From contig NZ_UCOB01000006.1 in assembly GCF_900474295.1 (NCBI RefSeq), forward strand, positions 1-64,000: 64,000 nucleotides of DNA. The letters run 5' to 3'. The notes beneath the pieces are model-generated. The model had not been told where the DNA came from. It was given only the letters and a program-made list of their open reading frames with translations, and did not search any database. The translations under genes and the position numbers were made by a program. Shown one piece after another: positions 1 through 64,000 of this stretch (position 1 is the first letter of the stretch; each line of letters begins with the position of its first letter). Source of the stretch: Synechococcus sp. UW140 (GTDB taxonomy: Bacteria > Cyanobacteriota > Cyanobacteriia > PCC-6307 > Cyanobiaceae).

Positions 1-76
1 GACGTGCACCGGCATTGAGGGGTCGAGGTTGAGCGGCAGCCGGTGCACGGTGCTGCCTAGGAGGGCTGCAAGGGGC
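1..76. other. Left-edge stretch with no assignable gene
   Basis: This edge lies downstream of the minus-strand aminotransferase. On the minus strand a frame is open from about position 105 to the edge, with a GTG at 46-48, so it could hold the first ~16 codons of another minus-strand gene. There is no clear ribosome binding site and the peptide is too short to recognise. Nothing else is visible. Confidence 0.25.
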
Positions 77-1291
77 TCAGGCCACCATTTGCTCTTGGGC
101 GCTGCTGCTCAGAAGACGTTTCACCACCCTGATCACACGATCCTGCTGTTCCTCGCTCAGTTCGGGGAAGATCGGCAAGCTCAGCACTTCACTGCAGAGC
201 TGTTCGGTCATCGGCAGGCTGCCAGGTGCAAGCCCGAGGTCGACATAGGCGGGCTGACGGTGGATCGGAATCGGGTAATAGATGATCGTGCTCACCCCTT
301 GCTCCTGCAGGCTTTGCTTGAGCCAATCACGACGATGGCTCTTGGGCAGCCCAAAGTGGCTGGCTGGATTACTGCCAGGAGCGGACTCGGTTTGCTGCTC
401 CTCTTGGCTGAGATTGACGCGCACGACAAATTGATTCCAGCCATGGCCCACGGCAGGATCGGCCGCAGGATCGGGTAATTCCAAGCCTGGGAGGTCTGCC
501 AGAGCCTTGATGTAGCGAGAGGCAATCGCAGCCCGCTTCTCCACCCAAGTGCTCAGATGGGGCAGCTTGACGTTGAGCACCGCTGCTTGCAGGGCATCAA
601 GTCGGCTGTTGTAGCCCAATGCGGTGTGGAGGTAGCGGCGAGGCATGCCATGCACCGCCAGTTCGCGTATGCGCTGGGCAAGGCCATCGTCATCGCAAGT
701 GACGGCGCCGCCATCGCCTGCTCCGCCCAAATTCTTGGTGGGGAAGAAGCTGAAGCAGCCCACATCGCCCCAGCTGCCCACCGGTTTGCCGTTCCAGTTG
801 GCACCTGTCGCTTGAGCACAATCCTCAACCACCTGGAGGCGGTGGCGTCGAGCGATCGCCATCAGCGCTTCCATATCGACCGGCCGGCCGAACAGATGCA
901 CTGGCATTAACGCTTTGGTGTTCGGCGTGATGGCAGCTTCGATCTTGGTGAGATCAATCAGATAGGTAATCGGATCGACATCCACGAACACCGGGGTGGC
1001 ACCAACCGCACTGATTGCCTCGGCGGTGGCAAAAAAGCTGAAGGAGGCGGTGATCACTTGATCGCCTGCTCCGATACCGAGGCCACGCAGGGCAAGGATC
1101 AGGGCGTCGGTGCCGCTGTTGCAACCCACGCTATGAGCTGTGCTCACACAGGTTGAGAAAGCCGTCTCAAAGCTCTGGATCTCACCGCCGCCGATGTATT
1201 GGCCGCTGTGCAACACGCGCAGAATGGCGTCGTCCAGCTCAGGCCCCAGATCGGTGAGCTGCTGACTGAGACTGAAGGGAGGCACCTGCAT
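77..1291 (-). CDS. DegT/DnrJ/EryC1 family PLP-dependent aminotransferase
   Basis: 404 aa. Members of this fold-type I family transaminate nucleotide-linked keto-sugars for surface polysaccharides or secondary sugars. The protein shows the expected small-residue turn near residues 57-62 (GCNSGTD), the PLP-ring aspartate D157 (VVEDCAQ) and the Schiff-base lysine K186 in SFFPTKNLGG, so it should be catalytically competent. The ATG at 1291 is the natural start, and the length is slightly above the usual ~370-390 aa because of a Q/E-rich insert around residues 295-310. The thioredoxin-like gene on the same strand ends 19 bp upstream, so the two may be co-transcribed. The sugar substrate cannot be told from sequence. 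Confidence 0.93.
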   Translation of the reverse strand: MQVPPFSLSQQLTDLGPELDDAILRVLHSGQYIGGGEIQSFETAFSTCVSTAHSVGCNSGTDALILALRGLGIGAGDQVITASFSFFATAEAISAVGATPVFVDVDPITYLIDLTKIEAAITPNTKALMPVHLFGRPVDMEALMAIARRHRLQVVEDCAQATGANWNGKPVGSWGDVGCFSFFPTKNLGGAGDGGAVTCDDDGLAQRIRELAVHGMPRRYLHTALGYNSRLDALQAAVLNVKLPHLSTWVEKRAAIASRYIKALADLPGLELPDPAADPAVGHGWNQFVVRVNLSQEEQQTESAPGSNPASHFGLPKSHRRDWLKQSLQEQGVSTIIYYPIPIHRQPAYVDLGLAPGSLPMTEQLCSEVLSLPIFPELSEEQQDRVIRVVKRLLSSSAQEQMVA

Positions 1292-1310
1292 GAGGGAAAC
1301 CTTAAGCCGT

Positions 1311-1907
1311 CTACCTAAACCATTGGGGCTCCTCGCCAGGGTGCCACTTGATGTTGCAGCCGAGCGAAGGGTGTTGTTCCGGATTGGGAGCGTTCCCTTT
1401 CAGCACGGCATCCAGGGCTGCGCGTAGGTCGTGGCCATCCAGAGCCCGGTCATTGCCCGGTCGGCTTGCATCCAATTGGCCTCGGTAGCGCAAGGTCTCG
1501 ATTCCCTTGCGATCTGGAGCGAACAGATAGAACTCGGGCGTGCAGGCGGCTTGGAGGGCTTTCGCCAGAGTCTGCTTTTGGTCGAGCAGATAGGGAAAGT
1601 GCCAGTGGTTCCTTCGGGCTTGGTTTGCCAGCGCATCAGCTCCGTCCTGGGGATGGGTGATCCAGCTGTTGCTGGCCACCCCCAGCAGGCTCACTTGTTG
1701 GCCGTAGTCCTGTTCGAGTCGGGTCAGTTCTGCTTCGATGTGCTTCACGAACGGGCAGTGACTGCACAGCAACATCAGCAGCACGGGACGCTGTGGAAGT
1801 TGGCTGCTCTTGATCAGCCCATCGCTCCCTGTGCCTGCGGCCACCGGCAGGGCGAACGCCGGCATTGCACTAGCGAGTGGAAGCATGGTGGAGGGTGTCA
1901 GAACCAT
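1311..1907 (-). CDS. Thioredoxin-fold (AhpC/TSA-like) protein
   Basis: 198 aa. After a short N-terminal segment the core contains a thioredoxin-type beta-strand followed by C48-S-H-C51-P, a CxxC redox pair, then the cis-proline region (CTPEFYLF) and a conserved C-terminal SLGCNIKW motif typical of a bacterial family annotated as thioredoxin family or redoxin-domain proteins. It is predicted to be a dithiol/peroxide oxidoreductase; the partner is unknown. The start is uncertain: ATG at 1907 or the internal ATG at 1886. The residues before the core are hydrophobic (around residues 10-25), which could be a weak signal or anchor. It is divergent from the lipoprotein gene and precedes the DegT gene on the same strand. 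Confidence 0.85.
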   Translation of the reverse strand: MVLTPSTMLPLASAMPAFALPVAAGTGSDGLIKSSQLPQRPVLLMLLCSHCPFVKHIEAELTRLEQDYGQQVSLLGVASNSWITHPQDGADALANQARRNHWHFPYLLDQKQTLAKALQAACTPEFYLFAPDRKGIETLRYRGQLDASRPGNDRALDGHDLRAALDAVLKGNAPNPEQHPSLGCNIKWHPGEEPQWFR

Positions 1908-2011
1908 GAAACGGCGGCGCTTTGCCCTCAGGATGGGCCGGAATCTGCTGGAGTCGTGTCGTGGCTGTGCAGCGCATCACCCCGCTAACCCAACACGGTG
2001 TGGCCTTCCCT

Positions 2012-2554
2012 ATGCGCATGGCGTCCTTGCTGTTCGGGGCTGGGGTGATGTTGGCGCTCACTGCCTGCAACAGCTCGGAGCCCAGTCCTGCCTGGAAGGT
2101 GTTCCCGCTGCAACGCCATCAAGCTCACGACGGTCTGGCGGTGGTGAACCAGCCTGATGGCTACGGGATCCATCTCTATCTCGAGACGGATACAACCGAC
2201 AGGGCTGTCTGCAAGCCGCGCTGGTTGGTCGATCCAGCGCGGCTGTTTAACGGCAATGGCAGCCATCCGTTCTCGTCCGGTGTGGCGACTAGGCAGGAGT
2301 TCTTTACCGCTGTGGGTCGCAAGGATGTGCGCAGTGCCCTTGAGCAAGAGCTCAAGGCGCTGTGCGCGGCCAGGGTGCCCCAGGCTCGTTGGCTTTGGAT
2401 CGAACCTCCGCGCCAGGCTTCAGACGTGAGGCCTCTGCACTTGCCGGCGCTGGAGGAGCACCACCTGCTCACCGATCCAGCTGAGGAGAATGCTCGTCAG
2501 GAGGCGTTACTGGTAAAACCCTCCCAGACCACGGATTCCGCATCGCGCCAGTAA
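2012..2554 (+). CDS. Putative lipoprotein of unknown function
   Basis: 180 aa starting at ATG 2012 (a second ATG lies at 2018). Residues 1-18 form a signal peptide ending in a lipobox LTAC with the lipidated cysteine at C19, so the mature protein is probably membrane-anchored on the outer face of the plasma membrane or in the outer membrane. The remainder has no motif I recognise; it holds two further cysteines and a Glu-rich tail. An in-frame extension upstream to 1922 exists but would bury the signal peptide, so it was not used. The 3' end overlaps the convergent photolyase-like N-domain gene by 58 bp. Confidence 0.75.
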   Translation: MRMASLLFGAGVMLALTACNSSEPSPAWKVFPLQRHQAHDGLAVVNQPDGYGIHLYLETDTTDRAVCKPRWLVDPARLFNGNGSHPFSSGVATRQEFFTAVGRKDVRSALEQELKALCAARVPQARWLWIEPPRQASDVRPLHLPALEEHHLLTDPAEENARQEALLVKPSQTTDSASRQ

Positions 2555-2940
2555 CGGCTGAAGCGTCCCAGCCTGGGAGGGCGTGGAGGGTTCACAAAGG
2601 CGTCAGGTTCCAACAGCACGATCGGCCATTGCCGTCGGATGGAGTTGGCGATTCGCTGAAGGCGGGGGTCGACCGGGCGGCTACTCACGACGCCATCGGC
2701 TGTGTGGCACTTGGCGAAGGCCATCACTTCAGCTGCGACATCGCCTTTGCGCAGGCTCACAGGCAACGCCAATGCACTCTCGTACAGAAAGCCAATCCGC
2801 TTGCGGCTGATGTGGGCTGAGCTGATCCAGGCACTGTCGAATACGAACAGGGCCGGGGCTTGGGGCCAGGCGAGCAGGGCTGGGTTGCGGGGACCGAGTG
2901 CTTCCTCATGCACCCAGAGGACGGGACGTTGTAAGGGCAT
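2497..2940 (-). CDS. Stand-alone photolyase/cryptochrome N-terminal (alpha/beta) domain-like protein
   Basis: 147 aa from ATG 2940. The sequence resembles the N-terminal Rossmann-like antenna domain of class I photolyases: an opening strand (PVLWVHEEALG) followed by NPAL, then PALFVFD, an R-[KR]-x-G-FL-x-ES helix and a final strand. It ends before any FAD-binding domain. It lies 7 bp downstream of the FAD-binding-domain gene on the same strand, so the two halves of a photolyase appear as separate genes in reversed order. An alternative longer start at 3087 would overlap the upstream gene and add a Pro-rich stretch; I consider it unlikely. The assignment is from remote similarity seen by eye. 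Confidence 0.6.
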   Translation of the reverse strand: MPLQRPVLWVHEEALGPRNPALLAWPQAPALFVFDSAWISSAHISRKRIGFLYESALALPVSLRKGDVAAEVMAFAKCHTADGVVSSRPVDPRLQRIANSIRRQWPIVLLEPDAFVNPPRPPRLGRFSRYWRDAESVVWEGFTSNAS

Positions 2941-2947
2941 GGTGGCT

Positions 2948-3892
2948 TCAGCGTTTTGGGCGGGCGGCGGCGGCTGAGGGCCGGGCAAAGGTGGCGCCTC
3001 GCTCCCTCCCATGCGTTCCGCCGGTGTCGCCGATGGCGGCTGGGGGGGCAAAGAGCTGGGTCTCGAGTTGTGCGTAGCTGCCTTCAAACGGACAACAGCC
3101 TGCGCTGGGGCAATCCGTGCAGAACCGGCCCTTGCTGTATCGCTCCAAGTTTTCGCGGTTAAAGAAATAGGGCTTGTGGCTGAAGCTGCTGGCCACCCAT
3201 TGCCAACTCAGGTGGTTGCTGGCTGGATCGCCATCCAACAGATGCTCAAGGAACCAGTCGGCCCCTGCCTTCCAGTGCACCCGTCGCCAGTGCACCACGT
3301 AGGCCGCAAGCCACAGGCGGGCGTGGTTGTGCAGCCAGCCTGTTTCAACCAAGTCCGCTTGGAACCGATCCATACAGGCCAGTCCGGTCCGTCCTGTGCG
3401 GATGTCGTCCGGCACGTTTCGGCCATAAGAGTTCGGATCGTGGCCGGTGTTGAGTTCCTCTTGGTTGTTGTTGATCTGATCACCTAGGCCGGTCCATATC
3501 CGCTGCCAAAAATCCCGCCAGCCCAGCTCCTTGATCAGCGTCGCTCCGTCTTCTCGCTGCTGGCGGTGCTGGCGCAGTTGGTCAAAAACCGCCTCACGCA
3601 CTTCCGCAAGGCTGAGAACGCCGTGTCGGATGTATGGCGACAGCTGGGTGACGGCGCCATCGAGATGGTTTCGGCTGCGCCCGTAACACTTGGCATTCAT
3701 CCGTTCCAGCTGCCGTTCGGCTGCATCACGTCCCCCGCGGAGTGGGCTGAGGCCTCCTTCGGTCTGCGGAAACAGCTGTTCCAGATCCTGTGCGAACTCG
3801 TCTCGGTTCGGGAACTCCCGGGGCAGGTCGTCCTCTGCAACTGCCCAGTTCAGGGGTGGTGGAGCGGGCAGCTGGGTCAACGGGGCGTCCAC
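2948..3892 (-). CDS. FAD-binding domain protein, photolyase/cryptochrome family lacking the N-terminal domain
   Basis: 314 aa. Nearly the whole protein is the helical FAD-binding domain of class I photolyases and cryptochromes. Visible hallmarks are TQLSPYIRHGVLS (82-94), KELGWRDFWQ (121-130), TGWLHNHARLWLAAY (184-198), the LLDGD turn (218-222) and ASNHLSWQWVASS (224-236). The alpha/beta antenna domain is absent from this polypeptide; a candidate for it follows 7 bp downstream as a separate gene. A cysteine cluster C258-x2-C-x4-CC sits near the end and could hold metal or be redox active. The C-terminal ~30 residues are low-complexity (Ala/Arg/Pro). Likely a light-dependent DNA repair or signalling flavoprotein; activity is not provable from sequence. 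Confidence 0.85.
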   Translation of the reverse strand: MDAPLTQLPAPPPLNWAVAEDDLPREFPNRDEFAQDLEQLFPQTEGGLSPLRGGRDAAERQLERMNAKCYGRSRNHLDGAVTQLSPYIRHGVLSLAEVREAVFDQLRQHRQQREDGATLIKELGWRDFWQRIWTGLGDQINNNQEELNTGHDPNSYGRNVPDDIRTGRTGLACMDRFQADLVETGWLHNHARLWLAAYVVHWRRVHWKAGADWFLEHLLDGDPASNHLSWQWVASSFSHKPYFFNRENLERYSKGRFCTDCPSAGCCPFEGSYAQLETQLFAPPAAIGDTGGTHGRERGATFARPSAAAARPKR

Positions 3893-3991
3893 CTGGCACT
3901 GGCTTTCACTCTGTCGTTCTGCAGTTGAAAGCGCGAATGGTCGCAGTGTGGGGGAGAATCACCCGAATTGTTATCCCGCGGGCACGGCTCG

Positions 3992-4774
3992 ATGCTTCTC
4001 GATCTCACCGGCAAGAAGATCCTCGTCACAGGTATTGCCAACAACCGTTCGATTGCCTGGGGGATCGCCCAGCAGCTCAAGGCCGCTGGTGCCGAGTTGG
4101 GCATCACCTATCTGCCGGATGACAAGGGTCGTTTCGAGGCGAAGGTGCGCGAGCTCACCGCTCCCCTTGAGCCCAGCCTCTTTCTGCCTCTGAATGTGCA
4201 GGACGCTGACCAAATGGAAACGGTGTTCGCCGAGATCAAGGAGAAGTGGGGCCAGCTGGACGGGCTGGTGCATTGCCTTGCCTTTGCGGGGAAGGAGGAG
4301 TTGATCGGTGATTACAGCGCCACCACGGCTGCAGGCTTTGCCCGTGCTCTGGAGATCAGCGCCTACTCCCTGGCTCCCCTTTGTGCCTATGCCAAGCCGC
4401 TGTTCAGTGAGAAAGCTGGTGTGATCACGCTCTCCTACTTGGGCTCTGAGCGGGCCATCCCCAACTACAACGTCATGGGTGTGGCTAAGGCGGCTTTGGA
4501 AGCCTCCGTGCGTTATCTGGCGGCGGAGCTGGGCCCTGAGAAGCAAGTTCGAGTCAATGCCATTAGTGCTGGCCCGATCCGCACCCTCGCAAGTTCGGCC
4601 ATCGGCGGCATCCTCGACATGATTCACAACGTGGAGGAGAAGGCTCCTCTGCGCCGCACCGTCACTCAGATGGAGGTGGGTGGCACCGCTGCCTTCCTGC
4701 TCAGCGATCTGGCTAGCGGGATCTCTGGCCAGACCATCTACGTCGACTCCGGCTACTGCATTAACGGCATGTGA
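3992..4774 (+). CDS. fabI: Enoyl-[acyl-carrier-protein] reductase (NADH)
   Basis: 260 aa. FabI catalyses the last reduction of each fatty acid elongation cycle (enoyl-ACP to acyl-ACP) in the cytoplasm. The N-terminal dinucleotide-binding segment reads [13 protein letters not shown] (residues 14-26), and the catalytic triad Y149, Y159 and K166 (YNVMGVAK) matches the spacing of the characterised enzyme. The ATG at 3992 is preferred over the in-frame TTG at 3968 because the family begins MLLDLTGK. It is divergent from the photolyase-like gene, with ~100 bp between them, and is followed by the palindrome and hisB on the same strand. Confidence 0.97.
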
Positions 4775-4831
4775 TGGGTTGCCAGCGAGCAGGCATCGGC
4801 TGAAGGAGGCTGGTGCCTTTTGCTCTGTTCG

Positions 4832-4861
4832 GCATGATCAGTCAGTACTGACTGATCATGC
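4832..4861. repeat. 30-bp perfect palindrome upstream of hisB
   Basis: Every base from 4832 to 4861 pairs symmetrically about the 4846/4847 axis; the left arm is GCATGATCAGTCAGT and the right arm is its exact complement. There is no spacer and no T-run on either side, so it is unlike a standard terminator. It sits 19 bp before the hisB ATG and 57 bp after the fabI stop. It could be an operator for a dimeric regulator, a 5'-leader hairpin or an mRNA 3'-end stabiliser. Confidence 0.9.
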
Positions 4862-4880
4862 GCTTCGAGCGCAGAGGGCC

Positions 4881-5483
4881 ATGCGCACAGGTGAAGTCCA
4901 TCGCGTCACCGGTGAAACTGATGTGCGCGTCAGGCTTGGCCTTGACGGCAATGGACGCTGCACGGCCTCGACGGGTGTGCCTTTCCTGGATCACATGCTC
5001 CACCAGATCAGTAGCCACGGGCTGATTGACCTGGAGATTGCGGCCACAGGAGACACCCATATTGATGACCATCACACCAATGAGGATGTGGGTATCGCTG
5101 TGGGCCAGGCTCTGTCCCAGGCCCTTGGTGATCGCCGCGGCATCCATCGATTCGGACATTTCGTCGCCCCGTTGGATGAGGCCTTGGTGCAAGTGGCACT
5201 GGATTGTTCAGGCAGGCCTCACCTCAGCTTCGGACTGGACATCCCGACCCAGAAGATCGGCTCATACGACACCGAGCTGGTGAAGGAGTTCTTTGTGGCT
5301 GTGGTGAACAATTCAGGTCTCACCTTGCACATCCGTCAGCTCGATGGAGTGAATTCGCATCACATCGTGGAGGCTTGTTTCAAGGCCTTTGCTCGAGCCC
5401 TGCGCCTCGCCACCGAGATCGATCCTCGGCGGGCAGGGGCGGTGCCAAGCAGCAAGGGCGTGCTGGAGCAGGCCGGGAGCTAA
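4881..5483 (+). CDS. hisB: Imidazoleglycerol-phosphate dehydratase
   Basis: 200 aa from ATG 4881. The enzyme converts imidazole-glycerol phosphate to imidazole-acetol phosphate in histidine synthesis and binds two Mn ions through repeated histidine motifs. Here these read [18 protein letters not shown], and later [16 protein letters not shown], all intact. It is the monofunctional form: there is no fused histidinol-phosphatase domain. An in-frame extension to 4680 would run through the palindrome and the end of fabI and is rejected. The 3' end is 56 bp before the carotenoid oxygenase start. Confidence 0.97.
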
Positions 5484-5539
5484 CGCCCACGCTTCATAGT
5501 CCGTTACGAGAAGATGAACGTCTTGATGCTCGTGCTGTT

Positions 5540-7051
5540 GTGACTGTTGCTCCTGCCACTGCCCGTTTCAATAGGGCTGACTGGGCCAGCGCCTTCCGCA
5601 ACGTTGAGCAGGAGCTCACGCGGGAGAGGGTGCCGGTGGCCAGAGGGAGTGTTCCGGCCCAACTCGAGGGCTGTCTCTACCGCAACGGGCCGGGCCGGCT
5701 TGAACGGGATGGTCAGTCCGTGCATCACCCCTTTGATGGCGACGGCATGATCACCGCGATCAATTTTGGTGCAGGCGAAGCCCACTGCAGCAACCGCTTC
5801 GTGCGCACCAAAGGCTGGAAGGAGGAAGAGCAGGCCGGTCGCTTTCTCTATCGGGGCGTCTTCGGCACTCAGAAGCCAGGTGGTGCACTGGCCAATGCAT
5901 TCGATCTGCGCCTCAAGAACATTGCCAATACCCATGTGGTGCGATTGGGAGATCAGCTCCTCGCCCTCTGGGAGGCGGCCGAACCCCACGCGCTAGACCC
6001 TGAAAGCCTTGAGACACGGGGGCTGTCGCTGCTCGATGGGGTGCTGAGTCAGGGCGAGGCCTTCAGTGCCCACCCCCGCTTTGATCCCGGCCATCACGGC
6101 AGTCCCCGCATGGTCACGTTTGGGGTGAACACCGGGCCTCGAAGCACGATCCGTTTGATGGAGTTCGCCACTCAAGACGATCCCTCTGCGGCCATCCGGG
6201 CCGGAGATCTGCTCTGTGATCGCCGCGACAGCTTCAACGGTTTTGCCTTCCTCCACGATTTCGCTATCACGCCGAACTGGGCAGTGTTTCTGCAGAACGC
6301 AGTGGCGTTCAATCCGCTGCCTTTCGTGATGGGCCAGAAGGGTGCAGCGCAGTGCTTGGCCTCCAAGACAGGCGGCCAAGCGATGTTTTGGTTGGTGCCG
6401 CGGGAGTCAGGGGCTTATGCCGGAGAGCCTCCCCGTCTGGTGCCTGCGCCCGAAGGGTTTGTCTTTCACCATGTCAATGCCTGGGAGGAGAACGATGCTG
6501 TGCTGATCGACAGCATCCACTACAGCGATTTCCCCTCGATCGGGCCGGAGGTGGATTTCCGTGAGGTGGATTTCGACAGCATTCCTGCCGGTCTGCTGAA
6601 GCGTTGTCGCATCGATCTCCCTAGTGGTCAGTGCAGCACTGAGCTGCTTGGAGACCGTTGCTGTGAGTTCGCAATGGTGCATCCCAACCATCAAGGCCTG
6701 CCTGCACGCTTCGCCTGGATGGCGGTTGCGGAGCGGGAGCAGGGCAATGATCCCCTGCAGGCCATTCAAAAGCGGGATGTTCACACCGGTGAAACGCAGC
6801 GATGGAGTGCCGCGCCGCGCGGGTTTGTGAGCGAGCCGATCATGGTGCCCCGCCCAGGCAGTGCAAAGGAAGACGATGGTTGGGTGCTGGTTCCTGTCTG
6901 GAACAGTGCCCGCCAAGCCACTGATCTAGTGATTCTGAGGGCTGACGACCTCCAAGAGCAGGCCGTGCTGGAGCTTCCCCTGGCGATTCCTCATGGTTTG
7001 CATGGCAGCTGGGTGCCCAGTCATGGTTTGACGCAGCCCGGTCACGGTTGA
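5540..7051 (+). CDS. Carotenoid oxygenase (carotenoid/apocarotenoid cleavage dioxygenase family)
   Basis: 503 aa, assuming the GTG start at 5540. The family uses a four-histidine Fe(II) centre to cleave carotenoids oxidatively, giving apocarotenoids or retinal. All four iron ligands are present in recognisable contexts: AHPRFDP (H178), FLHDFAIT (H239), FHHVNAWEE (H310/311) and HGLHGSW near residues 485-490. The protein has the LEGCLYRNGPG entry strand expected at the start of the seven-bladed propeller. An open frame runs upstream to 5204 inside hisB but those residues are hisB shadow. No strong ribosome binding site precedes the GTG, so the start is uncertain. It may be co-transcribed with hisB. 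Confidence 0.92.
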   Translation: MTVAPATARFNRADWASAFRNVEQELTRERVPVARGSVPAQLEGCLYRNGPGRLERDGQSVHHPFDGDGMITAINFGAGEAHCSNRFVRTKGWKEEEQAGRFLYRGVFGTQKPGGALANAFDLRLKNIANTHVVRLGDQLLALWEAAEPHALDPESLETRGLSLLDGVLSQGEAFSAHPRFDPGHHGSPRMVTFGVNTGPRSTIRLMEFATQDDPSAAIRAGDLLCDRRDSFNGFAFLHDFAITPNWAVFLQNAVAFNPLPFVMGQKGAAQCLASKTGGQAMFWLVPRESGAYAGEPPRLVPAPEGFVFHHVNAWEENDAVLIDSIHYSDFPSIGPEVDFREVDFDSIPAGLLKRCRIDLPSGQCSTELLGDRCCEFAMVHPNHQGLPARFAWMAVAEREQGNDPLQAIQKRDVHTGETQRWSAAPRGFVSEPIMVPRPGSAKEDDGWVLVPVWNSARQATDLVILRADDLQEQAVLELPLAIPHGLHGSWVPSHGLTQPGHG

Positions 7052-7106
7052 GCAGGATTGTTTTGCCTGACTTCTCCAGCATGGGGATGTGGTCTGATCG
7101 TTCTCG

Positions 7107-7850
7107 ATGACGATGCTGAGCTTCTGTCCACTCCCTGCCGTGTCTCGATGCACTCTGGGTGCTTGTGCTGGATGGGCTTCATTGGCTCCGCTTGGGCTTG
7201 GGCTACAGCTGCTGCCTGTGGCGCCGATGATGGCTGCGGAGCGTGTTTGCAACGGCACCCTTCTCCAGATCAAGGTGCTTGAACGCGGCACTGTTGTGAG
7301 TGATCGGTTTCGCTTTTCGCTGCGTCTGGAGGCTGAGGCCAGCACCAAGAGTGCAGCAACGAGCCTGCTCAATCAGCGGGTTGAGCAGGCTCGTCGGGAG
7401 ATCAAGCCGTTGGCGATGGGCCGGCTCACGATTGCCGCTCCCCGTCATGACCGCATGGGTAGTGGTGGCGCTGGGCGCCGTGTCGAACGGGCTAGCACCA
7501 GCATGAGCGGTGAAGTGAGCCGCCTTCGTTACGACGCCCTGATTCAGACCGCTGCTCGGCTTGAAGGGGTGCGGCTGCAGGGGATGCTCTCCCTCGCCTC
7601 TCGCACTGGCAACACGTCGCTGGCTGATCAGTTGTTGGAGCAGGCTTTGCTGAATGGTCGTGGACGGGCCGAGCTCACGGCCAAGGCCCTTGGCCTGCGG
7701 CGGGTTGATTTGCTGCGAATTGATCAGCGAGGGTTTGGTGTCCAGCCGATGGCCATGGCCTCGCGCCAGGCCAGTGAGGGTTACAACCCTGATGAAGCGC
7801 CCAAGCCAAGCCAGACGCTCAGCCTTGATCTCTCGTACTGCCTGAGCTGA
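7107..7850 (+). CDS. SIMPL (DUF541) domain protein, exported
   Basis: 247 aa. The N-terminal ~43 residues look like a long signal peptide (hydrophobic stretch SLAPLGLGLQLLP followed by an Ala-rich cleavage region), so the product is probably periplasmic or envelope-associated. The remainder fits the SIMPL/DUF541 family, whose members are exported and linked to cell-surface or oxidative-stress functions of unclear mechanism. No catalytic motif is visible. Start candidates are ATG 7107 or ATG 7113. It sits 55 bp after the carotenoid oxygenase and just before an MFS gene on the same strand. Confidence 0.7.
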   Translation: MTMLSFCPLPAVSRCTLGACAGWASLAPLGLGLQLLPVAPMMAAERVCNGTLLQIKVLERGTVVSDRFRFSLRLEAEASTKSAATSLLNQRVEQARREIKPLAMGRLTIAAPRHDRMGSGGAGRRVERASTSMSGEVSRLRYDALIQTAARLEGVRLQGMLSLASRTGNTSLADQLLEQALLNGRGRAELTAKALGLRRVDLLRIDQRGFGVQPMAMASRQASEGYNPDEAPKPSQTLSLDLSYCLS

Positions 7851-7858
7851 ACCTGATT

Positions 7859-7885
7859 CACACAATGGGGCTACCCCTAGGTGTG
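7859..7885 (+). promoter_or_regulatory. Nested hairpin in the leader of the MFS gene
   Basis: The segment folds as CACAC / GTGTG outside a GGGG-CTA-CCCC stem, with the transporter ATG only 4 nt beyond. It could weakly terminate the upstream transcript or occlude the MFS ribosome binding site. There is no T-run, so I cannot choose between these. Confidence 0.35.
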
Positions 7886-7889
7886 TTGG

Positions 7890-9080
7890 ATGCGCGATCG
7901 CTTGCTTTGGCTCACAAGCTTGTTGTTTGTCGCTTGGTTGGTCTGGGCAGAGACCAGTTTTCAGTTTTATGAGCAGTCACTCGGGCGGGATCTGGGCTTG
8001 TCCGTGAGTCGGGTTTCGTTGATTGCTGGCAGCTTTCTTGTGCCCTATGGATTGCTGCAAATTCCTGTCGGTCGCCTTCTCGATCAGGGACGTCTGGACC
8101 GTTGGTTGTGGATGGCTGCCCTGTTGGCCTCTGGATTCAGTGTCGCCTTTGCCTTCAGTCACGATTTGCCCGGTCTGATGCTCAGTCGTATGGGGATGGG
8201 CATGGCCTGTGCGGTGGCTTTCCCTGCCTCAGCGCTGATCGCCCGTAAGACGCTGCCAGCGAAGCGTTTTCCCTTGGCGATGGGGCTCACGGACAGCCTG
8301 CTGGGGTGGGGTGCTGCTTTCGCCGCCTTTGTGCCATTGGTCTTACCGACGGCGGCCTGGAGGCACCTAGTGATCGTTCAGGCGCTGTTGTTGGCGGTGC
8401 TGGTGGTTGTGCCTGTGATTGTCTTGACGCAAGGCAGGACGGTTCTGGTGTGTGCACCTGATCGACACCGCTCGCAGAGTGCTGATCCGTGGACCCCCAC
8501 AGCTGTAGGCCAAGTCATCCGAGCTTGTCTCATTTACGCGTGGGGCGGTGGGTTTGTCTTTGGTCTTGCCCAATACGGATTGATTTCTGGTCTGCGCGGT
8601 TGGAGCGGAGAGCGCATGCAGTGGATGTCACTGACGATGTCCCTGGGGATCGCCTTAGGCATGGTGCTGTCGGGATATCTCGGCAGCTGTGCGCTGCGTC
8701 GGGGGCGAGTGCTGCTGACAGGCACCGTGCTGAATGGATTGGCTCTTCTGGCTCTGTTGCAGCTCCCCAATCATGCGTCTGCGGCGCTGGTGGCGTCTGC
8801 GCTCTGTCTGGGTCTCGGGCTAGGTGCTGCAGTGCTCGCCTTCCCATTGGCAGAAGAAGGAGCTCCGCAGGGGCACACCGCTTTGACAGTGGCGATCGTG
8901 AACACCACTGGCACGGTGATGGGTGGGGTGATGGCGATTGTCTCTGGGCTGATCCTTCAGGCATCAGCCCCTGGGGATGTGATGCCTGTGCTGATGGTCT
9001 ATGGCCTACTGGCCTTGTTTGGCGTTGCCATCGCTTTGGGGCTGGTGTTCAGGCCATCGCTTGATCAAGGTCTGTCTTGA
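7890..9080 (+). CDS. Major facilitator superfamily transporter
   Basis: 396 aa from ATG 7890 (a GTG at 7881 is in frame). About 11-12 hydrophobic helices can be seen. The loop after helix 2 reads GRLLDQGRLDR, the MFS motif A, and helix 4 carries the RMGMGMACAVAFP signature. The substrate is unknown; the family moves sugars, drugs, organic acids or metabolites by proton-coupled antiport or symport. The 3' end overlaps the convergent BCCT gene by 16 bp. A HIP1-like GCGATCGC octamer covers codons 2-4. Confidence 0.85.
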   Translation: MRDRLLWLTSLLFVAWLVWAETSFQFYEQSLGRDLGLSVSRVSLIAGSFLVPYGLLQIPVGRLLDQGRLDRWLWMAALLASGFSVAFAFSHDLPGLMLSRMGMGMACAVAFPASALIARKTLPAKRFPLAMGLTDSLLGWGAAFAAFVPLVLPTAAWRHLVIVQALLLAVLVVVPVIVLTQGRTVLVCAPDRHRSQSADPWTPTAVGQVIRACLIYAWGGGFVFGLAQYGLISGLRGWSGERMQWMSLTMSLGIALGMVLSGYLGSCALRRGRVLLTGTVLNGLALLALLQLPNHASAALVASALCLGLGLGAAVLAFPLAEEGAPQGHTALTVAIVNTTGTVMGGVMAIVSGLILQASAPGDVMPVLMVYGLLALFGVAIALGLVFRPSLDQGLS

Positions 9081-10636
9081 CCGCTGCGCTGCGCTTCTTT
9101 CCAAGCCAACCGTGGAGCCGTCCATAGGGTCGCGAGCACGAGCGGGGTGACAGGAACCGCAGCAATCACAATGAAGGCCTGCAGAGCGTTGATCGATGTG
9201 GGATCGGTCAGGCTGGAGCCGACCCGGAGCAGCACTAGCGTGAGGCTGCCGATCATGAGAGCCCAGAAGAGGCGGAGTGGTGCTGGGGGTTCATCCCGGC
9301 CGCTCACCACCATGGCTGCGGCATAGCTCATCGAGTCGGCGCTGGTGCACATGAACAGCACCACCAGCAACAGACCAATTGGAATCAGAAGTCCCGACAG
9401 CGGAAGGTGGCTGAGGATCGTCAGCAATGTGGATGCGGCGGCATTGATGCCGTCGCTCTCAAGTGCACTGGTGATGTCCTTACCGTTCAGGTCTAGATAC
9501 ATGCCTGTTCCACCCACAAGCGTGAACCAGAGATTGGTGACCAGTGGGCAGAGAATGGCCACCGCAAGCACCAATTCCCGGATACTGCGTCCACGGCTCA
9601 CCCCGGCTGTGAACAGGCCCATCAGGGGTGCGTAGCCGAGGAACCAGCCCCAGTAGAAGATCGTCCACCAGTTGAGCCATTCGCCTGTTTGGGCATTGCG
9701 AGGAAGGAGGGCCATCTGGGGGAGATGAACCACATTGCTCAGCAGTGCGCTGAAGAAGTGTTGGATCAGCCAAAGTCCAGGGCCCAGAAGCAGCAGCCCA
9801 GCCGCCAGGGCGATGGTGAGCCACACGTTGAGCTCCGACAGCCATTTGATGCCTTTCTGAATGCCGCTGACGGTTGACGTGGCGAACACGGCAGTCAGTA
9901 GGACGACCACGAGCGATTGCAGACCAGCACTGTTGGTGATCCATGGCAGTTGGCCGGCAGCATCGCTGAGCTGAAGGGAGAGAAACCCAAGCGGCCCCAC
10001 GGTGCCGGCGATTGCTGCGACCACTGAAAGGCCATCGGCGAGATCGCCGATGGGTCCGTCCACCCACCCCCTTGGCAGCACAGTGACCAAAAGGGTGCGG
10101 GGGCGAAGGGGTTCACCACGCCGCTCCAGAATCGAAAACGTGATGGTGGTAGTGGTGGCAACCAGGGCCCAGGCGAGGAATCCCCAGTGCAGAAAACTCA
10201 CGGCCAGGGCTGGATCCACGGCCGCAGCCGTTTTCCCCTCAACCCCTGCTGCTTGGAACAGAGGGGAAGGGGTGAGGTAGTGAAACAGCGGTTCGGCTGC
10301 TGACCAGAACACGCCGCCGCCGGCGAGCAGGGTGCAGATCAAGACTGCACACCAGTCAAAGAACTTGAAACTTGGTTTCGCGTTCTCACCCCCCAGTCTC
10401 AGCTTCCCCACAGGGCTCACTGCGATGGCCAGCGCGATCAGGAACAGCAGCAGCACCATCCACTGCCAGAGCCCACCGAGCAGCGTGCTGATCAGTTCTT
10501 GGCCCTGATCGGTGAACTTTTTGGCCAGGGCCAGGTCGATGGCTGACACGACCAGGAACACCAGCAAAGGGCCTGCTCCCACCCATAGGGGTGGTTGGCG
10601 CCACCAGGGGCGAGGGGAAGGGGTGGATTGCGGCAT
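9065..10636 (-). CDS. BCCT family transporter (betaine/carnitine/choline type)
   Basis: 523 aa with 12 predicted helices. BCCT carriers take up quaternary ammonium or related zwitterionic solutes coupled to Na+ or H+. The family signature is clear: GGGVFWSAAEPL in helix 4 and WWTIFYWGWFLGYAPLMG followed by SRGRSIREL in helix 8. In characterised glycine-betaine carriers the helix-8 segment carries more tryptophans (WAWWISWSP); here two appear as Phe and Tyr, so the ligand may not be glycine betaine (inference from remembered family sequences). It is the last gene of a four-gene minus-strand run, 36 bp after the FAD-dependent oxidase, which suggests it imports or exports that pathway's substrate. 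Confidence 0.93.
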   Translation of the reverse strand: MPQSTPSPRPWWRQPPLWVGAGPLLVFLVVSAIDLALAKKFTDQGQELISTLLGGLWQWMVLLLFLIALAIAVSPVGKLRLGGENAKPSFKFFDWCAVLICTLLAGGGVFWSAAEPLFHYLTPSPLFQAAGVEGKTAAAVDPALAVSFLHWGFLAWALVATTTTITFSILERRGEPLRPRTLLVTVLPRGWVDGPIGDLADGLSVVAAIAGTVGPLGFLSLQLSDAAGQLPWITNSAGLQSLVVVLLTAVFATSTVSGIQKGIKWLSELNVWLTIALAAGLLLLGPGLWLIQHFFSALLSNVVHLPQMALLPRNAQTGEWLNWWTIFYWGWFLGYAPLMGLFTAGVSRGRSIRELVLAVAILCPLVTNLWFTLVGGTGMYLDLNGKDITSALESDGINAAASTLLTILSHLPLSGLLIPIGLLLVVLFMCTSADSMSYAAAMVVSGRDEPPAPLRLFWALMIGSLTLVLLRVGSSLTDPTSINALQAFIVIAAVPVTPLVLATLWTAPRLAWKEAQRSGQDRP

Positions 10637-10672
10637 GGATTTCTGGGGAGGGAGCGAGGCGCGGACGTCGAT

Positions 10673-11863
10673 TTAGGGGCGCACTGCCTGACGCTGGTGG
10701 CTCCAGCAGCTCAGATCAACAGCTGGTTGTTCGCCACGGGCTAGTCGGGCGAGTGAGTCACCGATGAGTGGTGCGAATTTGAAGGATTGGCCCGATCCCC
10801 CTGCGAACAGGCTCAGTTTCGGGGTGAGACGATCCAGCACGAAGTTCACATCGCTGGTCATGGAGTATGGGCTGATCACCGTTTCAACGCGTTCCTGCAC
10901 GCCTTCGAGGTTGTTGAACAGGAAATGGTCCAGCAGCTCGACCAGTCGTGGCGGTGGTTCGCTGCTCATGGCGTTGGGTTCAGCTACGCGCAGCTCTTTC
11001 GGTGCCCAGTCGATCCCGCTTTTGATCCTTGGCCTGCCATCCTCTGTTCGGCTCAAGACGGGGAAGCCGTAATACAGCCCGCCGTCATCGCCACGCTCCT
11101 GCTGGAAGCAGAACCATTGCGGGTAACGGTCGGCGAGGTTTGGATCCACCGTGTAGTGGGCCCAAAGCATCGGCCAGATCTCGAGCTTGGGAGCAAGACC
11201 GAGGGGGGCGAGCAGCAACTGGCTCCAGATTCCGCAAGCCACCACCACCTGGTCGGCTGCGATGTGATGGCCATTCTCCAGGCGGACACCGCCGCCATCA
11301 GCATCAATGCTGCTGACTGGGCTGTGCTCGATCAGTTGATGGCCAGCGTTGCGGGCGGTGCGAATCCAATGGGCGATTACTTTGTCGCTACGCACCGCAC
11401 CCGCCGTGGGTTCAAACAGGCCGGTGAACTCCGCTTTGGGTTTCAGCGGGAAGCGGGCTGCAATCTCAGCCGCATTGAGTGCTTCGTAAGGAATGCCCTG
11501 GTCATCCATCACTCTGCGCGCTCCAGGGATCGATCCCTCGATCGTTTCCTCATTCCAGCTTTCGCCGTAGAAGAGCAACCCGTGGGTTTGGCGCAGTGTT
11601 TCGCCGGCGTGGGTTTCTTCCTTTCGCCACAGCCTGTTGGCTTCCTGGGCTAGACGGCACAGCACCGGGTCGGAGTACATCTCGCGGAACATCCGGGTTT
11701 CGCCGAAGCTGCTGGCTTTGGCATGGGCCAGGGTCTGGGCCTCAACCAACACCACATCAGTGATGCCACTGCGCGCTAATGAAGCCGCGCAGCTCAGGCC
11801 TGCCATGCCACCGCCAACGATGACGACAGACGTCTGAGCTGGAATGGGGGCAGGACTGGTCAT
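10673..11863 (-). CDS. FAD-dependent amine oxidase, sarcosine oxidase / N-methyltryptophan oxidase-like
   Basis: 396 aa. The N-terminus has the ADP-binding loop VIVGGGMAG (14-22), followed by SSFGETRMFREMY, the motif of the monomeric sarcosine oxidase / MTOX family, and GGSGQSFKFAPLIG near the C-terminus. The family oxidises secondary (often N-methyl) amino acids to imines with H2O2 release. In characterised members FAD is attached to a cysteine in a segment that here reads ISPYSMTSD, with no cysteine, so FAD may be non-covalent or the reaction may differ. The start overlaps the stop of the dehydrogenase gene upstream by 4 bp (ATGA), indicating translational coupling. Confidence 0.88.
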   Translation of the reverse strand: MTSPAPIPAQTSVVIVGGGMAGLSCAASLARSGITDVVLVEAQTLAHAKASSFGETRMFREMYSDPVLCRLAQEANRLWRKEETHAGETLRQTHGLLFYGESWNEETIEGSIPGARRVMDDQGIPYEALNAAEIAARFPLKPKAEFTGLFEPTAGAVRSDKVIAHWIRTARNAGHQLIEHSPVSSIDADGGGVRLENGHHIAADQVVVACGIWSQLLLAPLGLAPKLEIWPMLWAHYTVDPNLADRYPQWFCFQQERGDDGGLYYGFPVLSRTEDGRPRIKSGIDWAPKELRVAEPNAMSSEPPPRLVELLDHFLFNNLEGVQERVETVISPYSMTSDVNFVLDRLTPKLSLFAGGSGQSFKFAPLIGDSLARLARGEQPAVDLSCWSHQRQAVRP

Positions 11864-12915
11864 TCCGTTTCTCCGAAACTGAGACCGATGGGCTCCGTGC
11901 GGGGGGCTGCAGCCACTTGATTCAGGGCAGCCCCCACAGACAGGCCTTGATCGCGTTGGTTCAGATACTTGCTGGCGCGTTGGCGCACTTCATCCCTAAC
12001 GAATGTGTAAACGTCCTCAGCACCGGCACCTTTCCAGGCTTCAGGGGAGAAGCGTTCAATCGAGTCGGCAATCACGGCTCCCGCATTAACCAGAGGATCG
12101 GGCAAAACAGGTATGTCACGCTCCCTCAGGCTCTCGGCCAGCTGGGGATCCTGGAAGGGTGCATTGGCGGCGGGGACCACCGCCTTGGTCCGCAGCGCCG
12201 CGGTGATCGAGGCATCTATCAGGCCTGAGATCGAGCAGGGCAGCAACAGATCCAGCTCCAGTTCCCACCAAGGACAATCGTTGGGAAGAGGTGTTGCGCC
12301 TTTGAAGCCGGCTCGCTCCCGGCTCAGATCAACGGTGAACACTGTCCAGCCGTGGTCCACCAAGGTGCGGGCGACCGTGCCGCCCACGGCGCCGCAACCG
12401 TGAACCAGGGCGCGCCCTGGTTCAGCATCTTCCAGTTTGTTGCCCAGCACGGCTTCCACAGCACCAAGGGTGCCGTGGGCAGTGGCAGCGCTGGCATCCA
12501 CCGGACTGCCCACCGCTGCCAGCACATGGGGCGTCAAGGCGGTCAGACGCTCCATGTCTTCGAGGCTGGTGTTGAGATCACAGCCTGTGATCATTGCCCC
12601 GTCCAGAGATTCGAGAAGCTCTGCGGTGACGCTGATCAATTCCTCTTTCACCGCTTCTGGGTCGGAGGCGCGAGCAACGATCTTGCCGCCTGCGAAACCG
12701 GTGCCGTAGAGATCGTGCTTGTGGGTCATCAGGCCAGCCAGGCGCTGTCCGTCAGCGATGCAGGCTTCATCGCTCGGGTAATTGAGCAGCCGAAGGCCAC
12801 CATTCGCCGGCCTCTTGGCATCCGTGGCTTCGGCCACCACAAAGACGGAGAGATGGTCGGAGACGTGTTCCGCCAGAACCGTCACCGGCGGCGTGTGATC
12901 TGTGGCGCTGCCCAT
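11860..12915 (-). CDS. Glu/Leu/Phe/Val dehydrogenase family protein
   Basis: 351 aa from ATG 12915, whose A is shared with the TGA of the upstream methyltransferase. The family deaminates amino acids to 2-oxoacids with NAD(P)+. Substrate-binding K66 (MTHK), catalytic K78 (GFAGGK) and the aspartate D113 (TGCDLNTS) are all retained, and the nucleotide loop reads GCGAVGG (173-179). It is therefore probably active. It resembles leucine dehydrogenases and the tryptophan-dehydrogenase branch (ScyB) known from other cyanobacteria more than glutamate dehydrogenase; the amino acid cannot be fixed from sequence. A longer frame to 13062 overlaps the methyltransferase and is rejected. Tight coupling on both sides implies one pathway. 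Confidence 0.9.
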   Translation of the reverse strand: MGSATDHTPPVTVLAEHVSDHLSVFVVAEATDAKRPANGGLRLLNYPSDEACIADGQRLAGLMTHKHDLYGTGFAGGKIVARASDPEAVKEELISVTAELLESLDGAMITGCDLNTSLEDMERLTALTPHVLAAVGSPVDASAATAHGTLGAVEAVLGNKLEDAEPGRALVHGCGAVGGTVARTLVDHGWTVFTVDLSRERAGFKGATPLPNDCPWWELELDLLLPCSISGLIDASITAALRTKAVVPAANAPFQDPQLAESLRERDIPVLPDPLVNAGAVIADSIERFSPEAWKGAGAEDVYTFVRDEVRQRASKYLNQRDQGLSVGAALNQVAAAPRTEPIGLSFGETE

Positions 12916-13952
12916 CAGCCCACCCGTTCCATCATTTGATGGTGCTCGACGTAATCGAGACTCCACTCGCTCGGCGCAGCAGCAATTCGCTCTTGCAGGC
13001 GTTGATACACCGTGTCTGCAGCTTGATCGCCTGCGGCGGAAGCAAAGCTGTGACGGCTCCAACTGCGGATCGTGGCCATCAGTCCTGCCGCGAACGTGGC
13101 GGTGTCACCGTCCTCGTTCCAGCGGCGGCGATAAGGGCACTTCACATAGGCCGTTCGCTCATCCACCAGGCGAAGACCGTTGCGGTATGCCGGCGACGAC
13201 TGGTCTTTGAGGGGGGCCATGAACTCCGTCGGTGACTTGTAGAAGTTGTTGACGGTGCCATTGCGGTATTGCTCCTCGCTAATCAGTCCTTCGTCGGCCA
13301 TGCCGCGCCAGATCTGATGGAGCTGGTCGTGCACATTGCGGGTTTCCCCTCCGTTGTGCCCCAGATAGCGACCCTGTTCATCGCGTGAAAGATTCACGGT
13401 TAACAGTCGCCCTCCCACCTTGAGCTCGCGGCTGCGCAGTTCAAGGACGTAGTTCCAGTCTTTCAGCGCTTGGGCCGTGAAGCGTTCCAAGGCTTCGCTA
13501 TCGCCGGAGGCAAGCACATGGGTATGGGTATTGAGCGGACCTGGAGAGGCGCTCAGCCAGTGCATCGCGGTGGCGGAGAAGCCGAAACTCACCGTGTCTG
13601 GTGCCACGGAGGGCTCATAGAAACTGCGAGCACTCACTAAGACGGTCGGCTTCGGGGACCGAGGAATCTGGAGGGCCAAGTTTTCCGCCAAGGCCACGTT
13701 GTCGTTGCTTGGCAGGTCATTGCCGATCAGCGTCAGATGCGCCTCAGGCTGGTTGGCATGCAGGCGATCCAGAATCTGGTTCCAGAGACCAACAGCGGTG
13801 CCACCATCGGCAGCTCCGTAGTCGATTAGCACGTGGCTGTTTTGGGCAGCCAGGGAATCCACACAAGTCAAGGCCCAGTCCGAAGCAGCTTCGATGCAGA
13901 GCAGAGCTCCTTCGGTCTGTGCGCTGTAACCCGTGGTCATGGCGATGGCCAT
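12915..13952 (-). CDS. SABATH family SAM-dependent methyltransferase (carboxyl- or N-methyltransferase)
   Basis: 345 aa from ATG 13952 (13940 is an alternative). The hallmarks of the plant salicylate/jasmonate/caffeine methyltransferase family are plain: SAM loop DYGAADGG (44-51), NDLPSND (78-84), SARSFYEPS (107-115), AMHWLS (129-134) and NNFYKSPTEF. Plant members methylate carboxylates of small acids or ring nitrogens of xanthosine. A bacterial copy next to an amino acid dehydrogenase and an N-methyl-amine oxidase homologue suggests a small amino-acid-derived substrate. A longer frame to 14105 overlaps rdgB and is rejected. The stop overlaps the next gene's start by one base. Confidence 0.88.
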   Translation of the reverse strand: MAIAMTTGYSAQTEGALLCIEAASDWALTCVDSLAAQNSHVLIDYGAADGGTAVGLWNQILDRLHANQPEAHLTLIGNDLPSNDNVALAENLALQIPRSPKPTVLVSARSFYEPSVAPDTVSFGFSATAMHWLSASPGPLNTHTHVLASGDSEALERFTAQALKDWNYVLELRSRELKVGGRLLTVNLSRDEQGRYLGHNGGETRNVHDQLHQIWRGMADEGLISEEQYRNGTVNNFYKSPTEFMAPLKDQSSPAYRNGLRLVDERTAYVKCPYRRRWNEDGDTATFAAGLMATIRSWSRHSFASAAGDQAADTVYQRLQERIAAAPSEWSLDYVEHHQMMERVG

Positions 13953-14004
13953 CGACCTCGTCAGCGTCAGATTGCACGGTACAGCGCTGCCTAGGCCTGA
14001 CTCG

Positions 14005-14592
14005 CTACACAACCTTAAGAAGCTCGCGCAGCTTTGGCTCCAGCTGCATGAAGGCAAGGCCGCGATGGCTAAGGCGCTCTTTGGTGTCTGACGGCATCTC
14101 TGCAAAGGTCAGGTCGGTGCCGGTTGCTTCGAAGATGGGGTCGTATCCAAAGCCATCCTCCCCCCGTGGTTCCTGGGTGATTCGTCCTAGGCAACGGCCC
14201 TCGACTTCGGCCAGCACGCGGCCATCGGGGGCGGCGATGCAGAGAGCAGCACTGAAGTGTGCCTCACGGTTTGTGTTGGCGCCTAACTGCAAGAGCAGGC
14301 GGGTGATCCGTGCTTCATCTGTGTCGGCATAGCGCGCGGAGTAGACGCCGGGAGCGCCTCCGAGGGCTTCCACGCTCAATCCCGAATCATCGGCCAGAGC
14401 CCAATGGTCGGTTGCAGCGGCCACGGCAATGGCTTTGATCCTTGCATTTTCGCTGAAGCTGGTGCCAGTTTCCTCCACATCCATGTCGCTGGGCTGGGGC
14501 TTCAGGTTCAGAGGTAAATGGGCCAGCAGGCGAGCGAATTCACGGATCTTTCCGGCATTGCCGCTGGCGATGACCAGGGTGCGAGGTCTCAT
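14005..14592 (-). CDS. rdgB: Non-canonical purine NTP pyrophosphatase, RdgB/HAM1 type
   Basis: 195 aa. Hydrolyses dITP/ITP and XTP to monophosphates, cleaning the nucleotide pool of deaminated purines. Motifs: N-terminal LVIASGNAGKIREF, the metal site ADDSGLSVEALGGAPGVYS and the late GFGYDPIF, all intact; length is normal. It is 31 bp downstream of the phosphohexomutase and 52 bp upstream of the SABATH methyltransferase, so it may share a transcript with both, though it has no obvious role in the downstream module. Confidence 0.96.
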   Translation of the reverse strand: MRPRTLVIASGNAGKIREFARLLAHLPLNLKPQPSDMDVEETGTSFSENARIKAIAVAAATDHWALADDSGLSVEALGGAPGVYSARYADTDEARITRLLLQLGANTNREAHFSAALCIAAPDGRVLAEVEGRCLGRITQEPRGEDGFGYDPIFEATGTDLTFAEMPSDTKERLSHRGLAFMQLEPKLRELLKVV

Positions 14593-14623
14593 CGTGGCGA
14601 AAGGGAGAGTTGCGGAGATGGGC

Positions 14624-16084
14624 TCAGATCGCGGTGGCGAAGTTCTTGGCCCAGGTGAGCACCGTCTCGACTTGTTCGGAGCTGGGCGCTTCGCAGTACA
14701 GCCGCAGCAGTGGTTCGGTGCCGGAGAATCGGAGCATGAGCCAGTGGCTGGGGCCGAGCCGCAGCTTCACTCCGTCGATGGACATCACCTCTTGCACCGG
14801 TGTGCCGGCAACCTCCTTGGGTGGGTTCTGCGACAACAGTGTTTCGAGGCGGCGGCGGGAGGCCATGTCGGCCAGGCGCAGGTCCACACGGTCGTAATGG
14901 CTGGCTCCACCGCAGCGATCCTGTAGCGATGTCACTCTGGCGCCAAGCGGTTTGCCCCCTTCGACAAGCGCTTCGAGCACCAGTAGGGCTGCAAACAGGG
15001 CATCCCGTTCAGGCAGATGCATGCCGAAGCCCACACCACCGGATTCTTCACCGCCGATCAGCACCTCTCCGTTCAGCATCTGGGAGGCGATGTATTTGAA
15101 GCCCACAGGCAGTTCCAGCACCTCACGGTCAAGGTCTTCGGCGACTAGACGCATCAGGTCTGAACCGCTCACTGTTTTCACGACTGAGCCGGGAAGTTGG
15201 CGTGCACGCGCTAGATGGTCGATCAGCAGAGGCATCAGTTGTTGCGTACTGCAGAAATGCCCCTGCTCATCCACCGCAGCAATGCGGTCGCCGTCGCCGT
15301 CAAATACCAGGCCCACAGCTGGAGAACCGCTTGCACTCGTCTCCTTCACGGTGGTGATCAATTCCTGCAAGTAACGGGCGAGAGGCTCAGGTGGGTTGCC
15401 GCCGAACAGAGGGTCGCGGCAGCTGCGGATTTCACGGACTGGTCCATCCGGGCCACCGAGCAGCTCGGCCATGCACCCGGCGGCAGAGCCATGCATGGGA
15501 TCAACAATGACCTTCAGGTTCATGGCATCAAGGCCGCGGCGTAGGCCATCAAGGTCGACCTTGGTTCGCAGAGATGCCAGATGCTCCGCTCTGGCGTCAA
15601 ACCGCTCGGTATCGCCTTGGATGGCTGCGGTGATGCCTCCCGCCGCTAGGCGCTTCTCGACTGCTGAGGTGAAGTCGCCCTCCACCGACCCTCCAAACGG
15701 GCCTTTGATCTTCAGCCCCAACCATTCCGGTGGGTTATGGCTGGCAGTAATCACCAGTGCCCCGAGTGCTTGACGTTCCACGACTGCTGAGCTGCAGGCA
15801 GGGGTGGGCACGGCGGTGGTGCTGAGGAGCGGTTTGAGGCCGCAGCCGCGCACTGCTGAAGCAATCGCCTCGGCGAGTTCTGGTGCAAGGAAGCGGCGGT
15901 CGTATCCGATCACCACAGTTTCACTCGCGTTGCTGGGCGGAGCTCGATGCGCCAGTTCCTGAGCTGAAGCGGCAGCAACCATCAGCAGGCGTTCCACGGT
16001 GATGTCGACCCCGAGGATCCCCCGCCATCCATCGGTGCCGAACTGGATTGGCGAGGCAGCGAGAGGTAGGGGAGCTGAAGCCAT
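14624..16084 (-). CDS. Phosphoglucomutase / phosphomannomutase family protein
   Basis: 486 aa. Interconverts hexose 1- and 6-phosphates through a phosphoserine. The active-site serine is S115 in TASHNPPEW, the Mg loop is DGDGDR (about residues 260-270), the sugar loop is GGEESGG, and the C-terminal phosphate-binding segment is RFSGTEPLLRLY. All four domains are present. Cyanobacteria carry more than one such mutase, so glucose versus mannose specificity is not assigned. It heads a six-gene minus-strand run that ends with the BCCT transporter. Confidence 0.93.
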   Translation of the reverse strand: MASAPLPLAASPIQFGTDGWRGILGVDITVERLLMVAAASAQELAHRAPPSNASETVVIGYDRRFLAPELAEAIASAVRGCGLKPLLSTTAVPTPACSSAVVERQALGALVITASHNPPEWLGLKIKGPFGGSVEGDFTSAVEKRLAAGGITAAIQGDTERFDARAEHLASLRTKVDLDGLRRGLDAMNLKVIVDPMHGSAAGCMAELLGGPDGPVREIRSCRDPLFGGNPPEPLARYLQELITTVKETSASGSPAVGLVFDGDGDRIAAVDEQGHFCSTQQLMPLLIDHLARARQLPGSVVKTVSGSDLMRLVAEDLDREVLELPVGFKYIASQMLNGEVLIGGEESGGVGFGMHLPERDALFAALLVLEALVEGGKPLGARVTSLQDRCGGASHYDRVDLRLADMASRRRLETLLSQNPPKEVAGTPVQEVMSIDGVKLRLGPSHWLMLRFSGTEPLLRLYCEAPSSEQVETVLTWAKNFATAI

Positions 16085-16149
16085 GGACGGCTGGAGGGAA
16101 GCAGGCGTTCGATTCAGGATCTAGCAGCGGGCCGCCGTAACGTCGGGCG

Positions 16150-17613
16150 ATGGGTGACACCCCTTTTGCTGACAAGCCACTCACCGATCGCCTGTTGCGC
16201 AGCTGGGTGCGTTGCCGGCGTCGGGCCTGGCTGGATCGGCATGGTGATTCCCGCGCCAGGATCTACACCGCCCATCGCACCCTCCAGCTCGACGATCAGC
16301 AACGCAGTTTTGTGGCTTTGCTGCCGAAGAAGCCCGCAGCGGGGCTTCCCGGCTTGGCCGAGGGTGCCCCTGGTGTAGTGGGTGTTCGTTTGACAGGACA
16401 GGGGCCCGATGGCCTTCCCCTGGAGGCGCATCCGCCGCTGCTTGAACGGGTGGCCGGCAGCAGCCGCTGGGGAGACTTCGCCTATCGCCCAGTGCTTGCC
16501 CGTCAGGGACGGAGGCTCACCCGTGAACATCGCTTCCCCCTTGCCCTGGCGGGACAATTACTCGCGGATTTGCAGCAGTCGCCCGTGGGAGAGGCTCTCG
16601 CGGTTGCAGGAGCTGGGCGACGGTTGGAGAAGGAACGGCTGCCCCTCAATGCAGCCCTTCAGCGCCAGTTGGATGAAGCGTTGGTCAAGTTGGCGGCTGA
16701 TTTACAGCGTTTGGATCCGCCTCCGCTAGCGGCCGACCGACGCAAATGCACACTCTGTAGCTGGAGAGGCCTCTGCAATGCCGAGGCCGCGTCTGAAGGA
16801 CATCTCAGCGAAGTGAGTGGAATCGGGGCGAAACGCCGCGAGATGCTCCAGGAGTTAGGGATCCATGGCCTCAAGGACTTGGCGGCGGCTGATCCTGCAC
16901 TGTTGGCCACTCAGCTCGAGCGCTACGGCGAACAGCACGGTGCGGTGGCACTTCCGTTGGTCGTCCAAGCCCGGGCCCAACGTGATGGTCTGGTGGAGCG
17001 ACTTGATCCAGCTCCGAGTCTTCCCGAACTGGCGATGGCGGGAGGGGTGTTGCTTTACGACATCGAGTCGGATCCCGATGCTCGCGATGACTTCCTGCAT
17101 GGTTTTGTTTGCCTGCCGCGTGACCCGTCAGGCCGCTGGGACCTCGCTCGAGCCCGTTATCACCCACTGCTGGTGCTCCAGGAACATGGCGAGAAGCGTT
17201 CTTGGCTGAGGCTGCGACGTTTGCTGGCTTCTTACGCCGACTGGCCGATTCTTCATTACGGCGAGACCGAATCGCTGGCTTTGAAACGCATGGCGCAGCG
17301 TCAGGGGGGCAGTGATCGCCTGTTGGAGAGCAACAAGCGTCGGTTGGTGGATGTGCATGCCCGGGTGCGGCATCACTGGCGATTACCGCTCAACAGTTAT
17401 GGCCTTAAGTCCGTCGCCGCATGGCGCGGTTTTCAGTGGCGCCAACGCAGTGTGGACGGAGCCCGTGCGCTGTTGTGGTGGCGGCAGTGGCGGGGATCCG
17501 GTCCTCTCGATCGCGGACATCACCAAACCTTGCGCTGGATTTTTACTTACAACGAAGATGATTGCCTGGCGACATGGGCGGTTGCCTCATGGTTGTTGGA
17601 GCAAGACAAGTAA
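16150..17613 (+). CDS. TM0106-type RecB-like nuclease fused to an RNase H-like exonuclease domain
   Basis: 487 aa. Three parts are visible. Residues 1-210 resemble a RecB/Cas4-like nuclease with one cysteine near the start (C22) and C200-x2-C-x5-C at its end, the pattern of an iron-sulfur staple. The expected metal-site lysine appears to be arginine (D109, then E126-H-R128), so this half may be degenerate. Residues 216-255 look like a helix-hairpin-helix (SEVSGIGAKRREMLQELG). The last ~190 residues carry LLYDIESDP and NEDDCLATW, as in RNase H-like 3'-5' exonucleases. Likely a DNA processing enzyme of unknown pathway. No CRISPR genes are nearby. Confidence 0.82.
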   Translation: MGDTPFADKPLTDRLLRSWVRCRRRAWLDRHGDSRARIYTAHRTLQLDDQQRSFVALLPKKPAAGLPGLAEGAPGVVGVRLTGQGPDGLPLEAHPPLLERVAGSSRWGDFAYRPVLARQGRRLTREHRFPLALAGQLLADLQQSPVGEALAVAGAGRRLEKERLPLNAALQRQLDEALVKLAADLQRLDPPPLAADRRKCTLCSWRGLCNAEAASEGHLSEVSGIGAKRREMLQELGIHGLKDLAAADPALLATQLERYGEQHGAVALPLVVQARAQRDGLVERLDPAPSLPELAMAGGVLLYDIESDPDARDDFLHGFVCLPRDPSGRWDLARARYHPLLVLQEHGEKRSWLRLRRLLASYADWPILHYGETESLALKRMAQRQGGSDRLLESNKRRLVDVHARVRHHWRLPLNSYGLKSVAAWRGFQWRQRSVDGARALLWWRQWRGSGPLDRGHHQTLRWIFTYNEDDCLATWAVASWLLEQDK

Positions 17614-17657
17614 TCCGGAGGCTGGTGGATGTTGTTGACAAAAAGGCTTTGGTCATG

Positions 17658-17680
17658 AAAAAGGGGCCTTGAAGCCCCTT
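17658..17680 (-). terminator. Rho-independent terminator for the DUF805 gene
   Basis: On the minus strand a perfect stem AAGGGGC / GCCCCTT with a 6-nt loop is followed by a TTTTT run. It lies 55 bp past the DUF805 stop. On the plus strand the same hairpin lies ~45 bp past the nuclease stop but lacks a T-run. Confidence 0.8.
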
Positions 17681-17687
17681 GCTATGT

Positions 17688-17726
17688 CAGTAGTCAATCT
17701 CAGTAGTCAATCTGAGTGGTCAAGCT
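17688..17726. repeat. Tandem 13-bp repeat (two exact copies plus one degenerate)
   Basis: CAGTAGTCAATCT occurs at 17688-17700 and again at 17701-17713, followed by GAGTGGTCAAGCT at 17714-17726 (10 of 13 identical). It fills the space between the DUF805 stop and its terminator, so it would be transcribed into that 3' UTR. Confidence 0.85.
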
Positions 17727-17735
17727 GACTTGGCT

Positions 17736-18086
17736 TCAGCCGACCACGCTGGGCTGCACCAGAAGATAGAGAAACCAGAAGCCACCAATAAAGGGCACCA
17801 AGTTGATAAAAATCCAGACCCAATCCTTGCCTGCGTCCCGAAGACGGCGAATGGTGATTGAGAGGGAAGGAAAGATTTGGGCAATGGCGTAGATCACCGC
17901 TAAACCCAGGAGGATGCCATTTTCAGTGCTGTTGAAAACGGTGGTTCCGATGATGAGGAGGATGACATAAACAATCGCGTCAACCAGGGCAAACCACCAG
18001 TATTCAGCTCGCGTCGCTGTGCCGCCGTAGGTGAAGGATTTCCTCCATGCAGTGGTGAATGCCTCAATCGGTCCCATGGATCCCAT
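17736..18086 (-). CDS. DUF805 family inner-membrane protein
   Basis: 116 aa from ATG 18086. It begins GPIEAFTTAWRKSFTYGG and continues with ATRAEYWWFALVDAIVY, the standard DUF805 opening, then three further hydrophobic segments and the SITIRRLRDAGKDWVWIFI motif. Function of the family is unknown; members are small plasma-membrane proteins. A longer frame to 18254 would overlap ygfZ and is rejected. A hairpin-forming AT-rich inverted repeat lies 36 bp upstream of the start, and a good terminator and a short tandem repeat follow the stop. Confidence 0.88.
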   Translation of the reverse strand: MGSMGPIEAFTTAWRKSFTYGGTATRAEYWWFALVDAIVYVILLIIGTTVFNSTENGILLGLAVIYAIAQIFPSLSITIRRLRDAGKDWVWIFINLVPFIGGFWFLYLLVQPSVVG

Positions 18087-18122
18087 GCGATTTCTCGCAA
18101 GAACTATGGCGCTAATCTGGAA

Positions 18123-18144
18123 TTTTGTCTGTTTCGAGACAAAA
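18123..18144. repeat. AT-rich inverted repeat between ygfZ and DUF805
   Basis: TTTTGTCT (18123-18130) and AGACAAAA (18137-18144) form an 8-bp perfect stem around a 6-nt loop, 3 bp past the ygfZ stop. No canonical T-run follows the stem on the minus strand, so it may be a weak ygfZ terminator or part of the DUF805 promoter. Confidence 0.6.
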
Positions 18145-18147
18145 AAA

Positions 18148-19005
18148 TTAGCTGACTTGTGTTCCCCCGCACTCTTGGAAGGCTGGCGGTTCGTCCAAGC
18201 TGACGGCTTGGCTTCCGGTCGATAGCTCAAGCGATGGTTGTTGTAAGGCGCCACGTCGAATTAAGGCCAGTCCTCGCCAGCTGTTGCCCTCTTGGAGGGC
18301 GGAGGTGATGGTTCCTGCGCGCTCGCCGTTGTGGCGAAGGGTGTCTCCGATTTCTGGGCAGGTGGATAGGGCACCGGCGGCTTGAACGGTCCAGCAACGC
18401 AGCTTTTGTTTCACCCCATCGCGGGAGGCCAGCTTGGCCATGGTTTCCTGTCCGAGATAGCAGCCTTTATCGAGGCTCACCCAGTCCCCGAGGCCCAGCT
18501 CCAGAGGATTGGTGTCGCCGTTCAACTCGTGATTGCTGAAGGGCAGTCCGTGGCTGAGACGCCAGTGCTCGAGTTGCTCCCTGCTGGCCAAATTGAGGAT
18601 CTCCCAATCCGAAGGTAGGGACGTGCCCGCAAGCCAGAGGACGTCCTGATCCCACCGCAGGGGTTGGGGAGCTTGGCGCAGTCGTTGCAGGCGTCGCCTG
18701 TGACCTGACTGGGCGATCTTGACGCGATCGGCTGGGAAGATCACCCGATCGAAGCCAGTGAGCACGGCTTCTGCATCGCCGCAGAGCACCAAGACCTCGG
18801 CTCCTTCTGGATCGAGGCGAACCTCGAGGAGGGCTTGTACTCGGCCTGTGGCCGTGAGCCAGCAGCTGCGGATGAGCTGATGGTCGGGGGCCTGATCAAT
18901 CGCAGCACTGGTCTGACCATGCAAGAACTGGCGGCAGCCGCTGCCGTTCAGACGTAGAGATGGAAAGCTGGCATCCCAGCGCAGTGCTTGTGCGCCCTCT
19001 GTCAT
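18148..19005 (-). CDS. ygfZ: YgfZ/GcvT-like folate-binding protein
   Basis: 285 aa. YgfZ proteins bind tetrahydrofolate and support repair or assembly of certain Fe-S enzymes such as MiaB. The defining motif [10 protein letters not shown] (179-188, with C182) is intact, and the N-terminal GcvT-like strand [16 protein letters not shown] is present. The start codon overlaps the pyrE stop by 4 bp (ATGA), so the two genes are translationally coupled. Confidence 0.92.
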
Positions 19006-19559
19006 GTCTTCAGCTCCTGGGCACGGGCTGCGATTTCGCTCAGTCTGAACAAGCTGACCAATTCCAGCCCAGCGGCCTCCATGGCTTCATGGCCGCCCTC
19101 TTCCCTATCCACGATCGTGACCACCCGCTCCACGACATAGCTGGCTTGTTTGAGTTGATTCACGGCTTTAATCGACGATCCTCCGGTGGTGACGACGTCT
19201 TCCAACACCGTGACCCGTGCGCCTTCTGGTGGTAAGGGACCTTCCAGCCATGCGCCGGTGCCATGGCCTTTGGCCTGCTTGCGCACAATCAGGGCATCCA
19301 GGCTGCGGCCAGCCTGAGCTGCAGCCATCGCCACTCCGCTCACCAATGGATCCGCACCCAAAGTGAGTCCCCCGACGGCGCTTGCGTCAGGCTCCACGCA
19401 AGCGAGCATGGCTGGGCTGAGTAGGGCTAGGCCAGTTCCGCTCAGGGCAACGGGTTTGCAGTTCACGTAATGGTCACTGTTGCGGCCGGAGGCGAGGGTG
19501 AAGGTGCCATGGCGATAGCACTCAGCGGCCAGTCTGTTCAACAGGGTGTCGCGGCTCAT
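19002..19559 (-). CDS. pyrE: Orotate phosphoribosyltransferase
   Basis: 185 aa. Joins orotate to PRPP to give OMP in pyrimidine synthesis. The PRPP loop [14 protein letters not shown] (116-129) and the flexible-loop [10 protein letters not shown] (93-102) are intact; the N-terminal [12 protein letters not shown] strand fits the family. Cotranscribed with ygfZ. It is divergent from the small secreted protein gene starting 59 bp away. Confidence 0.95.
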
Positions 19560-19618
19560 AGGGGGACTGGTCCGGGACGAAACTTTTGCCTAGTTTGCGC
19601 TCAGCTGGGTCCTGGGTT

Positions 19619-20158
19619 GTGTCGCGCCTTCTTCGCTCTTCGCTTGTGCTGTTGGTGTTGGCGGCGATCAATCCGGCGCGACAGGTGCTTGCCCGACCTG
19701 TGGTTTGTACTACCAGCCTTGAGGCGCCTGTTGCAATACCGACCTCAGGGCCGGCTCTGCCGGTGGAGATCACACGCTGCTCACCCGTTGAGCGAACTGA
19801 CGCGATGGTGGATCGCCGCTTTTATACCTGGACAGCTCCCTTTGCCCGCGGCGTGGATGTGATCCATCAGGTCACTGACCTGCTCGGCATCGCGATGGGC
19901 GGTCCGGAGGGCAATCGCCTGATGGGCTTTGGATTCCCCGATCAAACGATCGTCTGGGATGGCTCTGTGCTGCAAAACACCACCGATGCCTTGCTGGAGG
20001 AGCAGAGCAAGCCGATCCCATGGCGCACTGTCGATATCTCCAGTGGCTTTGATAGCAGTCTGGCCAGTGAGGGTGAAGTCATCTCTGAAGCGGTGATGGT
20101 GGAACTGGACCTCCCTCCGAGCGAAACCATTGGCACGCCAGTGCGCGGCCTGTGGTAA
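19619..20158 (+). CDS. Conserved-looking secreted protein of unknown function
   Basis: 179 aa using the GTG at 19619, which places a clean signal peptide (SRLLRSSLVLLVLAAINPA, cleavage near ARQVLA) at the very N-terminus; a TTG at 19586 would add 11 residues. The mature part has two or three cysteines, a W-T-A-PFARG segment and an acidic tail. I do not recognise a family. The gene lies between pyrE (divergent) and a tRNA-Met gene 13 bp downstream. Confidence 0.65.
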   Translation: MSRLLRSSLVLLVLAAINPARQVLARPVVCTTSLEAPVAIPTSGPALPVEITRCSPVERTDAMVDRRFYTWTAPFARGVDVIHQVTDLLGIAMGGPEGNRLMGFGFPDQTIVWDGSVLQNTTDALLEEQSKPIPWRTVDISSGFDSSLASEGEVISEAVMVELDLPPSETIGTPVRGLW

Positions 20159-20171
20159 ATCCACATGGCGA

Positions 20172-20244
20172 GGGGGTCTAGCAATCTGGTGAATGCAGCG
20201 AACTCATAATTCGCCTAAGGCGAGTTCGATCCTCGCGACCCCCA
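20172..20244 (+). tRNA. tRNA-Met (anticodon CAT), elongator type
   Basis: The acceptor stem GGGGGTC / GACCCCC pairs fully, the anticodon stem GCGAA / TTCGC encloses loop CTCATAA with anticodon CAT, and the T arm GCGAG-TTCGATC-CTCGC is perfect. The paired first base argues against initiator tRNA. A CAT anticodon could also belong to the lysidine-modified Ile tRNA, but I favour elongator Met. CCA is not encoded. Confidence 0.9.
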
Positions 20245-20257
20245 TTTACCCCAACTG

Positions 20258-21571
20258 ATGCGCATCCTGCTTCTGCTGGTTCTATTGGTGATGCCAGCGT
20301 TCTTTGCAGCGGTTGAGGTCTCTCTGCTGCGCCTGCGGACCAGTCGAGTTCGGGTGCTGGATGAGCAGGGTGTGGCTGGGGCGCATGCGGTGCATCGCCT
20401 GCAGCGCCGCATGCGCAGGGCCCTGCTGATGTGTCAGCTCGGAGCCACGCTCTCCTTGGTCGCTCTCGGCTGGGCTGGCAGCGGATTCGCTTGGTATTGG
20501 TGGCCTGAGCAGACGCTGCCAAGCCGCTGGTGGAATTTGGTCTGGTTCCTGTTCCTCACCCTCTTGGCCACGTTGGTGGCGGGCTTGTTGCCCCGTGCCT
20601 GGGTGCTCAGCCGTCCGGAACGGGCGGCACTGATCTTGGCGCCGGTTCTGGAGGTGGTGATGCGGGTGCTGCGGCCGCTGCTCTCGCTTTTGGAGGCGTT
20701 GGCCTCTTTAGTGCTGAGACTGATGGGCCTGCCGGCGCGCTGGGATTCCCTGGGTTCACCGCTGACTGCGGGTGAATTGGAAACCCTGATCGAAAGTGGC
20801 GATGTCACCGGTCTGCGGCCAGACGAACGCAACATTCTTGAAGGAGTGTTCGCGTTGCGCGATACCCAGGTGCGGGAGGTGATGGTGCCTCGTTCGGGCA
20901 TGGTCACGCTTCCTGTGGATGTGCGTTTTGCTGAGCTGATGGAGGCGGTGCACCGCACCCGTCATGCCCGCTTCCCGGTGATTGGCCAATCGCTTGATGA
21001 CGTGAGGGGAGTCCTTGATCTGCGCTTGCTTGCCGAACCGATTGCTGGCGGGCTGCTGGATGAGACTTCGCCACTCGAGCCTTACCTACTTCCTGCCGAA
21101 AGCGTCCTCGAAACCAGCACCCTGGCGGAGCTGCTGGCCCTGATCCGCAATGGCCACCCCTTGTTGCTGGTGGTGGATGAACACGGTGGTACTGAGGGGC
21201 TGGTGACCGCAGCGGACCTCACTGGTGAGATCGTTGGGGAGGAGCCGGAGCCGGATTCGGAGATTCCGGATCTCCAGCCCTTGATGAACAGCCCTGGTAG
21301 CTGGCTGGTGGCTGGGGACTTGGAGATCTTCGAGCTCAATCGTCAGCTTGGACTTGAATTGCCCGAGGCCACGGAGCACCACACCCTTGCCGGTTTTTTG
21401 CTGGAGCGGCTGCAACACATCCCCGCAGAAGGAGAAGCCTTGCGACATCACGGGCTGCAATTTGAGATCGTGGCGATGGACGGACCCCGTATTGGCCGTG
21501 TGTTGTTGGTGTGCCCAGAAGGCTCGCCCACCGCTTCTGAAGACCACAATCCTGAGATCTCCGATGCCTAA
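20258..21571 (+). CDS. CNNM/CorC family membrane protein with CBS domains
   Basis: 437 aa. Residues 1-~150 form a DUF21 domain with about four hydrophobic helices. A linker (TAGELETLIESGDVTG, then ERNILEGVFALRDTQV) leads into the paired CBS domains (VMVPRSGMVTLPVD; TLAELLALIRNGHPLLLVVDEHGGTEGLVT begins the second half), and the last ~90 residues are a CorC_HlyC domain. The family is linked to Mg2+/Co2+ efflux or tolerance, often still annotated hemolysin-like. It starts 13 bp after tRNA-Met. Confidence 0.93.
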   Translation: MRILLLLVLLVMPAFFAAVEVSLLRLRTSRVRVLDEQGVAGAHAVHRLQRRMRRALLMCQLGATLSLVALGWAGSGFAWYWWPEQTLPSRWWNLVWFLFLTLLATLVAGLLPRAWVLSRPERAALILAPVLEVVMRVLRPLLSLLEALASLVLRLMGLPARWDSLGSPLTAGELETLIESGDVTGLRPDERNILEGVFALRDTQVREVMVPRSGMVTLPVDVRFAELMEAVHRTRHARFPVIGQSLDDVRGVLDLRLLAEPIAGGLLDETSPLEPYLLPAESVLETSTLAELLALIRNGHPLLLVVDEHGGTEGLVTAADLTGEIVGEEPEPDSEIPDLQPLMNSPGSWLVAGDLEIFELNRQLGLELPEATEHHTLAGFLLERLQHIPAEGEALRHHGLQFEIVAMDGPRIGRVLLVCPEGSPTASEDHNPEISDA

Positions 21572-21637
21572 AGCTGTGGTCAGTTCGTCTGATCAAGAGC
21601 AATCAGGGATAATTGGCCGGATCCCTTTCGCCTGCCC

Positions 21638-22642
21638 ATGACCGAACCAATGGTGCCGGTGAAGGTTGGTGTGATCGGAATTGGCAACATGGGCTGGCAT
21701 CACGCTCGCGTGCTGAGCCTGCTCAAAGATGCTGAGCTCGTTGGGGTCGCCGACCCCGACCCCGACCGCGGCCAGCTGGCAAAAGAGCAGTTCGGCTGCG
21801 GTTGGTTTGCCGATTACCGCGAGATGCTCTCTGAGGTTGAGGCGGTTTGTATCGCTGTACCAACGCTGCTGCACCATGCCGTTGGCCTCGCCTGTCTCGA
21901 TGCCGGCCTGCATGTGCTGATCGAGAAGCCGATTGCGGCGAGCCAAGAGGAGGCATCGGCCTTGATCGCTGCTGCGAGCAGGAATGGGCGTTTGCTGCAG
22001 GTGGGGCATATCGAGCGTTTCAACCCTGCCTTCCGTGAACTGATCAAGGTGGTTGCCAATGAGGAGGTGGTTGTTTTGGAGGCGCGTCGGCATAGTCCCC
22101 ATGCAGACCGCGCCAACGATGTGTCGGTGGTGCTCGATCTGATGATCCATGATCTCGATCTGGTCTTAGAGCTTGCCCAGGCCCCTGTGGTCAGCCTCGC
22201 TGCCGCGGGTGGCCGCAGTGCTGAGGGACCGATTGATTACGTGAACGCCACCCTCGGTTTTGCGAACGGTGTGGTGGCGAGCCTCACGGCTAGCAAAATG
22301 AGTCATCGCAAAATCCGAAGCTTGAGTGCCCATTGCCGTGCAAGCCTTGTGGAGACTGACTTCCTCAATCACAACCTCCACATTCATCGCCGTGCCCACG
22401 AGTGGTACTCGGCTGACCATGGCGAGCTGTTGTACCGCAATGATGGTTTTATCGAAGAGGTGAGTACCACCTCAATCGAGCCTCTGTATGCCGAGCTTGA
22501 GCACTTTCTTCAGTGCGTGCGAGGCAGGGAAACGCCTGCTGTTGATGGTCAACAGGCATCCAGAGCCTTGAAACTGGCGGATCTGATTGAGCATGCCGTT
22601 GAGCATCCAGGCATCGGTGTGCCTTTGAACGATCCGATCTGA
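21638..22642 (+). CDS. Gfo/Idh/MocA family NAD(P)-dependent oxidoreductase
   Basis: 334 aa. The Rossmann loop VGVIGIGNMGWHHARVL is at residues 9-25, and the family signature EKPIA (about residues 96-100) and a GHIERFNPAF segment follow. Members oxidise or epimerise sugars, often nucleotide-sugars for surface glycans. The specific substrate is unknown. A short GACCCC-repeat codes for DPDPD at the end of the second strand. The 3' end faces the GH15-like gene with 15 bp between. Confidence 0.9.
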   Translation: MTEPMVPVKVGVIGIGNMGWHHARVLSLLKDAELVGVADPDPDRGQLAKEQFGCGWFADYREMLSEVEAVCIAVPTLLHHAVGLACLDAGLHVLIEKPIAASQEEASALIAAASRNGRLLQVGHIERFNPAFRELIKVVANEEVVVLEARRHSPHADRANDVSVVLDLMIHDLDLVLELAQAPVVSLAAAGGRSAEGPIDYVNATLGFANGVVASLTASKMSHRKIRSLSAHCRASLVETDFLNHNLHIHRRAHEWYSADHGELLYRNDGFIEEVSTTSIEPLYAELEHFLQCVRGRETPAVDGQQASRALKLADLIEHAVEHPGIGVPLNDPI

Positions 22643-22657
22643 TCTCTGCCGCTCTGT

Positions 22658-25600
22658 TCAGACCAAGCCTTCCAGTTCCGCCAAGTCCCGAAGAGCAGCA
22701 ATCTGCCAGTGGCGACACTGCGCTGGTGAGGCGCGATAGAACTGAGCCCATGCAGCCGCCTTGTGCTCGGAGTAACTGGCAACGTCTTGCTCGGGGTGGG
22801 TGAGTCCCCAGCCGACACGCACCGCATGTCCGATCACTACATCGAGAGCAATGTCATCGTCGAAGCGCACGTTTGGATTGGTGGCGGTAAAGGCCATCAG
22901 TGACAACAGGCATTCGCTGCAGAGTTGTCGGTATTCCGGTGCGCTGATTCTTCCGAGTAGATGCTCGATTTGAACAGCAAAATTTCGCTCGCCAGGTGTT
23001 TTCTCCAGTAGCAGTGCACTGGTGAGTCGATTGCGCCGTTCAAGCTTGTCGCCGATGACCAGGCCGCGGCAGTGTTGCAGCAGTGACCAGATTCCTGCAT
23101 GGAAGTCTTTGGGTACGCGCTGCAGTGATCCGAGTCGGATTCGATGCTGGAGCCAGTCTCCACCACTGGGTTGCTCTTCCATGGGGGCTGGTACGGCCCA
23201 TTGCACCTTTCCGCTGAGATGAAGCTGTTCGTTGCGTTTTAACGATGCTCGGGCATGCTCAAGGTCGCTGAGCACGGCCCGTAGGCGTAGCCCGATGGCG
23301 TGGGGAGGCTCGCTGCAGAGAGCCTCGAAGCCTTCGTCTTGGCTGCAGTGTCGTTCAGCGGCCAGTTCGGAGGTCAGCAGCAACAGCATTTGTCCCAGTT
23401 GCAGGGTGAGGGTGCCGCTCAGCAGCTGGGGCTGGCGTCTGGCCAGGCCATCCAGTGCCAGTAAAAGTTCCTGTTGCAGGCTGCTTTCGCGGGCATCACT
23501 GCCACAGGTACGGCGAATGAGCCCCGCAATTGTTCCACTGCCGACTGGACGACTGAGGCTCGAGTCGGCGGTGTAGTTGCGCCCCACCACAACAGTTTTC
23601 TGGCGGGCAAGCAGATCGATTAGTGCGTCTTCTAGCTGGGGGTGCACCAGACCGAGCACGCCTGCGCAGCGTCTCACAACATTCCAGTCTTGTTGCTGCA
23701 GACCGCGGCGATAGATCTCCTCCACCAGGGCAAGCAGTGTGACGCTGCTGCCCTGTGGTCCCTGTAGCTGGGCCCCATCGCCGAGACGAATGTTCAGCTG
23801 TTCAAGCACTTCGGCTTGCTCGCGCAGGGAGGCACTGCTCCAGAGGCGTTCGCATAGTTCGGCTGGAGAGATGTCATCGAGTTCTTGCTCCTGCGCGGCG
23901 GTGAGATCGCCCAGATCGGTGGAGTCCTGCAACAAGCGAGTCGGGTCAGTGCTCTGGTCATGGTCTGCAGGGTCAGCCCAGGTACCGCGCCGCTGCTCCG
24001 ATAGATCGACCCATTGGCCCTGACTGGCCAGCTCGTCAAGGTGTGCATAGTGCACGGCGATGCCATCGATTTCTCCAGTGCAAAGCCGTTCTGCGAGGGC
24101 CAGCACAGTCTCCGGTGCTCTGGAGAACACCGTTTCCGAGATTGGGATCACCAGCAGAGGAGCCCCTGCGCCACGCCAGTGACGCTGCAGGAGGTGGAGT
24201 TCGTTCAACACGGTTTCCACCAGATGATTCGGGTCATCCGTGAGATAGAACGTGTCCTCCTCCAGTACGGAGGGGGGGAAGACCATCTGGCTTTGCCCTT
24301 GTCGATAGAAACGGGCGGTCACCGCTGATTCCGTTCGTACCGGTGGATGGCCACTGAGACCGAGCTCTTGATTGGCACCGACTGGGCGCAGCCGTTGTTT
24401 GAGGGCTGCCGATGGCTGCACCGTCACCTCGCCTGAGTTCGTGTCAGACACCGGAAAGCCTCGATCTCTGAGGACGTTGGCCTGGTTGGAGTTGCTGGCC
24501 ACTAGTGTCACCAACACCCGATCTGCGCCAAGCGCAGCCGGCAGCCTCCGCCCGCAGGGGTCCAGGTCCTCGGGCAGTAGCAGACCTGCCAACAACATCT
24601 CCCCTAGCCAGGCGAGGCTTTGGGTCCACAACAGCGGCACGTTGGCGTTGGCCTGTCGCTGTTGACTTCCAGGTTGTCGACGTTCAGCGCTGAGAGCGTC
24701 CTTTGGCACCACATAGAGCTCTGGATAAAGCCGCTCGCCGTTGTGCTCGACGGCCAGCGGTTGGAGCCGCTCCTGCCATTGCTTGGCCTCATCCCAGCGT
24801 TCTTCACAGCAGGCGGTGATGAGTTCGTAGGCCAGGAACAGGGGCCATTCCGATTCGATTCCCTCAAAGGTGGCTAGTTCCTCTCGCTCGTAATGGAGAC
24901 GGCTGATGTCTTCCACCACGGTCTGGTGACCATCACGGCGGAACCGTTTGTAGCCATAGGGTCCGCCGAGATCACGGCGGATTCGGTCGCAGGTGCGGGC
25001 CACTAGCTGCCGGTCTTCGATCGCCCAGGCGGGGTAGCCCACCACAGAGAGGCAAGCACTATCAGATTCTTTGCTTGCTGACTCACGAGGGAGCAGCCCT
25101 TGCAGGGCGCGGCGCAGACGCACCAATGAACCCTGGGGGATCTGCACAACCACGCTGCCGTCACCGTTTGTTCCGAACAGATCGAGGGCCTCCAGGGCCT
25201 CCAGGGCCGCTTTGGCCATTCCGATCGAGCTGGCATTGCGTTCGGGTAAGCCGTGATTGCCTTTGTCGCCGCGCTCCCAAATGCCGTAGTCGGGAATGCG
25301 GTAAGCCCTGGCCACGTAATACACCAGGTTTTGGATGAAGTCCGCTTCATGGCGGCTACGCACCACCGTCAGCCCGCTCCGGGTGAGTTGCGCCAGTTGG
25401 AGCAGAAACAGCGATGTGGCATCCAGTTGCAGGTGTCCCCAGCCGTTATCAGGTACCACCGTGTCACCGGTGGCTGTGTCGTATTTGGCGTGAAGGGCGT
25501 CAAGCGGATGGAGGCTTTTTTTGAAACGCTCGACTTTGTGGGCCTGGCGCATCATTGCGTTGAGCAGGCCCCGCATCAGTGCCAGAACCCGTTGCTCCAG

Positions 25601-25870
25601 CTCCCAGGAGCGGGCTGTGGCAACCCCCTCTAAGCGCCGATGGGCGAGGGCCAGGCCCCAGACGCACTGGATGGAATACACACAGTCGCGGACCCAAGCA
25701 TCGCCATAGTTGCCATGGACGGTGTGTGCGGTGCTGGCGGGAAGCAGGCCGGTGATTGGATGCTGGCGGCTCAGAACCACCCGCTCAATTGATTGGTCCA
25801 GGCTGTGGAGCAGCTGCCTTCGCTGCTCTTCTTGATTGAGATCGAAGGGGGTGGGTTGCGTCCGAACCAT
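22658..25870 (-). CDS. Large GH15 / phosphorylase-kinase-alpha-like protein
   Basis: 1070 aa. The N-terminal half is a GH15-like (alpha/alpha)6 domain with HTVHGNYGDAWVRDCVYSIQ as its opening, DNGWGHLQLDATSLFLLQL and RRDGHQTVVEDISRLHYE later; the C-terminal ~500 residues resemble the regulatory half of eukaryotic phosphorylase kinase alpha/beta subunits. Cyanobacteria widely carry such a protein, but its activity is not established to my knowledge; a role in glycogen metabolism is plausible inference. The ATG at 25870 follows an AGGAGG at unusually short 2-nt spacing; an in-frame TTG at 25933 is the alternative. It is divergent from the WecG-type gene with 49 bp between. Confidence 0.85.
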   Translation of the reverse strand: MVRTQPTPFDLNQEEQRRQLLHSLDQSIERVVLSRQHPITGLLPASTAHTVHGNYGDAWVRDCVYSIQCVWGLALAHRRLEGVATARSWELEQRVLALMRGLLNAMMRQAHKVERFKKSLHPLDALHAKYDTATGDTVVPDNGWGHLQLDATSLFLLQLAQLTRSGLTVVRSRHEADFIQNLVYYVARAYRIPDYGIWERGDKGNHGLPERNASSIGMAKAALEALEALDLFGTNGDGSVVVQIPQGSLVRLRRALQGLLPRESASKESDSACLSVVGYPAWAIEDRQLVARTCDRIRRDLGGPYGYKRFRRDGHQTVVEDISRLHYEREELATFEGIESEWPLFLAYELITACCEERWDEAKQWQERLQPLAVEHNGERLYPELYVVPKDALSAERRQPGSQQRQANANVPLLWTQSLAWLGEMLLAGLLLPEDLDPCGRRLPAALGADRVLVTLVASNSNQANVLRDRGFPVSDTNSGEVTVQPSAALKQRLRPVGANQELGLSGHPPVRTESAVTARFYRQGQSQMVFPPSVLEEDTFYLTDDPNHLVETVLNELHLLQRHWRGAGAPLLVIPISETVFSRAPETVLALAERLCTGEIDGIAVHYAHLDELASQGQWVDLSEQRRGTWADPADHDQSTDPTRLLQDSTDLGDLTAAQEQELDDISPAELCERLWSSASLREQAEVLEQLNIRLGDGAQLQGPQGSSVTLLALVEEIYRRGLQQQDWNVVRRCAGVLGLVHPQLEDALIDLLARQKTVVVGRNYTADSSLSRPVGSGTIAGLIRRTCGSDARESSLQQELLLALDGLARRQPQLLSGTLTLQLGQMLLLLTSELAAERHCSQDEGFEALCSEPPHAIGLRLRAVLSDLEHARASLKRNEQLHLSGKVQWAVPAPMEEQPSGGDWLQHRIRLGSLQRVPKDFHAGIWSLLQHCRGLVIGDKLERRNRLTSALLLEKTPGERNFAVQIEHLLGRISAPEYRQLCSECLLSLMAFTATNPNVRFDDDIALDVVIGHAVRVGWGLTHPEQDVASYSEHKAAAWAQFYRASPAQCRHWQIAALRDLAELEGLV

Positions 25871-25919
25871 GACCTCCTGGCCGACCGGACCTAAATTCTC
25901 CTCTCTTGGCTCGACCTGG

Positions 25920-26654
25920 ATGGGCACTGTCAATCTCGATCCTTCTGATCAACGCCGTTGCCATGTGCTGGGGATTGGGGTGGATGCCTGTGCAGACGTG
26001 CTTAGGGCTGCCATTGGTCTGCATACTCGCGGAGGTGGTCAGATCGTGACCCTGAATGCAGAGATGACGATGTTGGCCAGGGCCAATGCCTCTCTGGGCG
26101 CAGCGATTGCTGATGCTGAGCTGGTGATTCCGGATGGCGCTGGCGTGGTCTGGGCTCTGGCCCGCCAGGGTGTCAAGGTGCGCCGCAGTCCCGGCATTGA
26201 GCTGGCTCGTGCCCTGCTCAGTTATGCCCAGACTCATGGCTGGAGAGTGGCGCTGATCGGTGCGACTCCTGAGGTGATGGACCGACTGCGTGATTGCCTG
26301 GTCCGGGAACTGCCGGAGCTGCAGGTTGTGATCGCAGAGCATGGCTACCAATCCGCTGACGATTGGCCAAAACTGGAAGCCAATCTCAGGGCTCAGACTC
26401 CGGACCTCGTGCTGCTTGCCCTCGGCGTACCGCGCCAAGAAACGTGGTCACAGCGTGTGCGACAAGGGCAGCCTGGATTGTGGATGGGTGTAGGAGGCAG
26501 TTTCGATGTCTGGGCCGGAGTCAAGCAGAGGGCACCACAATGGATGAGCCGCTTCCAAGTGGAATGGCTTTATCGCTTGGTGCAGGAACCGAGTCGCTGG
26601 CGACGGATGTTGTCCCTGCCTGCCTTTGCACTTGCAGTGTTGCGTGGTCGTTGA
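25920..26654 (+). CDS. WecG/TagA/CpsF family glycosyltransferase
   Basis: 244 aa from ATG 25920. GT26 enzymes transfer N-acetylmannosamine or related sugars to lipid-linked intermediates. Recognisable segments are IVTLNAEMTML, DAELVIPDGAGVVWA, GVPRQETWSQ and GVGGSFDVWAGVKQRAPQW, all in order. A short hairpin overlaps the stop. An upstream extension to 25836 would run into the divergent GH15-like gene and is not used. It may act with the WecA-like transferase at 42.3 kb, but they are not linked. Confidence 0.93.
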   Translation: MGTVNLDPSDQRRCHVLGIGVDACADVLRAAIGLHTRGGGQIVTLNAEMTMLARANASLGAAIADAELVIPDGAGVVWALARQGVKVRRSPGIELARALLSYAQTHGWRVALIGATPEVMDRLRDCLVRELPELQVVIAEHGYQSADDWPKLEANLRAQTPDLVLLALGVPRQETWSQRVRQGQPGLWMGVGGSFDVWAGVKQRAPQWMSRFQVEWLYRLVQEPSRWRRMLSLPAFALAVLRGR

Positions 26655-26671
26655 TTGGGCTTGCCAATCAA
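26651..26671 (+). terminator. Hairpin at the WecG stop, possible terminator
   Basis: TTGATTGG / CCAATCAA form an 8-bp stem with a 5-nt loop directly over the stop codon. There is no long T-run, so termination strength is doubtful. Confidence 0.4.
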
Positions 26672-26708
26672 GACTTATCGGTCTTTCCCAAATAGACAGT
26701 GACATCAA

Positions 26709-26727
26709 CAAGGCTTCAGGGGCCTTG
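26709..26727 (-). terminator. Possible terminator downstream of psbK
   Basis: CAAGGC and GCCTTG pair around a 7-nt loop, 39 bp past the psbK stop; on the minus strand it is followed by TTGATGT, a weak T-rich tail. Confidence 0.45.
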
Positions 26728-26765
26728 TCGAGGTTCTTCAAGCTTTCGCTCTGCCTTCGACTTGA

Positions 26766-26909
26766 TTAGCGGAAGCCAACGGAGGCTTGCCAAACGAAGG
26801 CGAGAAGCAGGAACAACAGAGGAATGATCGGCAGGATGTCGACCAGCGGACCGAAGGCCTGATAAGCCTCGGGCAGTTGGGCCAGCAGATCGAGTGTGGT
26901 GGCGGCCAT
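26766..26909 (-). CDS. psbK: Photosystem II reaction center protein K
   Basis: 47 aa, a single-helix thylakoid protein that helps bind plastoquinone-side subunits and stabilises PSII dimers. The N-terminus is a short presequence ([20 protein letters not shown]) that is processed, and the mature part contains [11 protein letters not shown], a hydrophobic helix and the ending [10 protein letters not shown] characteristic of PsbK. It starts 31 bp after the tgt stop on the same strand, so both are probably on one transcript. Confidence 0.95.
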
Positions 26910-26940
26910 CCCGGCGATGTAAAACGTCGTTCAGCGGACG

Positions 26941-28077
26941 CTACCACGTGTGATGGGCCGGAGAGTCCGGATCCCAGGGAGCGAAATCCTCTGAAAAACA
27001 GCCTTCGCGGATGGCTTGGCCCATGGCTGTGGTGAAGCGGATCAAGTGGGTGAGGTTGTGCAAGCTCAGCAGGGTCAGTCCCAGCAGTTCTTCACTGCGG
27101 ATCAGATGGTGCAGGTAGGCCCGGGTATGACTTTGACAGGCTGGGCAGCTGCAGCTTGGATCGAGGGGCGTGTGGTCATGGCGGAAGCGGGCATTACGCA
27201 AATTCCAGCGCTCCCCATTCACCAAGGCGGTGCCATGGCGACCGAGGCGTGTCGGTAGAACGCAGTCGAACAGATCAATGCCGTTTGCAACAGCGACAGC
27301 CATCTCCGGGAGTGTGCCGATCCCCATCAGATAGCGGGGACGGTCGCTGGGCAGCAGGGGGGTCACTTGGCGGACGATTCGATGCATGTCTTCAACCGGC
27401 TCCCCTACGCTCACCCCGCCAATGGCGATGCCGGGCAGGTCGAAACTGGCAATGGCACGGGCACTTTGTTCGCGCAGATGGGGGTAGCAGCCTCCTTGCA
27501 CAATCCCGAACAGGGCTTGATCTGTTTTGGTGTGGGCGGCGGCACAACGCTCAAGCCAGGCATGGGTGCGGCGGCAAGCCTCCTCCACGTCGTTCTCGGT
27601 AGCTGGATAAGGGGGGCACTGGTCGAATGCCATGGCCACATCGGCCCCCAGGGCCATCTGGATCTCCATCGAGCGCTCAGGTGTGAGCAGGATGCGGCTT
27701 CCATCCCTGGGATTGCGGAAATCCACGCCGTGATCGTCGATGCGGTTGAGGTCCGCCAGGCTGAAGACTTGGAACCCTCCTGAATCAGTGAGCATTGGGC
27801 CATCCCAGCCCATAAAGCGGTGGAGGCCGCCGGCTTCGGCCACGACCTGCTCACCAGGCTGTAGATGCAGGTGATAGGTGTTGGACAGCACCATCTGTGC
27901 TCCTGTCTCAGCCAGTTGCGCGCTGGTCACCCCTTTGACGGTGCCCAAAGTGCCGACCGGCATGAACCGTGGGGTGGAGACCGGGCCATGGGGCGTTTGA
28001 AAACAACCGCAGCGCGCTTTGGTGTGGCTGCAGTGTGCGTCGATCTGAAAGCGGAACACGGGCCAATCCGGGGCCAT
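26941..28077 (-). CDS. tgt: Queuine/preQ1 tRNA-guanine transglycosylase
   Basis: 378 aa from ATG 28077. Exchanges G34 of GUN-anticodon tRNAs for preQ1. Catalytic aspartates lie in [12 protein letters not shown] and in [13 protein letters not shown]; the zinc site is CSCPAC with a downstream histidine. Length is typical. A much longer open frame to 28377 runs antisense to cobS and is rejected; an ATG at 28101 is a second option. The gene is divergent from cobS and followed by psbK. Confidence 0.95.
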
Positions 28078-28131
28078 GCCTGACCCTACGGTGAGCGGCA
28101 TCTCTTGCTGCGGCGTTCGCCGCTCCTGTCG

Positions 28132-28929
28132 ATGCCGAGCGCTCCTGGCTGGTTGCGCGACCTTTCCGGTGCCTGGGTCTTCTATTCGGTGTTGCCCGGT
28201 TGGCCTGGTGTGGCGCCTGGATTTGAGCGCATCGCCCGCTTTGCCCCTTGGATTGGCCTCGTGATTGCAGCCCTGCAGGTGGCTGTATGGCTGCTTCTGC
28301 AAGCTCTGGGCTGGCCTGTGGCGGCTTCCGTGTTGCTCGTAATCAGCGTGGGGGTTTGGATCACCGGCGGTTTGCACGTGGATGGGGTGATGGATAGTGC
28401 CGATGGTTTGGCTGCCGGTCCGTCACGATGCTTGGAGGCGATGGACGACAGTCGGGTCGGTGCCAGCGGCGTCCAGGCGTTTGCCTTGGTGTTGATCCTG
28501 CAGGTTGCTGCGTTGTGGTCTCTTGCTGATCGCCTGCCGGCATGGATCCCTGTGGTGTTGCTTAGTGCTGGCTTCTGGGGGAGATGCTCACCGCTATGGG
28601 CCCTGCATCGGTTTCGCTACCTGCGGCCGGATGGAACGGCGGGCTTTCATCGGGCCAGGGCCCGTGGCCTGAGGGAGTGGGTGCCTGCCCTGATCGTGGC
28701 GTCCATCACCCTTGCGCTCACGTTTGCTTTGGCTCAGCCGTTCTGGTTTCTGATCGCTTTGACGATGGCGGTGGGTGTGGTGATCAGTGGGGTTGTGGCT
28801 GAATGTCTCGGCCGCAGGCTTGGTGGCCATACCGGAGACAGCTACGGAGCATCGGTTGTGTGGACCGAGAGCTTCACCTTGGTTGCTCTTGCTGTGCTTC
28901 TCCCTCTGCTGGATGGCGCGGCAGGGTGA
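28132..28929 (+). CDS. cobS: Adenosylcobinamide-GDP ribazoletransferase (cobalamin synthase)
   Basis: 265 aa from ATG 28132 (TTG 28105 also in frame). CobS is an integral membrane enzyme joining adenosylcobinamide-GDP with alpha-ribazole. Signature segments: [16 protein letters not shown], and later [11 protein letters not shown] near the C-terminus, with about six hydrophobic helices. Its 3' end overlaps the convergent histidine kinase gene by 56 bp. Confidence 0.95.
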
Positions 28930-30022
28930 GCACAAAGGCATTGCCTTTCGCTGGTAATTGGGGATCGACTGTGGCTGGGCTTTCGGCCAGCAAAAGGTTC
29001 CCGCCCCGTTCCTCCGCGAGTTGGCGTGCCAGGGCCAGACCGAGTCCGCTGCCGCTGCGGTCCTTACTGCGGCTGCCTCGGACGCCCCGGCTAAAAATCG
29101 CTTGCCGTTCATGCTCAGGGATCGGGTCTCCCTCGTCCCAAAGGCAGAGACCCTTCTCAAGAATTTTGAGCCCGAGTGATGCTCCGGATGGGCTGTAACG
29201 GAATGCATTGTCCATCAGGTTGGCCAGGATCTCGGCCACGACTGCATCGGCAGCCGGTCTGGGTTCTTGCATCCATGCCGGCCACTTCATCGGTCCATGC
29301 CAGTCACGCCCCTGCAATGCGGCCGTGGCGGCGGCGCGTTCCGCCAGGGGCGCCACCAGCGTCTGAAGGCTGATTGCGGGGTGGTCGGGGAGCACTGGAG
29401 GCAGTAGCAGTGGAGTGCTGCCGCTGCTGGCAAGGCGTATATCGGGGTTGCCAATCCGGTCGAGGGCGGAGATGTAGCGATCCAATTGCCCTTGTTCCTG
29501 CAGCAGGTTTTCGACCAGCGCCCTGTGGTGACTGTCGGGATCAAGCCGTCGCAGCAGCAGTTGGGCGTAGGTGCGGAGAGCGGCAAGCGGATTGCGAAGC
29601 TGATGCACCATCAGATTCAGTTGCTGTCGCTGTTGCTCGAGCTGCTCCATCAGACGGCTGCGCTCGACGTCCAGGCTCAGGCACTGGGCCATGGCGCTGG
29701 CACTGGCCTGGAGGCGTTGATCCAGATCGGTTGTCCAGGCCTGGTCGTTAATGGTTTCGGCCCGAAGGGCCCCGAGCAGAAGATTGCCGTTGCGCAGGGG
29801 GTACCAGCGCCGTTCAGGGCTGGGCATGCGCAGGCTGGGATCGGCTTCGGCTGGTGGTAAGGATGTGGGGCTTGTGGGCCATTGCTGCACCATCTCCAAG
29901 CTGGCGCTCTCCCCCTCCTGCCCTTGGGCTGCATACAGAACCAAATGGGACAGCGCATGCACAGCAGCGAAGCTCTCGAGCTGTTGCTGCGCCAGTTGCA
30001 GGAAGCGTTCCGACAGTGGCAT
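28874..30022 (-). CDS. Soluble sensor histidine kinase
   Basis: 382 aa from ATG 30022. No transmembrane segment is seen. The N-terminal ~150 residues form an undefined, possibly GAF-like sensor domain. The H box is LMVHQLRNPLAALRTYAQLL, the N box NLMDNAFRYSPSG, and the G boxes GDPIPEHERQAIF and SGSGLGLALARQL, so the kinase core is intact. No response regulator is next to it, so the partner must be elsewhere. A GTG at 30124 would add 34 residues. The convergent overlap with cobS is 56 bp. Confidence 0.9.
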   Translation of the reverse strand: MPLSERFLQLAQQQLESFAAVHALSHLVLYAAQGQEGESASLEMVQQWPTSPTSLPPAEADPSLRMPSPERRWYPLRNGNLLLGALRAETINDQAWTTDLDQRLQASASAMAQCLSLDVERSRLMEQLEQQRQQLNLMVHQLRNPLAALRTYAQLLLRRLDPDSHHRALVENLLQEQGQLDRYISALDRIGNPDIRLASSGSTPLLLPPVLPDHPAISLQTLVAPLAERAAATAALQGRDWHGPMKWPAWMQEPRPAADAVVAEILANLMDNAFRYSPSGASLGLKILEKGLCLWDEGDPIPEHERQAIFSRGVRGSRSKDRSGSGLGLALARQLAEERGGNLLLAESPATVDPQLPAKGNAFVLTLPRHPAEGEAQQEQPR

Positions 30023-30380
30023 GACATCGATCGTGCCCCTTGATACAGACGATCTGAAGGTCTGCTTAGCCCAGGGACTTGAAAAATTGGGAAAAAGTCT
30101 TAAGATCTGATGATCGACAGACACCGCAACGCCCTAAGGCGTGTGCGAAACGTCATCGGGCCCAGTTTTTGGTTGCACATTCCTTGCGACCAAGGCTACA
30201 GCAGAGTTTGACCACTAACCATCTCTGTCTGCGTCGACTCCGGTTGACTGAATCGTGATGCGTGCTCTGGTGCGGCGCTGAGTTCCCTCAGTTCCCCCTA
30301 GCCGCTTCTGCTGCTGACGTTTGGACAGTTCTGTCCCTCCCTGCTCTTTCTCTTGCCCTCGCTCTGGGGGTCATCGTCTT
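30023..30380. other. 358-bp intergenic region with a promoter and long leader before DUF3155
   Basis: This is the only gene-free stretch above 300 bp. It holds a sigma70-like promoter facing right, a small hairpin (ACGCC-CTAA-GGCGT at 30129-30142), another GGTTGC / GCGACC stem near 30173-30193, and no conserved coding sequence. A 33-codon frame from 30110 is present but has no ribosome binding site, and I do not call it. A leader or small RNA of ~260 nt before the DUF3155 gene is possible. Confidence 0.5.
30079..30106 (+). promoter_or_regulatory. Candidate sigma70-type promoter for DUF3155 or a leader RNA
   Basis: TTGAAA at 30079-30084, a 16-bp spacer and TAAGAT at 30101-30106 give a near-consensus pair. 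Predicted start is about 30113, leaving ~265 nt before the next ATG. Confidence 0.45.
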
Positions 30381-30749
30381 ATGTCCAAGAAGCGCAAGCG
30401 CATTAGTCGCCGCCGCCTGGCAGGTCAGCGGGTTCTGGCCCATGTCGCCACCTTTCATCTTGAGACGGGCGAGCACAAGCCGGTGACGGCAGCCCGACGC
30501 TATATCGCTGAAAGCTGCATCAGCGCGCCTGCACTGCTGCGTGTGCGCCGCAACGAGCACACCACGGATCATTTCTTCTGGGGTGAAAAGGGCTTGTTCA
30601 GCGCCCAGTACGCCGAAGAGAACCACTTCCTCTTCCCCTCACTGCGTTCCATCGTCGACAAGGTTGGCGAAGAGGTGATGTTCGAAGGTCTAGAACTGGC
30701 CTCCGATGACTGGGAAGAAATGGAAGAGTACGAGTACGCCTTCGTTTAG
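30381..30749 (+). CDS. DUF3155 family cyanobacterial protein
   Basis: 122 aa from ATG 30381. It opens with a strongly basic KKRKRISRRRLAGQRVL segment and ends with an acidic tail (DDWEEMEEYEYAFV). The middle holds ARRYIAESCISAPALLRVRRNEHTTDHF-type residues seen in DUF3155. This family is essentially restricted to cyanobacteria and its function is unknown; the basic head could bind nucleic acid (inference). An in-frame extension to 30321 lacks family similarity. The gene has a long upstream leader with a promoter candidate at 30079. Confidence 0.85.
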   Translation: MSKKRKRISRRRLAGQRVLAHVATFHLETGEHKPVTAARRYIAESCISAPALLRVRRNEHTTDHFFWGEKGLFSAQYAEENHFLFPSLRSIVDKVGEEVMFEGLELASDDWEEMEEYEYAFV

Positions 30750-30777
30750 GCCCGCTCGGTTACTGCTTCAGCGGTCA

Positions 30778-31413
30778 TCAAGCGTCGACACCTGGAGTCC
30801 CAAGCCAGGTGTCGATCGTCTTGCAGATGGTTGGAAAGACGCTGTCGGGGATGGTATGCCCCCCGTTGAAGGTCTCGAGCTTCAGCTCAGCCTGGCTCTC
30901 GGCCAGGCGTCTTGAGAGCTCATCAGCCGCAGAGCTCGGTACTACCTCGTCCTGAAGGCCGTGGATGAGCAGCACAGGGGGGCGCTGCATTGGTGGGTTC
31001 CAATTGGGATGGGCATAGCCACTGCAAGCAATTAATCCGGCCAAGGGGAGACTGGAGCCGGTTGCTAGGGCCATGGCGGCTCCTTGGGAAAACCCAAGCA
31101 CCACTGTTGCTTGAAGGGGGAGGCCATCGTTGGCCAGCTCGAGCAGCCTGGCCTTGAGGTGCTCCTGTGCTGCGGGCACAGCCTCCCATTCTGCAGGGAA
31201 AAGGCCATACCACTGGCGACCCATGCCCTGGGGATGGAGCTCAGGGGCGGGGAGGGCCACCAGCTCAAGAGCTGTTCTTGTCTGCTGCGCCAGGGCTTCC
31301 CCGAGCAGGAGCAGGTCATCGGCATCTGCTCCCCAGCCGTGGAGAAGCACCAGTCGTGCTTGTGCGTCAGCTCTCGGCTGGTGCCGGAGAGCGGTGGCGG
31401 TGGCCGAGGGCAT
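30778..31413 (-). CDS. Alpha/beta hydrolase, phospholipase/carboxylesterase family
   Basis: 211 aa. The nucleophile elbow is GFSQG, preceded by LVLLHGWGADADDLL; the acid lies in HGLQDEVVP and the histidine in GGHTIPD. This is the compact carboxylesterase 2 type acting on ester bonds of small lipids or acyl-proteins; the substrate is unknown. The 3' end faces DUF3155 with 28 bp between, and the start is divergent from purH with 58 bp between. Confidence 0.92.
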   Translation of the reverse strand: MPSATATALRHQPRADAQARLVLLHGWGADADDLLLLGEALAQQTRTALELVALPAPELHPQGMGRQWYGLFPAEWEAVPAAQEHLKARLLELANDGLPLQATVVLGFSQGAAMALATGSSLPLAGLIACSGYAHPNWNPPMQRPPVLLIHGLQDEVVPSSAADELSRRLAESQAELKLETFNGGHTIPDSVFPTICKTIDTWLGTPGVDA

Positions 31414-31471
31414 GAGGGGTGCTGGAGCGTTGCTGCGTAGGTTGGCTCAGGCCTGATTTTGCCCCGATTCC

Positions 31472-33034
31472 ATGGCTCCGTTCGCCCTGCTGAGCGTCTC
31501 TGACAAAACCGGTCTGGTGCCCTTGGCTGAGGCGTTGCACCATCAGCATGGCTTTCAGCTGCTCTCTAGCGGTGGCACTGCAAAGGTGCTTCAGGACGCG
31601 GGGTTGCCTGTGACCAAGGTGGCGGACTACACCAGTGCGCCTGAAATCCTGGGCGGACGAGTTAAGACCCTGCATCCACGTGTGCATGGCGGCATCCTTG
31701 CCAAGCGCGATGATGCCGCCCATCGCCAGGATCTTGAGCAGCAACAGATCCCTCTGATCGATCTGGTGGTGGTCAACCTCTACCCCTTCAGGGAGACGGT
31801 TGCCCGCCCGGATGTGACCTGGGATCAGGCGATCGAGAACATCGACATCGGCGGACCGACCATGGTGCGGGCTGCGGCCAAGAACCATGCCGATGTGGCA
31901 GTGCTGACCAGCCCCGATCAGTACGAGCGTGTGCTGGACGCTCTTCAGAGCTCAGGGGGGGGTGTGCCCGCTCCAATGCGCCGACAGTTGGCGCTCGAAG
32001 CTTTTCAGCACACGGCTGCTTACGACACGGCGATCAGTGTCTGGATGGCTGGGCAGATGGATGTTGAGTCGGCTCCATGGCTTGATGCCGTGCCTCTGCG
32101 CCAGACGTTGCGTTATGGCGAAAACCCCCATCAGAAGGCTCGTTGGTACAGCCAGCCCAACCAGGGTTGGGGTGGCGCGCTCCAATTGCAGGGCAAGGAG
32201 CTGAGCACGAATAACCTGCTCGACCTTGAGGCGTCACTGGCGACCGTGCGCGAATTCGGCTTTGGTGTCGATGGTCGTCATCCTGCCCAGCAGCCAGCAG
32301 CGGTCGTTGTGAAGCACACCAATCCCTGCGGTGTTGCCGTGGGCGATGGGGTAGCCCATGCCCTCAAACGCGCTCTCGATGCAGACAGGGTCAGTGCTTT
32401 CGGTGGCATTGTTGCCATCAATGGGGAGGTGGATGCGGCGGCGGCTCGTGAGCTCACCAGTCTCTTCTTGGAGTGTGTTGTGGCCCCAGGCTTTACTGCG
32501 GAGGCTCGCGAGGTGCTGTCCACCAAGGCCAATTTGCGCTTGTTGGAGCTCTCGTCCGCCGCGATCGATGCCGCCGGTCATGATCACTTACGCAGCATCC
32601 TTGGTGGCGTGCTTGTCCAGGATCTCGACGATCAGCCGATTGATCCCGCCACTTGGACAGTGCCAACTCAGCGCCAGCCCACAGAGCAGGAAAAAGCTGA
32701 CCTCCAATTCGCCTGGCAGCTGGTCCGTCATGTGCGTTCCAACGCGATTGTGGTGGCGCGTGGGGGGCAAAGCCTTGGTGTCGGTGCCGGCCAGATGAAT
32801 CGGGTTGGTTCAGCCCGATTGGCCCTTGAGGCTGCAGGGGAGCAAGCCAACAATGCGGTGCTCGCCAGCGACGGGTTCTTCCCGTTTGATGACACCGTGC
32901 GTCTCGCTGCCAGCCATGGCATCTCCGCGGTGATTCATCCCGGCGGCAGCATGCGCGATGCCGACTCGATTAAGGCTTGCGATGAACTGGGGCTGGCGAT
33001 GATGCTCACCGGTCGGCGGCATTTTCTTCACTGA
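31472..33034 (+). CDS. purH: Bifunctional AICAR formyltransferase / IMP cyclohydrolase
   Basis: 520 aa, full length. Catalyses the final two steps of IMP synthesis. The N-terminal MGS-like cyclohydrolase domain starts [12 protein letters not shown] and contains [11 protein letters not shown] and [16 protein letters not shown]. The C-terminal transformylase contains [22 protein letters not shown] with the key K-H pair, and ends [11 protein letters not shown] and GGSMRD. All motifs are intact. A small integral membrane gene follows on the same strand after 80 bp. Confidence 0.98.
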
Positions 33035-33114
33035 ATCAGGTTTCAGCTCGACCGTGTTGGTCAGCGACGGGTTGGGTGCAGTTCTAAATTCCTTCCACGC
33101 AACTGCTTCTCTCG

Positions 33115-33573
33115 ATGCTGGCCACTCTTCCTTTCAGCCTCAACTTCGTCCATCCACTTCTGATGGGGCTGCTTCTTGCCATGGGTGGCTATGCCATGTT
33201 TCTTGGCATCAAGACCAAGAAGGTACGCACTGGCACTGCTGAGCAGCGAAAGGCTCTGCTCCCCGGCAAGTTTGCCCAGCGTCACTATTTCTGGGGCAGC
33301 ATGCTGCTGGCGTTGATGGTGTTTGGAAGCCTTGGAGGCATGGCCGTCACCTACCTCAACAACGGCAAACTGTTTGTTGGCCCTCATCTCTTGGTGGGCC
33401 TGGCGATGACGGGAATGATTGCTGGAGCTGCCTCACTGTCACCCCTGATGCAACGTGGCAATGTGATTGCCCGCAAGGTCCATGTTGGTCTCAATATGGG
33501 CATGCTCACGCTCTTCCTCTGGCAGGTCGTGAGTGGGCTGCAAATCGTGAACAAGATCTGGACGAACAGCTGA
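33115..33573 (+). CDS. DUF4079 family membrane protein
   Basis: 152 aa with four hydrophobic helices. FVHPLLMGLLLAMGGYAMFLG, a KFAQRHYFWGS loop, GPHLLVGLAMTGMI and a final VHVGLNMGMLTLFLWQVVSG give conserved histidines in or near helices, recalling cytochrome b561-like folds, so heme binding is possible (inference). Common in cyanobacteria and plastid-containing eukaryotes; function unknown. A strong terminator follows the stop. Confidence 0.85.
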   Translation: MLATLPFSLNFVHPLLMGLLLAMGGYAMFLGIKTKKVRTGTAEQRKALLPGKFAQRHYFWGSMLLALMVFGSLGGMAVTYLNNGKLFVGPHLLVGLAMTGMIAGAASLSPLMQRGNVIARKVHVGLNMGMLTLFLWQVVSGLQIVNKIWTNS

Positions 33574-33599
33574 CCTTGGCAGAGGGCCTTGGCAACTTT

Positions 33600-33626
33600 G
33601 GGCGGCGTTTAAAACGCCGCCCTTTT
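33600..33626 (+). terminator. Strong rho-independent terminator after DUF4079
   Basis: GGGCGGCGT / ACGCCGCCC form a 9-bp GC-rich stem with a short TTAAA loop, followed by TTTT. It overlaps the end of the convergent DUF1997 gene, whose last codons lie inside the hairpin. Confidence 0.88.
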
Positions 33627-34253
33627 GCGTGGTGGACAGACCAGATGATGGGTGGCGTGGAAGTCCTCCTGCACTTTCCAAGTCAGCCGTCGGGAGATCT
33701 GGCGCACGATCTGGCGGAGAAGATGATCACCGCTCGATTGCACCAGACCGTCTGGAAGCAATGTGATCACTTTGGGGAGCTTGATCCAGACAGACAGATC
33801 AAGATCCCAGCTCACATTCGTTGAGATCTCTGAAGCTGCCGCAGGTTGTTCAGCTGTGCTGATTGCGGTGTCTTCAAGTCGCAATGAGGCCTGAAAGTCA
33901 ACGTCGTAGAGGGCATTGAGGCCATCGCCGCTACCGGGAACAGGCACCGTGGCGATGGCATAGGTTCCCTGCTGCTGGGGAAGAAGTCGAAGGCCGATGG
34001 TCGGCTCCACTTCGAAGCCAAAATTGCCGAAGCGGCCGAGCCGTAGGGCGTAGGCCTGTGGATCAAGCACCTCGACCTCCATCGGCTTGGCACAACGCCT
34101 AAACCAGCCCTCATGACGATCCAGGTACGAACTGACCTGGGCCATAGGGGCGCGCATCTCCATCTGATCGGAGAAATGACTGCTGTAGCAGCGGACCTGT
34201 GGGTCCTTGCTATGGCGCAGGGTGTTAGCTGGATGTCTCGTCAAGAGCAGCAC
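33609..34253 (-). CDS. DUF1997 family protein
   Basis: 214 aa assuming the GTG at 34253. It matches the DUF1997 pattern of cyanobacteria and plants: a SYLDRHEGWFRRC early helix, LRLGRFGNFGFEVEPTIGL, and DVDFQASLRLED, NVSWDLDLSVWIKLP near the C-terminus. The fold is START/SRPBCC-like and may bind a lipid or pigment (inference). The start is uncertain; the frame has only GTG, TTG and internal ATGs at 34163 and later. The 3' end is buried in the terminator of the convergent DUF4079 gene. Confidence 0.78.
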   Translation of the reverse strand: MLLLTRHPANTLRHSKDPQVRCYSSHFSDQMEMRAPMAQVSSYLDRHEGWFRRCAKPMEVEVLDPQAYALRLGRFGNFGFEVEPTIGLRLLPQQQGTYAIATVPVPGSGDGLNALYDVDFQASLRLEDTAISTAEQPAAASEISTNVSWDLDLSVWIKLPKVITLLPDGLVQSSGDHLLRQIVRQISRRLTWKVQEDFHATHHLVCPPRKRAAF

Positions 34254-34314
34254 GGATCGCGGTCCCTTTCCGGGGAGGGTCCCCGCGTGTCAACCAATGT
34301 AAAGGTGCCCAGGG

Positions 34315-35517
34315 TCAGCTTTCGCTCAGTGCGATCAGTCGCTGAATCACATGTTCTACAACGCGATCTGGTGTCGAGGCGCCAGAGGTAATGCCTACGG
34401 TCACAGGGCCGGAGGGAAGGAAGTTGTCTTCCCTTCTGAGCTCTTCTTCCTGGTCGAGGGGCTTGTGCTCGATGCTGTTGTCGGCTCCGATCCGTTCCGG
34501 GGTGTCGATATGGAAGGAGCGGATGCCGCGGCTGATGGCAATCTCCTGGAGGTGAGTGGTATTGGAGGAGTTGTAACCACCGATCACCACCATCAGGTCG
34601 AGGGGTTCATCCACCAGCGAGAACATGGCGTCCTGGCGTTCCTGGGTGGCATCGCAGATGGTGTTGAAGGCCAGGAAGTGATCGTTGAGGTCGGCGGGTC
34701 CGTATTTGCGCAGCATCGTGCGTTCGAATAAGCGCCCGATTTCCTCGGTTTCACTTTTGAGCATTGTTGTCTGGTTCGCCACGCCCAGTCGTTCAAGGTC
34801 GCGATCGGGATCGAATCCCTGGGAACAGGCGTTGGCGAATTTGGCAATAAAAGCCTCGCGGTCGCCGTTGCCAAGGATGTAGTCGGCCACCATCTGCGCT
34901 TCCTTGAGGTCGAGCACGACCAGATAGGTGCCGGCAAAGGAGCTGGTGGCAAGGGTTTCCTCATGCTTCACCTTGCCGTGAATGATCGAGGTGCAGGTGT
35001 GCTTCTTGTGCTTCTCCACCGTGTTCCACACCTTCGAGACCCAGGGGCAAGTGGTGTCAACGATGTGGCACCCTCGCTCGTTGAGCAGTTGCATCTCCTG
35101 CACTGTGGCCCCGAAAGCGGGAAGGATCACCACATCGCCGCAGTCAACACCGGAGAAGTCCTTCACGCCTTGGTCGACTGCGATGAACTCCACGTTCATC
35201 TCACGGAGGTGGTCGTTCACAGATGGGTTGTGAATGATCTCGTTGGTGATCCAGATCCGCTCATGGGGATAGTGCTTGCGGGTCTCGTAGGCCATCGCAA
35301 CGGCCCGTTCCACGCCCCAGCAGAAGCCGAAGGCTTCTGCTAAACGAACCTTCAGGCGTCCATGGCTGAGGCGATAGTCGTTATCACGGATCGAGCCGAT
35401 CAGGCTGCTCTGATAAGCCTGCTCCAGGCTGCCGGCGACCTCGTCGGCGCGTCCGAAGCCTCGGCGGTTGTAGCGGTCGGAATGGTGCAGAGAACGCTTG
35501 AAGGCGTGGGTATCCAT
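34315..35517 (-). CDS. ispH: 4-hydroxy-3-methylbut-2-enyl diphosphate reductase
   Basis: 400 aa from ATG 35517. Last step of the MEP pathway, making IPP and DMAPP for carotenoids, phytol and quinones. The three Fe-S cysteines are in [23 protein letters not shown] and [13 protein letters not shown]; the [15 protein letters not shown] segment is intact. This is the longer cyanobacterial/plant form with ~60 extra N-terminal residues. A small CGGGGA / TCCCCG hairpin at 34271-34285 lies past the stop. Confidence 0.97.
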
Positions 35518-35611
35518 ATCCGGCAAAGCAGTGGCATGACTCTATGGGCAGCTCCGGCTGTCTGACGTGACAGGGGTCGTTGTTGCGGATGGTTTGGCCA
35601 TCTCTGCCCAA

Positions 35612-35640
35612 TAAAAAGGTCCGACCTGATGGCCGGACCT
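35612..35640 (-). terminator. Rho-independent terminator of amt1
   Basis: On the minus strand AGGTCCG / CGGACCT pair around a 10-nt loop and are followed by TTTTTATT, ~30 bp past the ammonium transporter stop. Confidence 0.88.
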
Positions 35641-35670
35641 GGTTTGTTGCGTTCAGCCAAGAGTGGCTGT

Positions 35671-37212
35671 CTAGTTGTTGGTGGTGGCGAAGTCTGGATA
35701 GGCCTCCATGCCGTGCTCACCGATGTCAAGGCCTTCGGTTTCTTCGGCTTCAGTAACGCGGATGCCACCGAATAGGGCACCGATCACTGACCAGGCGATC
35801 CAGCAGGTCACTAGGGCCCAAAGTGCGTAGGCACCGGCGCCAAGGGCTTGGATTCCAAGCTGGTCGATGCCTCCGCCGTTGAACAGTCCGAGCGCATCGC
35901 CACTCTCCTGGATGTCGTAGCCCCAGAGACCAATGACGAGAGTTCCCCAAACACCACAGACACCGTGGACGGAGAAGGCTCCGACCGGGTCATCGATTCC
36001 GGCGGAATCGAGCGCGGCCACTGCGAAGACAACAATGATGCCTCCGATTAAACCGGCAAACCAGGAGCCAACCCAGGTGAGGTTGGCGCAACCTGCGGTG
36101 ATGCTGACGAGACCAGCCAAGATGCCGTTGATGATCATCGTCAGGTCTGGCTTACCCGAAGTAAGTGTGGAGACAAGCGTGGCGCCGATGGCACCGCCTG
36201 CCGCCGCGAGGGTGGTGGTGACTGCCACATAGGGCACCCATTCATCCATGCCGAGTTGGGAGCCTGGATTGAATCCATACCAGCCGATCCAAAGGATCAG
36301 AGCTCCAAGAGTGGCAATGGCCATGTTGTGGCCTGGGATGGCCTGGGGACGGCCACTCACAAATTTGCCAATGCGAGGGCCGAGGAGCATGGCTCCAACC
36401 AGCCCTGCCCAGGCTCCAACTGAGTGAACGATTGAAGATCCTGCGAAATCGATGAAGGGTCGAATCACGGCTCCATCAGCATCTCTCGCCCCAATCTCGT
36501 TCAGCCAACCACTGTTCCATTCCCAGGAACCAGAGATGGGGTAGATCACACCCGTCAGCACAATTGCGAAGACCACGAATTCACCGAACTTGACGCGTTC
36601 AGCCACGAGTCCGGAAACAATCGTTGCGGCAGTACCAGCAAAAGCAGCCTGGAAGAGGAAGTCGATGGATGGCACCAACTGCACACAATCCTTGGCTGGA
36701 TCAGGGTTTGCGGCACATGCCAAGGCATCAGCTGCACTCCAGTCAAAGAAGAATCCTTTGAAGGAAAGCCAACCGCTAACGATTGAATCTCCATACATCA
36801 GGGAATAACCGACAACCCAATAAGCGGTGACGGCCAGTGCGAAAACAAACAGATTTTTCGCAAGGATGTTGACAGCGTTTTTCTGACGGCACATGCCGGC
36901 CTCGACCATGGCGAAGCCCGCATTCATGAAGATCACAAGCACTGCTGCGATCAGCAGCCAAAGGTTGTCAGCGAGGAACTTCGCTGCTTGTGCACCTGTG
37001 AGGTCACTAAAGCCGACGCTTTCGGCTCGGACGGAAAGATTGAAAATGCCTAGCCCGAGTAGGGCGAGGGGAACGGTTGCCAGCCAGAGGCGGGAGCGAT
37101 CGGAGCTAAAGCCGCGGATGCTGCGTAGGAGGAGCATGGGGCCATCCAGGAGGCTGGCCTCCTGGAGACGTGTCTTGCTCCGCCTCGATGGCGGCTGCAG
37201 AGCAGTTGTCAT
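35671..37212 (-). CDS. amt1: Ammonium transporter Amt
   Basis: 513 aa from ATG 37212. AmtB-type channels take up NH4+ across the plasma membrane. After an N-terminal ~65-residue region containing a signal-like helix, the eleven core helices are visible: MNAGFAMVEAGMCRQKN, the periplasmic aromatic gate region, twin pore histidines in SSIVHSVGAWAGLVGAM and SVHGVCGVWGTL. The loop SADALACAANPDPAKDC carries paired cysteines. A candidate NtcA site lies ~115 bp upstream and a clean terminator follows, so it is probably a single-gene, nitrogen-controlled unit. Confidence 0.96.
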   Translation of the reverse strand: MTTALQPPSRRSKTRLQEASLLDGPMLLLRSIRGFSSDRSRLWLATVPLALLGLGIFNLSVRAESVGFSDLTGAQAAKFLADNLWLLIAAVLVIFMNAGFAMVEAGMCRQKNAVNILAKNLFVFALAVTAYWVVGYSLMYGDSIVSGWLSFKGFFFDWSAADALACAANPDPAKDCVQLVPSIDFLFQAAFAGTAATIVSGLVAERVKFGEFVVFAIVLTGVIYPISGSWEWNSGWLNEIGARDADGAVIRPFIDFAGSSIVHSVGAWAGLVGAMLLGPRIGKFVSGRPQAIPGHNMAIATLGALILWIGWYGFNPGSQLGMDEWVPYVAVTTTLAAAGGAIGATLVSTLTSGKPDLTMIINGILAGLVSITAGCANLTWVGSWFAGLIGGIIVVFAVAALDSAGIDDPVGAFSVHGVCGVWGTLVIGLWGYDIQESGDALGLFNGGGIDQLGIQALGAGAYALWALVTCWIAWSVIGALFGGIRVTEAEETEGLDIGEHGMEAYPDFATTNN

Positions 37213-37298
37213 AAATGAAAAGCAGGGCTGCAAAGCCGGTGGTGATGGCCCACCGCTACATCAAAAATGCTCGCTAAAGAACTTTTTTCAAGTGTCTT

Positions 37299-37342
37299 TG
37301 GCTACCGAATTTGCAAAAGGTGCATATTGTTACACTCGCTAC
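37299..37342 (-). promoter_or_regulatory. Candidate NtcA-activated promoter of amt1
   Basis: On the minus strand GTAGCGAGTGTAAC (37342-37329) fits GTA-N8-TAC at five of six positions and lies in a TGT-N10-ACA palindrome; 24 bp further on is TAGCCA, a partial -10 box (37304-37299). The site overlaps the end of sfsA. Confidence 0.5.
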
Positions 37343-38112
37343 AGCGATTGGTTTTGACTGGGCTGCTGCCGTTGCACGGGTCTCAAGCCCAGCCAGCTCA
37401 CCTGATCGCTTTCAAAACGGAAGCAGCAGGGCAGCACCTCGACGCCGGCATCAAGGGCTTCACGAAAGAGTTCGCCGTATCGTGGATCTGCGCGATCGCC
37501 TGGAGCAAAGCAGGTTAGATCCGGCCTGCTTAAACAGGGCACCAGAACAGCCCGTGCGCTGGGCAGTACGTCGATTAGCTCTTGCAGATGCTTCTGCCCC
37601 CGTTCGGTGATGGTGTCCGGGAAGAGTGCCAGGGAACCTTCGCACCAGGTGGTGTTTTTCACCTCCAAGTAAATCGGGCGTTGATCAACGGCCTGTTCCG
37701 CCGGCTGGAGCAGTAGGTCGATGCGGCTTTTCTTGTTCTTGCCATAGGGCACTTCGGCTCGGATGGAGCCGATCTCGCCAAGCTGCGCATCGAGGCAGCC
37801 GGCTTCGATCGCTGAGCGGATCAGTCGATTGGGGAGTGCAGTATTGATGCCAACCCAGCACTCTTTTCCGTCCGCTCCAGGCACTTCTGCTTGCTCCCAG
37901 GTCCAGGCCAGTTTTCGGGTAGGGGATGGGGCATGGCGCAGTCGCACCCTTTGGCCTGGCAGGAGCACGCCAGTCATGGGTCCGGTGTTGGCGCAATGGG
38001 CTGTGACCTCTGTGCCGTCATCCAGGCGAACATCAGCCAGGAAACGTTTGTAGCGCTTGAGCAGTACCCCTTCGTGTAAGGCCTCGAATTGAAGGAGGGG
38101 TAAGTCAGCCAT
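37339..38112 (-). CDS. sfsA: SfsA family protein (sugar fermentation stimulation)
   Basis: 257 aa. The N-terminal OB-like part contains RYKRFLADVRL and HCANTGPMTG, and the C-terminal nuclease-like core has PYGKNKKSRIDLLL, YLEVKNTTW and FPDTITERGQKHL, giving a D...E-x-K arrangement as in PD-(D/E)XK enzymes. The family is annotated for an E. coli sugar phenotype but likely binds or cleaves nucleic acid (inference). It lies upstream of amt1 on the same strand and is divergent from murJ. Confidence 0.94.
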   Translation of the reverse strand: MADLPLLQFEALHEGVLLKRYKRFLADVRLDDGTEVTAHCANTGPMTGVLLPGQRVRLRHAPSPTRKLAWTWEQAEVPGADGKECWVGINTALPNRLIRSAIEAGCLDAQLGEIGSIRAEVPYGKNKKSRIDLLLQPAEQAVDQRPIYLEVKNTTWCEGSLALFPDTITERGQKHLQELIDVLPSARAVLVPCLSRPDLTCFAPGDRADPRYGELFREALDAGVEVLPCCFRFESDQVSWLGLRPVQRQQPSQNQSL

Positions 38113-38224
38113 GGGTGTGAGCTGAAGAGTCCGGGGATGGTGGCCATGGTGGCCCCTGGCCTGTGCCGCTCAGCCCCAGGCGGCCGAGAATACCGCCCGA
38201 CTCTTCACTGCCTGCGGTCCCTCC

Positions 38225-39832
38225 ATGGCGAGATCCCTCAAGCGCATCGCTCTGGTGGTGACCTACGGCACCTTGCTCAGCAAGGTGGGCGGCCTCGTCC
38301 GACAACTAGTGATTGCCGCTGCTTTCGGCGTTGGGGCTGCGTATGACGCCTACAACTACGCCTACGTGCTGCCGGGATTTCTGCTCATCCTGCTCGGCGG
38401 CATCAATGGGCCCTTCCACAGTGCGATGGTGAGCGTTCTGAGTCGTCGCCCTCGGCAGGAGGGTGCCCATATCCTCGCCACGCTCAACACGATGGTGAGT
38501 GCTGTGTTGTTGGTGGTGACCCTCGCACTGGTGCTTGCGGCCGACCCGCTGATCACCCTGGTAGGGCCGGGACTGCCTCCAGAGCTGCACCACAACGCCG
38601 TCCTTCAGCTGCAAGTGATGGCGCCGATGGCTCTGCTTGCCGGTTTGATCGGTCTCGGCTTTGGATCCCTCAATGCCGCCGATGAGTTCTGGATCCCGGC
38701 TATTTCACCATTGATGTCAAGCCTGGCATTGATTCTCGGCGTTGGTTTGCTCTGGTGGCAGCTCGGCGACTCGATTGCATTGCCCGAGTTCGCGATCCGG
38801 GGTGGAGTGGTGTTGGCCCTCGCCACCCTCGTTGGCGCCTTTTCCCAGTGGCTACTCCAGCTCCCGGCGTTGATCAAGCATGGGTTGGCTCGCCTCCATT
38901 TCGTCTGGGACTGGCGCCATCCAGGGGTGCGTGAGGTCTTGCAGGTGATGGGACCTGCCACCCTCTCCTCGGGCATGTTGCAGATCAATGTGTTCACTGA
39001 TCTGTTTTTCGCCTCTGGAATTCTCGGTGCGGCGGCTGGTCTGGGCTACGCCAATCTGCTGGTGCAGACCCCATTGGGTTTGATCTCCAATGCTCTGCTG
39101 GTGCCGCTCCTACCCACCTTCGCCAGGTTGACGGCCGCAGAGGATCGCCCTGCTCTGGTGGCACGCATCCGTCAGGGACTGATGCTTTCGACGGCCAGCA
39201 TGCTTCCTCTGGGCGCGTTGTTTGTGGCTCTCGGGGGCCCAATCGTGGCGCTGGTTTACGAACGTGGTGCTTTCGATGCCCAGGCCGTGCAGTTGGTCAC
39301 CGGACTGCTGATGGCGTATGGCGTCGGCATGCCGGCTTATCTCGGTCGGGATGTGCTCGTGCGTGTTTTTTACGCGTTGGGCGATGGCACCACTCCCTTC
39401 CGTCTCTCCATGGCGGGGATCGGCATGAATGTTCTGTTCGACTGGGTTCTCGTGGGTGGCCCCACTCCTTGGGGCCCTCAGCTTCCGTTCAATCTCGGTG
39501 CTCCGGGTCTGGTGCTTGCGACGGTGGCGATCAATCTGATCACCTGCATCGCATTGCTGTTGGCGTTGCAGTCGCGACTTCAGGTTTTGCCCCTTCGGGA
39601 CTGGGCCATGGATGGGATGTCCCTGTTGGTGTCTGCTGGGCTTTCAGGTGCAGCAGCATGGGCACTGAGTGCTCTGATTGCCTGGCCCCACGATTTGGTG
39701 GGGCGTTTGTTGCAGGTGGGCTTGTCGACGGCGGCGAGTTGTCTGGTCTTCTTCGCTCTGGGTCGTGCCTTTGATGTGCCGGAAGTGGCCCAAATCACAA
39801 GCGCCTTTACGCGCCGGTTTAGTCGTCGCTGA
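38225..39832 (+). CDS. murJ: Lipid II flippase MurJ
   Basis: 535 aa, about 14 hydrophobic helices. Moves peptidoglycan precursor lipid II across the plasma membrane. It opens with the family pattern RIALVVTYGTLLSKVGGLVRQ and has the conserved LLPTFARL and VYERGAFDA segments. Length is normal. The 3' end overlaps the small convergent hypothetical gene by 14 bp. Confidence 0.96.
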   Translation: MARSLKRIALVVTYGTLLSKVGGLVRQLVIAAAFGVGAAYDAYNYAYVLPGFLLILLGGINGPFHSAMVSVLSRRPRQEGAHILATLNTMVSAVLLVVTLALVLAADPLITLVGPGLPPELHHNAVLQLQVMAPMALLAGLIGLGFGSLNAADEFWIPAISPLMSSLALILGVGLLWWQLGDSIALPEFAIRGGVVLALATLVGAFSQWLLQLPALIKHGLARLHFVWDWRHPGVREVLQVMGPATLSSGMLQINVFTDLFFASGILGAAAGLGYANLLVQTPLGLISNALLVPLLPTFARLTAAEDRPALVARIRQGLMLSTASMLPLGALFVALGGPIVALVYERGAFDAQAVQLVTGLLMAYGVGMPAYLGRDVLVRVFYALGDGTTPFRLSMAGIGMNVLFDWVLVGGPTPWGPQLPFNLGAPGLVLATVAINLITCIALLLALQSRLQVLPLRDWAMDGMSLLVSAGLSGAAAWALSALIAWPHDLVGRLLQVGLSTAASCLVFFALGRAFDVPEVAQITSAFTRRFSRR

Positions 39833-40145
39833 GAATGACGTTGCGGTCTTCCCTCACTTGGATGGGCAGCTCTAGTTGCTGGCGACCCACCACTTGAGGA
39901 CCTTGCACGGACAAGATGCGGGCCTCAATCCCGAATTCTTTGAAAGCGTTTTCGAGCTCCTGAATTAACGCTTTCTCAACCTGAGCCTCGGAATCAACAA
40001 CTTTGCCGATCAGGCGCTCTCCGAGCTTGCCGATGCGTTGGCGCATCACCTCGCGGGCATTGGTGACCTCGATGATCAGCACGGGAACGTCCGGGTTGGC
40101 AGCAACCTTATCGGCAGTACTCCTCCAAGATCTCTTCGAGATCAT
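39819..40145 (-). CDS. Small conserved-looking protein of unknown function
   Basis: 108 aa if it starts at ATG 40145, which overlaps the DUF3181 stop by 38 bp; GTG 40082 (87 aa) or ATG 40046 (75 aa) are alternatives. The body is VLIIEVTNAREVMRQRIG, a helix rich in Glu/Lys (EKALIQELENAFKEFG) and a strand VVGRQQLELPIQV. The composition and order suggest a small soluble alpha/beta protein. I do not recognise a family. It is the last of three same-strand small genes and ends inside murJ's 3' end. Confidence 0.65.
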   Translation of the reverse strand: MISKRSWRSTADKVAANPDVPVLIIEVTNAREVMRQRIGKLGERLIGKVVDSEAQVEKALIQELENAFKEFGIEARILSVQGPQVVGRQQLELPIQVREDRNVILSDD

Positions 40146-40398
40146 GAAGCTGTACAGCAGGAATCAGACGGGCCAGTGGGAGTTTGGTGCTGCCTCCACC
40201 CATGGGAACCTGCAGGGCTTCGAGCGCTTGGCGGGCAGCAATTCCGGCTCCTTGATCCAGCCGGGCGCTGCATTCGATCGCTAGAGCCTCCGCTAGGCCA
40301 GCATCGCCGAGATAGAGATGCCATCCGGCGACTTGCAGGTAAAGACGATCGCTGAGCGCTGTGGTCAGATCGCGTAGGGCAGCAGCGTCGAGGCTCAT
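40108..40398 (-). CDS. DUF3181 family cyanobacterial protein
   Basis: 96 aa. The ALSDRLYLQVAGWHLYLGDA opening, the ECSARLDQG centre and LARLIPAVQLHDLEEILEEY end fit DUF3181, a family confined to cyanobacteria with no known function. The ATG overlaps the stop of the upstream membrane protein (ATGA), and its own end overlaps the downstream gene, so the three genes form a tight operon. Confidence 0.82.
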   Translation of the reverse strand: MSLDAAALRDLTTALSDRLYLQVAGWHLYLGDAGLAEALAIECSARLDQGAGIAARQALEALQVPMGGGSTKLPLARLIPAVQLHDLEEILEEYCR

Positions 40399-40679
40399 GG
40401 CTGATCGCGTTGTTGAGGATTCGTGGAGGTGGTGCTCACTGGTTCAGTTCGGCGGGGTCGTTGGGCAATCACGGTGATCAGTTGCACCATCAACAGCGTG
40501 AACCAGAGCTCTGTGAACCAAGCAAGATGCTCCCAAGGGTGCCGCATGCCCTGCACGAACCAGAGCCCGCTATTGATGGCGGCAAAGACGCCAGCGTGCA
40601 GGGTGAGATTCACAATCCGGCTGAAGTGCCGGTAAATCGGATCCTCCGGATTGGCCGGGCCGTACCAGCGGATAGGCAT
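40395..40679 (-). CDS. Small two-helix membrane protein of unknown function
   Basis: 94 aa from ATG 40679. PIRWYGPANPEDPIYRHFSR leads into two hydrophobic helices (IVNLTLHAGVFAAINSGLWF; LAWFTELWFTLLMVQLITVI) with a short HPWEH loop; the tail is hydrophilic and Thr-rich. I do not recognise a named family, though the pattern looks conserved in picocyanobacteria (inference). First gene of the DUF3181 operon. Confidence 0.75.
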   Translation of the reverse strand: MPIRWYGPANPEDPIYRHFSRIVNLTLHAGVFAAINSGLWFVQGMRHPWEHLAWFTELWFTLLMVQLITVIAQRPRRTEPVSTTSTNPQQRDQP

Positions 40680-40807
40680 GGAGCAGCGCCTGTGCAATGC
40701 ATTGATTGTGGCGCTCGCTTCGAGCACGTGGGAGCTCCGCTGATGCGACAGGGCCGCAGACATGGTTGACGTCGGGTGCCTCGATGAGCTCAGATAGTCG
40801 GGCCCAA

Positions 40808-40881
40808 GCGCTTGTAGCTCAGCGGATTAGAGCATCTGACTACGGATCAGAGGGTCGGGAGTTCGAATCTCTCCAGGCGCG
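40808..40881 (+). tRNA. tRNA-Arg (anticodon ACG)
   Basis: 74 nt with acceptor stem GCGCTTG / CAGGCGC (one G-T pair), D arm GCTC-AGCGGATTA-GAGC, anticodon stem TCTGA / TCAGA around CTACGGA (anticodon ACG, read as ICG after editing) and a good T arm. CCA is not encoded. A terminator follows at once. Confidence 0.95.
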
Positions 40882-40889
40882 CTTGAAAG

Positions 40890-40914
40890 CTGTCCGCAAG
40901 GGCAGTTTTTTTTT
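40890..40914 (+). terminator. Rho-independent terminator after tRNA-Arg
   Basis: CTGTCC-GCAA-GGGCAG (stem with one G-U pair, GNRA-like loop) followed by nine T residues, starting 9 nt past the tRNA. Confidence 0.93.
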
Positions 40915-40970
40915 GCAATCAATGCGTTGGAAGTCATTTCCTACGATTCATCAACAGCAGGCCTCCTCCG

Positions 40971-42263
40971 ATGTCAGACAGCGCTTCCGCTCCGATCAAT
41001 GCCGCTCTGGTGGATGCCGATCCCGCGATCGCTGCCCTGATTGATCAGGAGCAGAACCGTCAGGAAACGCACCTGGAGCTGATCGCCTCCGAGAACTTTG
41101 CCTCTCGTGCCGTGATGCAGGCCCAGGGCTCGGTTCTCACTAACAAATATGCCGAAGGCCTTCCCCACAAGCGTTACTACGGCGGCTGTGAGCACGTGGA
41201 TGCCATCGAGGAGCTGGCGATCGAGCGGGCCAAGCAGCTCTTCGGTGCCGCCTGGGCCAACGTTCAGCCTCATAGCGGTGCCCAGGCCAACTTCGCCGTC
41301 TTTCTGGCGCTGCTGAAGCCTGGCGACACGATCATGGGTATGGACCTCAGCCATGGCGGGCACCTCACCCACGGATCGCCCGTGAACGTGAGCGGTAAGT
41401 GGTTCAACGTGGTGCAGTACGGAGTTGATCAAGCAACCCAGCGCCTGGACATGGAGCGGGTCCGGCAACTTGCGCTTGAGCACAAACCGAAGCTGATCGT
41501 TTGCGGCTATTCCGCCTACCCACGCACGATCGATTTCCCTGCCTTCCGAGCCATCGCCGATGAAGTGGGTGCCTTCTTACTGGCTGATATGGCCCACATC
41601 GCCGGGCTCGTGGCTGCAGGAGTGCATCCCAGTCCTTTGCCTCACTGTGATGTGGTGACAACCACCACCCACAAAACCTTGCGGGGGCCTCGCGGTGGCT
41701 TGATCCTCTGTCGCGATGCTGACTTTGCCAAGCGTTTCGACAAGGCCGTCTTCCCTGGGACCCAGGGTGGTCCGCTTGAGCACGTGATCGCGGCCAAGGC
41801 TGTGGCTTTTGGCGAGGCCTTACAGGCCGACTTCAAGGTCTACAGCCGTCAGGTCGTGGCGAATGCCCAGGCTCTCGCTGAGCGCATTCAGGCTCGCGGC
41901 ATCGATGTGGTCAGCGATGGCACCGATAACCATCTTGTGCTGCTTGATCTGCGCAGCATTGGTATGACGGGCAAGGTGGCCGATCTGCTGGTGAGTGATG
42001 TGAATATCACCGCCAACAAGAACACCGTGCCGTTTGATCCTGAGTCTCCCTTCGTCACCAGTGGTCTGCGTCTCGGAACCGCAGCCCTCACCACCCGAGG
42101 ATTTGATGCTGAAGCCTTCGCTGAGGTGGCTGATGTGATTGCAGACCGTCTGCTCAACCCCGAAGACGATGCTGTGCAAAATCGTTGCCGTGAGCGGGTC
42201 CTCGACCTTTGCAGGCGCTTCCCGCTGTATCTCAATCCTTCGCCTGTGCCGGCGCTTGCCTGA
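40971..42263 (+). CDS. glyA: Serine hydroxymethyltransferase
   Basis: 430 aa, PLP enzyme interconverting serine and glycine with tetrahydrofolate; also used in photorespiratory carbon flow. The LIASENFAS segment, [23 protein letters not shown] and the PLP-lysine motif [15 protein letters not shown] are all present. The ATG is preceded by a GGCCTCCTCCG leader without a clear Shine-Dalgarno. A HIP1-like octamer lies in codons ~19-21. The upstream tRNA-Arg has its own terminator, so glyA needs its own promoter in the ~55 bp between. Confidence 0.98.
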
Positions 42264-42353
42264 CTGTCCTAGCGGTGGCTGGAACGATGTGGCTGGCTTG
42301 CCTAGATTGGAACCCTCTCATCCGATCTGGGTGATCCGCCTCCGGAGTCTTCT

Positions 42354-43499
42354 GTGATCCTCGCGAGCAGCCCTCTCGCCGTGGCCGTGATCACGCTCAT
42401 GATTGCGGCAGGGATGACGACGTTGGTCGTTCCCTTGGTGCGACGCCTGGGTCTGCAACTGGGGCTGATTGATCAACCCGATCCGCGTAAACAGCACTCC
42501 ACCCCGATGGTGCGCCTGGGGGGTGTGGGCATGGTCTTTGGCTTCTGCGCTGCGTTGGCCGTTATCTGGGCCATTGGCGGGTTTGGCCTGCTAGCACCCG
42601 ATCGCGACCAATTGATTTGGACGACGCTGGCTGGATCTCTCTGCTTTTTCTTCATCGGGCTGGCCGATGATTTGTTCGCTCTTTCCCCCTGGCCGCGCCT
42701 CGCAGGCCAGATCACCGTGGCCATGGTGGTGTGGTCCCAGGGGGTGCGCATCGGTGCGATTGACCTCCCCTGGCTGAGTGGGTCTGCCTCGGTCATCGTT
42801 TTGCCCGAACTGCTCAGCCTCGCTGCAACGGTGATCTGGCTGGTGGGAATTACCAATGCAATCAACTGGCTGGATGGCCTTGATGGTCTTGCTGCCGGAG
42901 TGGCCGGTATTGCAGCGGTTGGTCTGCTTTCGGTGAGTTTCTCGCTTAACCAGGCTGCAGCTGGCTTGCTGGCGGCGGCCCTGGCGGGATGCTGCTTCGG
43001 TTTCTTGCGCCACAACTTCAATCCAGCCCGCATCTTTATGGGCGATGGTGGCTCCTATTTCCTCGGCTTCACGCTGGCTGCCGTCAGCATCGTTGGCCCA
43101 GCCAAAGGGCTCACCACCGTCAGTCTTTTGCTGCCATTGCTGATCCTCTCTCTGCCCCTAGCGGATATGTCTGCCGTGATCATGGGGCGGCTGAGTGATG
43201 GCCATTCCCCCTTTTATCCCGATCGGCGCCACCTGCATCACCGCTTGTTACGTGCGGGGTTCAGTCATCGACGCACGGTTTTGCTCATCTACGTCTTCAC
43301 GCAATGGTTGGCGGCTCTTGCGATGGTGGTGGCCAACGTTGAGCTCCGCTTTCTCTGGTTGGCTTTAGCGACGGCGATTTTGGTGGCCACCGTCGTGGTG
43401 ATGCGTCGTCGTCAGATGGAAGAAACGGCTCGGAAGGCTGCACGCAGACGAGCTCATGCAGACAAGAACCTCGCAGCCTGTCATCACAACCATGGCTGA
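42354..43499 (+). CDS. WecA/TagO-like undecaprenyl-phosphate sugar-1-phosphate transferase
   Basis: 381 aa from GTG 42354, with ~10-11 hydrophobic helices. Transfers a sugar-1-phosphate (typically GlcNAc-1-P) to undecaprenyl phosphate to begin surface glycan synthesis. Diagnostic sites are [46 protein letters not shown] and the cytoplasmic loop RRHLHHRLL. The stop overlaps the cinA start by 8 bp. Confidence 0.94.
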
Positions 43500-44796
43500 G
43501 GGTGCGGCTGATGCCGCAACGCGTCAGGGTGTCGAGCTGCTCTGCGTTGGCACTGAGTTGCTGTTGGGGAACATTCTCAATGGCAATGCCCGTTGGCTTG
43601 GCGAGCAGCTGGCTGGTCTGGGTCTGCCGCACTATCGCCAGTCCGTGCTGGGGGATAACCGCGACAGGGTGATTGCCTTCGTGCGCGAAGCGGCAACGCG
43701 CTCCAGGGTGCTGATTACCACCGGTGGTCTGGGACCGACACCCGACGATCTCACCACTGAGGCGATTGCCTCCGCGTTTGAGGTGCCGCTCGAGGAGCGT
43801 CCGGAGGTGTGGGCTGACATCACCGCCAAGGCTCGCAGTCGTGGTCGTGAACCGTCCCTCAGTACACGCCGTCAGGCTCTCCTCCCAAGGGGTGCCACGG
43901 TGTTGCCCAACCCCACTGGCACTGCACCAGGGATGATCTGGTCACCTCAGGAGCAGTTCACCCTGCTCACGTTTCCTGGGGTGCCGAGTGAAATGCGGGC
44001 CATGTGGACTGCCACCGCAGTTCCCTGGTTGGAGCAGGCTGGACTGGCTCAGGGGGTCTTCACCAGTCGCCTTCTGCATTTCTGGGGGATTGGTGAATCC
44101 AGCCTGGCTGAACAGATCGATGATTTGCTCGCAGGCACCAATCCCACCGTTGCGCCCTATGCCGGTGGCGGGGAGGTGATGCTGAGACTCACCGCCTGCG
44201 CGGACAACCCTGAAGCAGGACGAAGGCTTCTAGAGCCGTTGGAGGTGGAGCTACGTCGGCGCACCGGTGATCACTGTTTTGGGGTTGATGCCGACAGCCT
44301 CGCGTCAGTGGTCCTCCAATTGCTGCGCCAGCGAGGACAGACCGTTGCGGTGGCGGAGTCCTGCAGCGGCGGCGGTCTGGGGGCAGCACTGACAGCAGTC
44401 CCGGGCTCTTCCGAGGTTGTGCTCGGGGGGGTGATCGCCTATGCCAATGCGGTCAAGCAGTCGCTGTTGCGCGTTCCAGCAGAGCTGTTGACTCGCCATG
44501 GCGCCGTCAGTGACCCTGTGGCAGCGGCGATGGCTGAAGGAGTACGCCGCTGTACTGGGGCTGATTGGGGCCTAGGAATTACTGGGATTGCCGGCCCTGG
44601 TGGGGGCAGCGATGACAAGCCTGTGGGGTTGGTGCATATTGCTGTGGCTGGTCCGGATGGCTGTATCAGCAGTTCTTGCCGTTTTGGAGAGACGCGAGGT
44701 CGCGACTGGGTTCGTCGTCTCAGTGTTGGCGAAGCGCTTGATCGTCTGCGGCTGCGTCTCTTAATGCACTCTCCATCAGGCTGCGGCTTAGGGTGA
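43492..44796 (+). CDS. cinA: CinA family protein (nicotinamide-nucleotide amidase domain)
   Basis: 434 aa from ATG 43492, overlapping the upstream gene by 8 bp. The N-terminal ~250 residues are the MoCF-like COG1058 domain ([37 protein letters not shown]). The C-terminal ~160 residues are the PncC domain that deamidates NMN ([35 protein letters not shown]). Both halves look complete. Competence association in the name derives from other bacteria. Confidence 0.96.
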
Positions 44797-44817
44797 ACGG
44801 CTGATCACTTGGCCGGA

Positions 44818-46233
44818 ATGAGCAGCGGCACGCTTTACGACAAGGTCTGGGATCTGCACAGCGTTGCGGATCTCCCCGGTGGACCCACCCAGCTGCTGAT
44901 CGGATTGCACCTAATCCATGAGGTCACCAGCCCCCAGGCGTTTGCGGCTCTGGAGGACAAGGGCCTTCCCGTGCGGTGTCCGGACCGCACCGTGGCCACG
45001 GTGGATCACATTGTGCCGACCACGAGCCAGGCAAGGCCGTTCGCCGATTCCCTGGCGGAAGAGATGCTCAGCACCCTGGAGCGCAACTGCGCTCGCCATG
45101 GCATCACTCTGTATGGGCTTGGCAGCGGCCGCCAAGGGATTGTGCATGTGATTGCCCCGGAACTGGGCCTCACCCAGCCTGGGATGACGGTCGCCTGCGG
45201 TGACTCGCATACATCCACCCATGGCGCCTTCGGTGCTATCGCCTTCGGGATTGGCACCAGTCAGGTGCGTGATGTTTTGGCCAGCCAGAGCTTGGCGATG
45301 AACAAGCTCAAGGTGCGCCGTCTTTGGTTCGAGAACAGGCTCAGCCCTGGGGTTTTTGCCAAGGATCTGATCTTGCATGTGATTCGCACTCTCGGCGTCA
45401 AGGCTGGGGTGGGCCATGCGTATGAGTTCGCAGGGCCTGCGATCGAGGCTCTGTCGATGGAAGAGCGCATGACCCTCTGCAATATGGCCATCGAGGGTGG
45501 CGCCCGATGCGGGTACGTCAGCCCTGATCAAGTCACCTTCGACTACCTCGCTGGTCGGCCGGAGGCACCTGAGGGTGAAGCTTGGGATCGGGCAGTGCAG
45601 TGGTGGCGCTCTTTGGCTTCCGATGCTGATGCCCGCTTTGATGATGAGGTGCGGTTTGATGCCGCAGCGATCGCTCCGATCGTGACTTGGGGTATCACGC
45701 CAGGCCAGGGCATCGGTGTGGATGAGACGGTGCCCACCACCGAGCAAATGGATCCAGCCGATCGGCCGATTGCCGAGGAGGCCTACCGCTATATGGATCT
45801 GGCCCCGGGTTCTGCGATCGCTGGAGTACCCGTGGATGTCTGTTTTATTGGCAGTTGCACCAATGGCCGCTTAAGTGATCTCCAGGCCGCTGCCGATGTG
45901 GCTCGTGGTCGCCAAGTGGCTGACGGCATCAAGGCCTTTGTGGTGCCGGGCTCGGAACAGGTGGCCCGTGCGGCGGAAGCTGAGGGGCTCGATCAGGTGT
46001 TTCGCGCCGCCGGATTTGATTGGCGGGAGCCGGGATGTTCGATGTGCCTGGCCATGAATCCCGATCGGCTGGAAGGTCGTCAGATCAGTGCCAGTTCCAG
46101 TAACCGCAACTTCAAAGGACGACAAGGATCAGCCACTGGCCGCACCCTGCTGATGAGCCCGGCCATGGTTGCGGCAGCAGCTATCCATGGTGCGGTCACC
46201 GACGTGCGCAACCTTGCTCCCGCCGAGGGCTGA
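44818..46233 (+). CDS. leuC: 3-isopropylmalate dehydratase large subunit
   Basis: 471 aa from ATG 44818. Aconitase-family enzyme of leucine synthesis, working with LeuD. The 4Fe-4S cysteines are in [13 protein letters not shown] and [13 protein letters not shown]; the substrate segments DHIVPT and [13 protein letters not shown] are intact. Two HIP1-like octamers fall in the gene. leuD follows after 56 bp. Confidence 0.98.
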
Positions 46234-46289
46234 ATGCATCCGCGCTGCATGTCTGTTGTTCGTTTCTTCGTTGTTTTTCCACGTCAGCC

Positions 46290-46907
46290 ATGACCCAGTC
46301 CGGCCCTTTCCCCCAGGGAACGATCACCAGCGTCAATGGACGGGCCTTTGCCCTGCGTGGCGATGACATCGATACCGATCGGATCATTCCGGCCCGTTTT
46401 CTCAAATGCGTCAGTTTTGATGCCCTTGGCTCCCAGGCCTTCGCTGATGATCGTCAGGAGCTGGCTGGTGACCATCCCTTTGATCAGGCAGCGCATGTCG
46501 GAGCATCGATCCTTGTGGTGAATGGAAATTTCGGTTGCGGTTCGAGCCGGGAGCATGCTCCTCAGGCCTTGATGCGCTGGGGTATTCGTGCACTCGTGGG
46601 TGTGAGCTTTGCTGAGATCTTCCACGGCAACTGCCTGGCTCTTGGCATCCCTTGCGCCACGGCGAGCTCGGATCAGATCAAGCAGCTGCAGGCAGCAGTT
46701 TCAGCGGATGCCACTGCATCTTGGAGCCTGGATCTGCAGGCCTGTCAGTTCCGCAGTGAAGCGGCTGGAGAGTGGGGTGTTGGATTTGAGTCTGGAGCGC
46801 TCGAGATGTTGCTGAGCGGTCGCTGGGATGCCACCTCTCAGTTGGTGGCCCGCGATGCTGAGCTGAAGCAGACCATGGCTGCACTCCCCTATCTGAACGG
46901 CTTTTAA
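46290..46907 (+). CDS. leuD: 3-isopropylmalate dehydratase small subunit
   Basis: 205 aa. The swivel-domain partner of LeuC. RGDDIDTDRIIPARFLK and NFGCGSSREHAPQAL are the standard motifs. Directly downstream of leuC on the same strand. A GACACT / AGTGTC hairpin at 46923-46940 follows the stop. Confidence 0.97.
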   Translation: MTQSGPFPQGTITSVNGRAFALRGDDIDTDRIIPARFLKCVSFDALGSQAFADDRQELAGDHPFDQAAHVGASILVVNGNFGCGSSREHAPQALMRWGIRALVGVSFAEIFHGNCLALGIPCATASSDQIKQLQAAVSADATASWSLDLQACQFRSEAAGEWGVGFESGALEMLLSGRWDATSQLVARDAELKQTMAALPYLNGF

Positions 46908-46967
46908 GTCGCCTGGGCTGCGGACACTTGCCTCAGTGTCTATGAATGAAGAAGAGGCATCCGGCTG

Positions 46968-47435
46968 ATGGGCTTTCCGCTGTTCCCCACCTGTTATTCC
47001 CTGACTGGGTTGCTCGCTTTGAGTCTTGGCACGGTTGCCACCTTGCGGGCGGCGGAGCCGATTCCGATCCAGGTCGATCCGGTGGTGCGTCTTCAGTCCA
47101 CAGGGGACTGTCGTGGGTGTGATCTGCGAGGGGTGGATTTGGGCGGTGCCCATTTGATTGGAGTGGATCTTCGTGATGCCGATCTGCGTGGTGCCCGCCT
47201 TGAAGGTGCCAATCTCGAGGGAGCGGACCTCAGTGGGGCTCGTCTGGATGGTGCCAATCTGCAAAGGGCCGTGCTCAGCAATGCTGAACTCACTGGAGCG
47301 GATCTGCGTCGCGCTGATCTGCGGGAGGCGGTGGTGATCAATGCCTATGCCCCTGGGGTGAAAACCGATGGCATGCAGTACGCCGGCTCGGACCTTACCG
47401 GTAGCCACTTGATTTATGGCGGTGGACCTGATTGA
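46968..47435 (+). CDS. Exported pentapeptide-repeat protein
   Basis: 155 aa. A signal peptide ([17 protein letters not shown], cleavage near residue 29-30) precedes about 10 consecutive A(D/N)LxX pentapeptides from residue ~50 to ~125, which fold as a right-handed quadrilateral beta-helix. CRGCDLRG at the start of the repeats carries a cysteine pair. Function unknown; cyanobacteria contain many such proteins, some lumenal or periplasmic. It faces the DUF3769 gene with 22 bp between. Confidence 0.9.
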
Positions 47436-47457
47436 GCGGCTGAGAATGCAGCCTTGA

Positions 47458-50400
47458 TCAGAACAGGCCGTTGTCGGTGTTGTTCAAGTTGGTCGGCGTG
47501 TAGGGAATAAATGGCACCCCGGTTCCGGTGAAGTTGAAGTCATGGAGGCGGAATCGGAAGCCGCCGATCCCTTCATAAGGGTTGTAGTAGAAACCGAAGT
47601 CGTAGGAACGTCGCTGCCAGCGCAGCTCAAGGTTGGAGTTGATCACGTTGCCGTAGTACGCCGAATTCGGGTTGACGTTCAGTGCCAGACCGGCGTTGAT
47701 GATCAAGGGACCGGCCAGTTGCTGGGTGACACCCATGCCAATCGTGCCGAGGTCAACCGCCTGATCGAAATCAAACGGACTGGACCCCTGTTTGAGGGTG
47801 CCGCCACCGATTAGCGACACCTGGGTGTAATCCAGGAACGGTTTACTGAAGGTCCCAAGGGTCAGGGTGGGGCCACCACTTAGAGAGACGGTGTTCTGTT
47901 GGGTGCCGTTGCCGTAGGCCGCTAGCAGGGTGTTGACATTGCTGTTGAGCGTGATGCCAGGGACGATGGCGACTGGCGAATAGCGATAGGCGGCTTCAGG
48001 GGTGAGCGCTGCAGGTTGACCTCGCCAGAGCGGATAGCTGCTGTTGAGGGAGGCGTAGATATTGGCGCGCCACAGATCAGCAAGGTTTTCGCTCTCGAAC
48101 GTTTCGGCCTGATAGTTGCCAACGCCCATGCGCCAGAGGAACGTGTTGGTGAGTTGGCCCCAGTTCCAGTCTCCTTTCTGTTCAGCGAATCCGCCAAAGG
48201 CTGAATACACGTCGGTTTGGCCAAGGGATCCATTCCATGTGCGGTAGCGGTAAGCCCCAAACATGCGTGTCTTTAAGTTGCCAACCACAGGCAGGTTGAA
48301 GCGGTTTTTCAGTTCTCCCCAATAGCGGCTTGCATTCGCGAAGTTGGCGGGGTTCAAGCTGCTGATGTCTGCGTTCAAGGATGTTTGCCATCCCCACAGC
48401 TGACCTGAGAGCTCGGCTTCAAGGCCAAAGGCATCACCTGCTGTGATCGCTTGCTCAACTTTGCCGCTGTCGACTGCACTGTCAGGAGCCACATAGCTGT
48501 CGGTCTGACCATCGATGGCCCGCTGCACCAGAAGCTGCGGTTGCAGATCCAACTGGTAGTCACTGCTGAGTTTGATCGGCTTGAGGTTGCGGCCGATGAA
48601 GAAGCCATCGCGGTCATCGTTGTCAATCCCCAGGACCCAGCGGTTATCCACTTCTTCTTGCTTCTGGATGCGTTGGGTGCGGCTGACGTTGATGGGTAGC
48701 CGCTCTTCAACGATCAGCCTGTTCCGGCGCGCCTTGATCAGGATGTCGCCGTTGGTCTCCTGTGTGGCGACCACGTCTTCGGCGTCAATGCGGGTCTGGG
48801 CAGGGGTGTAGGGATCGTTGGTGAAGCCCATGCGGTCAGCGGTCCAGCCTTCCGGTGTGAGGCGGATCTTGCTGGCTTGGATCCGCCAGCGGCTGATTTC
48901 ACCTGTCACCAGCTGCGTGCGTCCGAGCTGTTTGAGTTGGGTGGGTTTCATGCCGCCGTAATCGTTTTCTTCCTCGATGGTTTGCTCGCGGGTCTCCTGC
49001 TTCCTCTGGCCTCCGCCGGGGATACCGAGACGCCGTTCGATCGTGAGGGATTGTTGGATCTGAATGCTGCTGATCCGTTGGTCAATTGCGGCAATGGCCC
49101 TGGCACGAAGAGCTTCTTGCTCCGATGGCGAGAGGCTGGAGTATCGGGTCTGTGCGATGGGCTCCGGCTGGCTGGAGGAGTGTCCTGCAGTGACCCGCGT
49201 ACCCGAACCATCCAGTGTGATGGCCTCGAGCTCCTGGTTGAGGTTTTGAGAGGGCCTGCGGTTTGCGCGGTCTGGGTCGGGACAACCCAGTGGTGGTGGC
49301 ACCTCGCTTTGTACTGCAGCAGAGCGATCTCGCCCCCAGCGGTAACGCGCACCGATGAGGTAGGCATTGCTGCCTTCTCGCACACCGCTGTAGGTGCCGA
49401 ATGCGCCTGATCGGTGGTGAATGCGTCCTACCAGTGAGAGCTGTTTCGAGACTGCGGCCTCGAGCTCAATGCCGAGATAGTTGAGCAGCTCCGCGTAGTT
49501 TTCGCGGTAGGTGCGTTCATAGTTACTGGCTGCTGTGAAGTAACTGACGCCTTCCACCACTCCGAAGCTCAGCCAAGGCTGGAGCCAAAGTCGGGCCCCA
49601 ATGCCGAGAATGCCTTCACCGAACTGTTGTCCAGGCGTGTCTGCGTAGGGAACCGCCTGATTAAATTCGCCGCCTGGCTGTTGATAGGCCTGGTGGCCGA
49701 AGAGATTGCCCTCGAGTTCGATCGCTAGGGGGCCGGCTTTCCAGATTCGTTTCTGCAGGGTCACACCGAGCAGATATTCCGGACGCATGCGTCCATTGAA
49801 GAGAAAGGTGTCGCCAAAGTTGGAGTCGATGCTTTGGCCACCCCAGGCTGTGGCCGCCCAGGGATGGGGATGCCATTGCGGAATCGGGGGGAGAACAGGT
49901 GGGCAGGCCATGCCCAGATGGGTTGCAGATTCGGCATGCACCGGCCCTGGAACGACCCAGTCACCAGAGCCAGGAAGCTCCTGCGTCCAGAACTCACCAG
50001 TGTCCCCTTGCGGGCTGATCCGTTCAGCGGTCCTGCCGGACAGCTCGATCTGCAACGCCGTTGGAAATCCCAGCCCCGAGCTCTCCAACACTGGCAGTGG
50101 TCGGATGGAACGAACGGCAGCAGCTTCTCCCGATGGGCTCGTGGGATTGAGGTCGATTGCGGCGCTGTCCAGATCGAGAACGCCATAGACGTCCTCAAGG
50201 ATGCCTTCGTTCTGAATCAGGCTGAAGCGAAGCGTGCTGGCCTGGAAATATTGAGCTCCCCTGCGGTAGCGCACACTGCCTTGTGCGGCGAAGGTACTGA
50301 AATTTGAATCGAATTCAATCCTGTCAGCCTGAAGCAGCCCACCATTGATTTGGGCACTGACGTTGCCCTCGGCCACAAACAGGTCACGTTCGCCGTCGAA

Positions 50401-50610
50401 CCTCTGCTGATCTGCTCGCAGCTGAATCTCAAGGGGCGGCGTCTTCGACGCTGTTGATTGACTGACTTGGCCAGTGCTTGATGGCCTGCGAATGTCTTCG
50501 CTTTGGGCAAGAGCCTTCTCTCCGCTCGTGAGTGCCAAAGCCGCAGACAGCCCAAGTGACCCGATCGCAATCAGTTGATGGCGGTGGGGCTTGGCGAATC
50601 GACCTGGCAA
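47458..50610 (-). CDS. DUF3769 outer-membrane protein, LptD/OstA-like
   Basis: 1050 aa. TTG start at 50610 is supported by AGGAGA six bases upstream. A signal peptide (SLGLSAALALTSGEKALAQ) is followed at residues ~60-150 by an OstA/LptA-like beta segment (EIQLRADQQRFDGERDLFVA; GLLQADRIEFDSNFSTFAAQ). The C-terminal ~400 residues alternate as a beta-barrel and the protein ends in phenylalanine. DUF3769 proteins are thought to be the cyanobacterial counterpart of the LPS-inserting LptD (inference by architecture). It lies 106 bp after psbI on the same strand. Confidence 0.88.
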   Translation of the reverse strand: MPGRFAKPHRHQLIAIGSLGLSAALALTSGEKALAQSEDIRRPSSTGQVSQSTASKTPPLEIQLRADQQRFDGERDLFVAEGNVSAQINGGLLQADRIEFDSNFSTFAAQGSVRYRRGAQYFQASTLRFSLIQNEGILEDVYGVLDLDSAAIDLNPTSPSGEAAAVRSIRPLPVLESSGLGFPTALQIELSGRTAERISPQGDTGEFWTQELPGSGDWVVPGPVHAESATHLGMACPPVLPPIPQWHPHPWAATAWGGQSIDSNFGDTFLFNGRMRPEYLLGVTLQKRIWKAGPLAIELEGNLFGHQAYQQPGGEFNQAVPYADTPGQQFGEGILGIGARLWLQPWLSFGVVEGVSYFTAASNYERTYRENYAELLNYLGIELEAAVSKQLSLVGRIHHRSGAFGTYSGVREGSNAYLIGARYRWGRDRSAAVQSEVPPPLGCPDPDRANRRPSQNLNQELEAITLDGSGTRVTAGHSSSQPEPIAQTRYSSLSPSEQEALRARAIAAIDQRISSIQIQQSLTIERRLGIPGGGQRKQETREQTIEEENDYGGMKPTQLKQLGRTQLVTGEISRWRIQASKIRLTPEGWTADRMGFTNDPYTPAQTRIDAEDVVATQETNGDILIKARRNRLIVEERLPINVSRTQRIQKQEEVDNRWVLGIDNDDRDGFFIGRNLKPIKLSSDYQLDLQPQLLVQRAIDGQTDSYVAPDSAVDSGKVEQAITAGDAFGLEAELSGQLWGWQTSLNADISSLNPANFANASRYWGELKNRFNLPVVGNLKTRMFGAYRYRTWNGSLGQTDVYSAFGGFAEQKGDWNWGQLTNTFLWRMGVGNYQAETFESENLADLWRANIYASLNSSYPLWRGQPAALTPEAAYRYSPVAIVPGITLNSNVNTLLAAYGNGTQQNTVSLSGGPTLTLGTFSKPFLDYTQVSLIGGGTLKQGSSPFDFDQAVDLGTIGMGVTQQLAGPLIINAGLALNVNPNSAYYGNVINSNLELRWQRRSYDFGFYYNPYEGIGGFRFRLHDFNFTGTGVPFIPYTPTNLNNTDNGLF

Positions 50611-50716
50611 GCGATCTCTCCTGAGGCCGCTGATCTTGCCATGGTGAGATCGCTGGAATGATCTGGTGCTGACCAGTGCTGCGCGTGACCGACAGCCTGG
50701 ATCAGATCAGCCAGAG

Positions 50717-50836
50717 TCAGTCTTCGAGATCCTTGCGGCTGGGTGTGCGGCTGGGATCGCTAGCCAAGAAGCCGAACACGAAGATCCCAAGGAAGAAGAA
50801 GACGACCGAGTACACGGAAATCTTGAGGGCAAGCAT
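50717..50836 (-). CDS. psbI: Photosystem II reaction center protein I
   Basis: 39 aa, one transmembrane helix. [20 protein letters not shown] (residues 1-20) and [19 protein letters not shown] (21-39) are unmistakable PsbI, which binds the D1 side of the reaction centre and helps early assembly. The start ATG overlaps, in antisense, the ATG chosen for the GH38 gene (shared CATG). Its promoter must lie inside the 5' end of that gene. Confidence 0.97.
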
Positions 50837-53800
50837 GGAGACCGACCGGCGTCTGGGACAGCGTCATCATCTTATGGGGCAATGTTTGCTAGACACGATG
50901 CAGAACCGTCTCCAGGCCCGGCGATCGGAGTGGATTGAAACGTTTCGCAGTCGCTCGCGCCTGGATCTGAAGCCGCAGTGGCGTCGAATGGAGGATCCAG
51001 GCCGGGGGCCTGCCCTTGATGACCCGTGGGGGCAAATGCACCGCCCTGACTGGGTGGAACGTGGTTTGTTGATCTGGCCAAGAGGGGGCCTCTGGCGCCG
51101 GCTCACGCTTCAACTGATCTGTCCGCAGGTCTGGCGCACTGGTGAACAGTGCCGTGAACGTTTGGTGCTCAGTTGGTGGGCTGATCAGGTGCGCCTTTGG
51201 GTGGATGGGGTGCTGGTGCACGAGGGAGACCTGTTTGATACGCGCTGCCGCTGGCCGCTCCCCTCGTCCTGGCGTCAGGGGACGCCGCTTGAGGTCCTGC
51301 TGGAATTGCGCAGTCCCTGTCATGACGATGGCGCGCTGATTACCAGTCAGGTGGTGCGTGAACCGCTGCGGCCTGCCCATGACGCAGCGCAGCTGCTTCT
51401 GCCCGAAGCGCTGGATTTGGCGCTGCCGTCCCTTGCGGACTTGCCTGAGGCGTTGTTGGAGCTGGATCCTCTGTCCTCTCAGGCGTCTGAGGCCGTTGCG
51501 GCTGTGCTTCTCAAGACTCCTGCCCCTGCTGGAGTGCTGCATTGGATTGGCCATGCACACCTTGACCTGGCCTGGCTCTGGCCAGTCGCGGATACCTGGC
51601 AAGCGGCGGAACGGACCTTCCGTTCGGCGCTTGATTTGATGGAGAGCTTCCCGGAATTGCGCTTTGCCCATTCCACACCCGCTCTCTATCAATGGATGGA
51701 GCGCTTTCGGCCGGCGTTGTGGGCACGGATTCGTGCGGCCAGCATGGCCGGGCGTTGGGAACCCATCAACGGCCCCTGGGTGGAGACTGATTGCGTGCTT
51801 GTCAGCACGGCATCTCTCTGGCAACAGTTCTGTCTCGGACAGGGATACAGCCGTCGGGCCTTCCCTGAATGGCGGCATCAACTGGCGTGGTTACCCGACA
51901 GCTTTGGCTTCGCAGCGGGTGTGCCGGCGGTGGCCGTGGCGGAGGGAGTGCGCTGGTTCTGCACCCATAAGCTCGCCTGGAATGCCAGTGAGCCCTTCCC
52001 CCATCGTCTGTTTCGTTGGCGTAGCCGCGGTGGTGCTGAGCTACTCGCCTTGATGCTGCCGCCGATCGGCACTGACGCCGATCCGGCTGCGATCCAGGCT
52101 GAACATCGAGCCTTTGGAGCTGCCACAGGCCTGAATCATGCGCTTTGGACACCAGGCGTGGGTGATCACGGCGGCGGCCCCACTGTGGAAATGCTCGAGC
52201 AGATGGAGCTATGGGATGGCCACCCCCAGGTGACGCATCGGTCTCCCTCCACGGTTCGCGACTTTTTAGCGGAGCTGGAACCGATGGCGGCGACGTTGCC
52301 GGTTTGGCGCGATGAGCTCTATCTCGATCTTCATCGGGGATGTTCCACTAGTCGACCGGATCAGAAACGCCACAATCGAAGCTTGGAGCGTCTGCTGCGG
52401 GAGGCGGATCTGACGGCGGCGCTGCTTCGCCGCCGCAGTGCGGATCGACCAGCTGCCTCGGCGGATTGGCGCACGCTGCTGTTCCATCAGTTCCATGACA
52501 TCCTTCCTGGAACCTCCATACCGGAGGTGTTCGACCAGGCCGAATCGCTGTGGCGCCAGGGTCGCCGCCAGGCTTCAGCACAGCGTGATCAACATCTCGC
52601 CCAGCTACTGGGCGGTGGTGGCGTGGATGCCAAGGGCTGGGCATGGGTGGGCCTTCAGCCCTTGGCACGGTGGTCTCCGGTGCTGCGGTTGCCGCATGCA
52701 GGATGGGCTGCCATGGGGCAGCCATTGCCCATTCAGCCTGCGGTGTCTGGCGGTGCATGGGTGCAGCTGCCGGTGCTCCAGGGGGTGGCGGCGTTGCCAT
52801 TGGAATGTCGAGTCACAGTCGATCCACCTCAAGGGGTTGTGCGGGGAGCTGTGCAGGTCGAATCCATCTCGACTGGAGGTTTTCGCCTGAGCAACGGCCG
52901 CTTGTCTGCGGAAGTCGGTGCGCAAGGAGTGCATCAGCTTTGGGATGGTGCCGGCGTGCCGCAGTTGCTGGGGCCAATCGCGTTGCGACGTTTTCGAGAT
53001 CAGGGCGAGTTCTGGGATGCCTGGGATCTTGCATCTGATTACCGCGATCATCCGTTGCCTGTGGAGTGGGAATCGGCCTCGTTTCAACTGGTTGAGGCGG
53101 GCCCCCTGGTGGCACGGGTGCTGGTGCGTGCTCGTGCCGGTCACAGTCGGATTCGGCTTGATTGTCAGCTCAGGGCGGACAGCCCCTGGCTGGAGCTCAT
53201 CTGCAGTGTGCACTGGAAGCAGACCCATGAGTTGCTCAGACTGGAGATCCCCTTGGCGCAGTCCGCTGTGCGCTGGGCGGCGGACACCAGTGGCGGAGTG
53301 ATCGAACGCCCCGCCAGGCTGTGCACCCCTCAAGAGCGGGTGCGATGGGAAGTGCCAGTGATTTCATGGTGTGCAAGCGAGGCTGCGGCCCCAGGAGGTG
53401 GCTTGGCGCTACTCCTTGATGGCCCTCAGGGGGTGGATGCCGAGCCGGGGCGGTTGGGTGTCTCACTGCTACGAGGCCCGACCTGGCCTGACCCTGGTGC
53501 GGACCGTGGCTGGCATCGCCAGCGCGTGGCACTGATGCCAACGCCTGCAGGCTGGTGCAGGGATGGCATCCCTCAGGCGGCGATCGCTTTTCGCGAACCG
53601 GGCTGGTGTCGGCCCTCATCACTGGCCGATCCGACTGTCTTGCTGCCGTCGCTCCCAGTCGGACTGGTGCCTGTGGCCGTCTTGACTCCACTCGATCGGG
53701 CGGAGGGCGACCCTTCCAGATTGACGCTCAGAGTGCACAACCCTGGCGCCCGCCGCCAAACCTGGTGCCCGCAAGGCTGGAATGTGATGCGACGGCACGA

Positions 53801-53900
53801 GGAGCCGGCTGGCTCGGTCACCCTCAGGCCAGGCGAACTGGTGGAACTGGAGCTTTCGCCTGCCGATGAGAACGTTGAGCCGGCGAATCAGTCTTCGTGA
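50835..53900 (+). CDS. Glycoside hydrolase family 38 alpha-mannosidase
   Basis: 1021 aa from ATG 50835, preceded by a GAGGG sequence; ATG 50874 is the main alternative. GH38 enzymes remove alpha-linked mannose with retention, using zinc. Motifs: [11 protein letters not shown] (~240-250), nucleophile D355 in [23 protein letters not shown], and [15 protein letters not shown] (H554). The remaining ~450 residues are the beta-sandwich domains. No signal peptide is visible, so it is probably cytoplasmic. An upstream open frame covers psbI in antisense and is rejected. The end overlaps psbN by 13 bp. Confidence 0.93.
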
Positions 53901-54028
53901 TCATCAAAGGGATCGTCCAGTTTTTTGGACGGTGGTCCGAAGGCGGTGTAGACCCCGAACCCGGTTAGGCCGAGCAATACAGCCAGTACGCCAATGGCAA
54001 CGGATAGGGCTGGTGAAGAGGTTTCCAT
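53888..54028 (-). CDS. psbN: Photosystem II assembly protein PsbN
   Basis: 46 aa. Single N-terminal helix ([20 protein letters not shown]) followed by [20 protein letters not shown], the strongly conserved PsbN ending. Encoded opposite to psbH, as is usual in cyanobacteria and plastids. Required for PSII repair and assembly rather than being a stable subunit. The 3' end overlaps the mannosidase end. Confidence 0.97.
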
Positions 54029-54114
54029 CACATCTCTCGACAGGTTCGGCCTGAATCAGGGCCATGACCTTTACAGTACCGAGACTTAACCTCACCCGAG
54101 ACCCAAGCGCTGCC

Positions 54115-54315
54115 ATGGCTCAACGCACTCGTCTGGGAGATCTCCTCCGTCCCCTGAACTCCGAGTACGGCAAGGTGGTGCCGGGATGGGGAACGACACC
54201 GGTGATGGGCATTTTTATGTCCCTTTTCCTTGTCTTCCTGCTCGTGATCTTGCAGCTGTACAACAAGTCCCTGATCCTTGAGGGCATCAACGTCAACTGG
54301 AACGGCCTCGGCTGA
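54115..54315 (+). CDS. psbH: Photosystem II reaction center protein H
   Basis: 66 aa from ATG 54115. [20 protein letters not shown] (residues 1-20), the [10 protein letters not shown] loop, one helix and the [13 protein letters not shown] tail are standard PsbH, a PSII subunit next to CP47 and the QB side. In cyanobacteria it lacks the plant phosphorylation extension, as here. First of a plus-strand set psbH - tatA - pth - DUF3146 with gaps of 9 bp or overlaps. Confidence 0.98.
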
Positions 54316-54324
54316 AGCTGATTC

Positions 54325-54627
54325 ATGAACGTTTTCGGGGTCGGCCTTCCTGAGATGGCCGTGATTGGTGCTGTGGCCCTGCTTGTGTTTGGGCCAAAAC
54401 GCCTTCCCGAGCTGGGTCGCACCCTTGGTAAAACGCTCAAGGGATTCCAGTCGGCGTCCAAGGAATTTGAACGCGAGATCAACAAAGCCATGGCTGAGCC
54501 TGAGGTCATAGCCTCAGATTCTTCAGAATCGTCTGGCGACACCGGATTGTCTCAGTCCCAGTCCCAGTCCAGTGAGGACGGTGCTGATGTGGTTCAGTCC
54601 TCCTTGCCACCGTCGTCAGAGGGGTGA
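54325..54627 (+). CDS. tatA: Twin-arginine translocase TatA/TatB family subunit
   Basis: 100 aa. An N-terminal helix (LPEMAVIGAVALLVFGP) runs into KRLPELGRTLGKTLKGFQ, the TatA/B amphipathic helix, and a Ser/Gln-rich acidic tail. In cyanobacteria the Tat system exports folded proteins to the thylakoid lumen and periplasm; TatA versus TatB cannot be fixed. The tail holds three CAGTCC repeats. The stop overlaps pth by 4 bp. Confidence 0.93.
   Translation: MNVFGVGLPEMAVIGAVALLVFGPKRLPELGRTLGKTLKGFQSASKEFEREINKAMAEPEVIASDSSESSGDTGLSQSQSQSSEDGADVVQSSLPPSSEG
54553..54570 (+). repeat. CAGTCC hexamer x3 inside tatA
   Basis: Three exact tandem copies of CAGTCC encode alternating Gln-Ser in the acidic C-terminal tail. 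Length could vary between strains. Confidence 0.9.
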
Positions 54628-55247
54628 TGCAAAGCGGTGATCTCCGCTTAGTGGTGGGGCTCGGAAATCCGGGGAAGCGTTATGCCGGCACGCGGCACAA
54701 CGTTGGTTTCATGGCTCTGGAAACCTGGGCTCAGCGCGAGAACGTACGCTTCCGCACCATGACCAAACTCCAGGGGGAGTTGGCGGAGGTGGGGCTAGGC
54801 AGTAACCGACTGCGGCTACTCATGCCTCAGACCTACATGAATGAGAGCGGACGATCGATTCGTGCCGCTCTCGATTGGTTTGATCTCTCTGTCGATCAGG
54901 TGCTTGTCCTAGTGGATGACATGGATCTGCCTCTGGGACGATTGCGCCTGCGTGCCAAGGGCAGTGCTGGAGGCCACAACGGTTTGAAAAGCACGATTCA
55001 GCATCTCGGCACTCAGGATTTTGCTCGTCTTCGGATCGGGATCGGAGCTCCCGGTCGCTCGGCGGAGGAGCGGCGGGCCCGCACCGTATCTCACGTTCTT
55101 GGCAGCTTTCATCAGGCGGAACAGACCCTGCTTGACGAGGTGCTTGAGGAGGTTTTGCGTGGTCTCGTTCTGATTCAGAAGCAGGGGCTCGATCGCGCTG
55201 GCAATCATCTCAATGGCTTGCAGCTTGCAACGGAGGAGCAGGGATGA
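54624..55247 (+). CDS. pth: Peptidyl-tRNA hydrolase
   Basis: 207 aa. Releases tRNA from peptidyl-tRNA dropped by ribosomes. The catalytic histidine is in GTRHNVGFM, the aspartate in VLVDDMDLPLG, and the GSAGGHNGLKSTI loop is intact. Coupled to tatA by an ATGA overlap at its start, and to the DUF3146 gene by a 4-bp overlap at its stop. Confidence 0.97.
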   Translation: MMQSGDLRLVVGLGNPGKRYAGTRHNVGFMALETWAQRENVRFRTMTKLQGELAEVGLGSNRLRLLMPQTYMNESGRSIRAALDWFDLSVDQVLVLVDDMDLPLGRLRLRAKGSAGGHNGLKSTIQHLGTQDFARLRIGIGAPGRSAEERRARTVSHVLGSFHQAEQTLLDEVLEEVLRGLVLIQKQGLDRAGNHLNGLQLATEEQG

Positions 55248-55501
55248 CGCCACTTCCTGTGACGAATGCCCATCTGAGAGTTCTGCGTCAGAGCTTTCAG
55301 GAGAAGTGCCTAGAGGGAGAGGTGAGTGCCGGAGGATTCTCCTGGCAGTTCTGCTGGTCTTTCGATCGTGGAGAACTGACGGTTGAACCCTCGCTTGGAA
55401 GGGCCTTGATTCAGGACGCGTTGCTGCGCTTTTTGGTCAAGGCTGACTATCACCTTGAAGCAGGAGGTGATTACACCTTCACCGTTCGGTCACGTTTCTG
55501 A
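55244..55501 (+). CDS. DUF3146 family cyanobacterial protein
   Basis: 85 aa. GEVSAGGFSWQFCWSFDRGE, EPSLGRALIQDALLRFL and EAGGDYTFTVR match the DUF3146 family, found essentially only in cyanobacteria and without known function. The start overlaps the pth stop (ATGA). The end overlaps the convergent YqgF-like gene by 23 bp. Confidence 0.88.
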   Translation: MTPLPVTNAHLRVLRQSFQEKCLEGEVSAGGFSWQFCWSFDRGELTVEPSLGRALIQDALLRFLVKADYHLEAGGDYTFTVRSRF

Positions 55502-55949
55502 AGCCAGGGCCTCTTGATGGTGGCCTTGGCCACTCGAGCTGCTGGCCAATGTGATCCTCCAGGAGAACAAGGGCTGCAATGGCATCCAGTTCGCATGGTG
55601 GAAGACGCAGGCCATGCGGCAGCAGTCGCCTCCATCCTCGAGCTGGCCAGATCTGCCAGTACCGATCCCTTGCTCTGAGGGTTGTACCGGCCTCGTTCAC
55701 CCGCACGATGGGGGCCAGATGCTGCAGCTGCTGATCCAAGCCGCTGCTGGATGTTCCGTTGCCAAGCACCAGAGAGGAGAGGTGCCTGCGTTGGTGCCAT
55801 TGATTGAGCTGCTCAACGGTCTGCTCCGTTGCCATGACGAGAGCATCGAGGACATGCCCTCTGGTGCAATCCGCCAGAACTAGGCCGCATTTGCTTCGAC
55901 CAGGGTCGATGGCGACGACAAGACCGCTGCACGGATTAGCGGCGGTCAT
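55479..55949 (-). CDS. YqgF/RuvX-like RNase H-fold protein
   Basis: 156 aa from ATG 55949 (ATG 55985 would add 12 residues). VVAIDPGRSKCGLVL is the RNase H-fold motif of YqgF-type pre-16S processing or Holliday-junction resolvase-like proteins, and SLVLGNGTSSSGLDQQL the second strand. A terminal acidic residue is offered by ELDAIAALVLLED. It is shorter and more divergent than canonical RuvX, so it may be a paralogue. It overlaps the DUF3084 gene end by 14 bp, in the same direction. Confidence 0.8.
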   Translation of the reverse strand: MTAANPCSGLVVAIDPGRSKCGLVLADCTRGHVLDALVMATEQTVEQLNQWHQRRHLSSLVLGNGTSSSGLDQQLQHLAPIVRVNEAGTTLRARDRYWQIWPARGWRRLLPHGLRLPPCELDAIAALVLLEDHIGQQLEWPRPPSRGPGFRNVTER

Positions 55950-57141
55950 TGCTTCTGGGCTGGGGGATCTCTCCCGTCGGTTCAATGGTCACCATCACAG
56001 GATCTGCAGTGTCGCTGCGACGCAATGCCAGCACGCGAAGCTCGACTCTTGAGGGGGCACGACTGAGCAGTGTGCTGCCGAGCTGATTGAGGGCGTTTGC
56101 GTCGAACTGCAGGCCCTGCACGAGCGATCCTTGCCGCTGGGCTTCGGCCAGAGCCGATGCGAGCAGCAGGTTGAGGCGGTTGCGAATCGCTTCAGCGTCG
56201 GTTTCCGATCGCTCCAAGGCCGTACGGGCGAGCACTGCATCTCGTTCGACCACAGTGGTGTTGGGCCGCACCTCAGGGAAGGCGTAAACAACTTTTTCGC
56301 CCAAAAGCACATTGGCTGCCGAGCGAATGTTCACCACCCAGGTGCCCGGTTTTTTGATGGTGGATTCCACGCCTTCAATGTCGTTGCGGGGAACAAGGAG
56401 GATCTGGCGATCAGGACTCTCGCCAGGCAGCACTCGTTGATAGGCCTGTTGATTGGCTTCTCGTAGCAGCTGATCGATCACTTGCTTCGCCTGTCCAGGA
56501 TTGTCGAGGCGAAGGGTCGCGGTAGCCAGGGGCTGGCCGCTGCTGAGAACCACGTTGCCAAGGCGCAGGGCTAGGCGTTGTTTCTCGAGTTCCCGCAGTT
56601 CTGCTTCCCCTTTGCTGATGCGCTCACGCACATCGTCCAGTTCTTGTTCTGTGCGTTGGATTTCGGCATCACGAGCCTGCACATCGCGACTGAGGCGCTG
56701 ACGTTCGGCTTCCAGTTTCTGTCGCTGCTGTTGCAGGGGCACCAGAGTCTTTCGCAGCGCATCCGCTTTGGCCTGGGCGGTGGCGAGTTCTTGACGGGCC
56801 CGTTGTCGTTCCGCCTGGGCTTGTTTCACTTCCCTGGTCGCTCCAGCCTGAGCATCACGACTGCGCTCCAGTTCCTGGCGACTTGAGCGCAATTTCTCTT
56901 GTAATGCATTCAGTTCGAACAGTCCTACGCGCAGCTGTCTGCTGACCAGCAGCATCAATCCCAGTGACAGTGCGGAAATCAGGCTGCCGGTCAACACTGT
57001 GATCACAACGGCAGTGCTGCGCGGCCTCAGGCCCAGCAGGCTCAGGCGTGCTTTGCCGACACGTGAGCCAAGACGATCGCCCAGGGTGGCGAGCACGCCA
57101 CCAAGTACGAGCAGAGTGAGAATCAGCAGCCAGCCGGTCAA
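55936..57141 (-). CDS. DUF3084 membrane-anchored coiled-coil protein
   Basis: 401 aa using TTG 57141, preceded by GGA six bases upstream; a TTG at 57174 would add 11 residues. Two N-terminal helices (LTGWLLILTLLVLGGVLATL and TAVVITVLTGSLISALSLGL) flank GDRLGSRVGKARLSLLGLRP. A coiled coil of Arg/Glu/Gln-rich heptads covers residues ~80-190. The C-terminal part is globular. Cyanobacterial family of unknown role, likely in the cell envelope. It lies 61 bp downstream of ntcA on the same strand. Confidence 0.9.
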   Translation of the reverse strand: MTGWLLILTLLVLGGVLATLGDRLGSRVGKARLSLLGLRPRSTAVVITVLTGSLISALSLGLMLLVSRQLRVGLFELNALQEKLRSSRQELERSRDAQAGATREVKQAQAERQRARQELATAQAKADALRKTLVPLQQQRQKLEAERQRLSRDVQARDAEIQRTEQELDDVRERISKGEAELRELEKQRLALRLGNVVLSSGQPLATATLRLDNPGQAKQVIDQLLREANQQAYQRVLPGESPDRQILLVPRNDIEGVESTIKKPGTWVVNIRSAANVLLGEKVVYAFPEVRPNTTVVERDAVLARTALERSETDAEAIRNRLNLLLASALAEAQRQGSLVQGLQFDANALNQLGSTLLSRAPSRVELRVLALRRSDTADPVMVTIEPTGEIPQPRSNDRR

Positions 57142-57202
57142 CGTTCCGTAGTGGTTGGGGGGTGACCTTGCCAACCGACAGTCATTCTCACCCTTTGAAT
57201 CC

Positions 57203-57931
57203 CTAGCTGAATTTCTTCGCTAGGGCGATTGGATCGAGCACAGTGATCTTTTTGCGGTCGATCTCAACCAGTCCTGAATTGCGCAGATCGCCCAGCAAGC
57301 GTGTGATCGTTACCCGTGTGGAGCCAATGGCTTCGGCGATCGCCTGATGCGATAGGCGTAGGTCGATGGTGATACCGCGATCGCTGGGAACACCAAAATC
57401 ACGGCAGAGAACGAGCAAGAAGCTGACCAGGCGGGAGGACATGTCCCGATGGGTCAATGTCTCGATCATGGTCTCCGTTTGAAGGATGCGGCTGGAAAGC
57501 CCCTGCAGTAGCAGCAGGCCGACGCCAGAGTCGGCTTCGATCGCCTGGCGGACTGACCCGGCTGGAGCGGTGATCATTTCCACCCTGGTGAAGGCGACTG
57601 AGTGATAAAACCGGTCGGAGCGATGGCCAGTCAGCAGGGAAAGGACGCCAAACAGGCTGTTTTCCCTTAGCAGTGCCACCGTGATCTCTTCGCCAGACTC
57701 ATAGACCCGTGAGAGGCGCACTGCACCGCGGCGGATCAGATACACACGTTCGGCAGGATCGCCCGGGAAGAAAATTGTTTTGCCCCGCTCAACCATTTCC
57801 GTGGAGGCGCCATCAAGGCCACGGATCACGTCCATCAAAGTGCGTGGCTTCTGCTCGGAGGCGTTGGCGAGGTTCACCGGCCCTGTAAGTGGAGAGACGG
57901 TACGGCTGAAACCGTGCATGACTCCAGGCAT
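57203..57931 (-). CDS. ntcA: Global nitrogen regulator NtcA
   Basis: 242 aa, Crp family. NtcA senses 2-oxoglutarate and activates nitrogen assimilation genes. The effector jelly roll spans residues ~45-150 ([32 protein letters not shown]), with a dimer helix after it, and the HTH is [20 protein letters not shown] (193-212), typical of NtcA. ATG 57931 or ATG 57919 may be the start. A perfect NtcA site with -10 box precedes it, so it is probably autoregulated. Confidence 0.97.
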
Positions 57932-57952
57932 GAAGACACTGCTGATCTCCAG

Positions 57953-57994
57953 AAGTTAAGGATGAACTTTGTCGACTCGTGTAGCAACAGGTAC
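57953..57994 (-). promoter_or_regulatory. NtcA-activated promoter of ntcA (class II)
   Basis: On the minus strand GTACCTGTTGCTAC (57994-57981) is an exact GTA-N8-TAC site, followed after 22 bp by TAACTT (57958-57953), an exact TAN3T -10 box. This is the canonical architecture of NtcA-dependent promoters. Predicted transcript start is about 57946. Confidence 0.88.
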
Positions 57995-57999
57995 GGAAT

Positions 58000-58746
58000 T
58001 CAGCGCTCGTCCAGAGCCAGTCGTTGTGCTGCCATCAATTGGGTCAGGCCCGGTTCGGCAAGGTCGAGCAGCTGATTGAGCTGTTGCCGGCTGAAGGACG
58101 CACCTTCCGCTGTGCCTTGAATCTCTAACAGATTGCCGCTGCTAGCCATCACCACGTTCATGTCCACATCCGCTCGGCAGTCTTCGCTGTAGTCGAGGTC
58201 GAGAAGGCCGTCGCCTGCGATGAGGCCGACGGAAACGGCGGCCACTTGTTGGGTGATGGGCTGTCGCTGCACCAGCCCTGTCTCCACAAGTTTGTTGCAG
58301 GCATGTTGAAGGGCGACCCAGGCCCCTGTGATCGATGCGGTACGGGTTCCGGCATCAGCCTGAATCACGTCGCAATCGATCAGCAGCGTGTTTTCCCCAA
58401 GCGCTTCCATGTCGATGCAGGCGCGCAAGCTGCGACCGATCAGGCGCTGAATCTCCTGGGTGCGGCCCGAGAGTTTCATCAGCTCTCGCTTCTGGCGTTC
58501 AGGGGTCGACCCTGGCAACAGGCGGTATTCCGCGCTCAACCAGCCTTTCCCCTCCCCTTTTCGCCAGCGGGGTACACCCTCCTGGTGGCAGATGCTGCAA
58601 AGCACGGCGGTCTCTCCGGTGTGGACAATCAGCGAACTGAGGGCAAAGCCCATCGGATCCCAACTAATCGAGAACGGGCGCAGATCAGCGGCTGTGCGGC
58701 CACCGGCACGCTCGGTGTTGCCGCCATGGCTGGTAGGGGCTGTCAT
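58000..58746 (-). CDS. rph: Ribonuclease PH
   Basis: 248 aa. Phosphorolytic 3'-5' trimming of tRNA precursors. GEGKGWLSAEYRLLPGST is near the start, the phosphate-binding region around ERQKRELMKLSGRTQEIQRL, and SLRACIDMEALGENTLLIDCDV, QADAGTRTASITGA follow. All intact. The gene ends 6 bp before the NtcA site that serves ntcA. Confidence 0.96.
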   Translation of the reverse strand: MTAPTSHGGNTERAGGRTAADLRPFSISWDPMGFALSSLIVHTGETAVLCSICHQEGVPRWRKGEGKGWLSAEYRLLPGSTPERQKRELMKLSGRTQEIQRLIGRSLRACIDMEALGENTLLIDCDVIQADAGTRTASITGAWVALQHACNKLVETGLVQRQPITQQVAAVSVGLIAGDGLLDLDYSEDCRADVDMNVVMASSGNLLEIQGTAEGASFSRQQLNQLLDLAEPGLTQLMAAQRLALDER

Positions 58747-58937
58747 GGCCAGAGCCTGGGGAGAGAGGGGTGGCTTGAGCCTGGCAGGTGGCCAGTTCGC
58801 TACCTGCGTCTTGTGTGGGCAGGGCGAGAGGCACGCTCCGCACCTTTACACCAGGGATGGTGTCAGAGTGCTTGTAAACCTGGCCAGCGGCGCTAGGTTT
58901 GAATTCAGCGGGATACTCCCGGACGCGCGAGAACTTG

Positions 58938-59546
58938 ATGACAGCGAGCCTCAGCACTAGCCATCGTCCCGGTGATTCCCGATTGGCGGATCATCGGACT
59001 CTGGAGCGTGCAGGGCTGCATCCGCTGCCTTTGCCCGCGCCGCGGCCACCCTTGCATCTGGTTTCGCCAGAAGGAGAGCTGCAAGTCCACACCGCTCCTT
59101 ATCGCGGCAGTTTTGCCACTGTTCTCAGTCAGGCGCTTCGCTCAGCTGGCCTCGGCAGTCGCGTCATGGTGGTGCAATTTCTCAAGGGTGGTGTGGCCCA
59201 GGGCCCGGAGCGTCGCCTCACACTCTGTGGTCGGCTGCAGTGGCTTCGCCCTGATTTGGCTTGCTGCCTGGCCGATCCGGCTGCCGATCAGAGCCCGGAT
59301 GTCAGGGCCGCTGTGGAGGCCCTATGGGTCGAGTGTCGGCAGCGTCTGCTCGCGGGCGATCTTGATCATCTGGTGCTGGATGAGTTGGGTCTTGCAGTTG
59401 CTTTGGGTTATCTGGATGAACAGGAGGTTCGCAGCACGCTTGACCAGCGGCCGGGTTCTATGGATGTAATCGTTACGGGCCCATCCATTCCAGACTCCTT
59501 GATGGACATGGCCGATCAGGTCACCGAATTGCGTCGAGGTTTCTAA
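58938..59546 (+). CDS. CobO/BtuR-like protein with a degenerate ATP-binding loop
   Basis: 202 aa from ATG 58938. The order MVVQFLKGG (77-85), VLDELGLAV (146-154) and VIVTGPSIPDSLMDMADQV matches corrinoid adenosyltransferases of the CobA/CobO/BtuR family. The P-loop that normally reads GNGKGKTT is here APYRGSFAT (53-61), without the Lys and Thr that grip ATP. The protein may bind corrinoid without adenosylating, or use another ATP mode. ~30 extra N-terminal residues precede the core. Its stop overlaps the dcd start (TAATG). Confidence 0.75.
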   Translation: MTASLSTSHRPGDSRLADHRTLERAGLHPLPLPAPRPPLHLVSPEGELQVHTAPYRGSFATVLSQALRSAGLGSRVMVVQFLKGGVAQGPERRLTLCGRLQWLRPDLACCLADPAADQSPDVRAAVEALWVECRQRLLAGDLDHLVLDELGLAVALGYLDEQEVRSTLDQRPGSMDVIVTGPSIPDSLMDMADQVTELRRGF

Positions 59547-60139
59547 TGCTCAAGAACGATCGCTGGATCACTGAGCAGGCTTCTGGCGGCATGCTTGAGC
59601 CGTTTCAGTCAGGGTTGGTGCGCCATCTCGACCCTGAACAGCGGCAGAGTCCTGTGCTCAGTTTTGGCTGTTCCTCCTATGGCTATGACCTTCGTCTCTC
59701 GCCCCAGGAATTTCTGATCTTTAAGCATGTGCCTGGCACGGTGATGAACCCCAAGCGGTTCAACCCAGCCAATCTTGAGCCGACTGAGCTTCATCACGAC
59801 GAAGACGGCGCCTATTTCATCCTTCCGGCTCATTCCTATGGCCTTGGTGTTGCCCTCGAAAAGATGAAGGTGCCGCCGAATATCACGGTGATTTGCCTTG
59901 GAAAGAGCACCTATGCCCGGCTCGGCATCATCGTGAATACCACTCCTGCAGAAGCCAGTTGGGAGGGGCATCTCACCCTTGAATTCAGCAATAGTTCCGG
60001 AGCGGATTGCCGCATTTATGCCAACGAAGGCATCTGTCAGCTGTTGTTCTTTGAAGGTGATCCCTGCGACACCACCTACAGCGATCGGCAGGGCAAGTAT
60101 CAGCACCAGCCTGAGAGGGTGACGTTGGCAAAGGTCTGA
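59546..60139 (+). CDS. dcd: dCTP deaminase
   Basis: 197 aa. Deaminates dCTP to dUTP, feeding dTMP synthesis. GCSSYGYDLRLSPQEFLIF at the N-terminal part, the GKSTYARLGIIVNTTPAEAS core with the conserved Arg, and WEGHLTLEFSN define the family. Start overlaps the upstream stop by one base. thyX lies just downstream on the opposite strand, 12 bp away; Dcd and ThyX act in the same pathway. Confidence 0.97.
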   Translation: MLKNDRWITEQASGGMLEPFQSGLVRHLDPEQRQSPVLSFGCSSYGYDLRLSPQEFLIFKHVPGTVMNPKRFNPANLEPTELHHDEDGAYFILPAHSYGLGVALEKMKVPPNITVICLGKSTYARLGIIVNTTPAEASWEGHLTLEFSNSSGADCRIYANEGICQLLFFEGDPCDTTYSDRQGKYQHQPERVTLAKV

Positions 60140-60151
60140 AGGCTCTCCCCT

Positions 60152-60877
60152 TCAGGGAGCCAGTCTGGCCTTGTGTAATCGGGTTTTTTCGTACCAGGCC
60201 CCGAACTCCGGAGCCCATTGCTGCAAGTGTGGCCACATCAGGTCGCACAACTCACGGATTTCTTGCTGGGCATCGAGCTTGGCTCTCAGATCCATGAAGT
60301 GAAGGAAAGCCCGAAGACTGAAGCTCACAACAAAGTGCTGGCGGTAGTCGAAGGGAAGGATTCCACGGGCATGCTCTTCGGCAAATCCGCTCTGAAGCAG
60401 GTCGCGATAGCGCTCAGCTCCCTGGCGACAGAGTTGGAGATCCTGTGCTCGTTGCTCCTCGCTGTAGGCATATTTCTTGCCTTGCCGATCGCTGTAGGTA
60501 CCTAAGGGACGTAGGTAGAACACTTCCTCGAGGTCGAGTTCGCCGTTGGCTGCACGGCAGATTCGATCGCCGGTGTAGCGCATGGATTGGACGTCGAAAC
60601 TCACTCCTACCCGGTGGGTCCGGGCCTGCTGCATCACTGAATGGGGAAACCAACCCACGTTCAGCACGATCTGGGCATGTTCGAGTGGGCCGTAATGGCC
60701 ACGTTCCCCAGCGAGGAGCCGTTTCACACAAACTTCTCCAGCACGGCGTTCATCCGGCCACTGGTCTCTATCCCCGGCCACGAAGCCTTCGCTGTAGTCC
60801 TGATGCATGCCGGCATACACACACTGCTGGGGGTTGGGTGTGGCGGCGATCAAGTCGACCCGGAAGCGAGGATCCAT
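60152..60877 (-). CDS. thyX: FAD-dependent thymidylate synthase ThyX
   Basis: 241 aa from ATG 60877. Makes dTMP with FAD and methylenetetrahydrofolate. The signature reads RTHRVGVSFDVQSMRYTGDR, with one more residue between HR and the second Ser than the textbook RHRxxSxNxxSxR, a form I associate with cyanobacterial and phage ThyX (from memory). The C-terminal NAD/FAD region LRAFLHFMDLRAKLDAQQEI is standard. Convergent with dcd. Confidence 0.93.
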   Translation of the reverse strand: MDPRFRVDLIAATPNPQQCVYAGMHQDYSEGFVAGDRDQWPDERRAGEVCVKRLLAGERGHYGPLEHAQIVLNVGWFPHSVMQQARTHRVGVSFDVQSMRYTGDRICRAANGELDLEEVFYLRPLGTYSDRQGKKYAYSEEQRAQDLQLCRQGAERYRDLLQSGFAEEHARGILPFDYRQHFVVSFSLRAFLHFMDLRAKLDAQQEIRELCDLMWPHLQQWAPEFGAWYEKTRLHKARLAP

Positions 60878-60927
60878 AGCGGATGGGAATGAAATGAACG
60901 GGTCTTGGCCGATCATGGCCGTTTCTT

Positions 60928-61488
60928 TCAGCCGTGGCTGCGAGGCCCGGCACTGCCGGATGTGGCTGTAGCAATTGAATCGACAGGTTCTAGGGCGCTA
61001 ATGCTGCCGATACCCGAGAACTGCGGTAGGGGCGTTCCTTCGATCAGTGCTGTGCTGAGTGCTTCAAGTTCGGCGGGTGTGCGCACACCAAGCGATCTGC
61101 CGCGTAGCTCCCCATCGGCGTCGAACAGATTCAGCTGAGGAATGCCGTTGACCTCATAGCGCTCAATCAAGTCCTGCCATTGGGGGTTGTCGATATTGAT
61201 CAGCACCACATCCATCCGTCCGCTGGTGCGTCGTTCGGTGTCCAGCATCGCTGGTGCCATCTCCCGGCAGGCCTCGCACCAGTCGGCATAAAACTCGAGC
61301 ATGGTTGGAGTTTGATTGCTCAGAGCCACTTCCGGCGCAAGTGATCGACGTGCGAGTTGATCCATCGGTGATTCCGCCGACATGCCATTGCGCAGCAAAA
61401 AGAGCATCACCGCCAACACCACCGCGCTGATCACAAGCAGGATCTTTTGTAGTGCGCTCAGGCTCGCGGACGCGGACTGACCGGTCAT
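60928..61488 (-). CDS. txlA: Membrane-anchored thioredoxin-like protein, TxlA/HCF164 type
   Basis: 186 aa. A single N-terminal helix (ILLVISAVVLAVMLFLL) anchors the protein; the thioredoxin domain follows with WCEAC (C71, C74) and the cis-Pro strand NGIPQLNLFDADG. Homologues sit on the thylakoid lumen or periplasmic side and pass reducing power for cytochrome assembly. Divergent from the 61.5-kb membrane protein. Confidence 0.9.
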   Translation of the reverse strand: MTGQSASASLSALQKILLVISAVVLAVMLFLLRNGMSAESPMDQLARRSLAPEVALSNQTPTMLEFYADWCEACREMAPAMLDTERRTSGRMDVVLINIDNPQWQDLIERYEVNGIPQLNLFDADGELRGRSLGVRTPAELEALSTALIEGTPLPQFSGIGSISALEPVDSIATATSGSAGPRSHG

Positions 61489-61567
61489 GCCGAACTTCAG
61501 AGACGGACGTCACTCTGGCAGGCTCTCGTGAACGGCGTTGCTAGCGTTTGATCAAGCGCGACTGCCG

Positions 61568-62071
61568 ATGCCGCTGCTGAGATTTTTGCTGCTGCCTTTT
61601 CGAGCACCATTGGTGCTGCTCCTGTTCGGGGTGGCGACGGTGATGGGCCACCACTGGACAGTGTTCCAACAGGGGCTCATTCAAGGGGAAGGCCTGGATC
61701 CTCAGATCTATTGGACGGTGGAGGTGGTCCAGTCTCTGGTGGTGGTGATCATTTGCACCATGCCGGATTTGCTGCTTCGTCAAATCTCGATGCTGATGGC
61801 CTCTAGCAGGGTCTTTAGCCTGGTGGTCACCTTGCTCTTGGTGATTACAGGTGGTTTGTATGTCTTGCAGCTGAAGTTGCTGGCTGATGTGCTGATTCTT
61901 GCCTCAGCTGTGCTTTTGGCTCGTTTGGATCTCACCCGAATCAGGGTGGTGCCGCCGCCTGTCGTGATGGCTTTCTGGATGGCGATGATTGTGCTGGCTG
62001 GGATCTGGCTGGGCCATTCCTTGCCGAGCCCGCTATGGCCATTGGCGGTTCCAGCGTCGATCAGTCTCTGA
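61568..62071 (+). CDS. Small integral membrane protein of unknown function
   Basis: 167 aa from ATG 61568. Four hydrophobic helices (PFRAPLVLLLFGVATVMG; VEVVQSLVVVIICTM; LVVTLLLVITGGLYVL; PVVMAFWMAMIVLAGIWL) with a WTVFQQGLIQGEGLDPQIYW loop. No family is recognised. Convergent with the transglycosylase gene, 18 bp apart. Confidence 0.7.
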   Translation: MPLLRFLLLPFRAPLVLLLFGVATVMGHHWTVFQQGLIQGEGLDPQIYWTVEVVQSLVVVIICTMPDLLLRQISMLMASSRVFSLVVTLLLVITGGLYVLQLKLLADVLILASAVLLARLDLTRIRVVPPPVVMAFWMAMIVLAGIWLGHSLPSPLWPLAVPASISL

Positions 62072-62089
62072 AACAGATAGCCCCCTAGG

Positions 62090-64000
62090 TCAATCGTTTG
62101 CGCTTTCAGCGTGTCGTGGTGAGCAGGGGGCCTGGTTGCTCTGCAGGTATGCCCAGAGGTTGCCCAGCACTTTTTTGGTGTAGATCCTCGTTTCCGGGTA
62201 GGGGATTCGTTCACTCCAGAGTTCCGGGTCCTGCTCTAGCTCGTCGCTGCGCCAACCTCCGGCGGCTCCTGGACCGGCGTTGTAGCTCGCCACCGTGAGC
62301 CAGGGGTTGCCTTGCCACTGGTGCAACAGTTGGCCTAAGTAGCGGGCTCCGAGTCTGGAGTTGACCTTCGGATCCTTCAGCTCCTTGTCATTGAGACTGC
62401 GTCCGGCCAATTCGGTTGCTGTGGCGGGCATCAGCTGCATTAACCCTTGGGCACCCACAACCGAACGCACCCCGGGTGAATAGCGGGATTCCTGTTTGGC
62501 GATTGCTCGCAGTAGGGCTTCATGCACGTTCTCTTTGTGGGCCGCCGCCGCAAAGACAGCGGTGAACGGACGGGGATGTTGGAGATGATGCAGGTTCCAG
62601 CGCATGTTGCAGCTTTCACCCACGAGACGCAGGCTCGTGCGCCAAAGAGTGTCGAGCCCACCCCAGTGATCTCCGACAGCGAGGCGAAGTCGCCCTGTCG
62701 TGATCATCTCCGGGTGATCGGGTGCAGGGCTAAGTGATGTGGGATCCAGCCGGCTGGCATGACGGCTGCGCCAGCTTTCCCAGGCCTCCTTCGCCATGCC
62801 CAGTCGCCATAGGTTGTTGACTAGGGCGTCGTCGCTCTTGAGAGGGCGCCAGTTCAAGCTCGGAGGGCTTGTGTCTCGATCACCAGAGTTCAACTTGGCC
62901 TCAGCAGCTTGATTCAGACCGGGAAGCGTGTCTTGCCCAAGCCGGGCTGAGGCTCGCCACGTGTAGTACCCCGGAGGATGCTGTTTCAGCAGCGTTTGCC
63001 ATTGGCGTTTGGCCTCCGCAGCACGCCCTTGCTTGGCAAGGCTGAGCCCGAGCCAAAAGCGCTGCCGTGCTGCTAGCGGTTCCGGCAGCACGGTGGTGGC
63101 CAATGCCTGCAGCCAGCCTTCTGCCTGCTGCCAACGACCAGCCAAGAGTTCCGCTCGTGCCAGGTCCCACTGCAGCTGCCAACTGGCTGGATGCTTCGGC
63201 CATCGTTGGAAGACAGAGGCAGCTTTGCGCTTCCCCAGGCGCACCTCCGCGGTAGCGATATCGGCGGACTGATCGCGCAACGATTGCGGCAGTTGGGCTA
63301 GCAGCGTTGCCTTCGGGTACAAGGGCTCGCTCAGGAGGCGTGCCGCCTCGAGGCCAGTGGCACCAACAGGATTGGCACTGCTATGGGTCAGTGCCACCAG
63401 TAAGCGTTCCCCCTTGGACTGCTGTTCTTGCGTGCCGTGCAGCAAGGCTCGGCCGATGCTCAGGGCAGTGGCGGGTTGAGGGGGTGCTCCCTGCAGGCAG
63501 TCGAGGCTTGCCTGTCCATCCCCGAGGGTCGCCAGGGCCCTGGCCAGTAACTGACGCTCGTCGTTGCTGGGGGCGGCGGCAGTGGTGCTCAAGAGGCAGG
63601 CCTCACGGATGACCCCCCCGGCGCCATGGTGGCCTGGGCCCCAGCGGGCTAGATGGAGCGCCTGCTTGGTTTCCACAGCACGTTCAAGGCTGGCGGGATG
63701 GGCTGGATGCTGCTTCAGCAGGTGTTGTGTGAGGTCAGGGTTTGTCCTGGAGAGGTGATAGGCAGCATCCGCACTGAGCGGGCTGTCAGGGAAAAGCAGC
63801 ACCAGTGCCTGCCAGCGAGACTTGGCGCGATCAAGGTCGCCTAGTTGGCTTGCCGTACTGGCTTGTTGTTGCAGGACAGCGGCGGCAATCGGTGCCGATC
63901 CCCAGGCCTGTCCATGCAGCAACCGTTGCCGGCGCCTTTGAGAGTCTTGATCGGCGCTCGCTAGCAGCAAGGCGGCTTCGCGCCGTTGGCCGGGATCCCA
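62090..64000 (-). CDS. Soluble lytic murein transglycosylase (partial, 5' end off the right edge)
   Basis: At least 636 residues; the frame stays open to position 64000 with no stop, so the start lies beyond the window. The N-terminal ~400 residues are alpha-superhelical, TPR-like repeats (as in Slt70). The C-terminal SLT domain has the catalytic Glu in RAIAKQESRYSPGV, then GAQGLMQLMPATA and ASYNAGPGAAGGW. It cleaves peptidoglycan glycan strands to 1,6-anhydro products in the periplasm. Confidence 0.93.
   Translation of the reverse strand, partial: WDPGQRREAALLLASADQDSQRRRQRLLHGQAWGSAPIAAAVLQQQASTASQLGDLDRAKSRWQALVLLFPDSPLSADAAYHLSRTNPDLTQHLLKQHPAHPASLERAVETKQALHLARWGPGHHGAGGVIREACLLSTTAAAPSNDERQLLARALATLGDGQASLDCLQGAPPQPATALSIGRALLHGTQEQQSKGERLLVALTHSSANPVGATGLEAARLLSEPLYPKATLLAQLPQSLRDQSADIATAEVRLGKRKAASVFQRWPKHPASWQLQWDLARAELLAGRWQQAEGWLQALATTVLPEPLAARQRFWLGLSLAKQGRAAEAKRQWQTLLKQHPPGYYTWRASARLGQDTLPGLNQAAEAKLNSGDRDTSPPSLNWRPLKSDDALVNNLWRLGMAKEAWESWRSRHASRLDPTSLSPAPDHPEMITTGRLRLAVGDHWGGLDTLWRTSLRLVGESCNMRWNLHHLQHPRPFTAVFAAAAHKENVHEALLRAIAKQESRYSPGVRSVVGAQGLMQLMPATATELAGRSLNDKELKDPKVNSRLGARYLGQLLHQWQGNPWLTVASYNAGPGAAGGWRSDELEQDPELWSERIPYPETRIYTKKVLGNLWAYLQSNQAPCSPRHAESAND

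Follow-up and report, generated by a model that had tools for sequence, protein, structure and literature searches.

A four-gene module in the window, by which we mean the whole 64,000-nt stretch of Synechococcus DNA analysed here, is probably an operon for the lysine-fed biosynthesis and the transport of homarine (N-methylpicolinate). The first-pass annotation of this DNA missed the picolinate/homarine connection. All four genes lie on the minus strand between positions 9065 and 13952 of the window. The homarine reading is supported by a flavin oxidase that resembles NikD, an Asn38/Asp284 pair at the specificity positions of an amino acid dehydrogenase, a precedent for N-methylation by SABATH enzymes, reports of homarine in Synechococcus WH7803 and WH8102, and the co-inheritance of the three enzymes.

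In the proposed pathway, the dehydrogenase would deaminate L-lysine at C2, and the resulting 2-oxo-6-aminohexanoate would cyclise by itself to piperideine-2-carboxylate (P2C). The oxidase, judging from its homology and residues, would convert P2C to picolinate by a four-electron oxidation. The SABATH enzyme would then use SAM to methylate the ring nitrogen, giving homarine, a zwitterionic solute that the BCCT carrier would import or retain. On balance, we favour the view that these genes are the genetic basis of picocyanobacterial homarine. The three-enzyme, lysine-fed pyridinium-betaine pathway would include the first ELFV-family lysine 2-dehydrogenase and a NikD-like aromatising oxidase without covalent flavin. 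Two marine Synechococcus genera would have it as a near-core trait and certain Prochlorococcus-like genomes as a movable block; its dedicated carrier would lie beside the enzyme genes in the first clade and away from them, or be missing, in the second. If this is true, metagenomes and transcriptomes could be used to count homarine producers, homarine production could be tied to salinity and to nitrogen status, and the name betaine transporter, given to a carrier in the available text of PMC2874817, would have to be replaced.

Conservation and inheritance of the four genes

The ORF coordinates agree with the first-pass annotation in giving four minus-strand genes with a 1-bp overlap (SABATH/dehydrogenase), a 4-bp overlap (dehydrogenase/oxidase) and 36 bp between oxidase and carrier. 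The order SABATH–dehydrogenase–oxidase–BCCT is kept in 39/39 loci compared, which combine 18 family-genome loci located by an oxidase match with 21 named loci located by a dehydrogenase match; the two sets may share species, one locus (L039) is almost identical to the window, and five (L043, L046, L047, L048 and L056) are truncated where the contig stops, either within or right at a module gene. The arrangement is therefore not a matter of chance, and the genes do stay together in related genomes, the point on which the first-pass annotation had staked its module. Synechococcus WH7803 has the full set (locus L055). With starts picked by script, the SABATH and dehydrogenase genes overlap in 35 of the 39 loci (28 by 1 bp, seven by 4 bp), and the dehydrogenase and oxidase genes overlap by 4 bp in 38.

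Of 151 family genomes, 19 have the methyltransferase, and these 19 are also the ones with the oxidase. Among 200 genomes of a Prochlorococcus-like genus with low GC, ten have a diverged enzyme triad (49%–55% identity). The dehydrogenase occurs alone in one genome (G030). Pairwise distances among the three enzymes (50 rows) correlate at r 0.97–0.98, largely through the split into two clades. In both clades, which are ~50% diverged, the three enzymes are passed on together, in fixed order and with overlapping or touching genes; the carrier is linked to them in Synechococcus, and in the low-GC clade it can be parted from them. The earlier idea holds up that this is one co-inherited functional unit and that it probably both makes and transports a betaine-like osmolyte, N-methylated and amino acid-derived. 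A strict tie between carrier and enzymes does not, as no carrier lies beside the triad in any of the ten low-GC loci and no BCCT was found in seven of these ten genomes, six of the ten being <90% complete. In favour of the unit, two good-quality genomes of genus g5 without the oxidase yielded no BCCT either.

Directly upstream of the SABATH gene lies a gene that we named ITPase/HAM1-like by eye (14005–14592, minus strand). It is possibly co-transcribed with the module, and pathway membership is not thought likely. It had no match in the ten low-GC triad loci and is present in 33 of the 39 Synechococcus loci; of the other six, four start at a contig end and two (L031 and L035) have other surroundings.

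The three enzymes and the carrier

The dehydrogenase gene (11860–12915, minus strand) encodes 351 aa counted from an ATG, the ORF as listed beginning further upstream. Its product, of the Glu/Leu/Phe/Val family, matches PF00208 (55.4 bits, cut-off 23.4) and PF02812 (30.2 bits, cut-off 25.3) in Pfam, and a profile search matched it to LeuDH (7vid, 6e-36). The top structural match of its model (pLDDT 81) is PheDH 1c1d (Z 34.9, rmsd 2.8, 324 aligned). It shares its fold with leucine, phenylalanine and tryptophan (ScyB) dehydrogenases, and the ELFV catalytic residues K66, K78 and D113 are present in 51/51 rows. According to the available part of PMC2723916, LeuDH positions 40 and 294 (GluDH Lys89 and Ser380) tell substrates apart. 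Where LeuDH has Leu40 and Val294, the module enzyme has Asn38 (50 of 51 rows, the other an unreadable X) and Asp284 (51/51), the equivalence at 294 holding in the ungapped register. The register at position 40 is clear; at 294, two of five printed profile alignments are ungapped, two carry a two-residue gap that would shift D284 off the LeuDH column, and one stops one residue short. Both residues recur in the dehydrogenases of genomes G424 (52% identity) and G030 (58%–60%). Asn and Asp at these positions would suit lysine, and from this pair and the logic of the pathway we infer an L-lysine 2-dehydrogenase forming P2C. To our knowledge, no ELFV-family enzyme acts on lysine C2.

The oxidase (10673–11863, minus strand; 396 aa) belongs to the monomeric sarcosine oxidase (MSOX) family (PF01266, 159.7 bits, cut-off 27.9) and is our candidate for the conversion of P2C to picolinate, the aromatisation that NikD performs. 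NikD gave the top PDB score in a single-sequence search (2oln, 9e-33, residues 12–390, full length), and a profile search of the PDB ranked it (1e-40) above sarcosine oxidase 7exs (3e-36) and MTOX (8e-26). By identity in the MAFFT panel, 7exs is slightly nearer (33.1% of 353 columns versus 31.1% of 367 for NikD). NikD Glu101 and Asp276, which we take to be active-site residues, correspond to E109 and D285 in 50/50 oxidase rows; the pair is present in none of 13 other MSOX-family panel proteins, one of them cut at the Asp site. Tyr258 is also retained, as are Arg53 and Lys358, presumably carboxylate-binding, as R60 and K362 (50/50 rows); the last two occur in the other readable panel members as well and do not discriminate. 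The covalent-FAD Cys321 of NikD is replaced by Ser331 in 49 of 50 rows of the MAFFT alignment, HMMER aligns position 329 (V/F/M) with it, and neither alignment has a Cys there. Trp355, at the flavin site, is Gln359 in 50/50 rows. Because of these two replacements, the enzyme is NikD-like and not NikD, and its chemistry could differ.

NikD of nikkomycin and CrmD of caerulomycin are likewise MSOX-family flavoenzymes acting on lysine-derived P2C. In those systems, lysine aminotransferases (NikC and CrmC) stand where the dehydrogenase would stand here, and the product is built into an antibiotic, whereas the product of this module would be N-methylated. The sequence from lysine through P2C to a NikD-like oxidase has a precedent in the available part of PMC11446937. 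The NikD homologue described there is proposed to leave P2C partly oxidised, and picolinate may therefore not be the product of every family member.

The methyltransferase gene (12915–13952, minus strand) encodes 345 aa counted from a conserved ATG, the listed ORF beginning upstream at a TTG; homologues in the alignment start MAIAMTT. The product, a putative picolinate N-methyltransferase (homarine synthase), scores 78.2 bits against PF03492 (cut-off 29.8), is the sole match to that family in its genome, and does not vary at 181 of its 345 positions across 40 rows. The coffee trigonelline synthases CTgS1/2, which are SABATH members that N-methylate nicotinate (PMC8877179, available part), provide a precedent for pyridine carboxylate N-methylation; they share PF03492 and were set beside our enzyme by family and description only. 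Unlike them, the module enzyme belongs to a bacterial SABATH branch, and its best PDB match is a fatty acid O-methyltransferase (5f2k, 3e-17), followed by salicylate methyltransferase (SAMT; 1m6e, 4.5e-6).

The carrier (9065–10636, minus strand; 523 aa), a putative homarine (pyridinium betaine) transporter, is the only BCCT of its genome (PF02028, 425.9 bits, cut-off 27) and falls under the glycine-betaine equivalog cut-off (NF047988, 297.7 versus 650 bits). It shares family and overall sequence with BetP, DddT and the TMA transporter; the Tyr, Trp and Trp of the last are Val, Phe and Tyr in the carrier, the final Tyr also being found in DddT. The changed positions V159, F332 and Y335 are invariant over 18 rows, and three low-GC triad genomes have an unlinked BCCT homologue that keeps all of the changes (3/3). 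A predicted WH8102 operon, SYNW0229–0233, includes a BCCT 'BetT' filed under betaine uptake in the available part of PMC2874817; judged from its gene count, it is probably the orthologous operon.

Homarine and the alternative products

The available part of PMC8269262 reports homarine, a nitrogen-bearing solute, in both Synechococcus strains tested (WH7803 and WH8102); it was also measured in particles from the surface ocean and in cultures of Synechococcus, diatoms and Emiliania (values corrected in PMC10134881). The same 2021 paper calls homarine biosynthesis uncharacterised, and papers of that year describe genetic information on it as lacking. Corrected concentrations reach up to 18 mM, WH8102 being the higher and WH7803 standing at about 0.2 mM (PMC10134881). 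That WH7803 lies ~90-fold below WH8102 although it has the module counts against the homarine reading. Other observations on the same side are the replaced covalent-FAD Cys and Trp355, the slightly greater identity to 7exs, the partial oxidation proposed for the NikD homologue of PMC11446937, the want of a known ELFV enzyme for lysine C2, the register at D284, the lone dehydrogenase of G030 and the low-GC genomes without BCCT. A tryptophan–quinolinate route to homarine is given in the available part of PMC8269262, citing shrimp work; a genome search found no tryptophan dioxygenase in the module's own genome, which we counted in favour of the lysine route. It also weighs against the reading that no report of Prochlorococcus homarine came to light; the accessible text of PMC10654061, on Prochlorococcus metabolites, does not mention the compound.

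The same lysine-derived picolinate or dihydropicolinate could instead be methylated on its carboxylate, yielding a methyl ester with a signalling or metal-binding function. In favour of this, the solved SABATH structures nearest to the enzyme are those of carboxyl O-methyltransferases, a NikD homologue elsewhere has been suggested to leave the ring partly oxidised, and W132, which we take to be the Trp contacting the carboxylate in SAMT, is present in 50/50 rows. This alternative is nonetheless unlikely: the carrier linked in all 39 Synechococcus loci compared is of a zwitterion type, the compound reported from Synechococcus strains is homarine, and the probable equivalent of SAMT Gln25, placed by eye and with its role in SAMT assumed, is not Gln (L/R/K/F at position 17, L/R at 18). 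Distinctly improbable is a five-ring version, in which an ornithine dehydrogenase would feed the oxidation of pyrroline-2-carboxylate to pyrrole-2-carboxylate, to be methylated to an N-methyl or ester derivative. N38/D284 would suit ornithine too, and MSOX-family enzymes oxidise cyclic amines and imines, but the NikD acidic pair indicates a six-ring substrate, and a BCCT carrier would be odd because N-methylpyrrole carboxylate is not a zwitterion.

The first-pass annotation had likened the oxidase to sarcosine/N-methyltryptophan oxidases, and a catabolic or salvage unit could be built on this: the carrier would import an N-methylated amino acid or betaine, the oxidase would demethylate it and the dehydrogenase would deaminate the product. 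BCCT carriers do import betaines, 7exs is close in identity, and the highest NCBIfam score of the oxidase is to the N-methyl-L-tryptophan oxidase model; with monomeric sarcosine oxidase and SolA it shares a superfamily, 24.9%–33.1% identity and the carboxylate-binding Arg and Lys. The assignment is unsupported, however, because Ser331 and Gln359 stand where 7exs, 1zov and SolA have the covalent-flavin Cys and active-site His, the NikD acidic pair (preceded by extra residues) is present, and both curated scores are below cut-off (NF008425, 187.7 versus 257; TIGR01377, 136.6 versus 479.65). Salvage also leaves the methyltransferase unexplained, and the low-GC clade keeps the three enzymes together with the carrier elsewhere or not found, making this highly improbable. 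An indole-type signal, also suggested earlier, would pair a ScyB-like tryptophan/phenylalanine dehydrogenase with a SABATH methyl ester such as plant enzymes make of indole-acetate or jasmonate. ScyB is the top NCBIfam match and PheDH the top structural one, but the score is 95.2 bits against a cut-off of 600, the nonpolar specificity residues are replaced by polar and acidic ones, a NikD-like oxidase would have no role, and inspection of the window's ORFs by eye revealed no ScyA/ScyC-type gene; the chance of an indole-type signal is very slight. Trigonelline (N-methylnicotinate) synthesis, for which the coffee enzymes are a precedent, is the least credible alternative. Nicotinate derives from the NAD cycle, and the dehydrogenase and flavin oxidase would thus be superfluous. 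In transect data, trigonelline (1–300 pM) was also below homarine (0.02–2.7 nM after correction; PMC8269262, available part; PMC10134881).

Gene Order and Spread of the Module

All four genes of the module lie on the minus strand, where the ORF listing and Pfam place a SABATH methyltransferase (12915-13952), a Glu/Leu/Phe/Val-family dehydrogenase (11860-12915), a putative NikD-like flavin oxidase (10673-11863), and a BCCT carrier (9065-10636), with junctions of a 1-bp overlap, a 4-bp overlap, and then a 36-bp gap. The positions, strand, overlaps, and gap reported in the first-pass annotation were all reproduced, and Pfam confirmed each family. The genome carrying the window (2.70 Mb, 99.98% complete) has a single PF03492 match and a single BCCT gene, both inside the module. 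Of the named relatives among the fetched loci, Synechococcus sp. UW105 is the closest, at 99% across the dehydrogenase. Rfam at gathering thresholds gave no matches across 8000-17000, and no RNA regulator was found there.

The earlier expectation that the genes are kept together in related genomes holds: the four-gene order is intact in 39 of 39 fetched loci, Synechococcus WH7803 among them. These comprise 18 family genomes chosen by oxidase match and 21 named loci chosen by dehydrogenase match, two sets that are partly dependent, as one locus is nearly the window itself and species may be common to both. Among 151 family genomes, methyltransferase and oxidase occur in an identical set of 19, and the dehydrogenase occurs in these 19 plus one more (G030). 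The oxidase is near-core within the two main genera, being present in 30 of 31 genomes of the window's genus (24/24 of good quality) and in 28 of 34 of the second genus (17/19 of good quality). The two good-quality genomes of the second genus that lack the oxidase (G690 and G707) have no BCCT gene either.

At two loci (L031 and L035), the usual neighbors of the module (ITPase-like, phosphoglucomutase-like, and carotenoid-oxygenase-like genes, named by eye) are unmatched within the 13 kb fetched, and the module therefore moved as a block. Loci L061 (genome G092) and L062 (genome G025) carry it in other surroundings without the usual neighbors, the former near a psbA-like gene and the latter near a GtrA-like membrane protein, both names read by eye from translations; these settings look as if they were genomic islands. 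Among 35 pattern-matching stretches of viral contigs, none encodes a relative of the methyltransferase. In 200-base blocks, the carrier gene (window 9090-10600) is ~97% identical in DNA to its counterpart in another genus (G061, L021), versus 69%-84% for the other three module genes; recent recombination thus swapped the carrier gene alone. The additional genome G030 has an orphan dehydrogenase (L060:8573-9583) that is 58%-60% identical and retains the Asn/Asp specificity pair described below; oxidase, methyltransferase, and BCCT are unmatched there, and inspection of its neighbors by eye gave no pathway clue.

Predicted Substrates of the Three Enzymes

NikD, a flavoenzyme whose active-site residues have assigned roles, turns piperideine-2-carboxylate (P2C) into picolinate. 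It ranks first among solved relatives of the module oxidase, both with a single sequence (NikD 2oln, 9e-33; sarcosine oxidase 7exs, 1.5e-30; N-methyltryptophan oxidase, 1.4e-23) and with a profile of 19 orthologues (1e-40, 3e-36, and 8e-26, respectively). NikD leads 7exs by a modest margin, and percent identity across a MAFFT panel fails to separate the two (31.1% over 367 columns to NikD, 33.1% over 353 to 7exs); we therefore compared residues. NikD Arg53, Tyr258, Lys358, Glu101, and Asp276 correspond to R60, Y265, K362, E109, and D285 of the oxidase, invariant in 50 of 50 aligned rows, including ten from a low-GC clade. The Glu/Asp pair occurs in none of the 13 other panel members, one of them truncated at the Asp position. 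Three of the 13 are enzymes with a structure or a name, and the rest are relatives encoded on plasmids (10 of 25 matches listed, of 265 records). Sarcosine oxidase 7exs, 1zov, and the N-methyltryptophan oxidase SolA have Ser and His at these positions. The first-pass assignment to sarcosine/N-methyltryptophan oxidases, between which and NikD plain identity does not discriminate, was rejected on the NCBIfam cut-offs together with the residues. The module oxidase also departs from NikD: the covalent-flavin Cys321 is replaced by Ser331 (49/50 rows) and Trp355 by Gln359 (50/50); the corresponding residues in 7exs, 1zov, and SolA are Cys and His. Because both NikD residues are replaced, we place the oxidase on a NikD-like branch of its own, which presumably binds FAD non-covalently. 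Its structure model is weak (mean pLDDT 62).

The dehydrogenase retains K66, K78, and D113 of the Glu/Leu/Phe/Val family in 51 of 51 rows. A fold search with its AlphaFold model (pLDDT 81) returned PheDH, LeuDH, and GluDH, the best fit being PheDH 1c1d (Z 34.9, rmsd 2.8, 324 aligned), versus Z 31.3, rmsd 3.5, and 323 aligned for LeuDH 8gxd. Leu40 and Val294 of LeuDH (GluDH Lys89 and Ser380) discriminate substrates, according to PMC2723916. Position 40 aligns ungapped to Asn38 in 50 of 51 rows (one is unreadable), and position 294 to Asp284 in 51 of 51, provided that the helix after the NAG motif is aligned gap-free. Of five profile alignments at D284, two are ungapped (6acf and 5b37), two open a two-residue gap immediately ahead of it (8gxd and 3vpx), and one ends a residue short (7vid); with single sequences, the 7vid alignment crosses D284 without a gap and the 8gxd alignment is gapped. 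The helix at 279-289 is unbroken in the model, which favors the ungapped register. Asn38 and Asp284, one polar and one acidic, would be well matched to a positively charged side chain, for example that of lysine. A tryptophan/indole dehydrogenase, and with it the indole-type signal proposed from the first reading, was rejected on the basis of the ScyB cut-off and the specificity positions.

The closest solved relatives of the SABATH methyltransferase methylate carboxylates, and in SAMT the roles of Gln25 and Trp151 are known. Ring-nitrogen methylation also occurs in this family, as the coffee trigonelline synthases are SABATH enzymes acting on the ring nitrogen of nicotinate (PMC8877179).

A Candidate Route to Homarine

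Taken together, these predictions would assign the module to homarine: lysine would be converted to P2C by the dehydrogenase, P2C to picolinate by the oxidase, and picolinate to N-methylpicolinate, which is homarine, by the methyltransferase. Because every reaction type has a precedent, this would be a variant of the known lysine–P2C–picolinate route; the combination of reactions and the proposed dehydrogenase activity would be new. In PMC11446937, P2C arises through an aminotransferase (NikC/CrmC) and subsequent cyclization, and a NikD/CrmD homologue is proposed to halt at a partly oxidized ring. Picolinate might instead derive from tryptophan through kynurenine; in the window's own genome, the one family searched for, tryptophan dioxygenase, was not found, which makes that source less likely. 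Among the open-access journal papers listed by the searches, none names homarine biosynthesis genes in its title or displayed abstract, and the phrase "homarine biosynthesis" had no match in that literature.

Homarine has been found in both Synechococcus strains examined, according to PMC8269262. A correction from 2023 lowers these concentrations 25-fold, to up to 18 mM, with WH8102 the higher and ~0.2 mM in WH7803 (PMC10134881). WH7803, a homarine-containing strain, carries the module. For WH8102, PMC2874817 predicts an operon, SYNW0229-0233, with a BCCT gene at SYNW0229; the number of its genes is consistent with the module plus the ITPase. The 90-fold difference between the strains is not accounted for by presence or absence. 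The same paper files the operon under betaine uptake (BetT) and calls the remaining genes possible transporter subunits, a label that may have propagated through annotations.

Residue roles in BCCT carriers are known from BetP. The module carrier scores 297.7 bits, far below the 650 of the glycine-betaine equivalog cut-off, and has Val159, Phe332, and Tyr335 (invariant in 18 rows) where the trimethylamine transporter 8zw8 has Tyr, Trp, and Trp; the last Tyr is common to the carrier and DddT (21fi).

A Three-Enzyme Core in a Low-GC Clade

A profile search found the methyltransferase in 20 of 386 genomes of the phylum, all within this family; one (G424, 1.7 Mb) belongs to another genus, and its locus has a GC content of 29.6%. 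Of 200 genomes in the latter genus, 10 (4/66 of good quality) have the methyltransferase; their size and GC content suggest Prochlorococcus. All ten loci arrange methyltransferase, dehydrogenase, and oxidase as in the module, with a 1-bp overlap between the first two; identity is 49%-55%. No BCCT gene lies beside the triad at any of the ten loci (6-20 kb fetched each). Whole-genome searches placed one elsewhere in three of the ten (G517, G581, and G651) and found none in seven; among those of good quality, one of four has it. The unlinked carriers are 59%-60% identical to the window's and retain V159, F332, and Y335. Given the triad kept in this clade and the variable placement of the carrier, the core of the module is the enzyme triad; a same-type carrier either adjoins it, lies elsewhere in the genome, or was not found.

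Over 50 rows, pairwise distances correlate between the three enzymes at r = 0.97-0.98, an effect mostly of the separation into two clades. When the 39 Synechococcus rows are taken alone, r falls to 0.76-0.92 between enzymes and to 0.51-0.57 against the carrier.

Plasmid-borne relatives of the methyltransferase amount to three distant matches. On one plasmid, from Rhizobium sp. CB3171 (L099:7830-10225), a 31% identical SABATH gene immediately precedes a flavin oxidoreductase, with transposases nearby. The pair was left out of the module count, as its oxidoreductase is unmatched to the module oxidase (the best tblastn alignment spans 27 residues at E 0.68); it perhaps makes another methylated amino-acid product.
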